64,000 bases of DNA from positions 1,426,001 through 1,490,000 of the forward strand of contig NZ_JACCBJ010000001.1 of the NCBI RefSeq assembly GCF_013408745.1, in the 5' to 3' direction. The translations under genes were made by a program, and so were the position numbers. This document shows, one piece after another, positions 1 through 64,000 of this stretch. The number at the start of each line of letters is the position of its first letter. The stretch's first letter is position 1. The notes below the pieces were generated by a model, which was given only the letters and a program-made list of their open reading frames with translations, was not told the DNA's origin and made no database searches. The stretch is from Leifsonia soli (lineage in GTDB: Bacteria; Actinomycetota; Actinomycetes; Actinomycetales; Microbacteriaceae).

Positions 1-288
1 AAGGAGGGCGACGTCATCTCCGCCCAGCCGCAGCACGAGCCCGTCCGGCCCGGCGACACGCTCCTCCTGGAGACGTCGAAGGGCCCGGAGCCCGTCACCA
101 TCCCGGACGTGGTGGGGAAGAACTGGAGCGACGCCAAAAAGGCGCTCACCGACGCCGGATTCACTCTCAAGTACAGCGCGATCGCCGACGTCGCACCGAG
201 TGCGTTCGTCGTCTCGAAGGTGTCGCCGGCGGCCAACACCCAGGCACCCAAGGGTTCGACCATCACGGTCAACTTCGCCGGGTTCTGA
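1..288 (+). CDS. pknB: Ser/Thr protein kinase, C-terminal PASTA region (partial)
   Basis: The reading frame is open from base 1 and ends at TGA 286-288, giving the last 95 residues of a larger protein. The pattern is that of PASTA domains: a unit ending in LLLETSKGPEPVTIPDVVGK, then NWSDAKKALTDAGF and a final unit ending SPAANTQAPKGSTITVNFAGF. PASTA repeats form the extracellular muropeptide-sensing part of PknB-type membrane kinases, which control cell-wall growth. The kinase domain and membrane segment lie upstream of the window, so the name pknB rests on the tail alone; a PASTA-bearing penicillin-binding protein is the main alternative. Confidence 0.75.
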   Translation, partial: KEGDVISAQPQHEPVRPGDTLLLETSKGPEPVTIPDVVGKNWSDAKKALTDAGFTLKYSAIADVAPSAFVVSKVSPAANTQAPKGSTITVNFAGF

Positions 289-382
289 CCGGCCGCCGCG
301 TTCAGCGCGCCTCCGCTTCCTTCCGCCGCTTGATCGGCGCCGTCGTTTCCCGCGTAGACCGTTCGCCTTGCTCAAATATTAG

Positions 383-410
383 TTGTTAACACTCTGCTTT
401 TCCATATCTC
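383..410 (+). promoter_or_regulatory. candidate sigma-70 promoter of the exporter operon
   Basis: TTGTTA (383-388) and TATCTC (405-410) are separated by 16 bases in an unusually AT-rich patch between the kinase tail and the lipoprotein gene at 535. The position suits a promoter for the four-gene operon that follows. The match to consensus is moderate and no start site is known. Confidence 0.35.
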
Positions 411-534
411 GTACCAAGGGATGAGTCCTATCATCCACGGAGGCGACGACAGCCACTGCGTCGCTCCGCTGGAATCGACGGAAGCGGGTCGGCCGCCCGG
501 CCGCCCCGCCTCCGAGACAAAGGAATCGACAGAC

Positions 535-1518
535 ATGACCCACCCCCGCCGCATTCGCCGCGTCGGCTTCGCCGCCTCGCTCGCCGTCCTCGCCGTCACA
601 TCTGCAGCGCTGACCGGCTGCGCCGGCGACGCAACCTCGTCCTCGCTCGACGCGAAGGACAGCCCGTTGTACAAGATCCTCGGGCCGCTGGGCGGGCTGG
701 ACGACAAGGAGGCGCTCCGAAAGCAGGAGCGCGCGGTCCAGAAGGCCGCCGCCCAGTGCATGACGGACGAGGGGTTCGAGTACAAGCCGTCCGACAGCGC
801 GGCGTCCACCATCACCGTCGGCGGCCCGGACAGTGAGAAGAGCGAGGACTGGGTCTCCAAGAACGGCTACGGCTTCTCCCGCGGACTCAATTCCGAGAAG
901 GACGACCCCAACCAGGACTACGTGGATTCGCTGTCCGACACCCAGCAGACCGCCTACTACGAAGCGCTCTACGGCCCGGCGACGGAGGCCGGGGCCGACG
1001 ACGCCGACGCCGACGGCGGCACCGAGGCCGAAGGCGGCACGACCGCCACGGGGTGCCTGAACGAGGCGTACCGCTCGGTGACGAAGACCTCCTTCTGGGA
1101 GGACGAGAAGTACAAGAAACTTCTCGACTCCGCCTCCGCTCTCTTCGAGAAGGTCGAGAAGTCGCCCGCCGTCAAGAAGGCCGCGGCGAACTGGTCGGAC
1201 TGCATGGCCGACGCCGGGTACTCCGAGATGGACACGAAGGCGGATGCCATGAATCACGTGTCGGAGAAGATGAGTGCCCTCTACGACGCCCCGGGTGACG
1301 CGACCGGGGACGGTCAGCCGTCCGAGCCGTCGGCCGCCGACATCAAGGAGTTCCGCGACCTGGAGATCAAGGTCGCCCTGGCCGACTTCCGCTGCGACGC
1401 GAAGACGGGCTACGAGAACGCGAAGCTCGCCGTGCAGTTCGAACTCGAGGAGAAGTTCGTGCGGGAGCACAAAGCCGAGCTGGACGAGCTGGTCGACGCC
1501 TACGGCGACAAGAAATGA
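535..1518 (+). CDS. putative lipoprotein of an ABC exporter operon
   Basis: A 327-residue secreted protein. The N-terminus has basic residues, a hydrophobic core and the lipobox LTGC, so the mature protein should be a lipid-anchored extracytoplasmic lipoprotein starting at that Cys. The rest is rich in charged residues, with Cys in short contexts such as AAAQCMTDEGF and NWSDCMADAGY, a pattern seen in uncharacterised actinobacterial lipoproteins. ATG 535 is chosen over an upstream in-frame ATG at 421 because AAGGA lies about 10 bases before it and the signal peptide begins there. The stop overlaps the next start (ATGA). No enzymatic domain is recognised; the context suggests an accessory or substrate-binding subunit of the exporter. 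Confidence 0.8.
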   Translation: MTHPRRIRRVGFAASLAVLAVTSAALTGCAGDATSSSLDAKDSPLYKILGPLGGLDDKEALRKQERAVQKAAAQCMTDEGFEYKPSDSAASTITVGGPDSEKSEDWVSKNGYGFSRGLNSEKDDPNQDYVDSLSDTQQTAYYEALYGPATEAGADDADADGGTEAEGGTTATGCLNEAYRSVTKTSFWEDEKYKKLLDSASALFEKVEKSPAVKKAAANWSDCMADAGYSEMDTKADAMNHVSEKMSALYDAPGDATGDGQPSEPSAADIKEFRDLEIKVALADFRCDAKTGYENAKLAVQFELEEKFVREHKAELDELVDAYGDKK

Positions 1519-3098
1519 TGATGCGGATCCGTCGACGCGCCGACCGCCGGCCGGTGGATGAGGTCGGGATCGACGACCTCATCCCGGGCGACGACTCCGC
1601 TGCCGCCCCGGCCGGGACAGACGGCCAGAGCACACCGGCAGCATCCGGCTGGTCGCGCGTGCTGCGAGGCAATCGGCTGTTGTGGCTCGTGGCCGGCGCC
1701 TCCGTCGTCTGCCTCGCAGCCGGGTACGCCGGCGGCGCCCTGCTCTCGTCGGCCGACGCCGCCGAGACACCGGGGAAGGGCGGTCCGATCACCGTCCCCG
1801 TCGAGTCGAGGGTGCTCTCCAACACGGTGAAACTGCGCGGAGACGCCGCGTTCGACGATGCCGTCGAGGTGAAAGTCGCCGCCGGCGACCTGGAGGGGCC
1901 CGCCGTCGTGACGGGAACGGTCCCCGAGGTCGGCGCGACGCTCGACGCGCTCAGCGTGGCGCTGGAGGTCGCGGGGCGCCCGGTGATCGTCCTCCCCGGG
2001 GCGCTTCCCGCCTACCGCACGCTGCGTGCCGGACAGAAGGGGCCGGATGTCGCCCAACTGAAGGAGGCGCTCCGTGCCGTGGGGATCGACCCGGGCGCGT
2101 CCGATGTCTACGACGCCGCGACGGCGAACGCCGTCGTCGCCCTGTACCAGCGGGTCGGCTACGCCCCGCCGGCCGTCAAGGCGGAGGCGAAGTCCGCCGT
2201 CGAGGGCGCGCAGGAAGCGGTCGCCGGCGCCGAGAAAGCGCTCGCGAGCGCACAGCGCGAACTCGCCGCGGCGAGCAAGGGAGCCGACGCCGCGAGGCGC
2301 GTGGAGCTCGAGAACGCCGTGAGGGATGCCGAACGCGAGCTGGCCACGGCCCGCTCGGGCGGCGACGGCTCGGCGATCGCCCGCGCCGAGGACGCGCTCC
2401 GACTCGCGCAGACGCAACTCTCGGTCGGCCTCTCCGCGCCGGACACCAGCGCCGAGTCCGGGGCCGTTGGCGACGCTCGAAAAGCCCTCGCCGCGGCGCA
2501 GGAGGACCTCGCGAAGGCGAACGAGGAGGCCCTGACCCCGCTGCCGGCCAACGAAGTCCAATTCCTGCCGACGCTCCCGCGCCGGGTCGACGAGGTGCGC
2601 ACCGCCCGCGGGAAGATCCTCGAAGGCGCCGCCATGACCGTATCGGGAGCGACCCTGGCGATCACGGCTCGCGCCACCGCCGCCGACGCCGAGCTGCTGA
2701 AGAGCGGGCTGGCCGCGTCCATCGAACTCCCCGACGGCTCCGAGCTGGCGGCCACCGTCACGAACGTGAAGCCGCGGAAGGCCGACGAGGGCGAGGAGAA
2801 GAAGTCCGGCCGGTCGTGGGACGTCGCACTCGCGCTCATCTCGCCCACCCCGAAGCAGGTCGAGCAGCTGCGCGGGCAGAACGTGCGCGTCATCATCCCG
2901 GTGAAGGCGACGGCGGGGAAGGTCCTGGTCGTGCCGGCCGCCGCCCTCACAGCGGGGCCGGGAGGCGAGAGCCGGGTCGAGGTGGCGAAAGGCGACGCCA
3001 CCCGCGTGGTCACGGTGAAGACCGGCCTCGCGGCCGACGGCCTCGTCGAGATCAGCGGGAAGATCGCCGCAGGCGACCGGGTGGTGGTCGGCCGGTGA
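1515..3098 (+). CDS. membrane fusion (HlyD-like) adaptor with peptidoglycan-binding domain
   Basis: A 527-residue single-pass membrane protein. Residues 1-54 are cytoplasmic, 55-77 form a transmembrane helix, about 163-218 resemble a PG_binding_1 domain (LRAGQKGPDVAQLKEALRAVG), about 219-335 are an Ala/Glu-rich coiled coil, and the C-terminus has beta-rich adaptor segments. This is the layout of periplasmic adaptors for MacB-type transporters, here in a Gram-positive host with a wall-binding module. The start ATG 1515 overlaps the preceding stop, and the stop overlaps the GTG of the ATPase gene, so the operon is translationally coupled. It probably links the transporter to the cell wall; the substrate is unknown. 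Confidence 0.85.
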   Translation: MMMRIRRRADRRPVDEVGIDDLIPGDDSAAAPAGTDGQSTPAASGWSRVLRGNRLLWLVAGASVVCLAAGYAGGALLSSADAAETPGKGGPITVPVESRVLSNTVKLRGDAAFDDAVEVKVAAGDLEGPAVVTGTVPEVGATLDALSVALEVAGRPVIVLPGALPAYRTLRAGQKGPDVAQLKEALRAVGIDPGASDVYDAATANAVVALYQRVGYAPPAVKAEAKSAVEGAQEAVAGAEKALASAQRELAAASKGADAARRVELENAVRDAERELATARSGGDGSAIARAEDALRLAQTQLSVGLSAPDTSAESGAVGDARKALAAAQEDLAKANEEALTPLPANEVQFLPTLPRRVDEVRTARGKILEGAAMTVSGATLAITARATAADAELLKSGLAASIELPDGSELAATVTNVKPRKADEGEEKKSGRSWDVALALISPTPKQVEQLRGQNVRVIIPVKATAGKVLVVPAAALTAGPGGESRVEVAKGDATRVVTVKTGLAADGLVEISGKIAAGDRVVVGR

Positions 3099-3799
3099 AC
3101 GACGTGCTCCTCGGCCTCGACGCCGTCACCAAGATCTTCCCGGGGCCGCCTGCCGTCGAAGTGCTGCACCCGACCGATCTGGCGGTGGAGCAGGGAGGCT
3201 ACGCGTCCATCGTCGGGCCGAGTGGGTCGGGCAAGTCGACCCTGCTCAACCTGCTGGGGCTGCTCGACCGTCCGACGACCGGCGAGTACCGGTTCAACGG
3301 GGTCCCGACGACCGGGCTCGCCGACGAGGAGCGTGCCCGGTTGCGCGCACGCAGCATCGGCTTCGTCTTCCAGTCGTTCCATCTGATCCCCGAACGGACG
3401 GTGCTGGAGAACGTCCTGCTCTCGACGCTGTACAGCGGCGTGGCGCGGGCCGAGCGCGTCGACCTGGCCAGGACTGCGATCGAGCGCGTCGGGCTCGGCC
3501 ACCGCGTCGACCACACACCGCTGACCCTCTCGGGCGGCGAGCGACAGCGGGTCGCCGTCGCCCGCGCGACGATGACGTCCCCCAAGCTCCTGCTCGCCGA
3601 TGAGCCCACCGGCAACCTCGACCAGAACACCTCGGGGCAGGTGATGGACCTCTTCGAGGAGCTGAACGCCGACGGGATGGCCGTCGTCATCATCACGCAC
3701 GACGCAGCGGTCGCGAAGCGCGCGCGCCGCGTCATCCGCATCGTCGACGGCACGGTGGAGGACGGCACGGTGGAGGACGGCACGGTGGAGGAGCGATGA
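3095..3799 (+). CDS. ABC transporter ATP-binding protein (MacB/LolD type)
   Basis: A 234-residue ATPase with Walker A GPSGSGKST (about residues 41-49), Q-loop FVFQSFHLIP, signature LSGGERQRVA, Walker B LLLADEP and the H-loop ITHD. These are diagnostic of the MacB/LolD family, which powers FtsX-like permeases. The start is GTG 3095, overlapping the preceding TGA; the stop overlaps the permease ATG. The extreme C-terminus repeats VEDGT three times because of a 15-base tandem repeat, an addition outside the conserved fold. It works with the adaptor at 1515 and the permease at 3796. Confidence 0.92.
   Translation: MNDVLLGLDAVTKIFPGPPAVEVLHPTDLAVEQGGYASIVGPSGSGKSTLLNLLGLLDRPTTGEYRFNGVPTTGLADEERARLRARSIGFVFQSFHLIPERTVLENVLLSTLYSGVARAERVDLARTAIERVGLGHRVDHTPLTLSGGERQRVAVARATMTSPKLLLADEPTGNLDQNTSGQVMDLFEELNADGMAVVIITHDAAVAKRARRVIRIVDGTVEDGTVEDGTVEER
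3746..3790. repeat. three tandem 15-base repeats at the 3' end of the ATPase gene
   Basis: GACGGCACGGTGGAG occurs three times without a mismatch (3746-3760, 3761-3775, 3776-3790). Each unit encodes DGTVE, so copy-number change keeps the frame and only lengthens the ATPase tail. Confidence 0.95.
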
Positions 3800-5067
3800 A
3801 GCCGCCCGCCCTCATCCGCCGCCTCTTCGCGAGGCCCCGGCGGCCCGCCGACCCGGACCGCTTCACGGCCCAGGATCTCGCGGCGGAGGCAGTCAGGAGC
3901 CTCGGCGGACGCCCGGGGCGCCTTCTGCTCACCACGGTCGGCACCGTCCTCGGCATCGGCTCGCTCGTGGTCACCTACGGGCTCGCCCAGACGACCAACG
4001 CCGAACTCGCCCGGCAGCTCGACCCGACGCAGGCGACCCACTTCCTCGTCGAGCCGGAGAAGACCCGCGACAGTTCGGGCGCATCCCGACCGGTCACCGC
4101 CTTCCCGTCCGATGCCGACCGCCGGGCGGCAGGCCTCCACGGCGTCGAGGCCGCCGGCCTCATCGCCGAGGTGCCCACTGCCGACGCCGCCATCACCACC
4201 GTCCCGGTGAACGACCCGTCCGCGGCGCAGACCCTCCCGCCCATCGTGTTCTCCGCGAGTCCCGGCCTCCTGGATGCGGTCGGCGCGCACATCGCGACCG
4301 GCCGCACCTTCGACACCGGGCACCGCGGCCGCGCCGACCGCGTGGCCGTGCTCGGGAAGGACGCCGCGGCAGAGCTCGGCGTGTCACGCGTGGACGGTCA
4401 GCCCACCGTCTTCATCGGAACGCTCGCGTACACCGTCATCGGCATCCTCGACCGCACCGAGCAGCGCACGGATCTGCTGTCGGCGGTGCTCATCCCGGAC
4501 TCCACCGCACGTCACGACTTCGAGGCGCCCGTTGGAGACGAACTGCACCTCCGGGTGAAGCGCGGGCTCGGCCCGCTGATCGAGCACCAGGTCCCGATCG
4601 CGCTGTCGCCGAACGCGCCGGACAGCTTCCGGCCCCAGGTCGTCAGCGGCTCGGAACGTGCGGCGCAGGCCCGCTCCGACACCAATGTCGCCTTCCTCCT
4701 CCTCGGCATCATCTCGCTCCTGGCCGGTGCGCTCGGCATCGTCAACGTCACGATCCTCTCCGTGAAGGAACGCACGGGCGAGATCGGCCTGCGCCGCGCG
4801 CTCGGGGCGACCTCCCGCGACATCGGGTCGCAGTTCATGGTCGAGACGGGCATCATCGGCGTGATCGGCGGACTCGCCGGCACCGCCCTCGGCGTCGTCG
4901 CGGTGGTCGTCATTGCGGCGACCCAGCAGTGGGCGCCCGCGATGGACGGGTGGGTGGCGATTGCGGCCCCGGCTCTCGGCACCGCGATCGGCCTCGTGGC
5001 CGGGATGTATCCGGCCCGCCGCGCCGCGCGGATCGAACCGGCGACGGCGCTCCGCAGCGGCATCTGA
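3796..5067 (+). CDS. ABC transporter permease, MacB/FtsX family
   Basis: A 423-residue permease. One membrane helix near residues 36-58 is followed by a long extracytoplasmic MacB-like domain, and three helices lie in the C-terminal third (NVAFLLLGIISLLAGALG and two more), which is the FtsX topology. The motif KERTGEIGLRRALGAT just after the second helix is typical of the family's coupling region to the ATPase. The start codon overlaps the ATPase stop. It is the last gene of the operon and is followed by a strong terminator. Exporters of this class move peptides, antibiotics or lipoproteins; nothing here identifies the substrate. Confidence 0.9.
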   Translation: MKPPALIRRLFARPRRPADPDRFTAQDLAAEAVRSLGGRPGRLLLTTVGTVLGIGSLVVTYGLAQTTNAELARQLDPTQATHFLVEPEKTRDSSGASRPVTAFPSDADRRAAGLHGVEAAGLIAEVPTADAAITTVPVNDPSAAQTLPPIVFSASPGLLDAVGAHIATGRTFDTGHRGRADRVAVLGKDAAAELGVSRVDGQPTVFIGTLAYTVIGILDRTEQRTDLLSAVLIPDSTARHDFEAPVGDELHLRVKRGLGPLIEHQVPIALSPNAPDSFRPQVVSGSERAAQARSDTNVAFLLLGIISLLAGALGIVNVTILSVKERTGEIGLRRALGATSRDIGSQFMVETGIIGVIGGLAGTALGVVAVVVIAATQQWAPAMDGWVAIAAPALGTAIGLVAGMYPARRAARIEPATALRSGI

Positions 5068-5079
5068 TGGATCGCGGAA

Positions 5080-5115
5080 GGAGGCGCCGTCCGCCGCGCG
5101 GCGGACGGCGCCTCC
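5080..5115. terminator. bidirectional terminator-like hairpin
   Basis: A perfect 16-base inverted repeat (5080-5095 with 5100-5115) around a 4-base loop, lying between the convergent permease and aroG genes. There is no long U tract, but the stem is very stable and could stop transcription from both sides. Confidence 0.75.
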
Positions 5116-5148
5116 CCTCGCGTCAGGCGTCTCCCCGTGTCAGGCGCC

Positions 5149-6534
5149 TCAGCCGGCCGAGAGCTCCTCGGCCACCAGGAATGCCAGCTCGAGCGACTGC
5201 ATGTGGTTGAGCCGCGGGTCGCAGAGGGACTCGTAGCGCGTCGCCAGCGTCGCCTCGTCGATGTGCTCGGAGCCGCCGAGGCACTCGGTCACGTCGTCGC
5301 CGGTGAGCTCCACGTGGATGCCGCCCGGGTTCGTGCCGACGGCGCGGTGCGCCTCGAAGAAGCCCTTGACCTCGTCCACGACGTCGTCGAACCGGCGCGT
5401 CTTGTAGCCGGTCGGCGTCGTCAGACCGTTGCCGTGCATCGGATCGGTGACCCACAGCGGCTTCGCGTCTGACCGCTTGATGGCCTCGAGCAGTGGAGGA
5501 AGCGCATCGCGGATCGTGCCGGCGCCCATGCGTGTGATGAACGTCAGACGGCCGGGCTCGCGCTCCGGGTCCAGCTTGTCGATCAGGCGCAGCATGTCGT
5601 CGCGGGAGGTGGACGGGCCCAGCTTCACGCCGATCGGGTTGCGCACCCGCGACAGGAAGTCGACGTGCGCTCCGTCGATGTCGCGCGTCCGCTCGCCGAT
5701 CCAGACGAAGTGCGCCGACGTGTTGTACGGCGTGCCCGTCCGGGAGTCGATGCGCGTCATCGGGCGCTCGTAGTCCATGAGCAACGCCTCGTGGCTGGAG
5801 TAGAATTCCACGCGCTTCAACTCGTCGAAGTCGGCACCGGCCGCCTCCATGAACTTGATGGCGCGGTCGATCTCGCGGGCGAGACCCTCGTAGCGCTGAT
5901 TCGCCGGGTTGGCGGCGAAGCCGCGGTTCCAGCTGTGCACCTGGCGCAGGTCGGCGAAACCACCCTGCGTGAACGCGCGGATGAGGTTCAGCGTGGAGGC
6001 GGCGGTGTGGTACCCCTTCACCAGGCGGCTGGGGTCGGCCTCGCGCGACTCCGGCGTGAAGTCGTAGCCGTTGACGATGTCGCCGCGGTAGGCGGGGAGG
6101 GTGACGCCGTTGCGCGTCTCCGTATCGCTGGAGCGCGGCTTGGCGAACTGCCCCGCCATGCGGCCCATCTTGATGACGGGCACCGAGGCGCCGTAGGTCA
6201 AGACGACGGCCATCTGCAGCACGGTCTTGACGCGGTTGCGGATCGCATCCGCTGTCGCCCCGGCGAAGGTCTCGGCGCAGTCGCCGCCCTGCAGGAGGAA
6301 CGCCTCGCCCTCGGCGGCCCGGGCCAGCCGGGTCCGGAGCTGGTCGACCTCGCCGGCGAACACCAGCGGCGGGAGGGTGGCGATCTCAGCGGACGCGGCG
6401 GCCGCGGCCTCCGGGTCCGGCCAGGCCGGCTGCTGCTTGATCGGGAGCGTGCGCCAATACTCCAGGCCCTCGATCACGGACTCGTCAGGTCGCACGACGG
6501 GCTCTGTGGTCTGTAGCACTGGTCTTCCGCTCAC
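5149..6534 (-). CDS. aroG: 3-deoxy-7-phosphoheptulonate synthase, class II
   Basis: A 461-residue enzyme condensing phosphoenolpyruvate and erythrose 4-phosphate, the first step of the shikimate pathway. It is of the plant-like class II type: LLQGGDCAETFAG near residue 80 carries the metal-ligand Cys, and KMGRMAGQFAKPRS, GFAANPANQRYE and HLIGERTRD-like segments such as HFVWIGERTR follow in the expected order. Length matches actinobacterial AroG. The start is GTG at 6532-6534; no clear Shine-Dalgarno sequence precedes it. It is the last gene of a glk-plsC-aroG run on the minus strand. Confidence 0.95.
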   Translation of the reverse strand: MSGRPVLQTTEPVVRPDESVIEGLEYWRTLPIKQQPAWPDPEAAAAASAEIATLPPLVFAGEVDQLRTRLARAAEGEAFLLQGGDCAETFAGATADAIRNRVKTVLQMAVVLTYGASVPVIKMGRMAGQFAKPRSSDTETRNGVTLPAYRGDIVNGYDFTPESREADPSRLVKGYHTAASTLNLIRAFTQGGFADLRQVHSWNRGFAANPANQRYEGLAREIDRAIKFMEAAGADFDELKRVEFYSSHEALLMDYERPMTRIDSRTGTPYNTSAHFVWIGERTRDIDGAHVDFLSRVRNPIGVKLGPSTSRDDMLRLIDKLDPEREPGRLTFITRMGAGTIRDALPPLLEAIKRSDAKPLWVTDPMHGNGLTTPTGYKTRRFDDVVDEVKGFFEAHRAVGTNPGGIHVELTGDDVTECLGGSEHIDEATLATRYESLCDPRLNHMQSLELAFLVAEELSAG

Positions 6535-6586
6535 TCAAGGGATGGATGGGATATCCGAGCCTATCGCGAAAGCCGTGGGGGCCGTC

Positions 6587-7276
6587 CTACTGTGACAGCG
6601 TCGCCCGCTTCTCCTTGACCGTGCTGGCGTACACGTCGACGTACTCCTGGTCGCCCAGGCGCTGCAGTTCGTACATGATCTCGTCGGTGACCGAGCGCAG
6701 GATGAAGCGGTCGCCTTCCATCCCGTCGAACCGCGAGAAGTCCAGGGGCTCCCCCACGATGATCCCGATGCGCCCGATCTTCGGCAAGCGCCGGCCGATC
6801 GGCATGATCCGGGCGGTGTCGACCATCGCGACGGGCACGACGGGGACGCCGGCCTCCAGGATCATCCGCGCGACGCCCGTCCGCCCACGGTAGAGCTTGC
6901 CGTCGGGACTGCGCGTGCCCTCCGGATAGATGCCGAGGATCTCGCCGCGGGCCAGCACGGCGAGCCCGGTGTTGAGCGACGCCTCCGAGGCCTTGCCGCC
7001 GGAGCGGTCGATGGGCAGCTGGCCGGTCGCGTTCATGAACGCCTTTGTCGCCCATCCCTTCAGTCCCCTGCGGGTGAAGTAGTCGCTCTTCGCGAGGAAC
7101 GACACGTGCCGGTCGACCTCGAGCGGCAGGAAGATCGAGTCGATGAACGACAGATGATTGCTCGCCAGGATCACCGGCCCGTCGGCAGGGATGTTCTCGA
7201 GCCCGACCACCCACGGCCGGAAGATCCCGCGCAGCAGCGGCCCCGCGATCACGTACTTCATCAGCCAGTAGAACAT
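6587..7276 (-). CDS. plsC: 1-acyl-sn-glycerol-3-phosphate acyltransferase
   Basis: A 229-residue membrane-associated acyltransferase that makes phosphatidic acid from lysophosphatidic acid. The catalytic HX4D motif is present as NHLSFID (near residue 40) and the glycerophosphate-binding motif as YPEGTRS. The N-terminus has a hydrophobic segment suited to membrane attachment. It starts at ATG 7276, 28 bases after the stop of the glucokinase gene, and is followed by aroG, so the three are probably cotranscribed. A plsC-aroG neighbourhood recurs in actinobacteria. Acyl specificity cannot be read from the sequence. Confidence 0.93.
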   Translation of the reverse strand: MFYWLMKYVIAGPLLRGIFRPWVVGLENIPADGPVILASNHLSFIDSIFLPLEVDRHVSFLAKSDYFTRRGLKGWATKAFMNATGQLPIDRSGGKASEASLNTGLAVLARGEILGIYPEGTRSPDGKLYRGRTGVARMILEAGVPVVPVAMVDTARIMPIGRRLPKIGRIGIIVGEPLDFSRFDGMEGDRFILRSVTDEIMYELQRLGDQEYVDVYASTVKEKRATLSQ

Positions 7277-7304
7277 CGAACCGAAGCCTATCCCCGCGGT
7301 GCGC

Positions 7305-8255
7305 CTAGAGCGAGGATGCGTGCAGTCGTGCCAGATCGGCCGCGCCCACCACGCCGGCGTCGTTCACCAGCTCCGCGATCGCGAACTCGGGCTCCGGATG
7401 GAAGCCGCGGGCGGGCAGGTTCTCCAGGTACGCCAGGCGGATGGGCTCCAGCAGCAGTTCGCCGGCCTGCGCGACACCGCCGCCGAAGACGAACAGCTGA
7501 GGGTCGAGGATGGCTCCGAGGCTCGCGCAGGCCTGCCCGAGCCAGTCGCCCAGCTGCCGAAGCGCTGCGAGGGCGCCCGGGTCGCCCTCGGTGATCAGTG
7601 CGCTGATGTCCGTTCCAGTCAGCGCGCCGGTCCTCGAGCGCACGTCCGCGAGGCCCTGGCCGATGCCGCCGGCGTCCGCCAGCTCGTTCGCCATGCGCTG
7701 CAGCGCGCGGCCCGATCCGTACTGCTCGATGCAGCCGTGCGCGCCGCAGCCGCAGGGCAGGCCGCCGGGGACGACCCGCATGTGCCCGATCTCGGCTCCG
7801 GCGCCGAACCCGCCGCGGAACAGCCGGTCGTTGCTGACGATCGCCCCGCCGACGCCTGTGCCGATGGTGAGGACCACCATGTCGGAGACGAGGCGGCCCG
7901 CGCCGTACCGGAACTCGGCCCAGCCGGCCGCGTTCGCGTCGTTCTCGATGATGACCGGGATGTCGAGGCGCTCCTCGAGCTTCTCCCGGAAGGGCTCGTG
8001 GCGCCAGTTGATGTTGGGCGCGTAGTACACGGTCGACTGCGCCGCGTCGATGAATCCCGCCGCAGCCACTCCGGCGCCGGCGATCTCCTCCGGCCCGTCG
8101 CTGAGGCGCTCGATCATCGCGACGACGGCGTTCTCGATCTCCTCCGGACGCGTCGCGTCGGTGGGGACGCGGTCCTCCCGGACGATCGTTCCGAGCTCGT
8201 CGACGAGGGCTCCTGCGATCTTGGTCCCTCCGATGTCGATGCCGATGGCGTGCAC
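7305..8255 (-). CDS. glk: ROK-family glucokinase
   Basis: A 316-residue sugar kinase that phosphorylates glucose at C6 using ATP. It opens with the phosphate-binding motif IGIDIGGTK, has the sugar-binding segment ENDANAAGWAE and GTGVGGAIV, and the ROK zinc signature CGCGAHGCIE with three Cys and a preceding His in RVVPGG context. The absence of an N-terminal DNA-binding domain distinguishes it from ROK repressors. The start is GTG 8255 with AGGAAGG a few bases upstream. In actinobacteria this enzyme often also mediates glucose repression; that role is not visible here. Confidence 0.92.
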   Translation of the reverse strand: MHAIGIDIGGTKIAGALVDELGTIVREDRVPTDATRPEEIENAVVAMIERLSDGPEEIAGAGVAAAGFIDAAQSTVYYAPNINWRHEPFREKLEERLDIPVIIENDANAAGWAEFRYGAGRLVSDMVVLTIGTGVGGAIVSNDRLFRGGFGAGAEIGHMRVVPGGLPCGCGAHGCIEQYGSGRALQRMANELADAGGIGQGLADVRSRTGALTGTDISALITEGDPGALAALRQLGDWLGQACASLGAILDPQLFVFGGGVAQAGELLLEPIRLAYLENLPARGFHPEPEFAIAELVNDAGVVGAADLARLHASSL

Positions 8256-8404
8256 GTGGGGGCCTTCCTGGAGGGATGGTCAGAGGGAGGGGCGGTCGGG
8301 CCGGGTCTCGGGCGAGCCGCAGCGGGACCATCTAGAGTGTAATCAACCGAATCGCCCCCAGCCATTCGGCCGAACGCCCGCCCGCCGGTACCGAGGGAGC
8401 TACC

Positions 8405-10234
8405 GTGAAAGAGATCCTGACCCCCGCGATCGTCCCAGCAGACCCGGACGCCAACGCCACCGACCTGCTCGTGGACCGCGTGGCGCAGACGCCGGACCAG
8501 CCGCTGTTCAGCCTGCCCGACGGCGACGGATGGCGCGACATCACGACCGCAGAGTTCCACCGCCAGGTGATCGCTCTCGCGAAAGGCCTGGTGGCCGCAG
8601 GCATCCAGCCCGGCGACAAGATCGGGCTGATGTCGAAGACGCGGTACGAGTGGACGCTGATCGACTTCGCCGTCTGGTTCGCCGGGGCCGTGCTGGTGCC
8701 GATCTACGAGACGTCCTCCCCCACCCAGATCCAGTGGAACATGTCCGACTCCGGCGCCATCGCGGTGTTCCTCGAGAACGCCGAGATGCACGCGCGCTTC
8801 GACGAGGTGCACCCGGAGCTCCCCGACATCCGCACCGTCTGGCAGCTGCACCTCGGCGACCTGGACAAGCTGGCCGCCGCGGGCGTCGGCGTGCCCGACG
8901 AGGAGATCGAGCGTCGCCGCCGCATCGCCAAGGGTTCCGACATCGGCACGCTGATCTACACCTCCGGCTCGACCGGACGGCCGAAGGGATGCGTCCTCAC
9001 CCACTCGAACTTCGTCGAGCTCTCGCGCAACTCGGCCGAGGCGCTCAAGCAGGTCGTGCAGCAGCCGGGCGGCGCATCCACTCTGCTCTTCATCACCACC
9101 GCGCACGTCTTCGCGCGCTTCATCGCCGTTCTCTGCGTCACCGGCGGTGTGAAGGTCGGCCACCAGGCCGACACCAAGCAGCTGCTGCCCGCGCTGGGCA
9201 GCTTCAAGCCCACGTTCCTGCTGGCCGTGCCGCGGGTCTTCGAGAAGGTCTACAACTCGGCGGAGCAGAAGGCGGAGTCCGCGGGCCGCGGCAAGATCTT
9301 CCGCGCCGCCGCCGAGGTCGCCGTCGAGCACTCGAAGGCCGTCGAGGCCGGTTCGGTGCCCTTCGGGCTGAAGCTCAAGTTCGCGCTGTACGACCGCCTG
9401 GTCTACTCCAAGCTCCGCGCCGCGATGGGCGGCCGCGTGAAGTTCGCCGTGTCCGGCTCCGCCCCGCTGGGGTCGCACCTCGGCCACTTCTATCACAGCC
9501 TGGGAATCAAGGTCCTCGAGGGATACGGTCTCACCGAGACCACGGCGCCCGCCACCGTGAACAGGCCGGACTCCTTCCGCATCGGCACGGTCGGCCCGGC
9601 GCTGCCCGGCGTCGACCTGCGTCTCGCGGACGACGGCGAGATCGAGGTGCGCGGCATCAACGTCTTCAAGGAGTACTGGAAGAACCCGGAGGCGACCGCG
9701 GCCGCGTTCGACGACGGCTGGTTCCGCACCGGCGACCTCGGCGCGTTCGATGACGACGGATTCCTCACCATCACGGGCCGCAAGAAGGAGATCATCGTCA
9801 CCGCCGGCGGCAAGAACGTCTCGCCCGCAGCGCTCGAGGACCCGATCCGGTCGAACCCGCTGGTGAGCCAGGTGATCGTCGTCGGCGACCAGAAGCCGTT
9901 CATCTCCGCGCTCATCACGCTCGACACGGAGATGCTGCCGACCTGGCTCGCCAACAACGGCGAGGACAAGGACATGACCCTCGCCGAAGCCTCGGTCAAC
10001 CCGGCGGTCCACGCTGAGATCCAGCGCGCCATCGACCACGCGAACGCGGGCGTCTCGCGGGCCGAGAGCGTCCGCAAGTTCGTGGTGCTCGCGACGGAGC
10101 TGAGTGAGGCGAGCGGCCACCTCACGCCGAAGATGAGCATCAAGCGGAACGTCATCCTCGCCGACTTCGCCGACGTGATCGACGGCATCTACAGCGACAA
10201 CCCCCGCACCGAGGGCTTCTCGCTCGCCCACTGA
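8405..10234 (+). CDS. long-chain fatty-acid--CoA ligase (AMP-forming)
   Basis: A 609-residue acyl-activating enzyme that forms acyl-AMP and then acyl-CoA. The P-loop YTSGSTGRPKGC (near residue 180), the motif YGLTETTAP, GWFRTGDLG and the A10-type ITGRKKEIIVTAGGKNVSP region follow in order, as in FadD15-like long-chain synthetases. The start is GTG 8405 with GGGAG five bases upstream. It is divergent from glk across 149 bases that hold the promoters of both. The exact chain-length preference is unknown. Confidence 0.93.
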   Translation: MKEILTPAIVPADPDANATDLLVDRVAQTPDQPLFSLPDGDGWRDITTAEFHRQVIALAKGLVAAGIQPGDKIGLMSKTRYEWTLIDFAVWFAGAVLVPIYETSSPTQIQWNMSDSGAIAVFLENAEMHARFDEVHPELPDIRTVWQLHLGDLDKLAAAGVGVPDEEIERRRRIAKGSDIGTLIYTSGSTGRPKGCVLTHSNFVELSRNSAEALKQVVQQPGGASTLLFITTAHVFARFIAVLCVTGGVKVGHQADTKQLLPALGSFKPTFLLAVPRVFEKVYNSAEQKAESAGRGKIFRAAAEVAVEHSKAVEAGSVPFGLKLKFALYDRLVYSKLRAAMGGRVKFAVSGSAPLGSHLGHFYHSLGIKVLEGYGLTETTAPATVNRPDSFRIGTVGPALPGVDLRLADDGEIEVRGINVFKEYWKNPEATAAAFDDGWFRTGDLGAFDDDGFLTITGRKKEIIVTAGGKNVSPAALEDPIRSNPLVSQVIVVGDQKPFISALITLDTEMLPTWLANNGEDKDMTLAEASVNPAVHAEIQRAIDHANAGVSRAESVRKFVVLATELSEASGHLTPKMSIKRNVILADFADVIDGIYSDNPRTEGFSLAH

Positions 10235-10249
10235 CGCCCCCCTTCCCCT

Positions 10250-11137
10250 TCACGATTCGTCACGAATCGCGCTCGTTCGTGCCGAACGGGCGTCATTCGT
10301 CACGAATCGCGCGAGACGAGAGACCAGGGCGTCACGATTGTGGAAGAGATCGTCCGCGGTGACACGGACGATCCGCCACCCTTCGGCTTCGAAGTGCTCG
10401 TGACGTCTGATGTCGACGCCCCATTGCCGTCGCTCCCGGTGGCCGTCACCCTCGTACTCGAACGCGATCCGCCGCTCGCGGATGCTGAGGTCCGGATGAA
10501 GGGTCAGTCTGCCGCTGTCGACGACGACCGGGCTGTTGACTTCGAGGTCGCAGAATCCGAGCTCTTCCAGCAGCAGTCGAAGGAGCGTCTCTGGCCGTGA
10601 GTCGGCGCCGACACGGATGCGCGGGAGCGCCCACGCTCGTGCACGTGCGCCCTTCGTGCCGCTGCACTGATCGACTGCATCGCTGAGGGCACCGACATCC
10701 GTCTGAGCGTCACGCGAGCGCGCGCCCACCAGATGATCTCCGGCCGCGACGAGGTCCAGTGCGCCGAGCACCGTCGACAGCTGGCACCACACGAGCTCCG
10801 GTGAGCAGACGGGCAGCCCGTCGACCGACTCACCGGAGAGTACTCCCAGACTGTGCCCGATCACGCCCCGGCCGCGCGGCGGCGTGCGCGGGAAGGATAC
10901 CGAGACGTGCAGCGCTCCGTCCGTGACGTCGGCGGGAAGCGGAACGCCCAGCAACTCGGCCGCGGTCTGATGGCTGAAGAAGGCCCCTTCCGGCAGAAGT
11001 GGAAGATAGGCATGACAGAGTGAACGGACGCTGCTCGGCGCGATCGCGACGCGAACCCCGTGGAAAGGGCGCAGCGGATCGGGGTGCCGTGCCACGCGTG
11101 TGGTCGCCGACGCAGTCAGCGTTCGATTGCCTCGCAT
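10250..11137 (-). CDS. DUF559-domain protein (Vsr/restriction-endonuclease-like fold)
   Basis: A 295-residue protein. The N-terminal half has FFSHQTAAELLGVPLP, like the winged-helix/AbiEi-type segments that often precede DUF559. The C-terminal half has HPDLSIRERRIAFEYEGDGH and EAEGWRIVRVTADDL, the conserved core of DUF559, a fold related to Vsr and other small endonucleases. The last 20 residues are encoded by palindromic repeats that also occur upstream of the gene, so the 3' end appears to have been overwritten by repeat sequence. Such proteins are common in Microbacteriaceae, with no established role; a DNA-processing activity is inference. Confidence 0.75.
   Translation of the reverse strand: MRGNRTLTASATTRVARHPDPLRPFHGVRVAIAPSSVRSLCHAYLPLLPEGAFFSHQTAAELLGVPLPADVTDGALHVSVSFPRTPPRGRGVIGHSLGVLSGESVDGLPVCSPELVWCQLSTVLGALDLVAAGDHLVGARSRDAQTDVGALSDAVDQCSGTKGARARAWALPRIRVGADSRPETLLRLLLEELGFCDLEVNSPVVVDSGRLTLHPDLSIRERRIAFEYEGDGHRERRQWGVDIRRHEHFEAEGWRIVRVTADDLFHNRDALVSRLARFVTNDARSARTSAIRDES
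10255..10312. repeat. palindromic repeat array, 3' side of the DUF559 gene
   Basis: ATTCGTCACGAATCGCGC occurs twice without mismatch (10255-10272 and 10295-10312), each containing the 13-base palindrome ATTCGTCACGAAT. TTCGTGCCGAA lies between them (10276-10286). The array lies within the last codons of the DUF559 gene. Related units occur at 11239-11296. Confidence 0.9.
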
Positions 11138-11238
11138 GCTTCATCGTCTCGTCAGGCCGGGTGTCGCAAGGCCGAGCGGCCGAATCTGTGGAGAAGTCGT
11201 CCATCCACAACCGTCTCCCGCAGTGCATGCTGCGGCTG

Positions 11239-11296
11239 ATTCGTCACGAATGCGCGCGGTTCGTGACGAATCTCGAGGTTTCGGCACGAATCGCGA
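11239..11296. repeat. palindromic repeat array, 5' side of the DUF559 gene
   Basis: ATTCGTCACGAAT at 11239-11251, TTCGTGACGAAT at 11260-11271 and TTCGGCACGAA at 11280-11290 followed by TCGCGAG. The last is the exact reverse complement of TTCGTGCCGAA at 10276-10286. The array lies in the intergenic gap upstream of the DUF559 gene, about 1 kb from the matching array at its other end. Confidence 0.9.
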
Positions 11297-11312
11297 GGGA
11301 GGGAGCGAAGTC

Positions 11313-12158
11313 TCAGACCTCGTCGCGCCAGGAGTGCTCGGGCGCGTAGCCGAGGATGCGGCGCGCCTTGTCGATCGACAGCAGCGTGTCGTTGACGCCC
11401 AGCTCGCGCTTCAGCGGCACGCCGGGGAACACCTCGGCGACGAGCTCGTCGTTGGGGCGGCTCATCACGGTGTCGGCGGCGGCGATGATGAACCGGTCGA
11501 ACCCGGTCGTGTCCCACTCCAGCGCCCGGCGAATGGCCTGGGCGCCGTCGCGGGCGTCGATGTAGCCCCACAGGTTCCACTTGCGCGCCCACGGGTCGTC
11601 GTCGAACGCGGGGAACGCGGCGTAGTCCTCCGGATCCATCACGTTGGAGAAGCGCAGCGCCACGATCTTCAGCGCGGGATCCCAGCGCACCAGCTCGATC
11701 GCCATCTGCTCCTCGAGGTGCTTCACCAGGGAGTAGGTGCTCTCCGGCCGCGCGGGGTAGTCCTCATCGACGGGGATGTACGGCGGCGGCACGTCGAACG
11801 GCAGGCCCAGGACGGTCTCGCTCGATGCGTACACGACATTACGGATGCCGGCCCGGCGCGCGGCCTGGAACACGTTGTAGGTGACCCGGATGTTGTTGTG
11901 GAACGTGGCCACATCGGTCAGGATGCCCGGCGCCGGGACGGCCGCCAGGTGCACGATCGCGTCGAAGCCGTCGTGCTCGTCGTTGACACCGAAGATCGCA
12001 TCCACCGTCTGCCCGTAGTCGGTGAGGTCGACCCGGACGAAGCCGGGACCGCGCTCCCCCGCCGCATCCAGGGAGACGACGACGTCCCCCGACTTCCGCA
12101 GCTCGCGCACGACAGTGCGTCCGAGCTTGCCCGATCCTCCGGTGACCGCGATTCGCAT
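11313..12158 (-). CDS. NAD-dependent epimerase/dehydratase family protein (SDR)
   Basis: A 281-residue extended short-chain dehydrogenase. The nucleotide-binding motif TGGSGKLG is at residues 6-13, the active-site Ser lies in VVYASSETVLG, and the catalytic YXXXK is YSLVK. The overall pattern resembles UDP-glucose 4-epimerase-like proteins that act on nucleotide sugars or related polyols. The start is ATG 12158. It is followed by the repeat-bracketed DUF559 gene on the same strand and preceded by def. The substrate is not determinable from sequence. Confidence 0.88.
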   Translation of the reverse strand: MRIAVTGGSGKLGRTVVRELRKSGDVVVSLDAAGERGPGFVRVDLTDYGQTVDAIFGVNDEHDGFDAIVHLAAVPAPGILTDVATFHNNIRVTYNVFQAARRAGIRNVVYASSETVLGLPFDVPPPYIPVDEDYPARPESTYSLVKHLEEQMAIELVRWDPALKIVALRFSNVMDPEDYAAFPAFDDDPWARKWNLWGYIDARDGAQAIRRALEWDTTGFDRFIIAAADTVMSRPNDELVAEVFPGVPLKRELGVNDTLLSIDKARRILGYAPEHSWRDEV

Positions 12159-12194
12159 ACGGCCAGTCTATTGAGCGCCGCGCGCGCGGCAGCG

Positions 12195-12686
12195 TCAGAA
12201 CCAGTCCGACTCGCGGACCTGCTTCATCGCCTCGCGGCGGCTCTCCTTGTCGAGCCGGTCCAGGTAGAGCGTGCCGTCGAGGTGGTCGGTCTCGTGCTGC
12301 AGCGCCTGCGCGAGCACGCCCGTGCCCGAGACCTCGATCTCGTTGCCGTCGAGGTCGATGCCCTTCACGCGGGCGAAGGGATAGCGGAGCGTCTTGAACC
12401 ACAGGCCGGGCACCGAGAGGCAGCCCTCGTCCATCAGCTCCGGCTCCCCCGACACCTCGACGAGGACCGGGTTGATGACGTAGCCCACCGTTCCGTCGAC
12501 GTTGTAGCTGAACGCACGCTCGTTGACGCCGATCTGCGGGGCGGCGACGCCCGCGCGGCCCGGCGGGAGGACGCTGTCCACCAGGTCTTCGACCAGCCCG
12601 CGCACGCCGTCGTCGATCTCGCCGATCGGATCGGACGGGGTCTTCAGCACGGGGTCGCCGAACAGGCGGATCTGACGCTCGGTCAC
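12195..12686 (-). CDS. def: peptide deformylase
   Basis: A 163-residue metalloenzyme that removes the N-formyl group from new proteins. All three family motifs are present: [11 protein letters not shown] (motif I; the first conserved Gly position reads R-A-G), EGCLS with the metal-ligand Cys, and QHETDH with both ligand His and the catalytic Glu. The start is GTG 12686, with AGGAG a few bases upstream; a longer in-frame extension to 12812 would run into the neighbouring gene and lacks family similarity. Confidence 0.93.
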
Positions 12687-12724
12687 AGGTACTCCTCGGT
12701 GGATCGGGCGGACGGTCGGGATGC

Positions 12725-14143
12725 TCAGTCGCGCTCCGCCGGCAGGCCCTCGACGACGAGAGCGGCCAGCGTGCGCGCCGAGAGGCGGGTCAGCGGCTTG
12801 AGGTCCTTCCACGACACCACCGAGCCGGCGGCGAGCTGCGGGTCGTACGGGACGCGGACGATCTCGCGCACCCGCGAGCGGAAGTGCGCCTCGATCTCCT
12901 CCAGCTTCACCAGGTTCGTAGCGTGCGTGGCGGTGTTCAGCGCGACGACGGCGTTGCGGACGAGCTCGCCGTAGCCGTTCGCCTCCAGCCAGGTGAGCGT
13001 CTCGGAGGCCAGCCGCGCCTCATCCACACTTCCGCCGGACACGATGACCAGGGAGTCGGCGCGCTGCAGGGTCGCGCGCATGACCGAGTGGACGATGCCG
13101 GTGCCGCAGTCGGTGAGCACGATCGAGTAGAACCGCGCGGAGAGGTCGGCGACGACGTTGTAGTCGTTCTCGTCGAACGCCTCCGAGAGCATCGGGTCGG
13201 TGTCGGACGCGAGGATGTCGAGCCGCGTCTCGTCGCGCGAGACCAGTGCCGAGAAGTCGGTGAAGCCGCCGATGCTGGCCGCCTTGTGCACCACGTCCCG
13301 CACGGTCGAACGGGTCTGCCGCGGCACCCGCTCCGAGAGCGTCCCGCGGTCCGGGTTCGCGTCGATGGCGATGATGCGGTCCTCGCGGGCGGACGCCAGC
13401 GCCATCCCGAGCAGCGTGGTGACCGTGGTCTTGCCGACGCCGCCCTTGCGCGTGAGCACGGGCACGAAGCGGGCGCCGCCCTCGAAGTGCTTCTGGATGC
13501 GGTGGTCGAGTTCCTTGCGTGCGCGCACCTTGGCGGAGTCGCCGAGATTCACCGTGCGGAAGGTGACGTTGTAGACGAAGCGCTGCCACGGGCCCTCCGG
13601 ACCGGGGCGCGTCTTCCGGTTGACCTCCAGGAGGCGATCCGCGGTCAGCATCGCGGCGGGCTCCGGCTGGCCGGACTGCTCGCCGCGCAGGCGGTCGCGG
13701 CGCGACCCGGCGTACGCGTCGGCCGCCGGGAGCGGCGGAATCTCCGCTGCGGGCTCCGCCGCGCCCTCCGGCGCCTCGGGCGTCGCGGCGAGGCGGGAGG
13801 CGACGATGGCGACCGACATGGTGGTCGGCTCCGCGGGCGACGCGACGAAGCCCGGGTCGACCGGCACGTCGTCGATCGCGACGGCCGCCTCGTCCTCTGG
13901 GATCTCCCGGGGCGGCGTCGGCGGGAGGTCGACGGCGATGCTCAGCGTCGACTCCACATCCAGCACCGGCTCCCGCGACGGCGACGGCGACAGCGTCGGC
14001 TCGAACGGGCGCGCAGGCGTCAGCTCGTCATCCGCGGGCACGAGGTCGCGCGGGGCGCGCTCCTCGGGCGCGTCGGCGTCGGACCTGTCTGCCACGTCGT
14101 CTCGTCCTCCTTCTGCCGCGGGAGTGTCCCGCCGACTCGTCAT
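12725..14143 (-). CDS. MinD/ParA-like ATPase with long disordered N-terminus
   Basis: A 472-residue protein. Residues 1 to about 200 are rich in Pro, Ala, Asp and Glu and predicted disordered. The C-terminal part is a deviant Walker ATPase: [17 protein letters not shown], then DANPDRGTL and VLTDCGTG. This layout resembles actinobacterial MinD-like proteins linked to type VII secretion (EspI-like), but no secretion genes lie nearby. The start is ATG 14143. It is followed by def and preceded by pyc on the same strand. Membrane or polar localisation is plausible; the partner is unknown. Confidence 0.8.
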
Positions 14144-14183
14144 TGTAGGCCGCCCCGGGCCGGGGCGGTCATGCGCATCCCGA

Positions 14184-17100
14184 TCAGGCGGGCTGGATCA
14201 CCACGAGCAGGTCGCCCGCGTCGACCTGCTGCGTCTTCGGGATGGCGAGCCGCTCGATGGTCCCGGCGACGGGTGCCGTGATGGCGGCCTCCATCTTCAT
14301 CGCCTCGATCGAGGCGACCGCCTGACCCGCCGCGACCGCGTCGCCGACGGCGACCTGCAGCGTGACGACGCCCGAGAACGGCGCGGCCACCTGGCCCGGC
14401 TTCGCCGTGTCCGCCTTCTCGGCGGCCTTGGTCTCGACGACGATGCTGCGGTCGCGCACGAACACCGGCCGCAGCTGGCCGTTGAGCGTGGTCATGACCG
14501 TGCGCATGCCCTTCTCGTCCGCCTCGCCGATGGCCTCGAGGCCGACGTACAGGCGCACGCCGCGGCTGAACTCGATGACGTGCTCCGAGCCCTGCTTGAG
14601 ACCGTAGAGGTAGTCGAGGGTGTCGACGACGGAGAGGTCGCCGAAGAGCTCGCGCATCTGCTCGTAGATCCGGGTGGGAGCGGGGAAGAGCAGGCGGTTG
14701 AGGGTCGCACGGCGCTCCTCGCTCGATCCCTCGAGCGCGCTGCTGTCGTCGGCCGAGAGGTCCTCGACGCCCACCTTGACGGTCTTGCCCGCGAGCACCT
14801 TCGTGCGGAACGGCTCCGGCCATCCCCCGGGCAGCTCGCCCAGCTCGCCCGCCATGAAGCCGACGACCGAGTCCGGGATGTCGTAGTTCTGCGGGTTCTC
14901 GGCGAAGTCGTCCGGGTCGGCCCTGACCGCTGCGAGGTGCAGCGCGAGGTCGCCGACGACCTTCGACGACGGCGTCACCTTGGGGATGCGCCCCAGGATG
15001 CGGTTGGCGGCCGCGTACATGTCCTCGACGAGCTCGAAGTCCTCGGCCAGGCCGAGCGCCTTCGCCTGCTGGCGCAGGTTGGAGAGCTGGCCGCCGGGGA
15101 TCTCGTGCTTGTACACGCGGCCCGTCGGGCCGGGCAGGCCCGACTCGAACGGCCGGTACACCTGGCGGACGGCCTCCCAGTACGGCTCGAGGTCCTCGAC
15201 CGCGGTCAGGGAGATGCCGGTGTCGCGCTCGGTGTGGGCGAGGGCGGCGACCAGGGCCGACGCGCTCGGCTGGCTGGTCGTGCCCGCCATCGGGGCGCTG
15301 GCCACATCCACCGCGTCCGCTCCGGCGCGCGAGGCGGCGAGGAGCGTCGCGAGCTGGCCGCCCGGGGTGTCGTGCGTGTGCACGTGGACCGGGAGGTCGA
15401 ACCGCTCGCGGAAGGCCGCGACGAGCTTCTCGGCGGCGGACGGGCGCAGCAGACCCGCCATGTCCTTGATGGCGAGGATGTGCGCACCGGACTCGACGAT
15501 CTGCTCGGCGAGCCGGAGGTAGTAGTCCAGGGTGTAGAGGTCCTCCGCCGGGTCGAGCAGGTCGCCGGTGTAGCAGACCGCGACCTCGGCGATCGCCGAC
15601 CCGGTGGCGAGCACGGACTCGATCGCCGGGCGCATCTGCGACACGTCGTTGAGGGCGTCGAAGATGCGGAAGATGTCCACGCCGGTCGCCGCGGCCTCGC
15701 GCACGAAGGCGTCCGTCACCTGGGTCGGGTACGGGGTGTAGCCGACGGTGTTGCGGCCGCGCAGCAGCATCTGGATGTTGATGTTCGGCAGCGCCTCGCG
15801 CAGCGTGGCCAGACGCTCCCACGGGTCCTCGCCGAGGAAGCGGAGCGCGACATCGTAGGTCGCGCCTCCCCAGGCCTCGACCGAGAGGAGCTCCGGCGTC
15901 ATCCGCGCGACGTACGGCGCGACCGCGACCAGGTCGCGGGTGCGCACGCGGGTGGCGAGCAGCGACTGGTGCGCGTCGCGGAACGTCGTCTCGGTGACCG
16001 CCAGGGCCTTCTGCGCGCGCAGCGCCTCGGCGAAGCCGGCCGGACCGAGCTCGAGCAGGCGCTGCCGCGAGCCGGCGGGAGCCGGCGCGCTCAGGTCGAT
16101 CTCCGGGAGCTTCTCGGCCGGGTCTGCGCTCAGCGGACGCGGTCCGTTGGGCTGGTTGACGGTGACGTCGGCGAGCCAGTTGAGCACCTTGGTGCCGCGG
16201 TCCTTGGACGCGCGGCCCTTGAACAGCTCCGGGCGCTCCTCGATGAAGGAGGTGGAGACGTTGCCTGCGATGAAGTCCGGGTCCTCCATGACCGCCTGCA
16301 GGAACGGGATGTTCGTCGCGACACCGCGAACGCGGAACTCGGCGAGGGCGCGGCGGGCGCGCAGGACGGCGGCCGGGAAGTCACGGCCGCGGCAGATGAG
16401 CTTCGCCAGCATCGAGTCGAAGTGGGGGCTGATCTGGGCGCCGGGGTTGATGGTGCCGCCGTCGAGGCGGATGCCCGCGCCGCCCGGCGAGCGGTACGTC
16501 GTGATCTTGCCGGTGTCGGGCCGGAAGCCGGCCGTCGGGTCCTCCGTGGTGATGCGGCACTGCAGCGCCGCCCCGCGGATGTGGACCGTCTCCTGGCTGA
16601 GGCCGAGGTCGGCCAGCGTCTCCCCCGCGGCGATGCGGATCTGCGACTGGACGAGGTCGACGTCGGTGATCTCCTCGGTGACCGTGTGCTCGACCTGGAT
16701 GCGCGGGTTCATCTCGATGAACACGTGCTGGCCGGCGCGCTCGCCCGCCGTGTCGAGCAGGAACTCCACGGTGCCCGCGTTCTGGTACCCGATCGAGCGG
16801 GCGAACGCGACGGCGTCGCGGTAGAGCGCCTGCCGGATGTCCTCCGACAGGTTCGGGGCCGGAGCGATCTCGACGACCTTCTGGTGGCGGCGCTGCACCG
16901 AGCAGTCGCGCTCGAACAGGTGCATCGTGTCGCCGTCGTTGTCGGCGAGGATCTGCACCTCGATGTGGCGGGGGCGGAGCACGGCCTGCTCCAGGAACAT
17001 CGTGGGGTCGCCGAAGGCGCTGTCCGCCTCGCGCATGGCCTCCTCGAGCGCACCGCGGAGGTCGTCCTTGCTCGCGACCCGGCGCATCCCTCGTCCGCCG

Positions 17101-17588
17101 CCGCCGGCGACCGCCTTCGCGAAGATGGGGAAGCCGATCTCGTCCGCGCCCGCGAGCAGCTCGTCGATGTCGCGCGACGGCGGGGTGGACTTGAGGACGG
17201 GGACGCCCGCGGCGATCGCGTGCTCCTTCGCGGTCACCTTGTTTCCGGCCATCTCGAGGACGGACGCGGACGGGCCGATGAAGGTGATGCCGGCCGCACG
17301 GGCCGCCTCGGCCAGGTCCGGGTTCTCGGAGAGGAAGCCGTAGCCGGGGTAGATGGCGTCAGCGCCGGATTCCTTCGCGACGCGGATGATCTCGTCCACA
17401 TCCAGGTAGGCGCGAACCGGGTGCCCCGGCTCGCCGATCTGGTAGGCCTCGTCCGCCTTCAACCGATGCATCGAATTGCGATCTTCATACGGGAAGACGG
17501 CGACCGTCTCGGCGCCGAGCTCGTACGCGGCCCGGAAGGCCCGGATGGCGATTTCACCGCGGTTGGCAACGAGGATCTTTCGGAACAT
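14184..17588 (-). CDS. pyc: pyruvate carboxylase
   Basis: A 1134-residue biotin enzyme that converts pyruvate and bicarbonate to oxaloacetate, replenishing the TCA cycle. The order is biotin carboxylase (residues 1 to about 450, with AVAGGGGRGMR as the ATP-grasp loop and EMNPRIQVEHTVTEE), carboxyltransferase (about 530-830, with FRDAHQSLLATRVRT and the metal-site HVHTHDT), and a C-terminal biotinyl domain with EAMKME, where K is biotinylated. Length matches the family. ATG 17588 is preceded by AAAGG; the longer upstream extension is not part of the family. It is divergent from parA. Confidence 0.97.
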   Translation of the reverse strand: MFRKILVANRGEIAIRAFRAAYELGAETVAVFPYEDRNSMHRLKADEAYQIGEPGHPVRAYLDVDEIIRVAKESGADAIYPGYGFLSENPDLAEAARAAGITFIGPSASVLEMAGNKVTAKEHAIAAGVPVLKSTPPSRDIDELLAGADEIGFPIFAKAVAGGGGRGMRRVASKDDLRGALEEAMREADSAFGDPTMFLEQAVLRPRHIEVQILADNDGDTMHLFERDCSVQRRHQKVVEIAPAPNLSEDIRQALYRDAVAFARSIGYQNAGTVEFLLDTAGERAGQHVFIEMNPRIQVEHTVTEEITDVDLVQSQIRIAAGETLADLGLSQETVHIRGAALQCRITTEDPTAGFRPDTGKITTYRSPGGAGIRLDGGTINPGAQISPHFDSMLAKLICRGRDFPAAVLRARRALAEFRVRGVATNIPFLQAVMEDPDFIAGNVSTSFIEERPELFKGRASKDRGTKVLNWLADVTVNQPNGPRPLSADPAEKLPEIDLSAPAPAGSRQRLLELGPAGFAEALRAQKALAVTETTFRDAHQSLLATRVRTRDLVAVAPYVARMTPELLSVEAWGGATYDVALRFLGEDPWERLATLREALPNINIQMLLRGRNTVGYTPYPTQVTDAFVREAAATGVDIFRIFDALNDVSQMRPAIESVLATGSAIAEVAVCYTGDLLDPAEDLYTLDYYLRLAEQIVESGAHILAIKDMAGLLRPSAAEKLVAAFRERFDLPVHVHTHDTPGGQLATLLAASRAGADAVDVASAPMAGTTSQPSASALVAALAHTERDTGISLTAVEDLEPYWEAVRQVYRPFESGLPGPTGRVYKHEIPGGQLSNLRQQAKALGLAEDFELVEDMYAAANRILGRIPKVTPSSKVVGDLALHLAAVRADPDDFAENPQNYDIPDSVVGFMAGELGELPGGWPEPFRTKVLAGKTVKVGVEDLSADDSSALEGSSEERRATLNRLLFPAPTRIYEQMRELFGDLSVVDTLDYLYGLKQGSEHVIEFSRGVRLYVGLEAIGEADEKGMRTVMTTLNGQLRPVFVRDRSIVVETKAAEKADTAKPGQVAAPFSGVVTLQVAVGDAVAAGQAVASIEAMKMEAAITAPVAGTIERLAIPKTQQVDAGDLLVVIQPA

Positions 17589-17667
17589 GGGGACCTTTCG
17601 AGCAGGGGTGAACACCACACAGCAAACGGTTAGGTTCTCTAAGACTAGTGAAGGTAACGTGGCTCTC

Positions 17668-18477
17668 GTGCACGTACTCAGCGTTAGCTCCCTCAAGGGC
17701 GGTGTCGGAAAGACGACGGTGACGCTCGGTCTGGCGTCGGCGGCGTTCGCGAAGGGCCTCAGGACGCTGGTCGTGGACCTCGACCCGCAGTCGGATGTCT
17801 CGACCGGCATGGACATCCAGGTCGCCGGTCACCTCAACGTCGCCGACGTGCTCGCCTCCCCCAAGGAGAAGATCGTGCGCGCGGCGATCGCCCCGTCCGG
17901 CTGGACGAAGGGCCGCTCCGGCACGATCGACGTCATGATCGGCAGCCCGTCCGCGATCAACTTCGACGGCCCGCACCCGAGCATCCGCGACATCTGGAAG
18001 CTCGAGGAGGCGCTGGCCAACGTCGAGCACGACTACGAGCTCGTCCTCATCGACTGCGCGCCGTCGCTCAACGCCCTGACCAGGACGGCGTGGGCGGCGA
18101 GCGACCGCGTCGCCGTCGTGACCGAGCCCGGTCTCTTCTCCGTCGCCGCCGCCGACCGCGCGCTGCGCGCGATCGAGGAGATCCGCCGGGGACTCTCCCC
18201 GCGCCTCCAGCCGCTCGGCATCATCGTCAACCGCGCGCGCGTGCAGTCCCTGGAGCACCAGTTCCGCATCAAGGAGCTGCGCGACATGTTCGGGCCGCTC
18301 GTGCTGTCGCCCCAGCTGCCGGAGCGTACGTCGCTGCAGCAGGCGCAGGGCGCGGCGAAGCCGCTGCACGTGTGGCCGGGCGAGAGCGCCCAGGAGATGG
18401 CGCACAACTTCGACCTTCTGCTGGAGCGCGTGCTGCGCACCGCCCGCATCGGCGAGTACGCGAACGCCCCCTCCTGA
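17668..18477 (+). CDS. parA: ParA-family ATPase, solitary
   Basis: A 269-residue ATPase with the deviant Walker A motif [11 protein letters not shown] near the N-terminus, DLDPQSDVSTG (switch I) and LVLIDCAPSLN (Walker B). It belongs to the ParA group that in other actinobacteria lies next to scpA and scpB; neither follows here. No parB is present, so it is not obviously a chromosome-partition operon. GTG 17668 is chosen from the usual N-terminus of relatives (HVLSVSSLKGG); GTG 17659, closer to an AAGG, is an equally possible start. Confidence 0.88.
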   Translation: MHVLSVSSLKGGVGKTTVTLGLASAAFAKGLRTLVVDLDPQSDVSTGMDIQVAGHLNVADVLASPKEKIVRAAIAPSGWTKGRSGTIDVMIGSPSAINFDGPHPSIRDIWKLEEALANVEHDYELVLIDCAPSLNALTRTAWAASDRVAVVTEPGLFSVAAADRALRAIEEIRRGLSPRLQPLGIIVNRARVQSLEHQFRIKELRDMFGPLVLSPQLPERTSLQQAQGAAKPLHVWPGESAQEMAHNFDLLLERVLRTARIGEYANAPS

Positions 18478-18489
18478 CCCGGGCTCGCG

Positions 18490-18563
18490 CCCTCCGTCGA
18501 GTCCGCACAAATTGCACGCTTCCGGGGTCCGGAGCGTGCAATCTTTGCGTACTCGACGGAGGG
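18490..18563. terminator. two-tier palindrome between convergent parA and merR
   Basis: An outer 13-base stem CCCTCCGTCGAGT (18490-18502) pairs with ACTCGACGGAGGG (18551-18563); an inner 10-base stem ATTGCACGCT (18511-18520) pairs with AGCGTGCAAT (18533-18542). The 8-base segments between them pair only in part. It sits at a convergent junction and could terminate both transcripts, but is longer than a simple terminator. Confidence 0.7.
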
Positions 18564-18588
18564 GCGGAGGGCGGGGCGCGGGGCGGGG

Positions 18589-19140
18589 CTAGGAGGCGCG
18601 GGTGCGCGCGGCGCGACGAGCGGCGAGCTCGTCCATGGCGTCCGTCTGCGTGTCCAGCTCGACGAGGCTCGACTCGACCTCGCGCAGCACCTTGCCGACG
18701 GCGATGCCGAAGACGCCCTGGCCGCGGCTGACCAGGTCGATGACCTCATCGTTGGACGTGCACAGGTACACGCTCGCGCCGTCGCTCATCAGCGTGGTCT
18801 GGGCGAGATCGTTCACGCCCGACTCGCGCAGCTGGTTGACCGCGGTGCGGATCTGCTGCAGCGAGATGCCGGTGTCGAGCAGGCGCTTCACGAGCTTCAG
18901 CACGAGGATGTCGCGGAAGCCGTAGAGGCGCTGCGACCCCGACCCGGCGGCGCCGCGGACGGTCGGCTCGACCAGTCCGGTGCGCGCCCAATAGTCGAGC
19001 TGGCGGTACGAGATGCCGGCCGCGCGGGCGGCGACCGCACCGCGGTAGCCGTTCACATCGTCCATCTCGGGAAGGCCGTCGGTGAAGAGGAGTCCGAGGT
19101 CGTACCGGGCGACGCCGTCTTCACGACTCAGTTCGCTCAT
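18589..19140 (-). CDS. MerR-family regulator (Rv1830-like)
   Basis: A 183-residue winged-helix regulator. The DNA-binding region is GISYRQLDYWARTGLVEPT followed by QRLYGFRDILVLKLVKRLLD, the usual MerR arrangement, and a C-terminal segment follows that lacks effector-binding Cys residues. Together with the second MerR gene and the FHA gene upstream it reproduces the GarA-MerR-MerR neighbourhood of mycobacteria (Rv1827-Rv1830). The bifunctional nuclease gene found between the two MerR genes there is absent; 132 bases separate them here. Confidence 0.9.
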   Translation of the reverse strand: MSELSREDGVARYDLGLLFTDGLPEMDDVNGYRGAVAARAAGISYRQLDYWARTGLVEPTVRGAAGSGSQRLYGFRDILVLKLVKRLLDTGISLQQIRTAVNQLRESGVNDLAQTTLMSDGASVYLCTSNDEVIDLVSRGQGVFGIAVGKVLREVESSLVELDTQTDAMDELAARRAARTRAS

Positions 19141-19272
19141 GTTGTTCGCCTCTCACCCCGGGTTGTGGATCGCGCGTCGCATCCGCGTCGCTTCATCCAC
19201 GGTACCCATGCGGCGGTCGCCGGGCAACGACATCCGCCCTTTCGGTTTCGGCGTGTCGAGGCGCCGGGGCCG

Positions 19273-19965
19273 TCACGGCCGCAGCCGGGCGATGGACGAG
19301 CGGATGATGCTGCCGCGCACGACGTCGAGCTGCGCCGCGATCTCGCGGGCGAGTTCGGCCGTCCTGGCCTTGCTGCTCACGTCGTTGCGGCGCGCGATCG
19401 GGACGAGCGCGGTCTCGATGAGCCCGATCTCGCGCTCCGCCGCCGCGCGGAATCCGCGGAGGTGCCGCGGCTCGATTCCGCTGCGGCGCAGCTCGGCGAG
19501 GGCCCGCAGCACGGTCAGCGCCTCGTCGCCGTAGGCATCGGATGCGGGCAGCAGCGAGGCGCTCACCGCATCCTGCAGCAGTTCGGCGTCGGCGCCCGCC
19601 TCACGCAGCAGCTCGTCGCGGCGGTAGCGGCGCGTGCCCGCGAGGATGGACCCCGTCGGTGCGGTGCCCGGGAACGCCGGGTCCAGCCCGGCATCGAGGT
19701 CGGCGAAGTACTTCTTGATGACCTTCAGCGGCAGGTAGTGGTCGCGCTGCATCGCGAGCACGGCGCGCAGCCGCTCGACATCGGTCGACGAGAACTTGCG
19801 ATAGCCCGAGGGCGTCCGGGCCGGCGACACCAGACCGCGCTCCTCGAGGAAGCGCAGCTTCGACGACGACAGGTCCGGGAACTCGGGGGTGAGCCGTGCG
19901 AGGACCTGGCCGATGCTGAGCAGGGCCGGAGCGCCGTCGGCGGCCCTGGTGGCCGGCCGGGCCAC
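19273..19965 (-). CDS. MerR-family regulator (Rv1828-like)
   Basis: A 230-residue MerR-type protein. LLSIGQVLARLTPEFPDL and SSSKLRFLEERGLVSPART form the helix-turn-helix, with SGYRKFSSTDVERLRAVL as the wing. The C-terminal 130 residues are long for MerR and have no metal-binding Cys pattern, matching Rv1828-like regulators. GTG 19965 overlaps the TAG of the FHA gene by one base, so the two are coupled. Target genes are unknown. Confidence 0.9.
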   Translation of the reverse strand: MARPATRAADGAPALLSIGQVLARLTPEFPDLSSSKLRFLEERGLVSPARTPSGYRKFSSTDVERLRAVLAMQRDHYLPLKVIKKYFADLDAGLDPAFPGTAPTGSILAGTRRYRRDELLREAGADAELLQDAVSASLLPASDAYGDEALTVLRALAELRRSGIEPRHLRGFRAAAEREIGLIETALVPIARRNDVSSKARTAELAREIAAQLDVVRGSIIRSSIARLRP

Positions 19966-20471
19966 TAGCCGTTCGCCGCTGCGGCGAGGTCGTGACGCGA
20001 GGCGTAGAACGTGAGGCGGAACTTGCCGATCTGCACCTCGGCCGAGTCGGCGAGGAGCGCGCTCTCGATCCGGACGCCGTCGTAGTACGTCCCGTTGAGG
20101 GAGCCGAGATCGCGCACCTCGAAGGAGGTGCCGCGGCGGGTGAACTCCGCGTGGCGGCGCGAGACCGTCACGTCGTCGAGGAAGATGTCCGCGTTGGGAT
20201 GGCGGCCGGCCGTCGTGACGTCGGCATCGAGGAGGAAGCGGGCGCCCGAGTTCGGCCCCCGTCGCACGATCAGCAGGGCGGAGCCGGACGGCAGGGCGGC
20301 GATGGCCTCCTGCTCCTCCGGCGACACCTCGCCCGAGGGGTACATCTTCGAGATGAACTCCTCGCCGAAACGCGCGGTCGTGTCCTCGTTGCCCGCCGCG
20401 TCCCGCAGGGGGCCCTTGGCGGCGTCATCGGCTCCGTCGGCCGGACCGTTCGGGTGAATGTCTTCAGGCAC
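19965..20471 (-). CDS. garA: FHA-domain signalling protein (GarA/OdhI-like)
   Basis: A 168-residue cytoplasmic protein. The N-terminal tail carries EDTTARF (Thr31-Thr32), matching the ETT phosphorylation site of GarA/OdhI except that Asp replaces Glu. The FHA domain follows with GRHPNADIFLDDVTVSRRHA and GSLNGTYYDG, the phosphothreonine-binding loops. Known homologues inhibit 2-oxoglutarate dehydrogenase when unphosphorylated and are switched by PknB/PknG. GTG 20471 is preceded by GGAGG; it overlaps the pgsA stop by 8 bases. The role is inferred from family and context. Confidence 0.88.
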   Translation of the reverse strand: MPEDIHPNGPADGADDAAKGPLRDAAGNEDTTARFGEEFISKMYPSGEVSPEEQEAIAALPSGSALLIVRRGPNSGARFLLDADVTTAGRHPNADIFLDDVTVSRRHAEFTRRGTSFEVRDLGSLNGTYYDGVRIESALLADSAEVQIGKFRLTFYASRHDLAAAANG

Positions 20472-21078
20472 CGTCAACCTCCTTGCCGTCCAGCGTATCC
20501 GATCGCGGGCCCGTGTCATCGGCCGGAAGGCGGATTACCCGTGCCGTCTCCCGGATGTACAGGATGCCGGCCCACCAGTAGAGGAACGCGCCCCACAGTG
20601 CGAACGCCCAGCCCAGCGGAAGGGAGAAGGGTTCGAGGGGCGCGAACGCCTCCCCCAGCATGAGCAGAGGGAGCGCCCAGAACAGGCAGAAGGTGGCCAC
20701 TTTTCCCAGATGGTGGACGGGAAGCGGGCCGAAGCCGTTGTTCGCGAGGATCACGCCGAGGACGGCGAGCATCACATCCCGGGCCACGATGACCACGAAG
20801 AGCCACCACGGGATGACCTCGCGCCAGCACAGCCCGATGAGCGCCGCGAAGATGTAGAGCCGGTCGGCGGCGGGGTCGAGCAGCTGCCCGAGTCGCGACA
20901 CCTGGTGCAGGCGGCGGGCGAGGAAGCCGTCGAGGAAGTCGGTCACGCTGGAGAACACCAGCACGAGCAGGGCGAAGCCGTCCTCCCCGACGATGACCAG
21001 CCACAGGAACACCGGGACCAGCGCGAGCCGGAGGAAGCTGAGCATGTTGGGGATCGTCCACACCCGCGAACTCACCAC
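20464..21078 (-). CDS. CDP-alcohol phosphatidyltransferase (PgsA-like)
   Basis: An integral membrane enzyme of about 204 residues joining CDP-diacylglycerol to a polar alcohol. The catalytic motif DG-x2-AR-x8-G-x3-D-x3-D is present as DFLDGFLARRLHQVSRLGQL followed by LDPAADR. Several hydrophobic helices follow. The substrate may be glycerol 3-phosphate, as in PgsA, but inositol phosphate or other alcohols cannot be excluded. GTG 21078 is chosen because VWTIPNMLSFLRL is the usual N-terminus; GTG 21096 is a possible alternative. Linked to the garA gene by an overlap, as in mycobacteria. Confidence 0.88.
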   Translation of the reverse strand: MVSSRVWTIPNMLSFLRLALVPVFLWLVIVGEDGFALLVLVFSSVTDFLDGFLARRLHQVSRLGQLLDPAADRLYIFAALIGLCWREVIPWWLFVVIVARDVMLAVLGVILANNGFGPLPVHHLGKVATFCLFWALPLLMLGEAFAPLEPFSLPLGWAFALWGAFLYWWAGILYIRETARVIRLPADDTGPRSDTLDGKEVDGA

Positions 21079-21106
21079 GGCGCTCTCACCCTGCACCCTC
21101 CCGAGT

Positions 21107-21937
21107 CTAGTGAGGACGCGGCGTCCAGTCGGCAAGGCGGTCACGCAGGCCCATGGCGTCATAGGGGGCGCGCACCTTCACGTCGTTGTCGAAGTACGCG
21201 TACACATCCATCCCACCGCGGAGGACGCCGCCCAGTTCGGCAGCCCAGCGGTCGAGCGACTCGTCGGTGTATCCGCTGGTGTACAGCTCCTCGTCGCCGT
21301 GGAGCCGGACGTAGCAGAAGTCGGCGGTGGTCTCGCGGATGACCGGATAGCGCCCCGCGGCGTCCGCCAGCACGATCGCGACGCCGTGCGCGCGGGCGAG
21401 GGCGGTGAACTCCGGCACGTCGAAGGACGCGTGCCGCACCTCCACCGCGTGCCGAAGCGGCCGCTCCTCCCCCGGTATCAGGTGCGTGCGGTCCTCCTCC
21501 AACGTCGTCTCGCGCGCGAGTTCCGCCGCCTCGGCGGTCGTGCGGGGCAGCATCCCGAGGAAGGCGTCGACCTCGGCGGGGTCGAACGCCAGGGTGGGCG
21601 GCAGCTGCCACAGCAGCGGCCCAAGCTTCTGACCGAGGGCGAGCACCCCGGAGGCGAAGAAGTTCGCGAGGGCGCCCCTGGCGTTCTTCAGGCGCAGGAT
21701 GTGGGTGATGTAGCGGCCGCCCTTGACCGAGAACACGAAGGAGTCCGGGGTGCGCTCCGCCCACATCCGGTAGCTCGTCGGGCGTTGCAGGGAGTAGAAG
21801 CTCCCGTTGATCTCGATGGAGTCGAGGCGTTCCGCCGCGTACTCCAGCTCGAGGCGGTGCGGCAGCTTCGGCGGGTAGAACACGCCTCGCCACGGCGCGT
21901 AGGTCCAGCCCGAGATCCCGACGCGGGCGAACGCCAT
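21107..21937 (-). CDS. DUF72-domain protein (YecE-like)
   Basis: A 276-residue protein of the DUF72 family, a TIM-barrel-like fold of unknown function. Characteristic segments are VGISGWTYAPWRGVFYP at the N-terminus, SIEINGSFYSLQRP, FSVKGGRYITH, LLWQLPPTL and CYVRLHGDEELY. The start ATG overlaps the stop of the S4 gene, which suggests cotranscription. The family has been linked loosely to DNA or tRNA metabolism in other bacteria, but no activity is established. Confidence 0.9.
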   Translation of the reverse strand: MAFARVGISGWTYAPWRGVFYPPKLPHRLELEYAAERLDSIEINGSFYSLQRPTSYRMWAERTPDSFVFSVKGGRYITHILRLKNARGALANFFASGVLALGQKLGPLLWQLPPTLAFDPAEVDAFLGMLPRTTAEAAELARETTLEEDRTHLIPGEERPLRHAVEVRHASFDVPEFTALARAHGVAIVLADAAGRYPVIRETTADFCYVRLHGDEELYTSGYTDESLDRWAAELGGVLRGGMDVYAYFDNDVKVRAPYDAMGLRDRLADWTPRPH

Positions 21938-22341
21938 CAGCGGCCCCTGAGCTGCTCGAGGAGCCGCCGTTCCCGCTTGGTCGGGCGCCCGGCGCCGCGC
22001 TCACGCAGCACGGCGGCCGGCGCCTCGGTGCGCGGTGGCGGCGGCGGAGTGCGGTCGTCGAAGCAGTCGGCGGCGGCCGCGGCGCTCAGCCGCTTGGTGA
22101 TGAGGCGACGTGCGATGTAGATGCGCTCGACGCCGCCGACGAGGGCGCGGACCTCATCGCCGACCTTCACGGGCTGGGCGGGCTTGGCCCGCTCGCCGTT
22201 CACCTTGAGGTGACCGGCTTTGCAGGCATCGGACGCCGCCGAGCGCGTCTTGAACAGCCGGACCGCCCAGGCCCAGGAGTCGACGCGGACGCTGGACCGC
22301 GCTGCGGCCTGCGGCGACGCGTGCGGGGCGGAACCGGCCAT
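21937..22341 (-). CDS. S4-domain RNA-binding protein (Hsp15-like)
   Basis: A 134-residue protein. Residues about 17-65 form an S4 RNA-binding domain (VRVDSWAWAVRLFKTRSAAS and CKAGHLKVNGERAKPAQPVK), followed by a basic tail, RPTKRERRLLEQLRG. This is the heat-shock protein 15 family, which in E. coli binds stalled 50S subunits carrying peptidyl-tRNA. ATG 22341 lies one base after the stop of the upstream LRV gene, and the stop overlaps the DUF72 start, so three genes form one operon. Confidence 0.88.
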   Translation of the reverse strand: MAGSAPHASPQAAARSSVRVDSWAWAVRLFKTRSAASDACKAGHLKVNGERAKPAQPVKVGDEVRALVGGVERIYIARRLITKRLSAAAAADCFDDRTPPPPPRTEAPAAVLRERGAGRPTKRERRLLEQLRGR

Positions 22342-22342
22342 G

Positions 22343-22861
22343 TCAGGCCACCGGGACCGGGCGGCTCTCGTCGGCCGGCTGCGCCTCGCCGGCCAGGGCG
22401 ACCGCGTCGGCCGCCGGTCCTTCCTCGGCCAGCGACGCCTTCCACTTCACGAGGCTGCGCACGGTGCGGCTGCGGTCGGACGCGAGCTTCTCCATCACGT
22501 CCGCTGGAACGAAGTAGTTGACGGCCACCCAGCCGCGCACCGTCTCGGAGCGGTCGTCGGCGAGCTCGCGCAGGATGTCGCACGGCGTCGCCTCGTTCTT
22601 GGCGACGCAGCCGCGGACGCCGGCGTCGGGATCCTTCGCGAGCGTCGCGAACAGGTCCTCCGGTGTGTTGTAGCTGCTGGCGACGGCCTCCCGGATCTTC
22701 GGATTCGGGTCGGAGGCGAGCAGCCGCAGGCGGCGCAGCTTGCTCTCGGTCACCTCGGGGGCCGGGTGGAGCGCTGCGGCCTCTTCGGCGGTGAGCATGG
22801 CCGGCCGGTGGTTCTGCATGGCGCGGCGCTGGGCGGGGGTGTTGAACCGGATGCAGGACAT
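22343..22861 (-). CDS. leucine-rich-repeat-variant (LRV/HEAT-like) repeat protein
   Basis: A 172-residue helical repeat protein. At least three consecutive units of about 24 residues are visible: LASDPNPKIREAVASSYNTP, LAKDPDAGVRGCVAKNEATP and LADDRSETVRGWVAVNYFVP, then a partial LASDRSRTVRSLV. The pattern L-A-x-D-x4-VR-x2-VA-x-N is that of LRV repeats, which serve as protein- or nucleic-acid-binding scaffolds. It is the first gene of the LRV-S4-DUF72 run. No catalytic domain is seen. Confidence 0.78.
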   Translation of the reverse strand: MSCIRFNTPAQRRAMQNHRPAMLTAEEAAALHPAPEVTESKLRRLRLLASDPNPKIREAVASSYNTPEDLFATLAKDPDAGVRGCVAKNEATPCDILRELADDRSETVRGWVAVNYFVPADVMEKLASDRSRTVRSLVKWKASLAEEGPAADAVALAGEAQPADESRPVPVA

Positions 22862-22903
22862 GCTTCCACCGTAGCCCGGGTTCTCAGCCGCGGGCGGGGT
22901 CCG

Positions 22904-23746
22904 TCACCGCGATTCGGGCGACACGCGCGGCCTGTCCGCACCGCGCCCGGGGAACCACGGGATGACGGGCGAGGTGCGCGCCTGGTACGCCGCGTACTCC
23001 GGGTACCGCGACAGGCTGATGCTCTCGGTGAACACCGTCGAGCCGATGAACAGCGCGGTCAGCAGCAGCGGGCCGAGGACCGTCCATTGGAGGAGCGATC
23101 CGGCGGCGACGCAGCCGAACAGGAAGAGCACCCACCACTGCGCCTGCTCGAAGAAGAAGTTGGGGTGGCGCGAGAACCGGAACAGCCCCGACTGCAGGAA
23201 GCGCGGCGACGGCTCGCGGCCGGCCGCCACCTCCAGCTTCTTCCAGCGGTGGAAGTTCCACTGCTGCTGGTCGGCGATGGTCTCGCCGGTCAGGAGGAAG
23301 AGGAAGACGGCGGCGAGGATGACGTCCAGCGCGTTCAACGGTGTCCGGTGCTGGTAGGCGGTCCACGCCGGGAGCGCGATGAGCAGCAGCAGGATGTTCT
23401 GGTAGACGACGATGAAGAGGAGGTTGAACAGCTGGAACGCGCTCGGGCTCATCCTCCCGCGCAGCACTACCCAGCGGTAGTCCTCTCCGCCCGGGGCGTA
23501 TCCGCCCTTCCGCGCGAAGTTGAAGGTGAGCCGGGCTCCCCACAGGGTGACGAGGACCGCCATGAGGTCGAGGCGGGCGTCCGCAAGACCGGCCGCTCCT
23601 GCGAACACCCACACGTACACCACGGGCACGATCGACCAGATGCGGTCCACCCACGAGTACTCACGGGTGATCAGGGACAGCACCCAGGTCGCAGCGCAGG
23701 CGGCGGCCAGGATCCAGAGGGAGACGATGAAGGGGTCCACGTGCAC
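22904..23746 (-). CDS. DUF1295 family membrane protein (steroid-5-alpha-reductase-like)
   Basis: A 280-residue integral membrane protein with about seven hydrophobic helices. FARKGGYAPGGEDYRW, WNFHRWKKLE and SRHPNFFFEQAQWW are the signature of the DUF1295 family, which is related to steroid 5-alpha reductases and isoprenylcysteine methyltransferases. GTG 23746 is preceded by GGGAG; GTG 23740 is an alternative. The upstream extension is not membrane-like and is rejected. An NADPH-dependent lipid-modifying activity is possible but unproven. Confidence 0.85.
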   Translation of the reverse strand: MHVDPFIVSLWILAAACAATWVLSLITREYSWVDRIWSIVPVVYVWVFAGAAGLADARLDLMAVLVTLWGARLTFNFARKGGYAPGGEDYRWVVLRGRMSPSAFQLFNLLFIVVYQNILLLLIALPAWTAYQHRTPLNALDVILAAVFLFLLTGETIADQQQWNFHRWKKLEVAAGREPSPRFLQSGLFRFSRHPNFFFEQAQWWVLFLFGCVAAGSLLQWTVLGPLLLTALFIGSTVFTESISLSRYPEYAAYQARTSPVIPWFPGRGADRPRVSPESR

Positions 23747-23848
23747 AGTGTAGAACTCCCGTGCGGCCGCCGTGACTTGGTCGGGATGCCGCTGAGCGAA
23801 AGCCGTGGAGGGCTCGATCTCCCAGCGGGAGACGCTTACCGTGTCAGC

Positions 23849-24148
23849 GTGTCGATTTCCCGTCCCCACGCGTTCCGCGCCGTGCTCCTCGGCGACGACG
23901 GAGTACCCGCGAACACCCTGACGCTCCCGAGCGACGTGGATGTGCCTCCGAACCGTATCCGGGTGCCGTCCGACTTCGCCGGCGCCTCCGCATTCGATGT
24001 CTACGAGCTGGTCGACGACCGGTCCTGGCCGGACGAGGCGACCTTCCAGCTCGTCTCCACCGTCCCGCGCTCGACGGACGACCTGCCGGAGCACGAGCGC
24101 GATCTGCTGCAGAGCGGCGACCTCGACAGCGACGACGAGCGCGCCTGA
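23849..24148 (+). CDS. conserved small protein of unknown function
   Basis: A 99-residue protein starting at GTG 23849 (VSISRPHAFRAVLLGDDGVP). It is soluble and acidic, and ends in a run of Asp/Glu (LDSDDERA). The codon use is strongly actinobacterial with high third-position GC. No domain is recognised. It is divergent from the DUF1295 gene and convergent with a VOC gene. The lack of a clear Shine-Dalgarno sequence lowers certainty about the start. Confidence 0.6.
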   Translation: MSISRPHAFRAVLLGDDGVPANTLTLPSDVDVPPNRIRVPSDFAGASAFDVYELVDDRSWPDEATFQLVSTVPRSTDDLPEHERDLLQSGDLDSDDERA

Positions 24149-24158
24149 GCGCCGCGCG

Positions 24159-24548
24159 TCAGTTCTGCAGCACCGAGAGCACGTTGCCTGCCGGGTCGCG
24201 GAACCAGGCGATGTCCGGTCCGCGATCGGCCGCCCGTCCCCGCAGCACGCCCTTGTCGTCGGTCGGCAACGACGGATCGTCGTAGATCGCCGTCGCGACT
24301 CCGCGGGAGTTGAGGTCGTCGACCGCGGCGTCGATGTCCGCGACGACGAGGTTCAGGATGGTGAACGTCGCCGGCGTGTGATCGGGCTTCGGATAGATGA
24401 AGACGTGACCGCCGGACGGGAGCTCGAGGTCGAGGTTGTCCATCGGGCCGTCGTGGATGGCGAGCCCGAGGGTCTCGCCGTAGAAGGTTCTGGCGGCGGC
24501 GATGTCGTCGACGCTGAAGCCGCTGAAGATCTCGAGTGGGGTGACCAT
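24159..24548 (-). CDS. VOC/glyoxalase-fold protein
   Basis: A 129-residue protein with two beta-alpha-beta-beta-beta modules of the vicinal oxygen chelate fold: FSVDDIAAARTFYGETLGL opens the first and LVVADIDAAVDDLNSRG the second, with WFRDPAGNVLSVLQ at the end. The family includes glyoxalases, dioxygenases and antibiotic-binding proteins. ATG 24548 is preferred over GTG 24557 because AGGAG is at suitable distance. The substrate is unknown. Confidence 0.82.
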   Translation of the reverse strand: MVTPLEIFSGFSVDDIAAARTFYGETLGLAIHDGPMDNLDLELPSGGHVFIYPKPDHTPATFTILNLVVADIDAAVDDLNSRGVATAIYDDPSLPTDDKGVLRGRAADRGPDIAWFRDPAGNVLSVLQN

Positions 24549-24597
24549 GGCGTCCACTCTCCTCGCGCGGGTCGCGCTGTGTCTAGAGCGTCACCGC

Positions 24598-25545
24598 TCA
24601 GACGAACCGCACGGCCTCCTGCAGCCGGGTCCGCAGCTCGAACGCGCGGTCGACGCTCTCGCGCCCCGCCGCGTCGGCGCCGTCGCGGAGCAGTCGCGGC
24701 AGGAGCGACCGCCGGACGAGGATCGAGCCGCTCAGCCGGCCGCGACGCACGACGTCGAAGGGGACGTCGAGGTCGTCGTCCGGCACGACGATGATGTACC
24801 CGGTGAACCGCACGCCGGCCTGACGCCCGAAGCTCTTGGCCGCGTGGTACAGGTCGTGGAAGGGCTCTTCGTCGGGGCCGACGCCCTCGCCGACCACCTC
24901 GCCCTTCGCCAGCTTCACCGGGGCTCCCCAGTCGGCCGAGCGGATGGCGAACAGTCCGGCGGGGCCGAGCACGATGTGGTCGATCTTGGCGTCGGTGGAG
25001 GGATGGACCGCGACGTCGTTCCAGATCGTGAAGCCGATGCCGAGCCCGGAGACCGCGCGGGCCGTCGCCTCCTCGGCGAGCGCGACCGCGAGCAGCTGGC
25101 GGATCTCGCGCGGAGCGGAGCGCACCAGCGCGGGGTCGTACGGGTCGCGGTCGTCGGTGCCCCGGCCCATCCACTCGCGCATGAGGGAGAGGAAGCGTTC
25201 GCGCGAGCGCCCACCCGGGTGCCCGTAGCTGCGGGCGCGGACGGTCGCGCCGCGCGAGGACGCATGCGCGGTGTGGAAGGTCGCGCTGAAGCCGCCGCCC
25301 GCGGAGTCGCCGGCAACGGCATCCACCGTGATGCTCTCTCCGCGGTCGTATCGCGCCCGGTCCTCCGGGTCTCCGACCAGCTCCCACGCCCGCTGCACCG
25401 CCTGGAACGCGGCCGCTGTGCCTCCGGTGTCGGGATGGGTCTCCCGCAGCAGCCGACGGTACGCGCGACGCAGATCGTCGTGGCTCACATCCGGTCGGAC
25501 GCCGAGGACCTCGTAGGGGCTCGGGGCGGCCGGGGAGTCGCTCAT
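24598..25545 (-). CDS. DnaJ-domain protein fused to a NERD-like domain
   Basis: A 315-residue protein. Residues about 10-68 are a J domain with YEVLGV, the Hsp70-activating HPD motif (ETHPDTGG) and DRARYDRG. A linker rich in Gly and Arg follows. Residues about 155-280 include KIDHIVLGPAGLFAIRSADW and TGYIIVVPDDD, the pattern of the NERD nuclease-related domain. J domains recruit DnaK; NERD domains are thought to have a nuclease-like fold. The combination suggests a chaperone-targeted DNA-associated function, which is inference. The start is ATG 25545 (MSDSPAAPSPYEVLGV). Confidence 0.82.
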   Translation of the reverse strand: MSDSPAAPSPYEVLGVRPDVSHDDLRRAYRRLLRETHPDTGGTAAAFQAVQRAWELVGDPEDRARYDRGESITVDAVAGDSAGGGFSATFHTAHASSRGATVRARSYGHPGGRSRERFLSLMREWMGRGTDDRDPYDPALVRSAPREIRQLLAVALAEEATARAVSGLGIGFTIWNDVAVHPSTDAKIDHIVLGPAGLFAIRSADWGAPVKLAKGEVVGEGVGPDEEPFHDLYHAAKSFGRQAGVRFTGYIIVVPDDDLDVPFDVVRRGRLSGSILVRRSLLPRLLRDGADAAGRESVDRAFELRTRLQEAVRFV

Positions 25546-25692
25546 CGCTGGGGCGTCGCTTTCGGTTCTGGCTGGGCGGGAGATTACGACGATAGCGCGC
25601 GTGGCCGCGAAAACGCCGAAATCCGATTGCGGCCGGAAACTGACCGCATCGGCTTCTAGCCTGGTGACAACAGAACACGAAAGGGTGTCACC

Positions 25693-26073
25693 ATGACCAT
25701 CAGCGACTGGCGTATCGAGCTCATCATCCTCCCGGTGACGGACGTCGACCGGGCCAAGGCCTTCTACGTGGACTCGCTCGGCTGGAACGCCGATCACGAC
25801 CAGCGCGTCTCGCCGGAACTCCGGTTCGTGCAGATCACGCCTCCCGGCTCCGCGTGCTCCATCGCCTTCGGCGAGGGCCTGACCGATATGGCGCCCGGAA
25901 CGATGAAGGGACTCCAGATCGTGGTCCCCGACGCCGACGCGGCCTTGGCCCACCTCACCGAGCACGGCGTCGAGGCGCGCGGCGTCGCGGACCTCGCCTG
26001 GGGCCGGTTCGTCGACTTCACCGACCCCGACGGCAACGCCTGGACCCTGCAGCAGCTGCCGAAGCGCGACTAG
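25693..26073 (+). CDS. VOC/glyoxalase-fold protein
   Basis: A 126-residue vicinal oxygen chelate protein: LIILPVTDVDRAKAFYVDSL begins the first module and LQIVVPDADAALAHLTEHGV the second, ending FTDPDGNAWTLQQLP. The metal-ligand Glu/His pattern of true glyoxalase I is incomplete, so a catalytic role is doubtful. The start ATG 25693 has AAAGGG upstream. Its TAG overlaps the stop of the convergent crtEb by 3 bases. It is divergent from the DnaJ-NERD gene. Confidence 0.85.
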   Translation: MTISDWRIELIILPVTDVDRAKAFYVDSLGWNADHDQRVSPELRFVQITPPGSACSIAFGEGLTDMAPGTMKGLQIVVPDADAALAHLTEHGVEARGVADLAWGRFVDFTDPDGNAWTLQQLPKRD

Positions 26074-26951
26074 CGCACCTGCACCCACACGATCAGCAGC
26101 ATCGTCACGACGAAGCCGCACGCGTAGTTGATCCAGAGGAAGCGGCGCCAACCGCGGTTCGCGATGCTGGACTCGGCGTCCGGCACCGACCAGAACGGTG
26201 CGGCGGCGGCGATGTACGGGATGGCAAGCACGGCAGCGAGCGGTCCGGGCCAGGCGGTGAACAGCATCGCCACGCCCGCGGCCGCCCACGCTCCGATCGC
26301 CAGCCGGACCGTCGCCGCCGCGCCGATCGCCGTTGCGATGGAGGAGATGCCGCCCTCGCGATCGGGGACGACATCCTGGACGGCGCCGAAGGCATGGCTG
26401 CCGACGCCCCAGAGGAAGAACGCGAGCAGCACCAGCCAGAGCTGCGGAGTGAAGGTCGCGCCGGCGAGCACCAGTCCGTACAGGGCCGGGCTCACGAAGT
26501 GGACGCTGGAGGTCGCCGAGTCGAGGAACGGCACCTCCTTGAAGCGAAGACCTTTGACCGAGTACGCCAGCACGGCGAACAGGGAGAAGGCCAGCACGAG
26601 CCACGAGAGCGGCGACCCGACGATCACCAGGTAGACGACGAACGGGATGGTCGTCACCGCCGCCGCGATCAGCGTGCGCCGGTGCGCCGACCGGTCGAGG
26701 AGCGCCCCTTCTGCCCCGCCCTTCCGCGGGTTGCGGAGGTCGGACTCGTAGTCGAAGACGTCGTTGATGCCGTACATCGCCAGGTTGTACGGGATGAGGA
26801 AGAAGATCGTCCCGACGACGAAGGTGGCGTCCACCCGCCCGGTCGTCAGCAGGTAGGCGGCCGCGAACGGGAACGCGGTGTTGATCCAGCTGAGCGGGCG
26901 CGACGCCAGCACCAGCTGCCGGAACGGAGCTGCCGGGGCCACGGCGGTCAC
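26070..26951 (-). CDS. crtEb: lycopene elongase (UbiA-family prenyltransferase)
   Basis: A 293-residue membrane prenyltransferase with about eight helices. The first Asp-rich motif NDVFDYESD and a second, QDVVPDREGG, are those of UbiA enzymes that bind prenyl diphosphate through Mg2+. In the C50 carotenoid pathway CrtEb adds two C5 units to lycopene to give flavuxanthin, the precursor of cyclic C50 pigments. GTG 26951 overlaps the crtYf stop (GTGA), placing it last in the six-gene cluster. The position next to CrtYe/Yf is the best evidence for this function. Confidence 0.9.
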   Translation of the reverse strand: MTAVAPAAPFRQLVLASRPLSWINTAFPFAAAYLLTTGRVDATFVVGTIFFLIPYNLAMYGINDVFDYESDLRNPRKGGAEGALLDRSAHRRTLIAAAVTTIPFVVYLVIVGSPLSWLVLAFSLFAVLAYSVKGLRFKEVPFLDSATSSVHFVSPALYGLVLAGATFTPQLWLVLLAFFLWGVGSHAFGAVQDVVPDREGGISSIATAIGAAATVRLAIGAWAAAGVAMLFTAWPGPLAAVLAIPYIAAAAPFWSVPDAESSIANRGWRRFLWINYACGFVVTMLLIVWVQVR

Positions 26952-27271
26952 GACCCGCTCCCCCGCCGCCGGGTCAGCAGCCAGAGGGCGGGCAGCAGCA
27001 GGAGGCCGGCGATCGGATAGGCGAAGTCCTCGAGCGGCACGAGTCCCAGGCGAACGCCGCTGATCCGCGCACCGTCGTATGTCATGAATCCCGCCCCGAT
27101 CATCAGGTTGTCGAACACCGCCGTCAGCACCAGGATGGCGGCGGCCGCGACAGCGACCGGACCCCACCAGCGACGCACGAGACGAGCGCGGTCGCGGGCG
27201 GTCGCGAGAGCGACGGCGAGCACCGACGCCGCGATCAGCAGGAAGACGATGCTCAGCAGCGCGTACGTCAC
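26948..27271 (-). CDS. crtYf: C50 carotenoid cyclase, small subunit
   Basis: A 107-residue membrane protein with three hydrophobic helices and the lycopene-cyclase-domain motif LVPLEDFAYPI. In Corynebacterium, CrtYf and CrtYe act as a heterodimer that cyclises both ends of flavuxanthin to decaprenoxanthin. Both stops and starts overlap the neighbouring genes. The ring type (epsilon, beta or gamma) cannot be read from the sequence, so the product may be decaprenoxanthin or a relative such as sarcinaxanthin. Confidence 0.88.
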   Translation of the reverse strand: MTYALLSIVFLLIAASVLAVALATARDRARLVRRWWGPVAVAAAAILVLTAVFDNLMIGAGFMTYDGARISGVRLGLVPLEDFAYPIAGLLLLPALWLLTRRRGSGS

Positions 27272-27627
27272 CGGGCACTCTCCCGCTCCGGCTCCCGGCG
27301 CCCGTCGGCCCGGCGCCGCGCATCCAGCACGGCCCGGGCGCCGAACACCGCCACCAGCGTCAGATAGCAGAGGAAGAGGAGGAAGAAGACCTCTTCCAGC
27401 GGCAGCTCCGGAGCGAGCTCCACGCCGGTCATCAACGGCGACTCTCCCCGGGCGAACACGCCGAGCAGGATACCGGCGGCATCCCACGCCAGGAAGAAGG
27501 CGAGGCCGAGGACGAGGACGATCGCCGCCCGGCGCGCATCCCGCCAGAAGACCAGCCGGAAGCGAGCGTCGAGCAGCACCATCGCCGCCAGCGAGATCAG
27601 CAGGCAGCCGAGGTAGAGAAAGGTCAC
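27268..27627 (-). CDS. crtYe: C50 carotenoid cyclase, partner subunit
   Basis: A 119-residue membrane protein with three hydrophobic helices and ELPLEEVFFLLF, the PxEE-type active-site motif of heterodimeric lycopene cyclases. It is expected to pair with the CrtYf product encoded directly downstream. GTG 27627 overlaps the crtI stop, and its own TGA overlaps the crtYf start. The short charged C-terminus (RRADGRREPERESAR) is outside the membrane region. Confidence 0.88.
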   Translation of the reverse strand: MTFLYLGCLLISLAAMVLLDARFRLVFWRDARRAAIVLVLGLAFFLAWDAAGILLGVFARGESPLMTGVELAPELPLEEVFFLLFLCYLTLVAVFGARAVLDARRRADGRREPERESAR

Positions 27628-29216
27628 GGCACCCGCTCCGCCTGCGGGGCGGGAAGGGGCTCGGGCAGCGGACCCGCACCGCCGTCGCCGCGCAGCCGCT
27701 TCAGCACCAGCTCGGCGCTGATCAGGCACATCGGGAGGCCGATGCCGGGGATCGTCGAGCATCCCGCGTACAGCAGGCCGTCGACCTTCTTCGATGCGTT
27801 CCCCGGTCGGAAGAACGCGCTCTGCCGCAGGGTGTGGGCGGGGCCGAGGGCGCCTCCGCTCCAGGCGTTGAACTCGGTCGCGAAGTCCTCCGGCCCGACC
27901 GTGCGCCGCACCACGATGCGGTCGGCGAGATCCGGGATGCCCGCCCAGGCGGAGATCTGAGCGATGGCGGCGTCGGCGGCGCGCTCGATGGCGCGGTCGC
28001 CCGCTCCGTTCATCCCGCCGGCGCCGAGTGAGACGTCGGCGGGGACCGGGATGAGCACGAACAGGTTCTCGTGCCCCTCCGGCGCGACGTCGGGATCCGT
28101 CTCGCTCGGCATGCAGACGTACAGCGACGCCGGGTCGGGAATGCCCGGGTCCGGCCCGTAGATCGTCTCGAAGTTCGCCTTCCAGTCGGTGGTGAAGAAG
28201 AGGTTGTGGTGCGTCAGCTGCGGCAGCCTCCCGCGCACGCCGAGCATGGCCAGGACGACGCCGGGGCCCGGGTCCCGGCGCTCCCACGTCTTCTCGGGGT
28301 GGGTGCGCAGCGCCTCGGGCAGCAGAACGGTCTCGGTGTGGTGCAGATCGGCGCCCGACACGACGACATCCGCGTCGATCGAGTGCAGAGCGCCGGACGC
28401 GTCCCGGTAGTCGACACCGGATGCCCGCGGACGCGGCGAGGAGTCCGTGGTGCGGATGGCGACGACCCTGGCCCCGGTCTGGAGGCGGGCGCCCGCGTCC
28501 GCGGCGAGCGCGGCGATCCGGTCGATCAGGGCGGCGAAACCGCCGAGCGGATACCGCACGCCGTCGTCGAGGTCGAGGTGGCTCATCAGGTGGTACATGC
28601 TCGGCGCGCGGTCGGGCGATGTCCCGAGGAACACCGCGGGGTAGCCGAGCACCTGGCGCAGCCGGACGTCGCGCACGAAGCCGGCGGCGTAGCGGTCGAG
28701 GGGCTCCAGGAGGAGCCGGGCGAGGCGGGGCAGCCGCCGCACCAGGTCTCCGGCGAGCAGCGGGCGGAGGTCGGCGAAGGTGCTGTAGAGGAAGCGGTCG
28801 ACGGCGAGACGGTACGTCTCGGCCGCTCCGGCCAGGTAGCGGTCGAGCGCGGCGCCCGCGCCGCGCTCCTCCCGCTCGAAGACCGCGCGGTTGGCGGCGC
28901 CGTCGGCGAGGATGTCGAGCGGCGGCCGGCCGTCCTCCGAGAACACGCGGTAGCCGGGGTCGAGGGTGACGAGGTCGAGCTGCTCAGCGGTGGAGGTGCC
29001 CATCAGCCGGAAGAAGTGGTCGAAGACCTCGGGCATGAGGTACCAGGACGGCCCGGTGTCGAAGCGGAAGCCGTCGTGCTCCCAGGAGCCCGCCCGGCCC
29101 CCGACGGCGGCGTTCTGCTCGAGCAGGGTGACGCCGTATCCCTCCCGGGCGAGCAGGGCCGCGGTCGCGAGACCGGCGATCCCGCCGCCGATGACGACGG
29201 CGGTCTGCCCGCTCAT
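27624..29216 (-). CDS. crtI: phytoene desaturase
   Basis: A 530-residue FAD enzyme that introduces four double bonds into phytoene to form lycopene. The dinucleotide-binding motif VVIGGGIAGLATAALLAREG is near the N-terminus, GGRAGSWEHDGFRFDTGPSW follows, and the C-terminal family signature is YAGCSTIPGIGLPMCLISAE. Length and motifs fit bacterial CrtI. ATG 29216 overlaps the crtB stop and its TGA overlaps crtYe. It is the third gene of the cluster. Confidence 0.95.
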   Translation of the reverse strand: MSGQTAVVIGGGIAGLATAALLAREGYGVTLLEQNAAVGGRAGSWEHDGFRFDTGPSWYLMPEVFDHFFRLMGTSTAEQLDLVTLDPGYRVFSEDGRPPLDILADGAANRAVFEREERGAGAALDRYLAGAAETYRLAVDRFLYSTFADLRPLLAGDLVRRLPRLARLLLEPLDRYAAGFVRDVRLRQVLGYPAVFLGTSPDRAPSMYHLMSHLDLDDGVRYPLGGFAALIDRIAALAADAGARLQTGARVVAIRTTDSSPRPRASGVDYRDASGALHSIDADVVVSGADLHHTETVLLPEALRTHPEKTWERRDPGPGVVLAMLGVRGRLPQLTHHNLFFTTDWKANFETIYGPDPGIPDPASLYVCMPSETDPDVAPEGHENLFVLIPVPADVSLGAGGMNGAGDRAIERAADAAIAQISAWAGIPDLADRIVVRRTVGPEDFATEFNAWSGGALGPAHTLRQSAFFRPGNASKKVDGLLYAGCSTIPGIGLPMCLISAELVLKRLRGDGGAGPLPEPLPAPQAERVP

Positions 29217-30136
29217 GGCCGCGATCCCGAGGCGGAGCGCGGCAGCGCCGCCGAGACGGTCGCCCGGGCCAGGATGGCGACCTTGACGCGCGCGGGCACG
29301 CTGATCCGGCGCGTGAGCAGCTCGCTCGCCGGCGTCATCCGGATGCGGTCGCTCAGCTCGGAGAACAGCCCGTGCGCGGCGATGATCGCCCTGCGGCAGT
29401 TGTCCGGCAGCTCCGGGATGACGTCGGCCGCCGCTCCGAGGTCGCAGTCGATGTCGACGACGAGGGCGAGCTTCTGGCGCTCCGTCAGCCGGGCCGGGTC
29501 GATGCCCGGGAAGTAGCTGCGGCCGAGCTCGGTCCAGTCGACGGCCAGGTCGCGGAGGAAGTTGATCTTCTGGAAAGCGGAGCCCAGCCGTCGCGCTCCG
29601 GCCTCCAGCCTCCGCCGCGTGGCATCGGTCACCGGATGGTCGGAGAGGAAGACCTTCAGGCACATCAGCCCGACGACCTCGGCGGAGCCGTAGATGTACT
29701 CGCGCAGCTCCTCCGCGGTGAAGTCGACGGGGCTGAGATCGCGTCGCATCGACGAGAAGAAGGGCCGGGTCAGCTCGACCCCGATGCCGGTCGCTCGTGC
29801 GGTCACCGCGAAGGCGTGCACCACGACGTTGGCGCTGTATCCCGTGCGCATCGCGCGCTCGGTGTCGTCCTCCAGCGCGTCGAGCAGCGCGCGCTGGTCG
29901 TCCAGGTCGAGGCCGGCCTCGGCGGCCGCGCCGTCGACGATCTCGTCGGCGACGCGGACGAGCGCGTAGACATCCTCCACGCGCGGTCGGATCTGCGCGG
30001 CGAGAAGACGGGTCGCCATCCCGAACGACGTCGAGTACGCGTGGATGATCGTGGCAGCACCCGCATGCGCCGCCTCCGTGTAGGTGGCGAGGTCGGTCGG
30101 CACGGTGGCCGCCGGGGCCTCGGGCGCTCGAGTCAT
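29213..30136 (-). CDS. crtB: phytoene synthase
   Basis: A 307-residue head-to-head prenyl synthase joining two geranylgeranyl diphosphates to phytoene. Both Asp-rich motifs of the squalene/phytoene synthase fold are visible: VRVADEIVD and, in helix order, LGSAFQKINFLRDLAVDW with YFPG. Tyr and Arg in EYIYGSAEVVGLMCLKVF also fit. The ATG at 30136, preceded by GGAGGA, overlaps the crtE stop, so translation is coupled. Confidence 0.95.
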   Translation of the reverse strand: MTRAPEAPAATVPTDLATYTEAAHAGAATIIHAYSTSFGMATRLLAAQIRPRVEDVYALVRVADEIVDGAAAEAGLDLDDQRALLDALEDDTERAMRTGYSANVVVHAFAVTARATGIGVELTRPFFSSMRRDLSPVDFTAEELREYIYGSAEVVGLMCLKVFLSDHPVTDATRRRLEAGARRLGSAFQKINFLRDLAVDWTELGRSYFPGIDPARLTERQKLALVVDIDCDLGAAADVIPELPDNCRRAIIAAHGLFSELSDRIRMTPASELLTRRISVPARVKVAILARATVSAALPRSASGSRP

Positions 30137-31257
30137 ACGATCCTCCCAATGCAGGAGCGTGCCACGTCGGCGAGGGGTTCGGCCAGTGCCGGCGGGATGG
30201 ACGGGGAGTCGAGCAGCGCGACCGCACGATCGACGTGGTCGGCGAGCAGCCGCTCGACGAACCGGCGGGCGCCGCACTCCTCGAGCACGCTCGCCAGACG
30301 CCCGGCCTCGTGGGGTGCGAGGTCGCCGCGGCCCAGGGAGGGTGCGACCTCCTCCCACCGGGCTGTTCCGCGGGCGTAGGCGATCAGAGAGGTCTCCTTG
30401 CCCTGCCGGAGGTCGCTGACGATGCTCTTGCCGGTGACGTCCTCCGCGCCGAAGACGCCGAGCAGGTCGTCGCCGAGCTGGAAGGCGATGCCGACGAGCC
30501 GTCCGTACTCGGCCAGCGACGCGAGCACGTCCTCTCCCCCGCCGGCGAGCAGCGCGCCGGTCATCAGCGGCCCGGAGACCGAGTAGGCGGCCGTCTTGTG
30601 CTCCGTCATGGCGAGGACGTCCTCGAGCGCGGGGGCGTCATCGCCGAGCCGCTCCGACAGGGCGACGTCGGCGAGCTCGCCCGCCGCGGTGACGAACACG
30701 CTGTGGTCGAGGATGTCGAGGAGGCGCTCCCGCGTCCACTCGTCGGTGTCGGCCCTCGCGAGCACAGTGGCCGCCGCGTGCAGCAGCAGGTCGCCGGCGA
30801 GGATGGCGCCGGACTCGCCCCAGCGCCGGGCGCGGTGGCTGCTCGCCCCCCGGGCCACGGCGTCCGCGGCGAACTCGCCCGCGGTGTTGGGCCGGCCGCG
30901 CCGGACGGTGTCGCCGTCGATGACGTCGTCGTGCAGCAGGAAAGCGGTGTGCAGGAGTTCGTAGGCCATCGCAGCGGTGCAGGCCACGTCGCGCTCGGCG
31001 CCGCCGAGTCCGCGGTACGCCAGGAGGACGAAGCGCGGGCGGATGCGCTTGCCGCCTTCGGCCGCATCCCGCGCCGACTCCCACAGCCTGCGGTACGACG
31101 GGTCGTACGCGGAGGCCGCCGAGATCCGAGCGTCGAAGAAGGCTCCGAGTCGCTCTTCGACCGCTGCCAGGTCGAGCGCCAGGGCGCCGTCCCCGGCCGC
31201 CGTTCCGTCAGCGGTCGGTGCGTCAGGAGTCCGTACCTCGGGGTGCAGCTGTGTCAT
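30133..31257 (-). CDS. crtE: geranylgeranyl diphosphate synthase
   Basis: A 374-residue prenyl diphosphate synthase providing the C20 precursor for carotenoids. The first Asp-rich motif is LLHDDVIDGDTVRRGRP and the second is FQLGDDLLGVFG; GGKRIRP and KTAAYSVSGPL also match. Two small residues upstream of the first motif allow a product longer than C15, consistent with C20. ATG 31257 is the first gene of the crt operon, divergent from a MarR gene across 75 bases. Confidence 0.93.
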   Translation of the reverse strand: MTQLHPEVRTPDAPTADGTAAGDGALALDLAAVEERLGAFFDARISAASAYDPSYRRLWESARDAAEGGKRIRPRFVLLAYRGLGGAERDVACTAAMAYELLHTAFLLHDDVIDGDTVRRGRPNTAGEFAADAVARGASSHRARRWGESGAILAGDLLLHAAATVLARADTDEWTRERLLDILDHSVFVTAAGELADVALSERLGDDAPALEDVLAMTEHKTAAYSVSGPLMTGALLAGGGEDVLASLAEYGRLVGIAFQLGDDLLGVFGAEDVTGKSIVSDLRQGKETSLIAYARGTARWEEVAPSLGRGDLAPHEAGRLASVLEECGARRFVERLLADHVDRAVALLDSPSIPPALAEPLADVARSCIGRIV

Positions 31258-31332
31258 ACCCGGCGCTCCCTTGTCTAGCTTGGGTAGCAAATAACTTAGC
31301 ACGCTTCTTACAGATGGGAATAGGATGTCCGC
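31258..31332. promoter_or_regulatory. shared crtE/crtR promoter region
   Basis: The 75-base divergent gap holds an AT-rich core near 31276-31310. TAGC occurs three times as a direct repeat (31276, 31285, 31297), and the second and third bracket AAATAACT. By position this should contain both promoters and the binding site of the MarR product. The operator itself was not identified by a strong palindrome. Confidence 0.4.
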
Positions 31333-32007
31333 ATGACACCGGCCCGGGATGACGCGCGACGCGACGCGAAGCGCATCTCGGCATCGCTGACCGATCCGCG
31401 CATCATCGATCCGCGACAGGAGCTCGTCCGCCACGACGATCTGAGCGAAGCGGAGATGGCGCAGATCCTGCGCCTCCTGACGGCGATGCGCGAGTGGCGC
31501 GAGGCCGACCAGCGGCTCAGCTTCGAGTCACGCACGCACATGAAGCTCAACGAGACCGACATGCGGGCCCTGCGGTACATCATCGCCTCGATGAACGCCG
31601 ACGTGCCGGTGACCGCCGGCGCGCTGTCCGACCATCTGCACATCTCCACCGCATCCACGACGAAGCTCCTTGACCGCCTCGAGCGCGCCGGGCACGTCGT
31701 GCGCCGCCCGCATCCCACCGACCGCCGTGCCGTCACGGTCGAGATCACGCCGGAGACGCACCGCGAGGTCCGGCGGACGATGGGGCTGCAGCACGCCCGC
31801 CGTTTCGAGGTGGTGCGCTCGCTCAGCCCCGATGACCGCGACACGGTGACCCGCTTCCTCCGCGACCTCAGCGCGACGACGCTGGCGTCGGTCCCTGCTG
31901 CCGGGTCGGACGATCCGGCAGCGGACCCGGAGCAGGATTCCGGGTCGGATTCCGAGGCGACCCCGGCGTCGGATTCTGCTGCCGGGTCGGGCGTGCGACG
32001 CGGCTAG
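31333..32007 (+). CDS. crtR: MarR-family regulator, probable carotenoid repressor (CrtR-like)
   Basis: A 224-residue winged-helix protein. The DNA-binding core is VTAGALSDHLHISTASTTKL with wing GHVVRRPHPTDRRAVTVEIT, the MarR pattern. In Corynebacterium glutamicum a MarR protein encoded divergently from crtE represses the crt operon and responds to prenyl diphosphates; the same arrangement is present here, so the role is inferred from synteny. The last 45 residues are a low-complexity Asp/Ser/Pro/Gly tail that overlaps the next gene on the other strand by 140 bases. Confidence 0.85.
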   Translation: MTPARDDARRDAKRISASLTDPRIIDPRQELVRHDDLSEAEMAQILRLLTAMREWREADQRLSFESRTHMKLNETDMRALRYIIASMNADVPVTAGALSDHLHISTASTTKLLDRLERAGHVVRRPHPTDRRAVTVEITPETHREVRRTMGLQHARRFEVVRSLSPDDRDTVTRFLRDLSATTLASVPAAGSDDPAADPEQDSGSDSEATPASDSAAGSGVRRG

Positions 32008-33475
32008 CCGCCTGAGGGTGCTCCGCTTCGTACACGATCCGGTTCGCCATCCCGTTGAAGATCACGCCGTGGAACGGCAGGATCGCGAACCAGTAGAGCC
32101 GGCCAGACAGCCCACGTGGGAAGAACACGGCACGCTGACGGTACTGCGACCCTCCGCCCTCCCGCGGACGGACCGCGAGCTCCAGCCACGCACGCCCCGG
32201 CACCCGCATCTCGGCACGCAGCCGGAGGCTGCTTCCCCGCTCGATCCGCTCCACCCGCCACCAGTCGAGCGCGTCGCCGGTGTTCAGGTGATCGGCGTCG
32301 CGCCTCCCGCGGCGGAGACCGACGCCGCCGACGAGCTTGTCGGCCCAGCCGCGCAGCGCCCACGCGAGCGGGAAGGAGTACCAGCCGCGCTCTCCGCCGA
32401 TGCCCTCGACGACGCGCCACAGCAGCTCGGGATCGGCCGTCGAGTCGCGTTCGCGCACGTCGGTGTAGACGGTGTGCCCCGACCACTCCGGGTCGCTCGG
32501 CAGCGGGTCGCTCGGCGCGCCGGCGACCGATGCGTCCTGCCAGCTGGTCTCCACCTCCCCCGACCGCTCGCGCGCGAGGGCGAGCCGGACGGCCCGCCGG
32601 TACGACGTCAGCCCCTCGGGCGGCGGCGGGATGACCGCGTCGATGTCGTGCTCGCGCATCACGCAGTCGTACTGCAGCGATTCGATGATGGGGACGGCGA
32701 GGCTGCGCGGGATGGGCGTCACCAGGTTCACCCACTGCGACGCCAGCCACGGGGTGAACACCGGCAGGGAGGCGATCGGCCGCTGCGGCAGCCCGGCCTC
32801 CACCGCGTACGCGTTCATCATCTGGCCGTAGCGGAGGATGTCCGGACCGCCGATGTCGAACGGGCGCGACACCTCCGGCGGGAGGTCGGCGGCCTCCAGC
32901 AGGTAGTGGAGGACGTCGCGGATGGCGATCGGCTGGATGCGGTTGCGCACCCAGCGCGGCGCTGGCATGTACGGGAGCACCTCGGTCAGATGCCGGATCA
33001 TCTCGAACGACGCGGACCCGGAGCCGATCACCACGCCCGCCTGCAGCACGACCGTCGGGACGCCCGAGTCGAGCAGGATGCGGCCGACGGCGACGCGCGA
33101 GCGCAGGTGCCGGGAGAGCTCCCCATCGGGATGCAGGGCGCCGAGGTAGACGATGCGGCGCACGCCCGCCGCCTTCGCAGCCTCCGCGACGGTGCGGGCC
33201 GCGGCCGCCTCCTCCTCGTCGAAGTCTCCGCGGGCGCGCATGGCGTGGACCAGGTAGTAGACGACGTCCACGTCGCGCACGGCGCGCGCGACGGCGTCGC
33301 CGTCGTGGAGGTCGCCCTCCACCACCTCCACCTGACCGGACCAGGGCACGTCCGTCAGCTTCTGCGGCGAGCGCGCCAGCACGCGCACGTCATGGCCGCG
33401 GGCGAGCAGCCGGGGGACGAGACGGCCGCCGATGTAGCCGGTGGCGCCGGTGACCAGGATGCGGGTGGGGCTCAT
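31868..33475 (-). CDS. SDR-type NAD(P)H-binding protein with DUF2867 domain
   Basis: A 535-residue protein. Residues about 1-290 are an atypical SDR with ILVTGATGYIGGRLVPRLL and ARSPQKL, like NmrA-type or YbjT-like proteins. Residues about 330-490 form a DUF2867 domain (WWRVERIERGSSLRLRAEMR and FFPRGLSGRLYWFAILPFHG). The last 40 residues are a Pro/Arg/Thr-rich tail coded opposite the end of the MarR gene. The family is associated with membrane lipid or redox metabolism without a defined substrate. Start ATG 33475. Confidence 0.85.
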   Translation of the reverse strand: MSPTRILVTGATGYIGGRLVPRLLARGHDVRVLARSPQKLTDVPWSGQVEVVEGDLHDGDAVARAVRDVDVVYYLVHAMRARGDFDEEEAAAARTVAEAAKAAGVRRIVYLGALHPDGELSRHLRSRVAVGRILLDSGVPTVVLQAGVVIGSGSASFEMIRHLTEVLPYMPAPRWVRNRIQPIAIRDVLHYLLEAADLPPEVSRPFDIGGPDILRYGQMMNAYAVEAGLPQRPIASLPVFTPWLASQWVNLVTPIPRSLAVPIIESLQYDCVMREHDIDAVIPPPPEGLTSYRRAVRLALARERSGEVETSWQDASVAGAPSDPLPSDPEWSGHTVYTDVRERDSTADPELLWRVVEGIGGERGWYSFPLAWALRGWADKLVGGVGLRRGRRDADHLNTGDALDWWRVERIERGSSLRLRAEMRVPGRAWLELAVRPREGGGSQYRQRAVFFPRGLSGRLYWFAILPFHGVIFNGMANRIVYEAEHPQAASRVARPTRQQNPTPGSPRNPTRNPAPGPLPDRPTRQQGPTPASSR

Positions 33476-33632
33476 GCGCTGGACGATACGCCCTCTCGGC
33501 GGGACGCGGACCGCCCGCGGTCAGCGCAGCAGCATCGCTCGGGCCAGCCGGTCAGGCCGGGATCTGCGTGTAGCGCATGTCACGGACGGACGCCGATGCG
33601 GGCATTCCGCGAACGTCCTGTACGTTTCACCC

Positions 33633-33974
33633 ATGGGCAAGCTCATCTACGGCGGAACCACCGAGATCGGTTTCGAGGACCGGGTCCTGGCGCATCTGCA
33701 GATCGTGATCGGGCTCAAGCTGCGTCGCAAGGAGGGGTTCTTCTTCTCCTGGCGCGACGAACAGGGCGTCGGAGACGGCCGCAGTGCGATCTGGGTCGAT
33801 CCCGCGATCCCGCTGCTCTTCCGCTACAGCGGCGGACGGCATCCCCGCATCAACAAGACCTGGCTGGAGCAGCTCACCGTCTCGTCCAACAGCGCCCAGG
33901 GATTGCAGCTGACGGAGGAGATCGGCGCGCTCGGCGCCGACGAGGTCGACGCCGACTCGCCTCCGGGACGCTGA
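33633..33974 (+). CDS. DUF7882-type small protein
   Basis: A 113-residue protein beginning MGKLIYGGTTEIGFEDRVLA, a very characteristic start of a family found almost only in Microbacteriaceae and formerly misnamed DNA-ligase-like. It has a conserved middle FFFSWRDEQGVGDGRSAIWV and an acidic tail. Function is unknown; relatives often occur in several copies per genome. The ATG at 33633 has no obvious Shine-Dalgarno sequence. It is convergent with the discoidin-type gene. Confidence 0.75.
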   Translation: MGKLIYGGTTEIGFEDRVLAHLQIVIGLKLRRKEGFFFSWRDEQGVGDGRSAIWVDPAIPLLFRYSGGRHPRINKTWLEQLTVSSNSAQGLQLTEEIGALGADEVDADSPPGR

Positions 33975-33994
33975 CCGCCGGTGCTCCGGTCGTC

Positions 33995-34576
33995 TCAGGA
34001 GCCGAGCACGCGGACTTCCGCCAGCGAGAAGAGCTTCCATCCCGGCACCTGCACCATCACGTAGCGCGCGGGAAGGTTGATCTGCTGCTGGCGGAGAAAC
34101 GCATAGCTTCCCAGCGTGTAGGTGGTCACGCCCGCTCGGCGTTCCTGCTGCTCCGGAGTGAGAGTCGTGTCGAACGGCTTCGCAGACAGGAACAGGCGGG
34201 CCCCCTCGAGCCTCTCCTGACAGCAATCCGTGCGGTTGAGGATCTCGATCGCCGAGATCGTCGCGGTGCGTCCGAGATCGACCTGCCACCACGAGTCCTG
34301 CCCCGCGTCCGTATGCGTGACCGAACCGTTCGACAGGGTCCCGTCCGGGTTGCCGTCGATCGCCTTGTCCGCTGTCGCCGACGGGAGCCACTGCCAGGTG
34401 GACGACTGCGTCGCCGTGCCGCCCAGAGCGAGGTTCTTCTCGACGGAGGTGTCGGACGCCGGCTCCGCCGAGGCGGCGACGCCGCCTGCGCCCATCAGCA
34501 GTGCCGCGACGACGGCGGACGCCGCCACCTTCCACCCGACTCGACCGCTCCGTCGCATGGTCTTCCGTCTACGCAT
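33995..34576 (-). CDS. secreted F5/8 type C (discoidin) domain protein
   Basis: A 193-residue secreted protein. The N-terminus is a signal peptide: basic MRRRKTMRRSGR, a hydrophobic stretch, and a cleavage site after ASA. The mature part is a single carbohydrate-binding discoidin-like domain: NLALGGTATQSSTW, AIDGNPDGTLSNGSVTHT, DSWWQVDLGRTATISAIEI and a C-terminal VMVQVPGWKLFSLAEVRVLG. Cys-Cys in NRTDCCQERL may form the vicinal disulfide seen in fucolectins. ATG 34576 has AAAGGA upstream; an earlier ATG would place residues before the signal peptide. Confidence 0.85.
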   Translation of the reverse strand: MRRRKTMRRSGRVGWKVAASAVVAALLMGAGGVAASAEPASDTSVEKNLALGGTATQSSTWQWLPSATADKAIDGNPDGTLSNGSVTHTDAGQDSWWQVDLGRTATISAIEILNRTDCCQERLEGARLFLSAKPFDTTLTPEQQERRAGVTTYTLGSYAFLRQQQINLPARYVMVQVPGWKLFSLAEVRVLGS

Positions 34577-34668
34577 GGTGTTCCTTTCGCCGTCGATTCG
34601 CCGAGGGAGACCCTCACTTCGTAAGACGGCGGGAACGGGCATCCATGACGTCCATCCGTAAAATCACC

Positions 34669-34710
34669 GATGGCCGCACGCCCCGATCCCTCGGGTGCGG
34701 GCGGCCATCG
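34669..34710 (-). terminator. intrinsic terminator of the sigma-factor gene
   Basis: CGATGGCCGC (34669-34678) pairs with GCGGCCATCG (34701-34710), extended inward by GC-rich pairs. In the minus direction the stem is followed by GGTGATTTTAC, which includes a short U run. It lies just downstream of the sigma gene stop. Confidence 0.7.
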
Positions 34711-34736
34711 ACGGGCTCGCGATAAGGCGCCTGGCG

Positions 34737-35648
<912 letters not shown>

Positions 35649-35885
35649 CGTCTCATCCCATTCAGCCCGTGTACGCACGGGCAACAGTCGTTCGTGCTCT
35701 CAGATCGGGTGTCCCACCGCCCCTCGCGGTTCGGTGGTTCGTTAGCCACGATAAACAAGGCACCCCCTGCCCCAACAAGGGGTTGACACGGAGACTTCGA
35801 GTGAGCTACCGGACGGCACAAACAAGTCGCGGTCGATTTGTCAAGGCTCTGCCGGGAGACGCACAGCACTCGTACTGTCCCCCGG

Positions 35886-37358
35886 GTGACAGCTCACACA
35901 TCGCAGACGAACGCGGCGTCGCTGAAGACGATCCGCACAGCCATCCCCGCTCGCATGGACCGCCTCCCCTGGTCCCGCTTCCACTGGCTCGTCGTCGTCG
36001 GACTCGGGACCGTGTGGATCCTGGACGGCCTCGAGGTCACCATCGTCGGCGCCATCGGAAGCCGCCTCACCGAACCGGACAGCGGTCTCGGACTCACCAC
36101 GGCGCAGGTCGGGCTCGCCGCGGCCATCTACGTCGCGGGCGCCTGTACGGGCTCCCTGGTGTTCGGCTATCTCACCGACCGGTTCGGCCGGAAGAAGCTG
36201 TTCATCATCACGCTGGGGCTCTACCTGGTGGCGACCGTGCTCACGGCGTTCGCCGTCACGCCCTGGATGTTCTTCCTGTTCCGCTTCTTCACGGGCGCGG
36301 GCATCGGGGGCGAGTACGCGGCGATCAACTCCGCGATCGACGAGCTGATCCCGGCACGCCGCCGCGGCCTGGTCGATCTGGCGATCAACGGGTCCTACTG
36401 GCTCGGGACCGCCTTCGGAGCGGTGCTGACGGTCTTCCTGCTGAACACGGACATCTTCGCCCCGAACATCGGCTGGCGCATCGCGTTCGGGCTCGGCGCG
36501 GTGCTCGGCCTCATCATCCTGCTGGTCCGCCGCAACGTGCCCGAGTCGCCGCGGTGGATGTTCATCCACGGCCGCGACGAGGAGGCCGAGGAGCTCGTCG
36601 ACGAGATCGAGGAGGGCGTCGAGAAGGACACCCGCCAGACGCTCGAGACCGTTCCCCGCGACCGCGAGATCGAGATCCACCAGCGCCGGTCCACCGGATT
36701 CGGCGAGATCGTGCGCGTCGCGATCACGCAGTACCCGAAGCGGTTCGTGCTCGGGCTCTCGCTGTTCATCGGGCAGGCGTTCCTGTACAACGCGGTGTTC
36801 TTCACCTACTCGCTGGTGCTCACCAAGCTGCTGAACGTGCCGGACGACGTCGCCCCGTGGGCGCTCGTCCCGATCGCGATCGGCAACTTCCTTGGACCGT
36901 TCCTGCTTGGTCACCTCTTCGACACCGTCGGGCGGAAGTTCATGATCACCCTGTCGTACGTGGGCAGCGGCATCCTGCTGGTCGGGACGGCCATCCTGTT
37001 CGACGCGGGAGCGCTGGACGCCTTCTGGCTCACCGTGTGCTGGATGGTCGTGTTCTTCTTCGCCTCGGCCGGCGCCAGCGCGGCGTACCTGACCGTCAGC
37101 GAGATCTTCCCGATGGAGACCCGGGCCATGGCGATCGCATTCTTCTACGCGGTCGGCACCGGCATCGGCGGCATCATCGGCCCGATCCTGTTCGGCACCC
37201 TGATCGAGGGCGGCATCCACTCGGTCGTGATCGGGTACTACATCGGCGCGGGGCTGATGATCGCGGCCGGCCTCGTAGAACTGTTCCTGGGCGTGAAGGC
37301 CGAGGGCAAGTCGCTGGAGGAGATCGCCTCGCCGCTCTCCGCCTCCACCGACCACTGA
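35886..37358 (+). CDS. MFS transporter, sugar/metabolite:H+ symporter family
   Basis: A roughly 490-residue transporter with 12 predicted helices. The motif [12 protein letters not shown] after helix 2 and [12 protein letters not shown] at the end of the first half are signatures of the sugar and aromatic/organic-acid symporter group. [16 protein letters not shown] repeats the motif in the second half. The start is uncertain: GTG 35886 opens a hydrophilic N-terminus, and ATG 35955 is an alternative. No enzyme genes lie next to it, so the substrate cannot be deduced. It is divergent from the sigma factor across 237 bases in which nothing else was found. Confidence 0.88.
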
Positions 37359-37371
37359 CCCACACCCGCAG

Positions 37372-37422
37372 CTCCTGAGTTTTTCGCCTCCGCGACGGCG
37401 TGTCGGGCGGAAAACTCAGGAG
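37372..37422. terminator. bidirectional terminator
   Basis: CTCCTGAGTTTTTCGCC (37372-37388) pairs with GGCGGAAAACTCAGGAG (37406-37422) with a single G-T wobble. The A/T run inside the stem supplies a U tract in either direction. It sits between the convergent MFS and topoisomerase genes. Confidence 0.8.
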
Positions 37423-37433
37423 ATGTCGGTTCG

Positions 37434-38405
37434 TCAGCTGGTGGAGAGGAGGTCGAGGAGGGCGGGCTCCGGGGTGCGGCCCCCGGAGGTGTCGATGACC
37501 TCTCCGCTGCGGTAGCGGTCGAAGATGCGCGGATCGATGTAGCTGTTGCGCGCGATCGCCGGGGTGTTGCCGAGCGCGGCCGCCGCCTCGTTCACGGCGG
37601 CGCTGATCCGTTTCTTCCGCTGCGAGTCCGACCCGGCGACGCCCAGCTCGGCGAGCGCCTCCGCCGCGACGATCGTGCCGTGCAGTGTGCGGAAGTCCTT
37701 CGCGGTGAACTCGCCGCGGGTCTGCCGCCGGATGTACTCGTTGAGGGACGCCGGGCGGATGGAGTGCCAGGTGCCGTCCTTCCAGGACAGCAGCCGGGAC
37801 CGCTGGCCGCGGAGCGCCTGGACCTGCCGCAGCAGCTCGGCCAGGTCGGCGTCGGTGATGGTGCTCGTCCACTTCTGTGCCGACTTCGCCGGGAACGTGA
37901 GGGTGATGTCGTCGTCCTCGATGCGCGCATGGCGGCAGAGCAGGGTCGTGAGACCGCGGCTCCCGTTGGCGTGCAGGTACTCCTCGCTGCCGATCCTGAC
38001 GCTGCCCAGGTCGATGATGCGGAAGGCCGCCGCGAGGATGCGGTCGCGGCCGAACCCTTCCTCCCGCAAGTCCATGGTCACCTTACGGCGGGCCGACGGC
38101 AGCGTCTCCGCCAGCAGCGCGGCCCGCTCGAACTTGACGCGGTCCTGGTGCAGCCTCCAGGAGTCGTGATAGCGGTACTGGCGGCGGCCGGCCTGGTCGG
38201 TCCCCACGGCCTGGATGTGCCCACGGGCGTCGGGCGAGATCCACACGTCCTGCCAGGCCGGAGGCAGTACGAGCGACCGGATGCGCTCCAGCTCGCGCTC
38301 ATCGACGATCGTGTTGCCCGCTTCGTCCTCGTACACCGGTCCCGAGTCGGTCATCCTCCGGTGGTAGCCGGGGCCGGACGGGTTGCTGCGCTTCAGCCGC
38401 GTCAC
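37434..38405 (-). CDS. DNA topoisomerase IB
   Basis: A 323-residue eukaryotic-type topoisomerase that relaxes supercoils through a 3'-phosphotyrosine intermediate. LVLPPAWQDVWISPDARGHI near the N-terminus, the RYHDSWRLHQDRVKFER segment, GLTTLLCRHARI and FTAKDFRTLHGT (catalytic Arg/Lys/His region) are present, and the nucleophile lies in ARNSYIDPRIF. The start is GTG 38405, overlapping the ku stop. A topoisomerase IB next to ku/ligD occurs in other actinobacteria, but a direct role in end joining is unproven. Confidence 0.93.
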   Translation of the reverse strand: MTRLKRSNPSGPGYHRRMTDSGPVYEDEAGNTIVDERELERIRSLVLPPAWQDVWISPDARGHIQAVGTDQAGRRQYRYHDSWRLHQDRVKFERAALLAETLPSARRKVTMDLREEGFGRDRILAAAFRIIDLGSVRIGSEEYLHANGSRGLTTLLCRHARIEDDDITLTFPAKSAQKWTSTITDADLAELLRQVQALRGQRSRLLSWKDGTWHSIRPASLNEYIRRQTRGEFTAKDFRTLHGTIVAAEALAELGVAGSDSQRKKRISAAVNEAAAALGNTPAIARNSYIDPRIFDRYRSGEVIDTSGGRTPEPALLDLLSTS

Positions 38406-39292
38406 GCGGGCTTCTTCGCAGACTTCTTCGCCGGGGTCTTCCGAGCTGCCGGCTTCTTCTCGGCCGGCTTCTTCTCCGCGGGCTTCTTGGCCGCGGTGGA
38501 CTTCGAGGAGCGGCTGCGGTCGACGCTGCGCTGGAGGGCTTCCATCAGGTCGATGACCTCGCCTCCGCCCTTCTTCTCCTCCTCCTCGCCGAAGGTGGCG
38601 GCCGTGTCGACGCTCTCACCCTGCTCCAGCTTCGCGTCGATGAGCTTGCGCAGCTCGTCCTGGTATTCGTCGCTGAACTTCTCGGGCTCGAAGTCGCCGG
38701 CGAAGCTCTCCATCAGGGCGCTCGAGAGCTGCAGCTCGCGGTCGGAGATGCGCGGCGTCTGATCCAGCGACGGGAACTCGGCCGCCCGGATCTCGTCGTG
38801 CCAGAGCAGCGCCTGCAGGACGAGCACGTTGCCGCGCACACGCAGCGCGCCGAGCCGGGTCTTCTGGCGCAGGGCGAACTCGACGATCGCCGTGCGCTCC
38901 TCGTCCTCCAACGTCTTCCGCAGGAGCGCGTATGCCTTGAGCGACTTGGAGTCGGGCTCCAGATAGTAGCTGCGGTCGAACATCAGCGGGTCGAGCTGGT
39001 CGTTGGGCACGAACTCCACCACGTCGATCTCGCGGCTGCGCTCGGAGGGCAGCGAGGCCATGTCCTCCGCCGTCAGGATGACCGTGCGCTCACCGTCGTC
39101 GTACGCCTTGACGATGTGCTCGTACGGGATGACCTTCCCGTCGATCTCGCAGCGCCGCTGGTAGCGGATACGGCCGCCGTCGGCGTCGTGCACCTGGTGC
39201 AGCGGGACGTCGTGATCCTCGGTCGCGCTGTATACCTTCACCGGAACGTTGACCAGACCGAAGGTGATCGCGCCCGTCCATATGGCCCTCAT
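38402..39292 (-). CDS. ku: DNA end-binding protein Ku
   Basis: A 296-residue bacterial Ku that encircles DNA ends as a homodimer and recruits LigD. The N-terminus MRAIWTGAITFGLVNVPVKV and the middle QRRCEIDGKVIPYEHIVKAY are typical. The last 50 residues are a Lys/Ala/Pro-rich tail with repeated AEKKPAEKK units, as in Ku proteins where the tail binds DNA and adjusts LigD stimulation. It is divergent from ligD across 98 bases. Confidence 0.96.
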   Translation of the reverse strand: MRAIWTGAITFGLVNVPVKVYSATEDHDVPLHQVHDADGGRIRYQRRCEIDGKVIPYEHIVKAYDDGERTVILTAEDMASLPSERSREIDVVEFVPNDQLDPLMFDRSYYLEPDSKSLKAYALLRKTLEDEERTAIVEFALRQKTRLGALRVRGNVLVLQALLWHDEIRAAEFPSLDQTPRISDRELQLSSALMESFAGDFEPEKFSDEYQDELRKLIDAKLEQGESVDTAATFGEEEEKKGGGEVIDLMEALQRSVDRSRSSKSTAAKKPAEKKPAEKKPAARKTPAKKSAKKPA

Positions 39293-39390
39293 GTGCCCAT
39301 CGTGTCCGGCAAAAGGCGCATTTTCAAGCCATGATCAGGGAATGCGCCGGAACGCATCCGCGACGGCCGTGCCGGGCGTACGGTGAGGGC

Positions 39391-41814
39391 ATGGCCGCGC
39401 AGGACACCGAGGTCGTCGAGATCGACGGCCACCGCCTCAAGCTGACCAACCTCGACAAGGTCATGTACCCGGAGACCGGGACGACGAAGGCCGACATCTT
39501 CGGCTACTACAACGCCGTCGCCGACGTGATGATCCCGCACGTGCGCGACCGGATCGCGACACGCAAGCGCTGGGTGCACGGCGTCGGGACGCCGGACGAT
39601 CCCGGCGAGGTGTTCTTCCAGAAGAACCTCGACCCCGCCTCCACACCGGACTGGGTGCGCCAGGCCTCCATCACGCACAAGACGAGCACGAACACCTACC
39701 CGCTGGTGAACGACCGGGCGACCCTGATCTGGCTGGCGCAGATCGCGTCCCTCGAGATCCATGTCCCGCAGTGGCGGGTGGGGCGCGGCGGCGAACGGAG
39801 GAATCCGGACCGTCTGGTGCTCGACCTCGACCCCGGTGAGGGCGTCACCCTGGTCGACTGCGCCGATGTTGCCAGGCTGGCGCGCGCCATCCTCACCGAC
39901 ATGGGACTCGACCCCTTCCCCGTGACCTCCGGCTCGAAGGGCATCCACCTGTACGCCGCGCTCGACGGCTCCCAGACCAGCGAGCAGATCAGCGCCGTCG
40001 CGCACGAGCTCGCCCGCGCGCTCGAAGCGGACCATCCCGACCTCGTCGTCAGCGACATGAAGAAGTCGCTGCGCGCCGGGAAGGTGCTGGTCGACTGGAG
40101 CCAGAACAACGGTGCGAAGACGACGATCGCGCCGTACTCGCTGCGCGGCCGCTTCCATCCGACGGTCGCTGCGCCCCGCACCTGGCGCGAGCTGGCCTCC
40201 AAGAAGCTCGAGCACCTGGACTACCGCGAGGTCCTGCAGCGGCTGAAGCGCCGCGGCGACCCGCTGGCCGACCTCTCCGCCGGGGACGGCGCGTCCGGCC
40301 ACGGCGGTCACGTGTCGGAGCCCGATCGGCTGTCCACCTACCGGTCGATGCGGGATGCGACGAAGACGCCGGAGCCGGTGCCCGGCGAACGGCCAGCCGC
40401 CCGGGAGGGGCGGTCGTTCGTCATCCAGGAGCACCACGCCCGCCGGCTGCACTGGGACTTCCGGCTGGAGAACGACGGCGTGCTCGTCAGCTGGGCGCTC
40501 CCCAAGGGCCCGCCGACGGACACGAAGCAGAACCATCTTGCGGTGCACACCGAGGACCACCCGCTCGAGTACGGCGGATTCGCCGGCGACATCCCGCACG
40601 GCGAGTACGGCGCGGGGCACGTCGACATCTGGGACCACGGGGACTACAAGCTGGAGAAGTGGCGCGACGACGAGGTGATCGCCACGCTGCACGGCCAGCC
40701 GGACGGCGGCCTCGGCGGCGAGCCGAGGAGGTTCGCACTCATCCGGACGGCGCAGGGCGGCGACGAGAAGAACTGGCTCATCCACCTGATGAAGACGGAG
40801 GGGCACGACGACCACCGGACGCATCGCGACCCCGGTCCGGCCATCACGGGCGACCCGGTGTCCCCGATGCTGGCGACCCTCGGCTCGCCGGCCGACGTGA
40901 CCGACGAGGACGAGTGGGCCTTCGAGATGAAGTGGGACGGCATCCGGGCCATCGCCGAGGTGCGTGGCGGCCGGCTGCGGCTCACCACCCGCAACGGCAA
41001 CGACGTCACCTCCACGTATCCCGACCTCGCCGGGCTCGTCGACCTCGCCGGCGATCACGATCTCGTGTTGGACGGCGAGATCGTCACCCTGAATCCGAAG
41101 GGCCGGCCCGATTTCGGGCTGCTGCAGACCAGGATGGGGCTGACCCGTCCCGGCGACGTGCAGGCCGCGCTCAAACGGGCCCCGGCGCACTACATGGTGT
41201 TCGACGTGCTGGAGGTGGACGGCCGGAAGCACACGCGCGACAGCTACGACGAGCGCCGCGCGCTCCTGACCGAGGTGCTGCGGCCGGGCCGCAGCGACGC
41301 CGTGCAGGTGCCTCCGGCGTTCGACGGCGACCTCGACCACGCCATCGCCTCCAGTCGCGAGCTCGGGCTGGAAGGGGTGATGGCGAAGCGGCGGGACAGC
41401 ACGTACGCGACCGGCCGCCGGTCGCGCTCCTGGATCAAGATCAAGCACCACCTCACGCAGGAGGTCGTCATCGGCGGGTGGACGCCCGGCAACGGCAGGC
41501 GGGCGGACACCATCGGCGCGCTGCTGCTCGGCATCCCCGACGGCGACACCCTGCGCTACGTGGGCAAGGTGGGGACGGGCTTCACCGACCGGGTGCTGGA
41601 CGATCTGGCCGCCAAGCTCGGGGCGCACGAGCGCAAGACGCCGCCCCTCGAGGGCGTACCGTCCGCCGATGCGCGCGGAGCGCACTGGGTGCGGCCGGAG
41701 TACGTCGGAGAGGTCGAGTTCGCCGAGTGGACGGGGCCCGGGCGGCTGCGGCAGCCGTCGTGGCGTGGCCTCCGGCCGGACAAGCGGCCGGACCAGGTGG
41801 TGCGGGAGAGCTGA
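39391..41814 (+). CDS. ligD: multifunctional non-homologous end-joining protein LigD
   Basis: An 807-residue protein with the order polymerase, 3'-phosphoesterase, ligase. The polymerase domain (about 1-290) has LVLDLDPGEG with the catalytic Asp pair and TSGSKGIHLY. The phosphoesterase domain (about 340-480) has EHHARRLHWDFRLE and DIPHGEYGAGHVDIWD. The ATP-dependent ligase (about 500-800) has the adenylation motif EMKWDGIRA, with later LDGEIV and EGVMAKRR. ATG 39391 is the start fitting the polymerase domain. It seals ends brought together by Ku. Confidence 0.96.
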   Translation: MAAQDTEVVEIDGHRLKLTNLDKVMYPETGTTKADIFGYYNAVADVMIPHVRDRIATRKRWVHGVGTPDDPGEVFFQKNLDPASTPDWVRQASITHKTSTNTYPLVNDRATLIWLAQIASLEIHVPQWRVGRGGERRNPDRLVLDLDPGEGVTLVDCADVARLARAILTDMGLDPFPVTSGSKGIHLYAALDGSQTSEQISAVAHELARALEADHPDLVVSDMKKSLRAGKVLVDWSQNNGAKTTIAPYSLRGRFHPTVAAPRTWRELASKKLEHLDYREVLQRLKRRGDPLADLSAGDGASGHGGHVSEPDRLSTYRSMRDATKTPEPVPGERPAAREGRSFVIQEHHARRLHWDFRLENDGVLVSWALPKGPPTDTKQNHLAVHTEDHPLEYGGFAGDIPHGEYGAGHVDIWDHGDYKLEKWRDDEVIATLHGQPDGGLGGEPRRFALIRTAQGGDEKNWLIHLMKTEGHDDHRTHRDPGPAITGDPVSPMLATLGSPADVTDEDEWAFEMKWDGIRAIAEVRGGRLRLTTRNGNDVTSTYPDLAGLVDLAGDHDLVLDGEIVTLNPKGRPDFGLLQTRMGLTRPGDVQAALKRAPAHYMVFDVLEVDGRKHTRDSYDERRALLTEVLRPGRSDAVQVPPAFDGDLDHAIASSRELGLEGVMAKRRDSTYATGRRSRSWIKIKHHLTQEVVIGGWTPGNGRRADTIGALLLGIPDGDTLRYVGKVGTGFTDRVLDDLAAKLGAHERKTPPLEGVPSADARGAHWVRPEYVGEVEFAEWTGPGRLRQPSWRGLRPDKRPDQVVRES

Positions 41815-41847
41815 GCCCGCGGCCGAAGCCGGCGCGCCGAGGCCGTC

Positions 41848-43236
41848 TCAGGGCGTCGGGGCGAGCGCGTCGTAGCGGCGGAACGAGCCCTGGATGCGCG
41901 CGATCGTGGCGACCAGGACGACGATCAGCAGGCCGCCCAGCAGCGGAGGGAACCACAGCGCTCCGGTCAGGGCGAGGACACCGATGTAGAGGTCGCCGAG
42001 CCGCGGTCCGCCGGTGACGACGACGGTGAAGACGCCCTGCAGCCGGCCGCGCATCGCATCGGGAGCAGAGGCCTGCAGGATCGTCATGCGGAAGATCGAG
42101 CTGACGTTGTCGGCGGCCCCGGATGCGGCGAGCAGCACGGTCGCGGCGATCAGCGCCGGCAGGTTCGCCTGCACGAGGGAGGCTCCGCCGCCCGCGGTCC
42201 CGGTGAGAGCGACCACCGCGAGCACGATGCCGAAGCCGAGGATGCTGGCGCCGTACACGACGATCGCCCGTTCGACCGCGCGGCCCTGCCAGCGCACGCC
42301 GCCGAGCCGGCCGGAGAAGACGCTGGAGAGCAGCGTGCCGACCGCGCCGGCGGCCGTCAGGATGCCCACCGTGATCGGTCCGCCGCCGATGAGCAGCGCG
42401 CCCACCGCCGGGAACAGCGCCCGCGGCTGGCCGAACGTCATGGCGATGACGTCCAGCACGAACGTCATGCTGAGGTTGGGCGCGGTGCGCAGGAACCGCA
42501 GGCCCTCCAGCACCGAGGACAGACCTGCGCCCTTCCGCTCCCCCTCGGGCACGATGGATGGGAGGGTGAAGATGCCGAGGAACGCCGCCGTGAAGAGCAG
42601 CGCATCCACCGTGTAGGTCCAGGGGATGCCGACCGTCGCGACCAGGAGTCCGGCCAGCGCCGGGCCGACGGTCACCATCACGCCCATGCTGATGCCGCCG
42701 AGCGCGCTGGCGGCCGGAAGGAGGCTCACCGGCAGCAGGCGCGGAGTGATCGCCTGACGGGTCGCCCCGATCATGACCCCGGCGACGGCGTTGATCGTCG
42801 TGATGACGTAGAGCGGCCAGACGACCGGGATGTGCATCCAGGCCAGCAGCGCGAGCACCGCGGTCGACGACCAGGCGACGACGGCGGTCACCAGCGCGAC
42901 CGTGCGCCGGTCGAAGGCGTCGGCGAGCACACCGCCGTACAGGCCGAAGACGATCATCGGGACCAGGGCGAACAGGGCGACCAGCGACACCGCGAGGGTC
43001 GAGTGCGTGAGGTCGTAGATGTGCAGGCCGACCGCGACGATGGTCATCTGCGAGCCGATGCCGGAGATCGCGCCGCCGGCCCACAGCCGGGCGAAGGCAG
43101 GCGACTCGCGGAGCGGCGACAGGTCGACGAAGTGCCGCCGCCGCGACAGGGTCTCGGCGGGTGGTGCGGAAGGATCCGCCGGCGCGGTCGGGTCGGTGCT
43201 TGTCGGGTCCGTGCCGCGCCGCGGGTCCGCGCTCAG
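41848..43236 (-). CDS. MFS transporter (multidrug or antibiotic efflux type)
   Basis: A roughly 462-residue transporter with 12 hydrophobic helices. SPAFARLWAGGAISGIGSQM opens helix 1, followed by GGVLADAFDRRTVALV, the family A motif, which places it with MDR-type exporters similar to the EntS/DHA3 group. The start is unusual: after the stop of the preceding gene no ATG, GTG or TTG occurs before the first helix. The candidates are CTG 43236 (forming CTGA with the preceding stop) or GTG 43368 inside that gene. I chose CTG 43236 with low certainty. Confidence 0.8.
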   Translation of the reverse strand: MSADPRRGTDPTSTDPTAPADPSAPPAETLSRRRHFVDLSPLRESPAFARLWAGGAISGIGSQMTIVAVGLHIYDLTHSTLAVSLVALFALVPMIVFGLYGGVLADAFDRRTVALVTAVVAWSSTAVLALLAWMHIPVVWPLYVITTINAVAGVMIGATRQAITPRLLPVSLLPAASALGGISMGVMVTVGPALAGLLVATVGIPWTYTVDALLFTAAFLGIFTLPSIVPEGERKGAGLSSVLEGLRFLRTAPNLSMTFVLDVIAMTFGQPRALFPAVGALLIGGGPITVGILTAAGAVGTLLSSVFSGRLGGVRWQGRAVERAIVVYGASILGFGIVLAVVALTGTAGGGASLVQANLPALIAATVLLAASGAADNVSSIFRMTILQASAPDAMRGRLQGVFTVVVTGGPRLGDLYIGVLALTGALWFPPLLGGLLIVVLVATIARIQGSFRRYDALAPTP

Positions 43237-43676
43237 AAGCGAGGCTGCTTGCTGAGGCGCACCGCGGCGGTCGAGAACACGACACCGGCGAGCATGATCA
43301 CCACGGTGATCGCCTGGAGCAGCACCTGGAAGAAGGGCGCGAACGGCGTCACCGACACCCAGAGCCACAGGATCGCGCCGATCAGCGTGATGACGTAGCT
43401 GAAGGTGCGGCGGGCGTACAGCGCGTTGAGCGACACGACGGTGGCGGCAACCGAGACCTGGAAGAAGGGCAGGAAGTCCTCGGCGTTGCCCGACCAGGTG
43501 GCCACGAGGCTCCAGATGCCGATGACCAGCGACGCCAGCACCACGATCGTGGCGAGGAGGTTGCCGAGCGCGGGCGGCAGGGTCGTGCTGAGGCTGCGGA
43601 CGAGCGTTCCGTGCTCGTCGCTGCCGACGACGTCCTGCTGGTGCTCGTTGGGCTGGGAGATGACGTGCGTGCTCAC
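43233..43676 (-). CDS. small four-helix membrane protein of unknown function
   Basis: A 147-residue protein with four hydrophobic segments (LLATIVVLASLVIGIWSLVA, LPFFQVSVAATVVSLNALYA, FSYVITLIGAILWLWVSVTP and QVLLQAITVVIMLAGVVFST). The first 40 residues are polar. It starts at GTG 43676. Its stop lies within the likely start of the MFS gene downstream, so the two are probably coupled, suggesting an accessory role in transport or a membrane-stress function. No family assignment was possible. Confidence 0.7.
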   Translation of the reverse strand: MSTHVISQPNEHQQDVVGSDEHGTLVRSLSTTLPPALGNLLATIVVLASLVIGIWSLVATWSGNAEDFLPFFQVSVAATVVSLNALYARRTFSYVITLIGAILWLWVSVTPFAPFFQVLLQAITVVIMLAGVVFSTAAVRLSKQPRF

Positions 43677-43736
43677 GCCGTCGATCCTACCGCCCGTCGG
43701 GCGCTCCGCCACGCGGTCTCGGCGTACGTTGGCGGT

Positions 43737-45311
43737 ATGGCAGCATCCCGTCGACGCCCCCGGTCCCGCCCGTCGCGCCGCCCTCACCGGCGCCTCTCGC
43801 TCCCCGCCCGCGTGAAGCGCTGGGATGCGAGAGTCGCCTCGCGCATCAACGCGCGCACGACGGGGGCGGTGTCGGACGGGTTCTGGCGCGGGCTCACCCG
43901 CGCGGCCAACCACGGCACGCTGTGGTTCGCCGCTGCGTCCGTGCTGGTCGCCCTGGGCCGCCCGCGCGCGGCGGCGCGGGGGCTCGCCTCGCTCGGGCTC
44001 GCCAGCCTCGTCGCCAACCTGGTGGGGAAGCGCCTGGTCGGCGGCGACCGGCCGGCGCTCACCTCCATCCCGCTCGCCCGGCGGCTGGAGCGTTCCCCCA
44101 CCTCGCCGTCGTTCCCGTCGGGGCACACGGCGAGCGCCGCCGCCTTCGCGACCGGCGTCGCCCTGGAGTGGCCGGCCGCCGGCGCGGCACTCGCGCCGCT
44201 GGCTGCCGGGGTCGGGTACTCGCGCCTGCACACCGGTGCGCACTGGCTCTCCGATGTGGTGGGAGGCGCCGCGATCGGCGCAGGGGCCGCGGTCGGGGTG
44301 AAGCTGCTCACCCCCGCGGTGAAGCCGGCCGTGCGCCGCGACCCACCGACCGCGCGGATGATCGACCTCCCGGCGACCGGGACCGGGGAGGGCGTGTTCA
44401 TCGTGGTGAATCCCGGTTCCGGGCGCGGGATGGGCGGCCCGCAACCCGGTCCGCTGCTGCGGGAGCGTCTTCCGCAGGCGGAGGTCCACGAGCTGGCCGA
44501 CGGCGACGACATCGGCGACGTCATCGAACGGCGGCTCGCCGCGGAGACCCCGCCGACCGTGCTCGGCGTCTCCGGCGGCGACGGAACGGTCGCGGCGGTC
44601 GCCCAGCGCGCCCGAGCGGCCGGGCTGCCGCTCCTCGTCTTTCCCGGGGGCACGTTCAACCACTTCGCGAAAGCCGCCCTGCTCGATTCCATGGATGCGA
44701 CGCTGCGGGCTCTCGCCGCCGGGTCCGGCCGGGAGGTCGACGTCGCGGACCTGACGTTCGGCACGGGCGAGACGATCACCGTGCTGAACACGGCCTCCGT
44801 CGGCCTCTATCCCGCGTTCGTCGAGGAGCGCGAGAAGCACGAGAAGCGGCTGGGCAAGCCGATCGCCGCCCTCATCGCGGCCATCCGGGTCGTCCGCCGC
44901 GGCGACCCCCTCGAGGTCGAGATCGACGGGCGGACGCGCACGGTCTGGTCCGTGTTCGTGGGCGTCGACCGGTACTACCCGGTCGCCGTCGCACCGATCG
45001 AGCGGCGACGGCTCGACGACCACCTGCTCGACGTCCGCATCCTCTTCGCCGACGGGAAGCCGCGCTCCCGCGGCGCCGTCGCGCTCGCCTTCGGCGGCAG
45101 GACGGACGCCCTCGTCGCCCGGATGCCCTTCCTGCAGGGCCCTCCTGCGCTGGAGGCGCGGACCGTCGAGGAGATCACCATCGCGGCGCGGGGCGACGAC
45201 CCCGGCTACGCGCACGACGGCGAAGCGTCCACCGAGACGCCCGGCGAGCCCCGGAGGATCACCCTCCGGGTGCGGCCGGCGGCGTTGACGGTGTACTCGC
45301 CGCGCGAGTGA
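43737..45311 (+). CDS. PAP2 phosphatase-diacylglycerol kinase fusion
   Basis: A 524-residue fusion. Residues about 45-200 are a PAP2 phosphatase with KRLVGGDRP, SFPSGHTA and SRLHTGAHWLSDVVGG, the three motifs of the superfamily. Residues about 225-520 are a lipid/sphingosine kinase domain: VVNPGSGRG, SGGDGTVAAV and PGGTFNHFAK. The pair could interconvert phosphatidate-type lipids or undecaprenyl phosphates; which reaction dominates is not clear. The start is ATG 43737 after a highly basic N-terminus. It is divergent from the small membrane protein gene. Confidence 0.9.
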   Translation: MAASRRRPRSRPSRRPHRRLSLPARVKRWDARVASRINARTTGAVSDGFWRGLTRAANHGTLWFAAASVLVALGRPRAAARGLASLGLASLVANLVGKRLVGGDRPALTSIPLARRLERSPTSPSFPSGHTASAAAFATGVALEWPAAGAALAPLAAGVGYSRLHTGAHWLSDVVGGAAIGAGAAVGVKLLTPAVKPAVRRDPPTARMIDLPATGTGEGVFIVVNPGSGRGMGGPQPGPLLRERLPQAEVHELADGDDIGDVIERRLAAETPPTVLGVSGGDGTVAAVAQRARAAGLPLLVFPGGTFNHFAKAALLDSMDATLRALAAGSGREVDVADLTFGTGETITVLNTASVGLYPAFVEEREKHEKRLGKPIAALIAAIRVVRRGDPLEVEIDGRTRTVWSVFVGVDRYYPVAVAPIERRRLDDHLLDVRILFADGKPRSRGAVALAFGGRTDALVARMPFLQGPPALEARTVEEITIAARGDDPGYAHDGEASTETPGEPRRITLRVRPAALTVYSPRE

Positions 45312-45329
45312 CGCGCGAGCGCGTCCGTT

Positions 45330-45350
45330 CCGGCGGCGCGGTGCCGCCGG
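45330..45350. terminator. hairpin between convergent genes
   Basis: CCGGCGGC (45330-45337) pairs with GCCGCCGG (45343-45350) around a 5-base loop, between the PAP2-kinase and citrate synthase stops. No U tract is present. Confidence 0.5.
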
Positions 45351-45365
45351 CCCCCTACCGCCGGT

Positions 45366-46538
45366 TCAGCGCACGGCCTCCTGCCGCGCCGGCAGCGGCT
45401 CCGGCGCCGCGGGTCCGACGTACCGCGAGGACGGCCGCAGGATCTTCCCGTCGGCCGCCTGCTCCAGGATGTGGGCCGTCCATCCCACCACGCGCGCCGC
45501 GGCGAACGTCGGCGTGAACATCGACCGGGGGATGCCGCACAGCTCCATCACGACGCCCGCGTAGAACTCCACGTTCGTGTGCAGCTCGCGTCCCGGCTTC
45601 AGCTCGGCGAGGAGCTCCTGCACGCGCCGCTCGACCTGGACGGCGAAGTCGACCCGCGGGCCGCCGAACCCCTCGGCGAACGCGCGGAGCATGCGCGACC
45701 GCGGGTCCTCCGTCCGGTACACCGCGTGCCCGAAGCCCATCACCCGGCCGCCCTGCGAGAGCGTGCGGCGCACCCACTCGTCCGTCCGGTCGGGCGTGCC
45801 GATCTCGTCCAGCGTGTCCAGGGCCCGGCTCGGCGCTCCGCCGTGCAGGGGGCCGGACAAAGCGCCGAGCGCCCCGCCCACCGCCGACGCGAGGTCCGCC
45901 CCGGTGGATGCGATCACCCGCGCCGCGAACGTGGAGGCGTTGAACCCGTGGTCGATCGCCGCGGTCATGTACGCGCTGAGCGCGCGCTCCTCCTGCTGCG
46001 TCGGAACGCGCCCGGTCACCAGGTGGAGGTACCCGGCGACGTAGCCCAGATCGTCGCGGGGCTGCGCCGGCTCACGGCCGTCGGCGAGCGCGTGCAGCCG
46101 TGCAAGCAGAACGGGGGTGACCGCGGCGGTCCGGATCGCGTCCTCCACCCGGGCATCCGCGCTCTCGTCGTACAGCGGACGGGCGCCGTCGGCCGCCGCG
46201 ACAGCGGTGAGCGCCATGCGGAGGCCGGCCAGCGCATCCCCGCCGGAGGTCAGCCGCGCGATCGCCGGGAGCAGCTCGATCACGGCGGGCGGAATCGATC
46301 GCGCCGCTGCGATCCGCGCGCGGAACGCCGCCAGCTCGTCGGCGGTCGGCAGCGCGCCGAACAGCAGGAGGTGCCACGCCTCCTCGAAGGTCCGCTCCCG
46401 GGCGAGATCCACCGCCGAGTACTGCCGGTAGTGGTAGAAGCCTTCGTGCCCGCGCACGTCGCCGAGCTCGGTGCGCGCGGCCACGACGTTCGTGAGGCCG
46501 CGCGGAACGTCGATGAGGGTGTCGTCCATCCTGTCCAT
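45366..46538 (-). CDS. citrate synthase family protein
   Basis: A 390-residue citrate synthase-like enzyme condensing acetyl-CoA (or propionyl-CoA) with oxaloacetate. Catalytic His232 lies in GPLHGGA and His271 in MGFGHAVY. The position of the catalytic Asp is Glu324, in TNVEFYAG, instead of the usual NVDFYSG. DHGFNASTFAAR also fits. The length is typical. ATG 46538 is chosen; ATG 46529 is an alternative. It is divergent from a second citrate synthase family gene across a short operator-like gap. A 2-methylcitrate synthase role is possible. Confidence 0.88.
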   Translation of the reverse strand: MDRMDDTLIDVPRGLTNVVAARTELGDVRGHEGFYHYRQYSAVDLARERTFEEAWHLLLFGALPTADELAAFRARIAAARSIPPAVIELLPAIARLTSGGDALAGLRMALTAVAAADGARPLYDESADARVEDAIRTAAVTPVLLARLHALADGREPAQPRDDLGYVAGYLHLVTGRVPTQQEERALSAYMTAAIDHGFNASTFAARVIASTGADLASAVGGALGALSGPLHGGAPSRALDTLDEIGTPDRTDEWVRRTLSQGGRVMGFGHAVYRTEDPRSRMLRAFAEGFGGPRVDFAVQVERRVQELLAELKPGRELHTNVEFYAGVVMELCGIPRSMFTPTFAAARVVGWTAHILEQAADGKILRPSSRYVGPAAPEPLPARQEAVR

Positions 46539-46570
46539 ATCGGTAGTGTGAACGTGGATGCAACACATCG

Positions 46571-46589
46571 TCAATGTTGATTGGATCAA
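46571..46589. promoter_or_regulatory. operator-like TCAA/TTGA palindromes between two citrate synthase genes
   Basis: TCAATGTTGA (46571-46580) and TTGATTGGATCAA (46577-46589) are overlapping perfect palindromes sharing TTGA. This AT-rich site lies in the gap between the divergent start codons at 46538 and 46591, next to a gene whose product has a DNA-binding helix-turn-helix. It is a plausible autoregulatory operator; binding is not shown. Confidence 0.5.
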
Positions 46590-46590
46590 T

Positions 46591-47796
46591 ATGGATGCCC
46601 TCCCCCGCCTCACCGCCGAGCAGACCGCCGAGCGGCTCGGTGTGAAGCTGGAGACCCTGTACGCGTACGTCGCGCGCGGGCGGCTCGGCCGCGAGCGCAC
46701 CGCCGACGGCTCCAGCTTCGATCCGCTGGAGGTCGAGCGCTTCGCCGCGAGCAGGCGGCGGCGACCGCCGGCCGACGCCGACCGCTCGGAGGGCCGCCCG
46801 CTGATGGTCATCGAGACGGACTTCGCCTCCATCGAGGACGGCGAGTTGCGCTACCGCGGCCGTCCCGTCGACCAGCTCGCCGCGGAACCGTTCGAGACGG
46901 TCGCGCACTGGGCCCTCACCGGAGCCTGGGATGCGACGGCTCGCTTCGCGGCGGGCGCGGGCCTCGACGCAGCCCGGGCCGTCGCCGTCGCCCTCCCGGC
47001 CGCGGCGGGAGACCGGGACCGCCAGCTCGTCGCCGTGAGCGCCTTCGCGGCCGCCGACCCGCTGCGCGCCTCCCTCGACCCGGTCGTGGTGGCCTCGGCC
47101 GCCGAGCGCCTGGTGGCCGGGATGGTCGAGGTGCTGCCCACGCACGCCGACGCCGACCCCGATCTCCCCTCCCGCCTGTTCGCCCGGCTCGCCCCGCGCG
47201 CCTCCGCGGCGCCGGCGGCCGACGTCGCCCTGCTCAACGCCGCCCTCGTGCTGCTGCTCGACCACGACATCGCCGTCTCGACCCTCGCCGCCCGCGCGGC
47301 CGCCTCCGCGCGCGCCACCCCCTACGGCGTCGTCGTCGCCGGACTGGGAGCGCTCGACTCGCCCCTCCACGGGAACGCCAGTCGCGCGGCCCACCGTCTG
47401 CTGGAGCGCGTCGTCTCCGGCGAGGACCCGGCCCGCGCCGTGGCCGACGCCGTCGTCACAACGCACGGACCCGTCCCTGGGTTCGGCCAGCCGCTCTACC
47501 CCGACGGCGACCCCCGGGCGCGCATCCTGCTCGGGATGATCGCCGACGACCCCCGGCATGCCGCCGTCACGGCCGCCGTGCGGGCGGTCTGCGACGTCGT
47601 GCGCGAGCGCACCGGCGCGCATCCCAACGTCGACCTCGCTCTCGGTGCCGCCACCCTCGCCCTGGGGATGCGCGACGACGCGGGCGAGGTGGTCTTCGCC
47701 ACGGCCCGCACGGTCGGCTGGATCGTGCACGCCATCGACGAGTACGCGCAGCGCCCGCTGCGCCTGCGGCCGGTCGGCCGCTACACCGGCCCCTGA
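46591..47796 (+). CDS. citrate synthase-like protein with N-terminal helix-turn-helix; probable regulator
   Basis: A 401-residue protein. Residues about 7-60 are a MerR/excisionase-type helix-turn-helix (LTAEQTAERLGVKLETLYAY, then ARGRLGRERTADGSSFDPLE). The remainder is a citrate synthase fold. His260 (SPLHGNAS) and Asp348 (NVDLALG) are kept, but the second catalytic His is Gln300 (GFGQPLY) and DHDIAVST lacks the conserved Asn. This pattern suggests a ligand-sensing transcription factor rather than an enzyme. ATG 46591 is chosen over ATG 46558 because the latter would place the palindromic site inside the coding region. Confidence 0.82.
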   Translation: MDALPRLTAEQTAERLGVKLETLYAYVARGRLGRERTADGSSFDPLEVERFAASRRRRPPADADRSEGRPLMVIETDFASIEDGELRYRGRPVDQLAAEPFETVAHWALTGAWDATARFAAGAGLDAARAVAVALPAAAGDRDRQLVAVSAFAAADPLRASLDPVVVASAAERLVAGMVEVLPTHADADPDLPSRLFARLAPRASAAPAADVALLNAALVLLLDHDIAVSTLAARAAASARATPYGVVVAGLGALDSPLHGNASRAAHRLLERVVSGEDPARAVADAVVTTHGPVPGFGQPLYPDGDPRARILLGMIADDPRHAAVTAAVRAVCDVVRERTGAHPNVDLALGAATLALGMRDDAGEVVFATARTVGWIVHAIDEYAQRPLRLRPVGRYTGP

Positions 47797-47812
47797 CCGT
47801 CGTCCGCATCCC

Positions 47813-47863
47813 TGGGTCGCAACACGCCGTCTCGACGGCGCGGCAACGGCGTGTCGCGACCCA
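47813..47863. terminator. long inverted repeat between convergent genes
   Basis: TGGGTCGCAACACGCCGT (47813-47830) pairs with ACGGCGTGTCGCGACCCA (47846-47863), one mismatch in 18. It lies between the stops of the HTH-citrate synthase gene and metI and may terminate both. The near-perfect 18-base arms are also what a dispersed intergenic repeat would show. Confidence 0.7.
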
Positions 47864-47871
47864 CGGATCGC

Positions 47872-48531
47872 TCAGCGGCGGAGCGCCTTGCGCGCCAGCC
47901 AGTTCCCGAGGAACTGCGCGGCCTGCACCAGCACGACGATCGTGATCACCGCGATCCACGTCACGGCCCAGTTGTAGCGCTGGTACCCGTACGAGATCGC
48001 GAAATCGCCGAGGCCGCCTCCGCCGATGCTGCCGGCGATGGCGGACAGGTCGACGATGGCGACGAAGATGAAGGTGTAGCCGAGGATGAGCGGGCCGAGC
48101 GCCTCGGGGATCAGCAGGGTCGTGATGATCCGCCACGGGCTCGACCCCATCGCTCTTGCGGCCTCGATCACGCCCGGCTCGATGGTGACGAGGTTCTGCT
48201 CCACGATCCGCGAGATCCCGAAGGTCGCTGCGATCGTCATCGGGAAGATCGCGGCGGGCGTGCCGAGGAACGTGCCGAGCACGAACTGCGTCAGCGGTGC
48301 GATCGCGGTCATGAAGATGATGAACGGGATGGGCCGGATGAAGTTGACGACCACATTGAGCACCGTGAAGAGCGCACGGTTCTCGAGCAGTCCGCCGCGC
48401 CGCGTCGTGTAGAGCAGGACGCCGAGCGCGAGGCCGAGGATGCCGCCGAGCACGAGCGTGGCGACGACCATCCACAGCGTCTGGCCGATGGACTCCAGGT
48501 ACACCGGCCACAGGGTCGACCAGTCGGTCAT
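47872..48531 (-). CDS. metI: methionine ABC transporter permease
   Basis: A 219-residue integral membrane permease with five predicted helices. ARAMGSSPWRIITTLLIPEA is the EAA loop that contacts the ATPase, and GGGGLGDFAISYGYQRYNWA is characteristic of MetI. ATG 48531 overlaps the metN stop. The set metQ-metN-metI takes up methionine (D- and L-forms in characterised systems). No substrate-determining residue is identifiable, so a related substrate cannot be excluded. Confidence 0.94.
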   Translation of the reverse strand: MTDWSTLWPVYLESIGQTLWMVVATLVLGGILGLALGVLLYTTRRGGLLENRALFTVLNVVVNFIRPIPFIIFMTAIAPLTQFVLGTFLGTPAAIFPMTIAATFGISRIVEQNLVTIEPGVIEAARAMGSSPWRIITTLLIPEALGPLILGYTFIFVAIVDLSAIAGSIGGGGLGDFAISYGYQRYNWAVTWIAVITIVVLVQAAQFLGNWLARKALRR

Positions 48532-49571
48532 GCCGCCACCTCCTCGACCTCGGTCACCGCGCGGAGCTCGGCGATCAGCGCATCCACATCGCCGGGCTCG
48601 CCGAGGAGCTCCAGCGTGAGGCTGCCGAACGACCGGCCCTGCAGCGCCGAGATGCCGCCGTAGACGATCTCGAAACGGACGTTGTGGCGGCCCACCGCGT
48701 CCGACAGCACCGACCCGAGACGGCCGTCGTCGTGGATGCGCGCCGAGACGATCCGCCCGGCGTGCTTGCCGCGGAGACGCTCGATGTCCGCCTCCCCCGG
48801 CTGGTTGCGCAGGACCGTGCCGACGAACCGCCGCGCCGTCGGCGTCTGCGGGTCGGAGAAGACCTCGAACACCGTGCCCTGCTCGATCACCCGGCCGGCG
48901 TCGAGCACGGCGACGCGGTCCGCGATCGAGCGCACCACCTCCATCTCGTGCGTGATGACGACGATGGTGACGCCGAGCTCGCGGTTGACGCGCGCGAGCA
49001 GGGCGAGAACGTCCGACGTGGTCTCCGGGTCGAGCGCGCTGGTGGCCTCGTCCGCGAGCAGGATGTCGGGGTTCGTCGCCAGCGCTCGGGCGATCCCGAC
49101 GCGCTGCTTCTGCCCGCCGGAGAGCTGATCGGGGTAGCTCCACGCCTTGTCGGTGAGCCCGACGAAGGCGAGCAACTCGGCGACGCGCTGCTTGCGCTTG
49201 TCCGCCGGCCACCCCGCGACCTTGAGCGGGTAGGCGACGTTCCCGAACACCGTGCGCGAGCGGAACAGGTTGAACTGCTGGAAGATCATGCCGATCCCCG
49301 CGCGCACGCCGCGCAGCTCCCGTTCCTTCAGCTGCGTGAGATCCCGGCCGTCCACGATCACGGACCCGGCGGTGGGATGCTCCAGGGCGTTGATGAGCCG
49401 CACCAGCGTGCTCTTGCCCGCACCCGAGTAGCCGATGATCCCGAAGATCTCGCCGCGCGCGATCGTCAGGTCGAGCCGGTCGACGGCCGGAACCGCGGCG
49501 TCACCGGAGCCGAAGCTCTTGGTGACGCCGCGGAACTCGATGATCGGCGACGCGCTGTCGCGGTCCCCCAC
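48528..49571 (-). CDS. metN: methionine ABC transporter ATP-binding protein
   Basis: A 347-residue ATPase with Walker A GYSGAGKST, signature LSGGQKQRVG and Walker B ILLADEATSALDPETT. A C-terminal NIL domain (about 275-345) is present, which binds methionine and inhibits transport in characterised MetN proteins, so feedback control is likely. The start is GTG 49571, overlapping the metQ TAG; the stop overlaps metI. Confidence 0.95.
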   Translation of the reverse strand: MGDRDSASPIIEFRGVTKSFGSGDAAVPAVDRLDLTIARGEIFGIIGYSGAGKSTLVRLINALEHPTAGSVIVDGRDLTQLKERELRGVRAGIGMIFQQFNLFRSRTVFGNVAYPLKVAGWPADKRKQRVAELLAFVGLTDKAWSYPDQLSGGQKQRVGIARALATNPDILLADEATSALDPETTSDVLALLARVNRELGVTIVVITHEMEVVRSIADRVAVLDAGRVIEQGTVFEVFSDPQTPTARRFVGTVLRNQPGEADIERLRGKHAGRIVSARIHDDGRLGSVLSDAVGRHNVRFEIVYGGISALQGRSFGSLTLELLGEPGDVDALIAELRAVTEVEEVAA

Positions 49572-50518
49572 TACTTGGCCGCCTCGATGGTCTTCTTGAG
49601 GCCGTCGAGGATGCCGATCAGGTCGGACTGGGGGCGATCGACGATGACGGCGGTGTTCTTCGACTCGGCGAGCACCGCGTCCGTCACGGCCTTCGTGTGG
49701 TACAGCTTCGCGATCTTCAGGTACGTCGGGTTGTCCTTGTCCTTCTCACGGGCGACGAAGGCGTTGATGTACGGCTCGGCGGTCTCCGACTTCGGGTCGT
49801 CCTGGAACAGCGCCGACTTCGGGTCGATGCCGGCGGTCAGGGCGTAGTTGTTGTTGATGATGGCGCCGTCGGCCGAGCTGAGCGCCGGTGCGGTCTGGGC
49901 CGCGTCCACCGGGATGACCGTGACCTTGGAGGCGGCGGCGTCGATGTCGGCGGGCGTGGCCAGGGTGCTTCCGCCGTCGTTGAGCTTCAGCAGTCCGGCC
50001 TTCTGCAGCACCAGCAGAGCGCGCGCCTGGTTGGTCGGGTCGTTCGGGATGGCGATCTTCCCGCCCTGGGGGATGCTCTCGAGGCTGGTGTGCTTGGTCG
50101 AGTACAGCGGGAGCGGGACGACGAGGGTCGAACCGATCGGCACCAGGTTCTGCTTCGCCTGCACGTCGTAGTTGGCGAGGAACTGCAGGTGCTGGAACAG
50201 GTTGAGGTCGAGCTGGCCGTCGGCGAGCGCCGGGTTCGCCTGCGTGTAGTCGCGGAAGTTGACGGTCTGGATGTCGATGCCCTCCTTGGCCGCCTCCTTC
50301 TTCAGGACGGCCCAGTACGGCGAGGACGCCTCGGTCGTGCCGATCTTCACCGTCACGCTCTTCGCGGTGGCGGCGCCCGACCCCGTGAGGTTCACGACGA
50401 CCAGCACGACGGCAACGATGACGGCGACGACCGCGATGCCGATGCCGACGAACAGGCCGGTGCGGGAGCGCTTCGGCTTCTCCGGAAGGGCGGGGGTGGA
50501 CGGGGTGGCGTCGGACAT
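49571..50518 (-). CDS. metQ: methionine-binding protein (NlpA family), membrane-anchored
   Basis: A 315-residue substrate-binding protein. FRDYTQANPALADGQLDLNL and GGKIAIPNDPTNQARALLVL are typical of MetQ. The N-terminus has a cytoplasmic stretch (MSDATPSTPALPEKPKRSRT) and a single hydrophobic helix (about residues 21-43), without the lipobox Cys usual for Gram-positive MetQ. It should be held by an uncleaved transmembrane anchor. First gene of metQNI; a hairpin-free 202-base gap precedes it, with no recognisable SAM riboswitch. Confidence 0.93.
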   Translation of the reverse strand: MSDATPSTPALPEKPKRSRTGLFVGIGIAVVAVIVAVVLVVVNLTGSGAATAKSVTVKIGTTEASSPYWAVLKKEAAKEGIDIQTVNFRDYTQANPALADGQLDLNLFQHLQFLANYDVQAKQNLVPIGSTLVVPLPLYSTKHTSLESIPQGGKIAIPNDPTNQARALLVLQKAGLLKLNDGGSTLATPADIDAAASKVTVIPVDAAQTAPALSSADGAIINNNYALTAGIDPKSALFQDDPKSETAEPYINAFVAREKDKDNPTYLKIAKLYHTKAVTDAVLAESKNTAVIVDRPQSDLIGILDGLKKTIEAAK

Positions 50519-50720
50519 GGCTGCGCCTCTCTCTCGTGAAGGGGGGTGTGTGCCGACGGACGGTGTGGCGGCACGTCCGAGCCTCCCCCGAGCCGCGGAC
50601 GACGGTCAAAACGTCTTGCGAAATGTGACGCCGCCCGTTCACCGGACCGCCCTTACGGAGGCGCTGGGCCGCGCGTAGGGTGAGGGGCGTCAGCGTTCCC
50701 GCGGACGGAGTGGAGACGGA

Positions 50721-50975
50721 ATGAGCGACATCAACGACGACGACATCACCACAGACGCGGTCGGCGGCGGCGAAGGCCCCGCGGACGGCGGAGCGAATCC
50801 CGGCGGCCACGACGGCGGAGCCGACGGCTCGGCCGCGGGCGAAGGCCCGGCCGACGGCGGAGCGAACCCCGGCGGCCACGACGGCGGAGCCGACGGCTCG
50901 GCCGCGGGCGAAGGCCCCGCCGACGGCGGAGCCAATCCCGGCGGCCACGACGGCGGAGCCGACGGGTCCGCTTGA
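50721..50975 (+). CDS. Gly/Asp-rich tandem-repeat protein, coupled to a JmjC hydroxylase
   Basis: An 84-residue protein. Residues 1-16 are an acidic leader (MSDINDDDITTDAVGG), followed by three units of 23, 23 and 22 residues with sequence GEGPADGGANPGGHDGGADG plus a short SAA end. Each unit has one His (30, 53, 76) in NPGGHDGG. The protein is hydrophilic and contains no Cys or signal peptide. Its TGA shares a base with the ATG of the downstream hydroxylase (TGATG), so translation is coupled. It is divergent from metQ. Not related to any enzyme family I recognise; the arrangement suggests a substrate. Confidence 0.8.
   Translation: MSDINDDDITTDAVGGGEGPADGGANPGGHDGGADGSAAGEGPADGGANPGGHDGGADGSAAGEGPADGGANPGGHDGGADGSA
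50769..50972. repeat. three tandem 69-base coding repeats
   Basis: Units at 50769-50837, 50838-50906 and 50907-50972 (the last lacks one codon) differ by only a few third-position changes and encode identical 23-residue blocks. Recent duplication or selection to keep the peptide identical would explain it. Confidence 0.95.
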
Positions 50976-52330
50976 TGACGACCCAGGAGCGCGGGCCGGG
51001 CGACCGGCCCGCGCTTTCGCGTTGCGTGCCGGTCGACCGCGCGGAGTTCGCGGCCGACCACTGGGGCCGGAAGCCGCTGTTCACCCGCGCCGCCGCGCTC
51101 CCCGACGACTTCTCCGACCTGTTCAGCATCGACGCCGTCGACGAACTCGTCTCGGCGCGCGCCATCCGCACGCCGTTCGTCCGCATGGCGAAGGAGGGAG
51201 CCGTCCTCCCGCCGTCGCGGTTCACCGGCCCGGGCGGCTTCGGCGCGGAGGTCGGCGACCAGCTCGACTCCGCGAAGGTGCTGGCGGAGTTCGCGGACGG
51301 AGCGACCCTGGTGCTCCAAGGGTTGCACCGCACCTGGCCGCCGATCGCGGAGTTCGCCCGGCGCCTCGCCGTCGAGCTCGGGCATCCCGCCCAGGTCAAC
51401 GCGTACATCACGCCGGCGTCGTCCCGCGGCTTCGACCCGCACTACGACGTGCACGACGTGTTCGTGCTGCAGATCGCCGGGGAGAAGCACTGGCGCATCC
51501 ACGAGCCTGTGCATGTCGACCCGTTGCGCGATCAGCCCTGGAGCGACCGCCGCGACGCCGTCGCCGCCCGCGCCGAGGAGGCGCCCGCGATCGACGAGAC
51601 CTTCCGCCCCGGCGACGCGCTGTATCTGCCGCGCGGATGGATCCACTCGGCGGAGGCCCTCGGGGGCGTCTCTGTGCACCTGACCATCGGCGTCGCCGCC
51701 TACACGCGCCACGACGTGGTCCGCGAGGCCGTCGCCCGCGCGGCCGACGCCGCCGCACTGCGCAGTTCGCTCCCGCTCGGGTTCGACCCGGCGGACCCCG
51801 AGGCGGTCGCCCCGATCGTCGAGGAGACGGTGGAGGCGCTGATCGCCGCGCTGAGCGACCCCTCCTCGCGTTCTGCGGTCGCCGACGCGGTGGCGGGCCG
51901 CCTGCGCCGTCGGCAGCGGTCGGACACCCCGCCCGCTCCCGTCCGCCCGTTGGAGACCATCGGCGCCGCCGCGGATCTGACCGTCGACAGCGTCGTCGCC
52001 GCGCGCCAGGGACTCGTCCCGGACGTCACGGTGGAGGTGGAGACGGTCACCGTGCGGCTCCCGACCAAGACGGTGGCGCTGCCGATCGCCGCCCGCGCGG
52101 CGGTCGAGCGGCTGCTGGACGGGCGTCCGGTCGCCCTCGGTGAGCTGCCCCTCGACGAGCGCTCCGCGGTCGTCGTCGCGCGGCGGCTGCTGCGCGAGGG
52201 GATCCTGGTGCCGCAGCCGGGCTGGGCGGACGCCGCCTACCCGGACGTCGACCCGGCGGATGATGCGGGCGTGTCGAGCGACGGCGAGCGGAGCGCGACC
52301 GCCGACTTCGGGACCGCGACAGCGACGTGA
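50975..52330 (+). CDS. JmjC/cupin-4 family 2-oxoglutarate-dependent protein hydroxylase (ROXA/YcfD-like)
   Basis: A 451-residue enzyme. The N-terminal region has FAADHWGRKPLFTRAA, a ROXA-family hallmark, and ITPASSRGFDPHYDVHDVFV, in which His156 and Asp158 form two legs of the Fe(II) facial triad; His224 in RGWIHSAEAL is the third. ROXA proteins hydroxylate Arg or His in ribosomal proteins (YcfD, MINA53, NO66). The C-terminal winged-helix-like region follows. ATG 50975 overlaps the preceding stop and its TGA overlaps the next GTG. Confidence 0.9.
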   Translation: MTTQERGPGDRPALSRCVPVDRAEFAADHWGRKPLFTRAAALPDDFSDLFSIDAVDELVSARAIRTPFVRMAKEGAVLPPSRFTGPGGFGAEVGDQLDSAKVLAEFADGATLVLQGLHRTWPPIAEFARRLAVELGHPAQVNAYITPASSRGFDPHYDVHDVFVLQIAGEKHWRIHEPVHVDPLRDQPWSDRRDAVAARAEEAPAIDETFRPGDALYLPRGWIHSAEALGGVSVHLTIGVAAYTRHDVVREAVARAADAAALRSSLPLGFDPADPEAVAPIVEETVEALIAALSDPSSRSAVADAVAGRLRRRQRSDTPPAPVRPLETIGAAADLTVDSVVAARQGLVPDVTVEVETVTVRLPTKTVALPIAARAAVERLLDGRPVALGELPLDERSAVVVARRLLREGILVPQPGWADAAYPDVDPADDAGVSSDGERSATADFGTATAT

Positions 52331-53310
52331 CCGGTCTCCCGCCGCGCACTTCCGTGCCGGATGCCGGCTCCGGGGCTCCCGGAGACGGCGTCCGCGCCGA
52401 ATCCGCGCGGGCGCCGGCCGGAGCCGGAGAGTGGATGCCGTGCAGCGATCGCGCCCTGCAGCGCGACGACCCGCTGGCCGGCACCGCAGGCTTCGGCGAA
52501 CGCTGGCTGCTCGTGGAGATCGAGAGCGGATGGGGTCGGCACGCGTTCTTCGACTCCGCCCTCGATCCTGCACTCGGGGCGCGCGTGGTGGCGCGAGCCG
52601 AGGAGGCGGGCATCCGTCCGCTCGCGATCCGGCGCACCCGGCTGCGGGCGCCGCTGCGTCGCGACCAGACGTCGTGGCGGTGGGCGCTGGTGGACTGCCG
52701 CCCCGGGCGGGAGGGCATCCGCTGGGGCGCGGTGGACGACCCCGCCGAGCTGCTGACGCTTCCGCTCGACGGGAGCGCCGGCGAACCCAGTGAAGCGCCG
52801 ATCTACGCGGTGTGCGCGCACGCCCGGCACGACCAGTGCTGCGCGGTGCGCGGGCGGCCGGTGGTGGAGGCCCTGGCCGCCGAGCATCCCGAGCTGACCT
52901 GGGAGTGCTCCCACCTCGGTGGGGACCGCTTCGCCGCGACGATGATCGCGTTCCCGGAGGGGCTCCTCTACGGCCGGGTCGGCGCGGAGGACGCCTCCCG
53001 CGTCGTGGAGCGGCACGCGGAGGGCCGTGTCGTTCCGGAGCTCCTCCGCGGACGCACCTGTCTGAGCACGGTCGCGCAGGCGGCGGAGGCGTTCGCGCGC
53101 GCCGAGACCGGAGACGACCGCATCGCGGCGTTCCGGCCGCTGGCCGAGCATCCCCACCCGCACGGCTGGACGGTCGAGCTGGCGCACGGCGACGATCGCC
53201 TCACCGTGGAGGTGGGCGAGCGGCTGTCCGAGCCGCTGCTGAGCACGTGCGCTGCGACCATCGCCCGGCCGGTCCGCGAGTTCGTGCCGGTGTCGGTCAG
53301 TAGTGCATGA
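52327..53310 (+). CDS. sucrase/ferredoxin-like [2Fe-2S] protein
   Basis: A 327-residue protein of the sucrase/ferredoxin-like (Apd1/SUCRFDX) family with a thioredoxin-like fold. CAHARHDQCCAVRGRPV carries the first Cys pair and WECSHLGGDRFAATM the second cluster site; the usual second His (HxGGH) is Asp here. Apd1-type proteins hold a [2Fe-2S] cluster with His/Cys ligands. The start is GTG 52327, overlapping the hydroxylase stop (GTGA). It may supply electrons to the hydroxylase pathway or keep it reduced; that is inference. Confidence 0.85.
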   Translation: MTGLPPRTSVPDAGSGAPGDGVRAESARAPAGAGEWMPCSDRALQRDDPLAGTAGFGERWLLVEIESGWGRHAFFDSALDPALGARVVARAEEAGIRPLAIRRTRLRAPLRRDQTSWRWALVDCRPGREGIRWGAVDDPAELLTLPLDGSAGEPSEAPIYAVCAHARHDQCCAVRGRPVVEALAAEHPELTWECSHLGGDRFAATMIAFPEGLLYGRVGAEDASRVVERHAEGRVVPELLRGRTCLSTVAQAAEAFARAETGDDRIAAFRPLAEHPHPHGWTVELAHGDDRLTVEVGERLSEPLLSTCAATIARPVREFVPVSVSSA

Positions 53311-53314
53311 CGCT

Positions 53315-53349
53315 GCCGGTGTGCGCGACGTGAGGCCGCGCACACCGGC
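53315..53349. terminator. terminator hairpin between convergent genes
   Basis: GCCGGTGTGCGCG (53315-53327) pairs perfectly with CGCGCACACCGGC (53337-53349) around a 9-base loop, between the ferredoxin-like and VOC genes. Confidence 0.78.
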
Positions 53350-53356
53350 GGTCGGA

Positions 53357-53779
53357 TCAGGCGTTCTGCGTCGCGGGTGTCGACTGCAGGATGCGCACCA
53401 TGTTGCCGGACGGGTCGCGGAAGGCGCAGTCGCGAGGACCCCACGGCTGGTCGATCGGCTCCTGGAGGACCTCGGCTCCCGAAGCGCGCACGCGCTCGAA
53501 GGCGGTGTCGAGGTCGTCGGTGCGGAACACGGTCGGGCTCAGGGAGCCCTTGACGACGAGCTGCGCGAGCGCGTCGCCGTCCGCCTGGGAGCGGCCTGCG
53601 TGGGGGTCGCTGAGCACGACGGCCGCGCCGTCGTCGCCGGCCACCCCGAGGGTGACCCAGCGGTGGTCGCCGGAGGTGACGTCCTGGATGACGTCGAGGC
53701 CGAGGGCGTCGCGGTAGAACGCGAGCGACTCCTCCGGGTCGAGGACGGTGATCTGCGAGTACTGGAGTGAAACGGTCAT
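53357..53779 (-). CDS. VOC/glyoxalase-fold protein
   Basis: A 140-residue two-module VOC protein: SQITVLDPEESLAFYRDALG begins module one and FRTDDLDTAFERVRASGAEV begins module two, with FRDPSGNMVRILQ at the end. It resembles extradiol-dioxygenase/glyoxalase relatives that bind metals or drugs. It lies downstream of the AraC gene on the same strand and may be its target. Start ATG 53779. Confidence 0.85.
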   Translation of the reverse strand: MTVSLQYSQITVLDPEESLAFYRDALGLDVIQDVTSGDHRWVTLGVAGDDGAAVVLSDPHAGRSQADGDALAQLVVKGSLSPTVFRTDDLDTAFERVRASGAEVLQEPIDQPWGPRDCAFRDPSGNMVRILQSTPATQNA

Positions 53780-53875
53780 GAGTCGACTCTAGGAACGGGG
53801 ATCGGAGCGTGCTTCTCCAAAACTGCTCAGGTGGAGAACGGGCCGATCGCGCCGTCTGTGGACGGAATCGGGCGG

Positions 53876-54280
53876 TCAGGCCTTCGAGCGCACCGGCCGG
53901 GTGCGCTGCTTCGCGATGCAGTCCGGCATCGCCCGGACCGCCTCGTGCTCCCGTGCGCGGTAGTCGGTCGGCGTCATCCCGACGACCTCGCTGAACTTCG
54001 AGCTGAACGAGCCGAGCGACGTACAGCCGACCGCCATGCACGCATCGGTGACCGACATGCCGGTGCGGAGCAGCGCCATCGCCCGCTCGATCCGCCGGGT
54101 CATCAGGTAGCTGTACGGCGTCTCCCCGTACGCCGCGCGGAACTGGCGGGAGAAGTGCGCGGGCGACATGAAGGCGCGGGCGGCCATGGTCGGGACGTCG
54201 AGCGGCTTCGCATAGTCGCGGTCGATGAGGTCCCTGGCCCGGCGCAGGTGCGCGAGCGTCTGCAGCTCCTCCGGTGACAC
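53876..54280 (-). CDS. short AraC-family regulator
   Basis: A 134-residue protein made almost entirely of the AraC-type double helix-turn-helix: LDVPTMAARAFMSPAHFSRQ and SVTDACMAVGCTSLGSFSSK, with TDYRARE at the end. No ligand-binding domain is present, as in SoxS/MarA-type regulators. GTG 54280 is the first plausible start. With the following VOC gene it forms a small two-gene unit, suggesting that VOC expression is controlled locally. Confidence 0.82.
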   Translation of the reverse strand: MSPEELQTLAHLRRARDLIDRDYAKPLDVPTMAARAFMSPAHFSRQFRAAYGETPYSYLMTRRIERAMALLRTGMSVTDACMAVGCTSLGSFSSKFSEVVGMTPTDYRAREHEAVRAMPDCIAKQRTRPVRSKA

Positions 54281-54333
54281 GGGATGAGCGTAACAGGACG
54301 CGCCGCACAGCGGCAGGACCGCCCTCGGCTCCC

Positions 54334-57300
54334 TCAGCCGACCGGCAGCGCCGCGCTGCGCTCTGCCCCCTCCACCAGCCGGATGAACGCGCTCAGCTCC
54401 CCCACCCCGGCGGGAGTGGTCGGGAGGAACTCCGTGAGTTCGGGCGAGTGCACGAGGTACGCCGCCCACTTCGCCCGCGAGATGGCGACGTTCAGCCGGT
54501 TCTTCATGAGGAGGAACGACACACCGCGCGGCACATCCACCGCGGACGAGGCCGCCAGGCTGACGATGGCGACCGCGGCCTCCTGGCCCTGGAACTTGTC
54601 GACCGTCCCCACCCGGACCTCCCGGTGCCCGGCCGCGTCGAGCAGCGCCCGCACCTCGGCGAGCTGGGCGTTGTAGGGCGTCACGACGATGATGTCGTCC
54701 TCCGCGAGGGGGTCGTCGATGCGTCCGGCATCCGGGTCGCTCCACGAGCGGCCGAGCAGGTCGTCGACGAGGGCGACGACGGTCTCGGCTTCCTCCGGCG
54801 ACGAGGTCGAGTTGCCCACGTGCAGCACCGGCACGGGATGCACACCCGGGGCGACCCCGCCGAGCTCGCGGTCGGACGCGCCCTCGTGCGCCCGGAGCCT
54901 GCCCTCGTACGAGAGAGTGGACACGGCGGCGGCGAGAGCGGGATGCATGCGCCGCGTCTCCGCGAGGAAGTACCCGTACTCCGCCGGCAGCACGTCGTGG
55001 CCGTCGCTCACCCAGCCGAGCGCGGAGCCGTCGACCGGCTCGGGGTGCCGCCCCTGGCTGACCTGCGGCAGCTGCTGCGGATCGCCGAGCAGCAGGAGGT
55101 TCTTCGCCGCGACTCCGACCGCGATCGTGGAGGCCAGCGAGAACTGCCCGGCCTCGTCCACCACCATCAGGTCGAGGCTGCCCCGCGGGACACGTCCCGC
55201 GTTCGCGAAGTCCCACGCGGTGCCGCCGAGCACGAATCCGCGCTGCTCATTGACGCCCGCGAACTCGAGATGACCGTTGGCCGCCAGAGGCGTGAAGCGA
55301 GGTGGCATCTCCGCGGCTGTCTGCGTAGCGGCGGCCGTCTCCGTCTCCGAGGCCGGCTCGGCGGCCGGCACGCCCGCCGCGGCCGCCTGCTCCGGCCGGG
55401 AGCCGCCGCTCGGCACCTTGCCGACCTGATCGGGGTCGAGGCCCGCCGCCACCACCCGGTCGAGCAGATTCTCGACGACGGCATGGGACTGCGCCACCAC
55501 TCCGACCTTCCAGCCGTGCTCGGCCACCAGCCGCGCGATGACGTGCGCGCCCAGGTAGGACTTGCCGGTCCCCGGCGGGCCCTGAACCGCCAGATAGGAC
55601 CGGTCGAGATCGAGCAGGCTCGCCACGACCGCGTCGATCCGCCCGGTGCCGTCACCGCCACCGCCGGTGTCGCCCCGCTCCGACGGATCCGGAACGAGCG
55701 CGCCCGATCGCGTGCGCGGCGGTGTGCGCCGCAGCAGATCGATCGTCGCATCCACCGGCCACGTCTCGTGATGGCGCGCGATCAGCAGGGCGGTGCCCCA
55801 CTCGCGGATCGCCTCGCCGAGCCGCCGGGAGTCCGGCGGTGCCGCCGGGGTGAGCGCGCTCGGCAGGTCGCGGTACGGAGCGACCTCGGGGGGAAGGGTC
55901 TCGCGGACGACGACCGAGCCGTCGTCGAGCGCGTCGATCACCGCCACCGTGCGGGCGGCCCGCGCTCCGGGCTGAGCCCGAGGCTGCCGGAACGGCCCCG
56001 GGTACTCGTAGAGCAGGTACGGCCCGGTGCGTTCGCTCACGCGGACGGCGCTCCCCGCACCCCAGGCGCCGGTGAGCAGCAGTTCGCGCCGCTCGACGCG
56101 CTGTCCCTCGTCGAGATACCAGTCGCGCAGCACGGTCGCGCTCTCCACGACGAGCACGTCGCGCGTCTCGCCCCACTCCTCGATCGGCTGGATCAGCCGC
56201 GAGAAGTGCGACTGCCAGAAGCTCTTCTGCTCGCGCCGGTGGAAGTCGATCGCCGCAGCGGCGAGGGCCATCGCTCGACGATCCGCATCGCGATGCGGGT
56301 CGAGCGGGTCACCGGCGAAGGCGAGCAGCCCCGCCCGCAGCGGCGACGCCTCGGGCGACGCCTCGGTCTCCTCCATCGGCGCCGCGCCGATCGGGATGCC
56401 GTTCTCGGTCGCGCGGGCGATCAGCCAGTCCCGCAGGCGCAGCGTGGAGACGCAGTCGTAGCGGTTGTAGTCGCCGATGTCGTCGAGGAGCGGCTGTGCC
56501 TCCTCCAGCCGGCCGAGCGCGATCAGATCTCGTGCATTCGCGTATTCGGTGATCGAGTCGGCGCCCGTCGTCACGTCGCTCTCGCGGAGCTCGTCGCCCA
56601 TGTAGAGCGGCTCGAGCTTCTTGATCGAGTACGACCGCGACCCGACGCGGACCGCCTTGCGCACCAGCGGGTACAGGTCGACCATCACGTTGTCGCGCAG
56701 CAGGCCGTCGACCTCCTCTTCGCCGACGCCGTGCCGGGCGGCGAGGGCGAGCAGGTGGGTCTGCTCGTAGGCCGCGTAGTGGTAGATGTGCATGCCGGGG
56801 TACTGGGCGCGGCGTTCGCGGACGAACGCCAGGAAGGCCTCCAGCGCCACACGCTCCGCCGCGAAGTCGTGCGCCCAGAACGCGGTGAACCGCTCCTCCT
56901 GGTCGACCAGGCCGAACAGGTAGTCGAGGTTCCACCGCTCGCCTGCGCCCTCGGTGTACAGCGGGTCGCCCTCGAAGTCGAAGAAGATGTCGCCGGCATC
57001 GGGATGGGGCAGCACCGCCAGCACCGGCGCGTTGAAGACGCGCACCGGCGGCGGGGCGTCCGGCACCGCCTGGAGCTGGAGGCGTGCCTGCTCGCGCAGC
57101 CCGTCGAGCGTGCCATCGGGGATGCCGTCGACCGGCCCGGTCGAGGCGGCGAGGGAGTCGATGGTCGCGATGCCCGCCGCGAGCAGGTGCTCGCGCTGGG
57201 TCACGCGCATCCCCGCCACCAGCAGCACGTCGCGGGACGCCTGCACCTCGGCGTCGCACGTTTCGCAGCGCCCGTCGACGGTGAAGCGCGGATCGCCCCA

Positions 57301-57930
57301 GGCGACCGGCCCCGCATCGGCCGCGTGCTCCGCGACGATCGTCAGCAGCCGGGCGCGCCGCTTGCGGTACACCGGCTCGATGTCGGTCAGAGAGTGCTCG
57401 CTCACCGACCCGTCGCCGAGAAGCAGCTCGACCGTGTCGTCGACATCCACGCCCATCCGTCGCAGCTGTTCCGCGTAGGCGGCGAGCTGCAGCAGCGCCG
57501 TCACGCGGGCGCTGCGGGCGAGCTTGGAGTCTTGCACGCGGTAGCGGCCGTCGGGCAGCCGCACGACGAAGTCGGCGAACCCGACGAACGACCCGTCGAA
57601 GAAGGTCGCCTGGAAGACGACCTCCGCCCCGCGCTCGAAGGCCTCGGACGTGCGGCGGACGGCGTCGGCGAGGGCGTCGGCCGTCAGCTGCTCGGGACGC
57701 TCGATCTCGGCGACGCCGCTCCCGAATCGCTCGCGGTAGCGCTCGAGGATGCGGTGCTCGTGCTCGTCGCCCATGCGCGACGACCGCACGTACATCGGAT
57801 CGTCGATCTCTTCGGTCTTCTCGAGCCGGCCCAGCTTCACGTCGAGCGTGCGGAGGAAGGCGAACTCGCACTTCGACGCCTCGGTGAGGTCGCTGGCGCT
57901 CGTAACGATGATCCCGTCGAGCAGGAACAC
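54334..57930 (-). CDS. TM0106-type RecB-like nuclease-superfamily 1 helicase
   Basis: A 1198-residue protein. The N-terminal part (about 1-200) has FADFVVRLPDGRYRVQDSKL, the RecB-like D...DSK nuclease core. The middle has IFFDFEGDPLYTEG, an RNase H-like segment of TM0106 proteins. The C-terminal helicase (about 750-1190) has Walker A VQGPPGTGKSYLG, motif II VVDEAGQF, GDPQQLPQV, VDKFQGQE and NRLNVAISRAK, the DNA2/NAM7-type superfamily 1 set. Architecture suggests DNA or RNA end processing. No recombination genes adjoin it. Confidence 0.92.
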   Translation of the reverse strand: MFLLDGIIVTSASDLTEASKCEFAFLRTLDVKLGRLEKTEEIDDPMYVRSSRMGDEHEHRILERYRERFGSGVAEIERPEQLTADALADAVRRTSEAFERGAEVVFQATFFDGSFVGFADFVVRLPDGRYRVQDSKLARSARVTALLQLAAYAEQLRRMGVDVDDTVELLLGDGSVSEHSLTDIEPVYRKRRARLLTIVAEHAADAGPVAWGDPRFTVDGRCETCDAEVQASRDVLLVAGMRVTQREHLLAAGIATIDSLAASTGPVDGIPDGTLDGLREQARLQLQAVPDAPPPVRVFNAPVLAVLPHPDAGDIFFDFEGDPLYTEGAGERWNLDYLFGLVDQEERFTAFWAHDFAAERVALEAFLAFVRERRAQYPGMHIYHYAAYEQTHLLALAARHGVGEEEVDGLLRDNVMVDLYPLVRKAVRVGSRSYSIKKLEPLYMGDELRESDVTTGADSITEYANARDLIALGRLEEAQPLLDDIGDYNRYDCVSTLRLRDWLIARATENGIPIGAAPMEETEASPEASPLRAGLLAFAGDPLDPHRDADRRAMALAAAAIDFHRREQKSFWQSHFSRLIQPIEEWGETRDVLVVESATVLRDWYLDEGQRVERRELLLTGAWGAGSAVRVSERTGPYLLYEYPGPFRQPRAQPGARAARTVAVIDALDDGSVVVRETLPPEVAPYRDLPSALTPAAPPDSRRLGEAIREWGTALLIARHHETWPVDATIDLLRRTPPRTRSGALVPDPSERGDTGGGGDGTGRIDAVVASLLDLDRSYLAVQGPPGTGKSYLGAHVIARLVAEHGWKVGVVAQSHAVVENLLDRVVAAGLDPDQVGKVPSGGSRPEQAAAAGVPAAEPASETETAAATQTAAEMPPRFTPLAANGHLEFAGVNEQRGFVLGGTAWDFANAGRVPRGSLDLMVVDEAGQFSLASTIAVGVAAKNLLLLGDPQQLPQVSQGRHPEPVDGSALGWVSDGHDVLPAEYGYFLAETRRMHPALAAAVSTLSYEGRLRAHEGASDRELGGVAPGVHPVPVLHVGNSTSSPEEAETVVALVDDLLGRSWSDPDAGRIDDPLAEDDIIVVTPYNAQLAEVRALLDAAGHREVRVGTVDKFQGQEAAVAIVSLAASSAVDVPRGVSFLLMKNRLNVAISRAKWAAYLVHSPELTEFLPTTPAGVGELSAFIRLVEGAERSAALPVG

Positions 57931-58055
57931 GGCGACCTCCCTCCGCTTCCGGGCGACCGGTGCGCCACCCGCTCTGCGAGACTACCGGCGACCACCGACA
58001 GGAGCGGGTTCTCCACAGCGGCGGCCTCCGGAACGCCGGCGGCCGCCTCCTGTGG

Positions 58056-58622
58056 TCACTTTCCCTTCGCCGCTGCCTTCATCGCACGCTTGTGCTCGCG
58101 AACGCGGGCGAGCGAGTCGGCGTCGACGATGTCGGCGACCGAGCGGTAGCCCTCGCTGCCGTAGTCCCCAGCAGCCTGCTGCCAGCCAGGGGCCGTCAGC
58201 CCCTTCTGCTTGCCGAGGAGCGCGAGGAAGATCTTCGCCTTCTGCTCGCCGAATCCCGGCAGCGCCTTGAGCCGTCGCAGCACCTCGGCGCCGTCCGGGT
58301 CGCCCCGGGTCCAGATCGCCGCGGTGTCTCCGCCCCAGTCGCCGACGATCGCCGCGGCGAGCGCCTGCACGCGCGCGGCCATGGACCCGGGGAAGCGGTG
58401 GACGGCCGGCGTCTGCTTCATGACCTCCGCCAGCTTCTCCGGGTCGAGCGCGGCGATCGTGGCCGGCTCGAGCGAGCCGAGCCGGTCGCGCAGCTTCGCC
58501 GGACCGGCGAACGCGGTCTCCATCGGGATCTGCTGGTCGAGCAGCATCCCGGTCAGCAGGGCGAACGGCGACTGGTCGAGGAGGGCGTCGGCTTCGGCGT
58601 CGCCGGTGATGGTGAGAGGCAT
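58056..58622 (-). CDS. HhH-GPD base-excision repair protein
   Basis: A 188-residue DNA glycosylase-like protein. SPFALLTGMLLDQQIPMETA and the hairpin LPGFGEQKAKIFLALLGK are the family signature. It lacks a Cys-rich Fe-S loop. Similar short HhH-GPD proteins in actinobacteria are of undefined specificity. ATG 58622 is the start after GAGGG; it lies close downstream of the SCO4848-type gene. Confidence 0.86.
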   Translation of the reverse strand: MPLTITGDAEADALLDQSPFALLTGMLLDQQIPMETAFAGPAKLRDRLGSLEPATIAALDPEKLAEVMKQTPAVHRFPGSMAARVQALAAAIVGDWGGDTAAIWTRGDPDGAEVLRRLKALPGFGEQKAKIFLALLGKQKGLTAPGWQQAAGDYGSEGYRSVADIVDADSLARVREHKRAMKAAAKGK

Positions 58623-58626
58623 GCCC

Positions 58627-58845
58627 TCAGCCTGCCACCAGCAGCAGCACACCCGCCACAGCGGAGAGCGCGGCCAGCAGCAGCGCCGCCCCGAGCAGCA
58701 CGCCGTGCACGATCAGGAACGGCGTCGCGCGCCCAGCCGCATCTCGGGCTCGCGCGTCCGTGCGGACCCTGCTGAAGAACCGAGGCCAGGCGAAGACGTT
58801 GAAGAGGGTGTTGAGGAAGAGCACGATGGCGGCGAAGACGGTCAT
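58627..58845 (-). CDS. SCO4848-family small membrane protein
   Basis: A 72-residue protein with two hydrophobic helices (TVFAAIVLFLNTLFNVFAWP and FLIVHGVLLGAALLLAALSA) joined by an Arg/Asp-rich loop, RFFSRVRTDARARD. The F-x2-W-P-x-F and FLIVH segments match the actinobacterial SCO4848 family. Function unknown. It ends four bases before the start of the HhH-GPD gene, so they are probably one operon. Confidence 0.75.
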   Translation of the reverse strand: MTVFAAIVLFLNTLFNVFAWPRFFSRVRTDARARDAAGRATPFLIVHGVLLGAALLLAALSAVAGVLLLVAG

Positions 58846-58895
58846 GGTCCCTCCAGCCTAAGCGCCGCATCCGCCCACGGACCGGCCGTGCCGCG

Positions 58896-59825
58896 TCAGT
58901 CCCCGGAGGCGACGAGCTGCACCCGCAGCGAGTCGACCCGGGTGGCGATCACGTCGTCCGCCGCCCACCGCTGCGCCAGGCGCGACAGGATGGCGTCCAG
59001 CTCCTCGCGCGTGAGACCGGCGGCGAGGGACAGCCGCACCACGAGCTCCTCACCGGCCAGCCGGCTGCCGGGGTCGCCGGGGAGCAGCGTGACCTCGTGG
59101 ACGCCGAGCTCCGACGCGATGGACGCGCCGAAGGCCGACGCCACCTCGGCGTCGCGGTCGCTCGGCAGCCACGGCGTCCCCTGCGCGATCGCCCAGACCG
59201 CGGGCCGGCGCAGCACGAACTCGGTCTCGGAGGTCGGATCGAGCACGATCAGCTCCGTGCCCTCCGCCGCGGCGGCGAGCGCGGCCCGGCGGCTGTCGAC
59301 GGGGACGGGGCGCGCGGCCGGGTTCCACGTCTGCAGCGCGGTCACCGACGAGAAGACCGGCTGGACCGTGCGCCCGTCGGGACCCGCGACCGTCACGATC
59401 GAGAGCTCCTGGGTCTTGTCGACGCGCATCCCGGCGTCGGTTCGGCCCTCGTCGCCGAGTTCCGCCATCAGCGGGACGAGCAGACGGACGTCGCGCAGCG
59501 CATCCACCACCGTCTCCGCGCCCGTCTCTCCCGCGCGGAAGGCGGCCAGCGCACCGAGCAGCGCGGCTGGAGCGGAGCCGTCGTCCTCGCCGAACGGATT
59601 GTCGTCGAACTCGCGCCCCTGCCACGGCTGACCGGCCGAGTCGGCGAGGGAGGCGGCGAACCCGGCCAGCCGGGCGGCGCCCTCCTCGCTGGGGCGCGCG
59701 AGAGGGGTGCTCACACCGGGCGCGGCGCGGCCGGCGCCGTCGCCCCGGGCAACGTCGCCCCGGGCACCGTCGCCCCGGGCACCGTCGCCGCCGTGCGGTT
59801 CGGCGTCGTCAGCGTCCCGCGACAT
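58896..59825 (-). CDS. SseB-family protein
   Basis: A 309-residue protein. After a repeat-rich N-terminus (residues about 10-35, [20 protein letters not shown]) the fold is that of Sse[35 protein letters not shown], and a second half with [16 protein letters not shown]. The family is linked to enhanced serine sensitivity in E. coli; its biochemical role is not known. ATG 59825 lies 17 bases inside the priA gene. Being the last gene of the his operon is a recurrent actinobacterial arrangement. Confidence 0.85.
59736..59790. repeat. 15-base tandem repeats in the 5' part of sseB
   Basis: Three near-identical 15-base units (59736-59750, 59751-59765, 59766-59780; core CGTCGCCCCGGGC) and a partial fourth. 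They encode ARGDG-like blocks on the minus strand, so changes in copy number keep the frame. Confidence 0.9.
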
Positions 59826-60555
59826 CCAGCGCCTCGGGCAGCGTGAACGCGCCGGCGTACAGCGCCTTGCCGACGATGGCGCCTTCGAGCCCCAGCGGCA
59901 CCAGCTCGCGCAAAGCGGCGATGTCGTCGAGGTCGGAGATGCCGCCGGAGGCGACGACCGGACGCTCGGTGCGGTCGAGCACCTGGCGCAGCAGCTCCAG
60001 GTTCGGGCCGCGCAGCGTTCCGTCCTTGGTGACGTCGGTGACCACGTAGCGTGCGCAGCCCGCGTCCTCCAGGCGGTCGAGCACCTCCCAGAGGTCGCCG
60101 CCCTCGCGCGTCCAGCCGCGCGCTGCGAGGGTCGTCCCCCGCACATCCAGCCCGACGGCGATCGCCTCGCCGTATCGGCCGATCGCGCTGGCGGCCCACT
60201 CCGGGTTCTCCAGCGCGGCGGTGCCGAGGTTGACGCGGGTCGCCCCCGCCTCCAAGGCGTGCTCCAGGGAGGCGTCGTCGCGGATGCCGCCGGAGAGCTC
60301 GATGCTCACGCCGTCGACCTCGCGGATGACCTTCTTCAGCAGAGAGCGGTTCTCCCCACGGCCGAACGCGGCGTCCAGGTCGACCAGGTGGATCCACTCG
60401 GCGCCCGCCGCCTTCCACTCGGCCGCGGCTTCCACCGGGTCGCCGTAGCTGGTCTCGCTGCCGGCCTCGCCCTGGGTGAGGCGAACCGCCTTGCCGTCCG
60501 CCACATCCACCGCGGGGAGGAGGACGAGCCGGGGCGTGCTGATGAAGTCGGTCAT
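59809..60555 (-). CDS. priA: bifunctional phosphoribosyl isomerase (HisA/TrpF, PriA type)
   Basis: A 248-residue (beta/alpha)8 barrel isomerising ProFAR in histidine synthesis and, in actinobacteria, also phosphoribosylanthranilate in tryptophan synthesis. [43 protein letters not shown] and TREGGDLW with Arg/Trp, and TDVTKDGT match PriA. No trpF gene is visible here, consistent with dual function. ATG 60555 has AGGGA upstream. It is followed by sseB and preceded by hisH. Confidence 0.93.
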
Positions 60556-60619
60556 GTGTTCCCTCGTGTCGGTCCGCGGCGGCGGACGGGTGGAGCCGGA
60601 GTCGGCGAGGTCGGGACGG

Positions 60620-61273
60620 CTAGAGCGCGTCGACCCAGTTGCGGAGGAGCTGGATGCCGGCGCGGCCCGACTTCTCCGGGTGGAACTGCGTCGCACTCAG
60701 GGGGCCGTTCTCGACCGCGGCGACGAACGGCGAGCCGTGGTCGGCCCAGGTCACCTTCGGCTGGGCGAACGGTCCGGACGCCTCCAGCGTCCAGTCCTGG
60801 GCGGCATACGAGTGGACGAAGTAGAAGCGCTCATCGCGCAGCCCGGCGAAGAGCGTTGAGTCCTCGGGCGCGCGGACCGTGTTCCAGCCCATGTGCGGAA
60901 CGACGTCGGCGCGGATCAGGTCGACCGTCCCCGGCCACTCCCCCAGCCCCTCGGTCTCCACCCCGTTCTCGACGCCGCGCTCGAACATGACCTGCATGCC
61001 GACGCAGATGCCGAGCACCGGCCGTCCGCCCGCGAGGCGTCGGTCGACGACCTCGTCGCCGTGGGACGCGCGCAGCGCCTCGGCCACGGCGGTGAACGCT
61101 CCGACCCCCGGCACCAGCAGGCCGTCCGCCTCGAGCGCGCGCGTGCGGTCGCCCGTCAGCTCGACGTCGGCCCCCGCCGCTTCCAGCGCTTTGACGGCCG
61201 AGTGGACGTTGCCCGTGCCGTAGTCGAAGACGACGACCCGAGGCGTGCTGCCCGGAGTGCGCGCCACGGTCAC
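60620..61273 (-). CDS. hisH: imidazole glycerol phosphate synthase, glutamine amidotransferase subunit
   Basis: A 217-residue class I glutaminase providing ammonia for imidazole ring closure with HisF. The nucleophile lies in [12 protein letters not shown], and the His-Glu pair in [21 protein letters not shown] and PHMGWNTV also fit. GTG 61273 overlaps the hisB stop. hisF is not present in the window, so the partner is encoded elsewhere. Confidence 0.95.
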
Positions 61274-61872
61274 AGCGCACCCTTGGTGGACGGGATGCCG
61301 CTGATCAACGGGTCCAGCGCCTTCGCCTGCCGGAACGCGCGGGCGAAGGCTTTGAACTCGGCCTCGGCGATGTGGTGCGGGTCGCGGCCGCCGACGACGG
61401 TGATGTGCGTCGTGATGCGGGCGTTGAAAGAGATCGCCTCGAAGACGTGACGGACCATCGAGCCGGTGAAGTGGCCGCCGATCAGGTGCAGCTCGAAGCC
61501 GGCGGGCTCCCCGGTGTGCACGAGATAGGGGCGGCCCGAGATGTCCACGACCGCCTGCACCAGGGCCTCGTCGAGCGGAACGAGGGCGTCGCCGTACCGC
61601 GAGATGCCCGACTTGTCGCCGAGCGCCTCCCGGATCGCCTGGCCCAGGACGATGCCGATGTCCTCCACCGTGTGGTGGACGTCGATGTCGGTGTCGCCGG
61701 TCGCGCGGATGCGCAGATCGGTGAGCGAGTGCTTGGCGAACGCGGTCAGCAGGTGGTCGTAGAAGGGAACGCTCGTCCGGATGTCGGAGGTGCCGGTGCC
61801 GTCGAGGTCGAGGCTCAGCTCGATGCTGGACTCGCTCGTCTCCCGCGTGGCAGTGGCGGCGCGATTCGTCAT
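61270..61872 (-). CDS. hisB: imidazoleglycerol-phosphate dehydratase
   Basis: A 200-residue Mn2+ enzyme dehydrating imidazole glycerol phosphate. The two metal-binding repeats are [13 protein letters not shown] with [10 protein letters not shown], and [16 protein letters not shown] with [12 protein letters not shown]. It is monofunctional, without the histidinol-phosphatase domain of enterobacterial HisB. ATG 61872 overlaps the hisC stop; its own stop overlaps hisH. Confidence 0.96.
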
Positions 61873-63017
61873 GCGTCCGAGTCTACCGGGGCGTTCCGGA
61901 CCCTGTCCGGGGCGTCGTCGGCGACCGCGTCGTCCTGCGCGGGCCGGCCGAGGGCGGCCAGAGCCTCCAGGAAGGCGGTCGTCTCGGCCTCCGTTCCCGC
62001 GGTGACGCGCAGGTGGTGCGGGATGCCGACATCCCGGATCAGGATGCCGCGCTCGGCGAGGGCCTCGAATGTCGCGTGCGGGTCGTCCACCCCGCCGAAG
62101 AGCACGAAGTTGCTGCCGCTCCTGTGCGGCGTGTAGCCCAGCCGGGCGAGCTCCGTCACCAGCCGGTCGCGCTGATGCCGGATGTCTCCGACCGTGGCCA
62201 GCATCTCGTCGGAGTGCGCCACGGCGCCGAGGGCGGCGGCCTGGGTCAGGGCCGACAGGTGGTACGGAAGCCGAACGAGCCGGAGGGCGTCGATGACGGC
62301 GGGGTCGGCGGCGAGGTAGCCGACCCGCGCGCCCGCGAAGGCGAACGCCTTGCTCATGGTCCGCGAGACGAGGAGGCGCGGACGACCAGGCAGCAGCGTC
62401 AGGGCGGACGGCACGCCGTCCGGCATGAACTCGGCGTACGCCTCGTCGACGACGACGATCCCCGGGGTGGCGTCGTAGACGGCCTCGATGGTCTCCAGCC
62501 CGAGGGGCGTACCGGTCGGGTTGTTCGGCGAGCAGAGGATCACGATGTCCGGGTCGTGCTCGCGCAGCTCGGCGACGGCCGTCTCCGGGCTCAGCTCGTA
62601 ATCGGCGTCGCGCGCGCCGGCGACATAGGCGGTGCCCGTTCCGGAGGCGAGCAGCGGGTACATCGAGTAGGTGGGCGCGTAGCCGAGCAGCGTCCGCCCC
62701 GGGCCGCCGAAGGCCTGCAGGATGTGCTGCAGCACCTCGTTGGAGCCGTTCGCCGCCCAGATGTTCTCCGCCGTCAGGTCGTGGCCGAGGTAGCGGGCGA
62801 ACGCCGTGCGCAGCTCGGTGAACTCGCGGTCGGGGTAGCGGTTCACTCCGCCGACCGCAGCGGCGACGCGGGCGACGATGTCGGCGGCGACGTCCTCCGG
62901 CACCGGATGCGTGTTCTCGTTCACGTTGAGCGCGACGGGCACCGGACGCTGCGGAGCGCCGTACGGCGAACGACCGCGCAGGTCGTCGCGGATCGGCAGC
63001 TTGGAGAGAGAAGTCAC
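61869..63017 (-). CDS. hisC: histidinol-phosphate aminotransferase
   Basis: A 382-residue PLP aminotransferase of fold type [32 protein letters not shown] and the PLP-lysine region [18 protein letters not shown] are in order. The last 25 residues are an acidic tail. GTG 63017 starts the operon hisC-hisB-hisH-priA-sseB; hisD, which usually precedes hisC in actinobacteria, is not here. A promoter was not identified in the 166-base upstream gap. Confidence 0.94.
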
Positions 63018-63183
63018 CCTTCAATCGTAGTCAGCGCCCGGGCGCCGCCTCGCCGGATGACGCCCTGCGACGGAGCACGACGTCCGGCCGCAACGAGAGG
63101 GCCAGATCGGCTCGGGCGCGAAAGCGCTGTGCACCACCGCCTGCCCCGGCGCCTATCGCGCCACAGCTGCGCGCACCGTGGCC

Positions 63184-63564
63184 CTAGTGCGCGTACTTGG
63201 CCGGGACGGCGAGCTGCTGGCCGGGCGAGACGACGGCGGAGTCGAGACCGTTGAGGGAGACGATGTCGGCGATCACGTCGCGCGGGTCGGCGTTCGGTGC
63301 GACGCGCTCCGCGACGGACCAGAGGGAGTCGCCGGACTCCACGGTGACGTACTGGAAGCTGACATGGGTCTGCTCGCCGGTGGCGACGGCGCCGCCGCCG
63401 TTGAGGGCGAAGACGAGAGCGCCGATCACGAGCGGCAGTGCGACGAGGGCGGACAGCACAGCGCGACCGCGACGCGTGAGCCGCAGGCGGACCCGTGCTC
63501 CCTCGGGCAGTGGCGGGACCGCACGAAGGGTGGGAACCGACTCGCTGATCAGTACTGCACTCAT
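63184..63564 (-). CDS. LysM-domain membrane protein, divergent from lexA
   Basis: A 126-residue protein. Residues about 38-55 form a hydrophobic segment ([20 protein letters not shown]), and the C-terminal 55 residues are a LysM domain ([18 protein letters not shown], and [19 protein letters not shown]) which binds peptidoglycan. Similar small LysM proteins sit divergent from lexA in many actinobacteria and act in SOS-linked division control or wall remodelling. ATG 63564 has AGGAGG eight bases upstream. Both LexA-box-like sites lie upstream of this start. Confidence 0.88.
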
Positions 63565-63605
63565 TGTCGTGACCTCCTCAGACTCGCGGGTGCGAAGCTG
63601 TGTTC

Positions 63606-63619
63606 CGAATGTATCTTCG
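63606..63619. promoter_or_regulatory. weaker LexA-box-like site
   Basis: CGAATGTATCTTCG has the CGAA-N6-TTCG outline of the actinobacterial LexA box but loses several inner positions. It is close to the LysM gene start and may give basal control. Confidence 0.4.
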
Positions 63620-63680
63620 AATGTCCGAATCCGCAAGATGGTCTCAGAGCGGGAATTCGGGGACGAAGTTCGCGACACAC

Positions 63681-63696
63681 TCGAACACATGTTTGT
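63681..63696. promoter_or_regulatory. LexA (SOS) box
   Basis: TCGAACACATGTTTGT closely matches the actinobacterial consensus CGAAC-N4-GTTCG, here CGAAC-ACAT-GTTTG. Location between divergent lysM and lexA suits joint SOS control with autoregulation. Confidence 0.75.
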
Positions 63697-63811
63697 CTTC
63701 CCTTCCCGACGCGGATACAGTTTCGACTGTCTGAGGACATCAGATCAGGTACCACCGACATTCCTGCCGGGAGCATCCCCGCAGGACCGCCGACGCCAGG
63801 AGAGGACGCCC

Positions 63812-64000
63812 GTGTCGAACGAGAACCAGGCACGCGGAGGCACCCGTCGCCGCAAGAACCTGAGCGACAAGCAGCTGGCGATCCTCGATGTGATCCAGCG
63901 CTCGGTGAGCCAGCGCGGCTATCCGCCGAGCATGCGCGAGATCGGAGACGCCGTCGGCCTCTCCTCCCTGTCGTCCGTCACCCACCAGCTGAACCAGCTC
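63812..64000 (+). CDS. lexA: SOS repressor LexA, N-terminal part (truncated by window end)
   Basis: Sixty-three residues before the window ends. [20 protein letters not shown] followed by [19 protein letters not shown] and [10 protein letters not shown] is the LexA winged helix-turn-helix. The Ser-Lys autocleavage domain lies beyond the window. GTG 63812 has AGGAGAGG upstream. It is divergent from the LysM gene and has a LexA box in its promoter region, as expected for an autoregulated SOS repressor. Confidence 0.95.

Follow-up and report, generated by a model that had tools for sequence, protein, structure and literature searches.

We found that a short tandem-repeat peptide gene of Leifsonia soli is tightly paired with the gene of a JmjC oxygenase, that the active site of this enzyme is intact and that the protein sequence of the peptide is under constraint. 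The genes lie at 50721-53310 of a 64,000-nucleotide stretch of DNA (the window), drawn from a genome assembled as one contig of 3.92 Mb, and comprise three overlapping genes for an 84-aa peptide, a 451-aa JmjC protein and a 327-aa Suc_Fer-like protein (Table 1). The explanation we favor, and hold to be probable, is a minimal RiPP-like cassette in which the JmjC enzyme oxidizes, most likely by beta-hydroxylation, many Asp-Gly sites of the peptide. We prefer it because of the pairing, the invariant catalytic residues, the weak resemblance of the C-terminal domain to RREs, the JmjC precedent BipG and the reported PF08007-RRE fusions. In the proposed scheme, the acidic leader of the peptide would be bound by the RRE-like winged helix at the C-terminus of the enzyme, as the fold of that domain suggests; the Fe(II)/2-oxoglutarate centre would then oxidize the repeat region at many sites, and the residues that are kept point to beta-hydroxylation of Asp in D-G-(G/S/T) motifs as the most likely reaction. 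The Suc_Fer-type [2Fe-2S] protein, where present, would probably supply the electrons that keep the iron reduced.

Table 1. Coordinates of the cassette features in the window.
Feature	Positions	Strand	Basis
Conserved block upstream of the peptide gene	50606..50630	.	Alignment of 14 Leifsonia upstream regions
Repeat peptide, 84 aa, proposed precursor/substrate	50721..50975	+	ORF, repeats; pairing with enzyme in 94/99 evaluable loci at ≥340 bits
Leader region MSDINDDDITTDAVGG, 16 residues	50721..50768	+	Acidic motif ahead of core in 73/94 peptides
Repeat 1, 23 aa	50769..50837	+	ORF and repeat analysis
Repeat 2, 23 aa	50838..50906	+	ORF and repeat analysis
Repeat 3, 22 aa	50907..50972	+	ORF and repeat analysis
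JmjC Fe(II)/2-oxoglutarate oxygenase, NO66-like fold, 451 aa	50975..52330	+	PF08007, 2e-27; NO66 is the best solved relative
H156-Y-D158, predicted iron ligands	51440..51448	+	H156 and D158 invariant in 21 sequences
K171, likely 2-oxoglutarate contact	51485..51487	+	Invariant in 21 sequences
H224, predicted iron ligand	51644..51646	+	Invariant in 21 sequences
C-terminal winged-helix domain, residues 322-418, RRE-like	51938..52228	+	AF2 model and Foldseek
Suc_Fer-like putative [2Fe-2S] protein, accessory, 327 aa	52327..53310	+	PF06999, 4.6e-19; after enzyme in 16/21 neighbourhoods

The ORF coordinates agree with the stop-to-start joining noted in the preliminary description: the peptide stop codon (50973-50975) shares bases with the JmjC ATG at 50975 (TGATG), and the end of the JmjC gene overlaps the GTG start of the third gene at 52327 as GTGA. 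The peptide consists of 16 leader residues followed by 23, 23 and 22 residues of GEGPADGGANPGGHDGGADGSA(A), and its repeats hold nine Asp. A single array was detected by TRF in the peptide ORF (69 bp x 3.0 copies, 94% matches, score 368), and the earlier picture of an acidic leader with three near-identical blocks holds at these block lengths. No Pfam family matched the peptide. Forty-five pairs from 10 of the 14 Leifsonia peptides gave a pN/pS of 0.20, a value that repeat homogenization and codon bias could lower; as a comparison of sequences it shows that the peptide gene is coding and is not a measured strength of selection. Because of this ratio and the recurrence of the peptide beside the enzyme in many families, it is more than a chance ORF. 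The acidic leader motif, as scored, precedes the core in 73/94 peptides and was not found by that scoring in 21/94.

Next, we examined how closely the peptide gene follows the enzyme gene. With the enzyme as query, 17 of the 28 Leifsonia genomes of the genus set gave a match; 15 of these were close (at least 71%, own genome included) and two were not orthologous (31% in G006 and a short match at 6e-4 in G013). The peptide query matched 14/28 genomes, which are the 15 close-enzyme genomes minus G002, where the enzyme starts at base 24 of its contig and the peptide site is cut away; no peptide match was obtained in the other 13 Leifsonia genomes. The contig scan of a named set gave 33 loci. A repeat peptide lies upstream at all 28 actinobacterial loci (Leifsonia, Subtercola, Curtobacterium, Agromyces, Geodermatophilus, Blastococcus and one Microbacteriaceae MAG; two of the peptides, L030 and L037, are cut by the contig end), and none was found upstream at the 5 gammaproteobacterial loci, where the enzyme has 23-26% identity. 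Five of the 28 loci come from genomes already in the genus set; these five and L055 (the own genome a second time) were excluded from all subsequent counts. A class-wide profile of 21 enzymes matched 130/394 genomes at E 1e-10 or better, and the peptide was present at 30/30 of the best class-wide loci (own genome included). We added 60 further loci, consisting of every listed place to E 5e-50 (second gene pieces excepted) and a hand-picked weaker sample.

The pairing depends on the enzyme score. At 340 bits or more there were 100 non-duplicate loci, 99 of them evaluable, and 94 carried a DGx-repeat peptide directly upstream; the five exceptions (L109, L112, L113, L116 and L117) had other Asp-rich small ORFs, as judged by eye. 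Between 200 and 340 bits (10 loci) the DGx peptide was found at 4/9 evaluable loci, with other Asp-rich small ORFs at L120 and L125 and no such repeat peptide recognized at L119, L121 and L122, again by eye. Below 200 bits (23 loci) the count fell to 1/22 evaluable loci, and the single case, L133, lies within a longer adjacent frame. In the reverse direction, the peptide alone was searched against the 394 class genomes and gave 27 carriers at E 1e-6 or better; all 27 are enzyme-positive and, with coordinates checked by eye, each best match falls no more than about 250 bases upstream of the enzyme and on its strand. This search misses peptides with other repeats, so that it shows close copies not to wander alone and does not measure their rarity. 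The RiPP-type arrangement, in which a short precursor gene encoding a leader and a core adjoins a modifying enzyme and is co-conserved with it, is present (94/99; 27/27). The preliminary description had made co-conservation the test of a dedicated hydroxylase partner, and since it is strongly present in both the forward and the reverse search, that idea is upheld. Its further proposal of a dedicated multi-site substrate stands in part: the partner role is supported by the pairing, which makes a multi-site substrate the best reading of the repeat protein, but His as the target did not stand.

We compared 21 neighbourhoods of about 17 kb (20 fetched plus the window). The enzyme is in all 21, and only the peptide, enzyme and Suc_Fer genes recur adjacent to each other; gene clusters common to up to 6 loci sit at scattered positions. 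A larger gene cluster was rejected, as no other family recurs beside the enzyme in these neighbourhoods, proteases and transporters/exporters included. A leader protease and an exporter are common neighbours of RiPP genes, though not universal ones, and the same holds for RRE-type domains in RiPP systems. The missing protease and exporter would fit a peptide that is a bound partner, metal buffer or regulator, with the oxygenase acting on a ribosomal or other cell protein; the closest solved relatives of the enzyme do act on ribosomal proteins. We nevertheless give this alternative a decidedly small chance, because the many near-identical tandem motifs, the predicted RRE-like domain, the analogous use of a JmjC enzyme in a RiPP pathway and the varied Asp-rich peptides beside sister enzymes all fit a substrate better.

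Which residue would be modified in a substrate peptide was judged from 94 cores; three of them (L014, L063 and L087) were trimmed where the open frame ran on upstream. The cores contain 1139 Asp, of which 1005 precede Gly, and Asp follows Ala in 847 cases and His in 167. Every core contains Asp, and Gly and Ala are equally constant; one core (L093) is composed only of these three residues. Peptides and cores were recognized by their DGx motifs with exceptions judged by eye, which makes the constancy of Asp-Gly partly a product of construction; sister peptides, which were found by position rather than motif and labelled by eye, are also Asp-rich. The HDG motif is missing in 29/94 peptides and 12/94 cores lack His. 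Nine of these 12 are complete peptides without any His; of the other three, L037 is truncated by the end of its contig, and in L070 and L071 a single His comes immediately ahead of the core as scored. On the enzyme tree the HDGG trait requires 13 changes, at least 8 of them forced, versus 39.5 in shuffles, which by sequence is a clustered but labile trait. His as a general target is ruled out by the peptides lacking HDG, the complete His-less peptides and this lability, and hydroxylation of a single His per NPGGHDGG repeat, the form first proposed, is now very improbable, even though the repeats of all aligned Leifsonia and other Microbacteriaceae peptides retain His and NO66 and MINA53 are His hydroxylases according to their structure titles. 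Asp is preferred because it is the reactive side chain that is always present while His is missing from some complete peptides; it is the most likely modified residue on the sequences compared, and Gly and Ala are still candidates.

The constancy of Gly and Ala would also suit an oxidation of the repeats other than simple Asp hydroxylation, such as alpha-oxidation at Gly or Ala with backbone cleavage, or a cross-link. We consider this unlikely: NO66-fold enzymes are known as side-chain hydroxylases, and Cys and aromatic partners for a cross-link are missing from the cores, the few that were counted belonging to the run-on frames of L014, L063 and L087 and to L133. There are precedents for such chemistry, since in a RiPP a HExxH 2OG enzyme class, different from JmjC, is described as hydroxylating Gln strings and cutting the backbone at Ala, and a Cys-Tyr cross-link by a 2OG enzyme is cited in the same source (both from the available part of PMC12636437). 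Beta-hydroxylation of Asp, which we favor, is likewise reported in other RiPPs with other enzyme classes, in the available parts of PMC12636437 and PMC13060819.

The enzyme matched JmjC_2 (PF08007) at 95.6 bits against a cut-off of 22 (E 2e-27), and its best solved relatives in a sequence search are NO66 and MINA53 (E about 1e-18). H156, D158, H224 and K171, the last of which is probably the 2-oxoglutarate contact, are invariant in 21/21 aligned enzymes, the window's own included. An AF2 model, built from only 21 sequences, reached a mean pLDDT of 84.0 and a pTM of 0.79, with residues 417-451 below 50, and has the overall NO66-type fold including the C-terminal winged helix; Foldseek aligned it with NO66 at E 1.1e-24, TM 0.64 and 23% identity (21-24% among the structural alignments). 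The early assignment as a ROXA/NO66-like oxygenase with an intact H156-D158-H224 triad was thus confirmed by family, residues and fold. NO66, MINA53 and YcfD (ROXA type, PF08007) share the fold over most of the length, winged helix included, and the same HxD...H set; unlike them, the present enzyme has a gene that overlaps a dedicated repeat-peptide gene, is only 21-24% identical to NO66 and is unlikely to target His.

Pfam gave no match in the C-terminal domain of the enzyme. Folded alone by AF2, residues 322-418 had a pLDDT of 84.2, and the top Foldseek matches were the NO66/MINA53 winged helices (TM 0.70-0.75 to NO66 across nine matches with E <0.001). These were followed by weak matches (E 0.03-0.2) to ThcOx, LynD, TruD, GodF, TbiB1 with leader, PqqD (TM 0.59) and McbBCD, interspersed with and followed by YcfD, ribosomal, viral and other proteins. 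The model supports, and does not prove, a role of the winged helix as a leader-binding RRE-like domain. By the available text of PMC12710340 (Bregman et al., 2025), an RRE is defined by a strand-strand-strand-helix-helix-helix order, PF08007 domains occur fused to RRE-like domains, and bacterial homologues are said to be in RiPP-like contexts; this repeat peptide and the three-gene cassette are not described in that text. A JmjC enzyme also acts on a ribosomal precursor peptide in biphenomycin biosynthesis (BipG/BpmG; PMC12707348 and PMC12257519, likened here from the descriptions in their available parts), where BipG is a gamma-Orn hydroxylase (PMC12707348). As described there, the biphenomycin cluster encodes an MNIO together with a B12-radical SAM enzyme, an arginase and a protease; in the present cassette no modifying enzyme other than the JmjC protein recurs, and the peptide cores consist of DGG units in tandem. 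Among the matches listed for the terms searched in the open-licence literature, no such peptide family is named.

The third protein matched Suc_Fer-like PF06999 at 69.7 bits against a cut-off of 34.9 (E 4.6e-19), a family it shares with Apd1/Aim32-type [2Fe-2S] proteins, Apd1 being, we assume, a member. Its first label, ferredoxin-like, was corrected to Suc_Fer/Apd1-type (thioredoxin-like), not a classical ferredoxin. C163, C171, C172 and H196 are invariant in 14 sequences. Position 200, presumably the site of the second His of Apd1, is Asp or Cys here (HLGGDRFA/HLGGCRFA in 14/14, one being HIGGDRFA), and a two-Cys two-His ligand set of the Apd1 type was not found in the 14 sequences. In Apd1 itself a thioredoxin-like ferredoxin domain carries a 2Cys2His site, and no role with an oxygenase, such as we propose for the third protein, is described in the available part of that source (PMC11126956). 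The Suc_Fer-like gene comes next after the enzyme in 16/21 neighbourhoods; in shorter flanks it adjoins 23/30 enzymes of the best class-wide loci, 14/15 of the genus set and 27/28 of the named set. We searched ten whole genomes, most of them picked for having no visible local copy, so that the result gives no frequency. No Suc_Fer match at E 0.001 was found in G014, G145, G122 and G223, which retain the peptide-enzyme pair; G073, G120, G091 and G106 had only a distant match away from the enzyme, the copy of G111 adjoins the enzyme and that of G280 is on a different contig. An obligatory Suc_Fer partner is ruled out by the four genomes without a match and the four with a distant one only. The suggestion that this protein supports the reaction survives as far as it is, by gene order, a frequent accessory; it is not required.

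The DGG-peptide loci are spread over 19 family codes in the class sample (f1, 4, 5, 11, 14, 16, 25-28, 34-37, 42, 43 and 46-48). In a quick enzyme tree of 118 rows, 93 DGG rows lie within one branch of 96 (SH-aLRT 96) that also holds L109, L112 and L015; L113 and L116, both long-branched, attach to it next. Among the 11 rows of a neighbouring group (support 80), 6 have peptides of the DGTD or DADSTD type and L129 has another Asp-rich one, with labels set by eye. The occurrence of the pair in many actinobacterial families suggests, as far as sequences can tell, a family of enzyme-modified peptides that has not been described before. Since the pair is conserved across no fewer than 19 family-level groups within a single bacterial class, a NO66-type oxygenase gains a genetically linked and easily tested candidate substrate. 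If Asp is the target, the cassette would offer a short way to make peptides rich in beta-hydroxyaspartate and would help to trace the origin of ribosomal oxygenases and their winged-helix domain. A bolder version, which we regard as speculative and doubtful, would make this a widespread class of actinobacterial peptides: a single JmjC enzyme would convert between about 4 and more than 20 Asp of a tandem-repeat peptide to beta-hydroxyaspartate, and the product, a poly-hydroxyaspartyl metal binder of ribosomal origin, would stay in or on the cell. In that version the winged helix of the NO66 type would be the same leader-binding module as the RRE, and eukaryotic ribosomal oxygenases would thereby be linked to peptide-modifying enzymes.

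Upstream of the cassette, an NlpA-type lipoprotein gene is oriented away from it, and a gene for a glyoxalase-type protein lies downstream on the opposite strand. The GAAATGTGACG part of the conserved upstream block is identical in 14/14 Leifsonia upstream regions, and the block is a possible promoter element, from its conservation, of either the cassette or the divergent lipoprotein gene. A known RNA element was rejected, as the two Rfam matches in 48000-53400 are both sub-threshold. NCBIfam gave no match to the peptide or enzyme, and its matches to the third gene are all sub-threshold.

Plasmid records gave 127 enzyme matches, each below 60% identity. In front of the Streptomyces clavuligerus plasmid enzyme (35% identity) there is a 48-aa Asp/Pro-rich peptide, and an S9 peptidase and an ABC transporter are encoded close by; the S. 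avidinii enzyme has a 45-aa ORF of little resemblance. The Pseudanabaena enzyme is located near a LanM gene. Distant enzymes of family f24 adjoin short peptides, for example one ending in DNDGTDGSSDFI (L130).

A block at 50606-50630, 5' of the repeat peptide gene, is conserved in 14 Leifsonia loci, and it is possibly the promoter of either the peptide cassette or the divergent NlpA-type lipoprotein gene. Within the JmjC oxygenase gene, an Rfam ASdes match at 51701-51759 (-) was sub-threshold (26.7 bits vs. a threshold of 40) and probably arose by chance.

In a sister group of JmjC loci from other genomes (L120, L123-L126, and L129), the upstream peptides carry a similar acidic leader followed by differing Asp-rich repeats (DGTD, DADSTD), and His is nearly absent from them. 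The Streptomyces clavuligerus plasmid region is a RiPP-like cluster. The small ORFs found after the enzyme in three f36 loci encode 85-107 aa ending in SRDILE-EGRPE-AWW; a Pfam search of one of the three gave no match.

Features in the window and in loci around enzyme homologues (L-numbers)
Feature	Position	Strand	Remarks
S. clavuligerus plasmid region	L165:4775-10783		Peptide of 48 aa rich in Asp and Pro; JmjC-type enzyme with a cupin annotation; S9 peptidase; ABC transporter
Conserved small ORF 3' of enzyme	L147:9280-9604	+	Family f36, without Suc_Fer gene
Conserved small ORF 3' of enzyme	L149:9328-9586	+	Family f36, without Suc_Fer gene
Conserved small ORF 3' of enzyme	L151:7739-8018	-	Family f36, without Suc_Fer gene
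Citrate-synthase gene 1	45366-46832	-	Listed ORF
Citrate-synthase gene 2	46558-47796	+	Listed ORF
Large nuclease-helicase-type protein	54337-57930	-	RNase_H_2 and AAA helicase domains

The two citrate-synthase genes lie in opposite orientation with overlapping starts of the listed ORFs, and the N-terminus of the plus-strand product gave a sub-threshold helix-turn-helix match.
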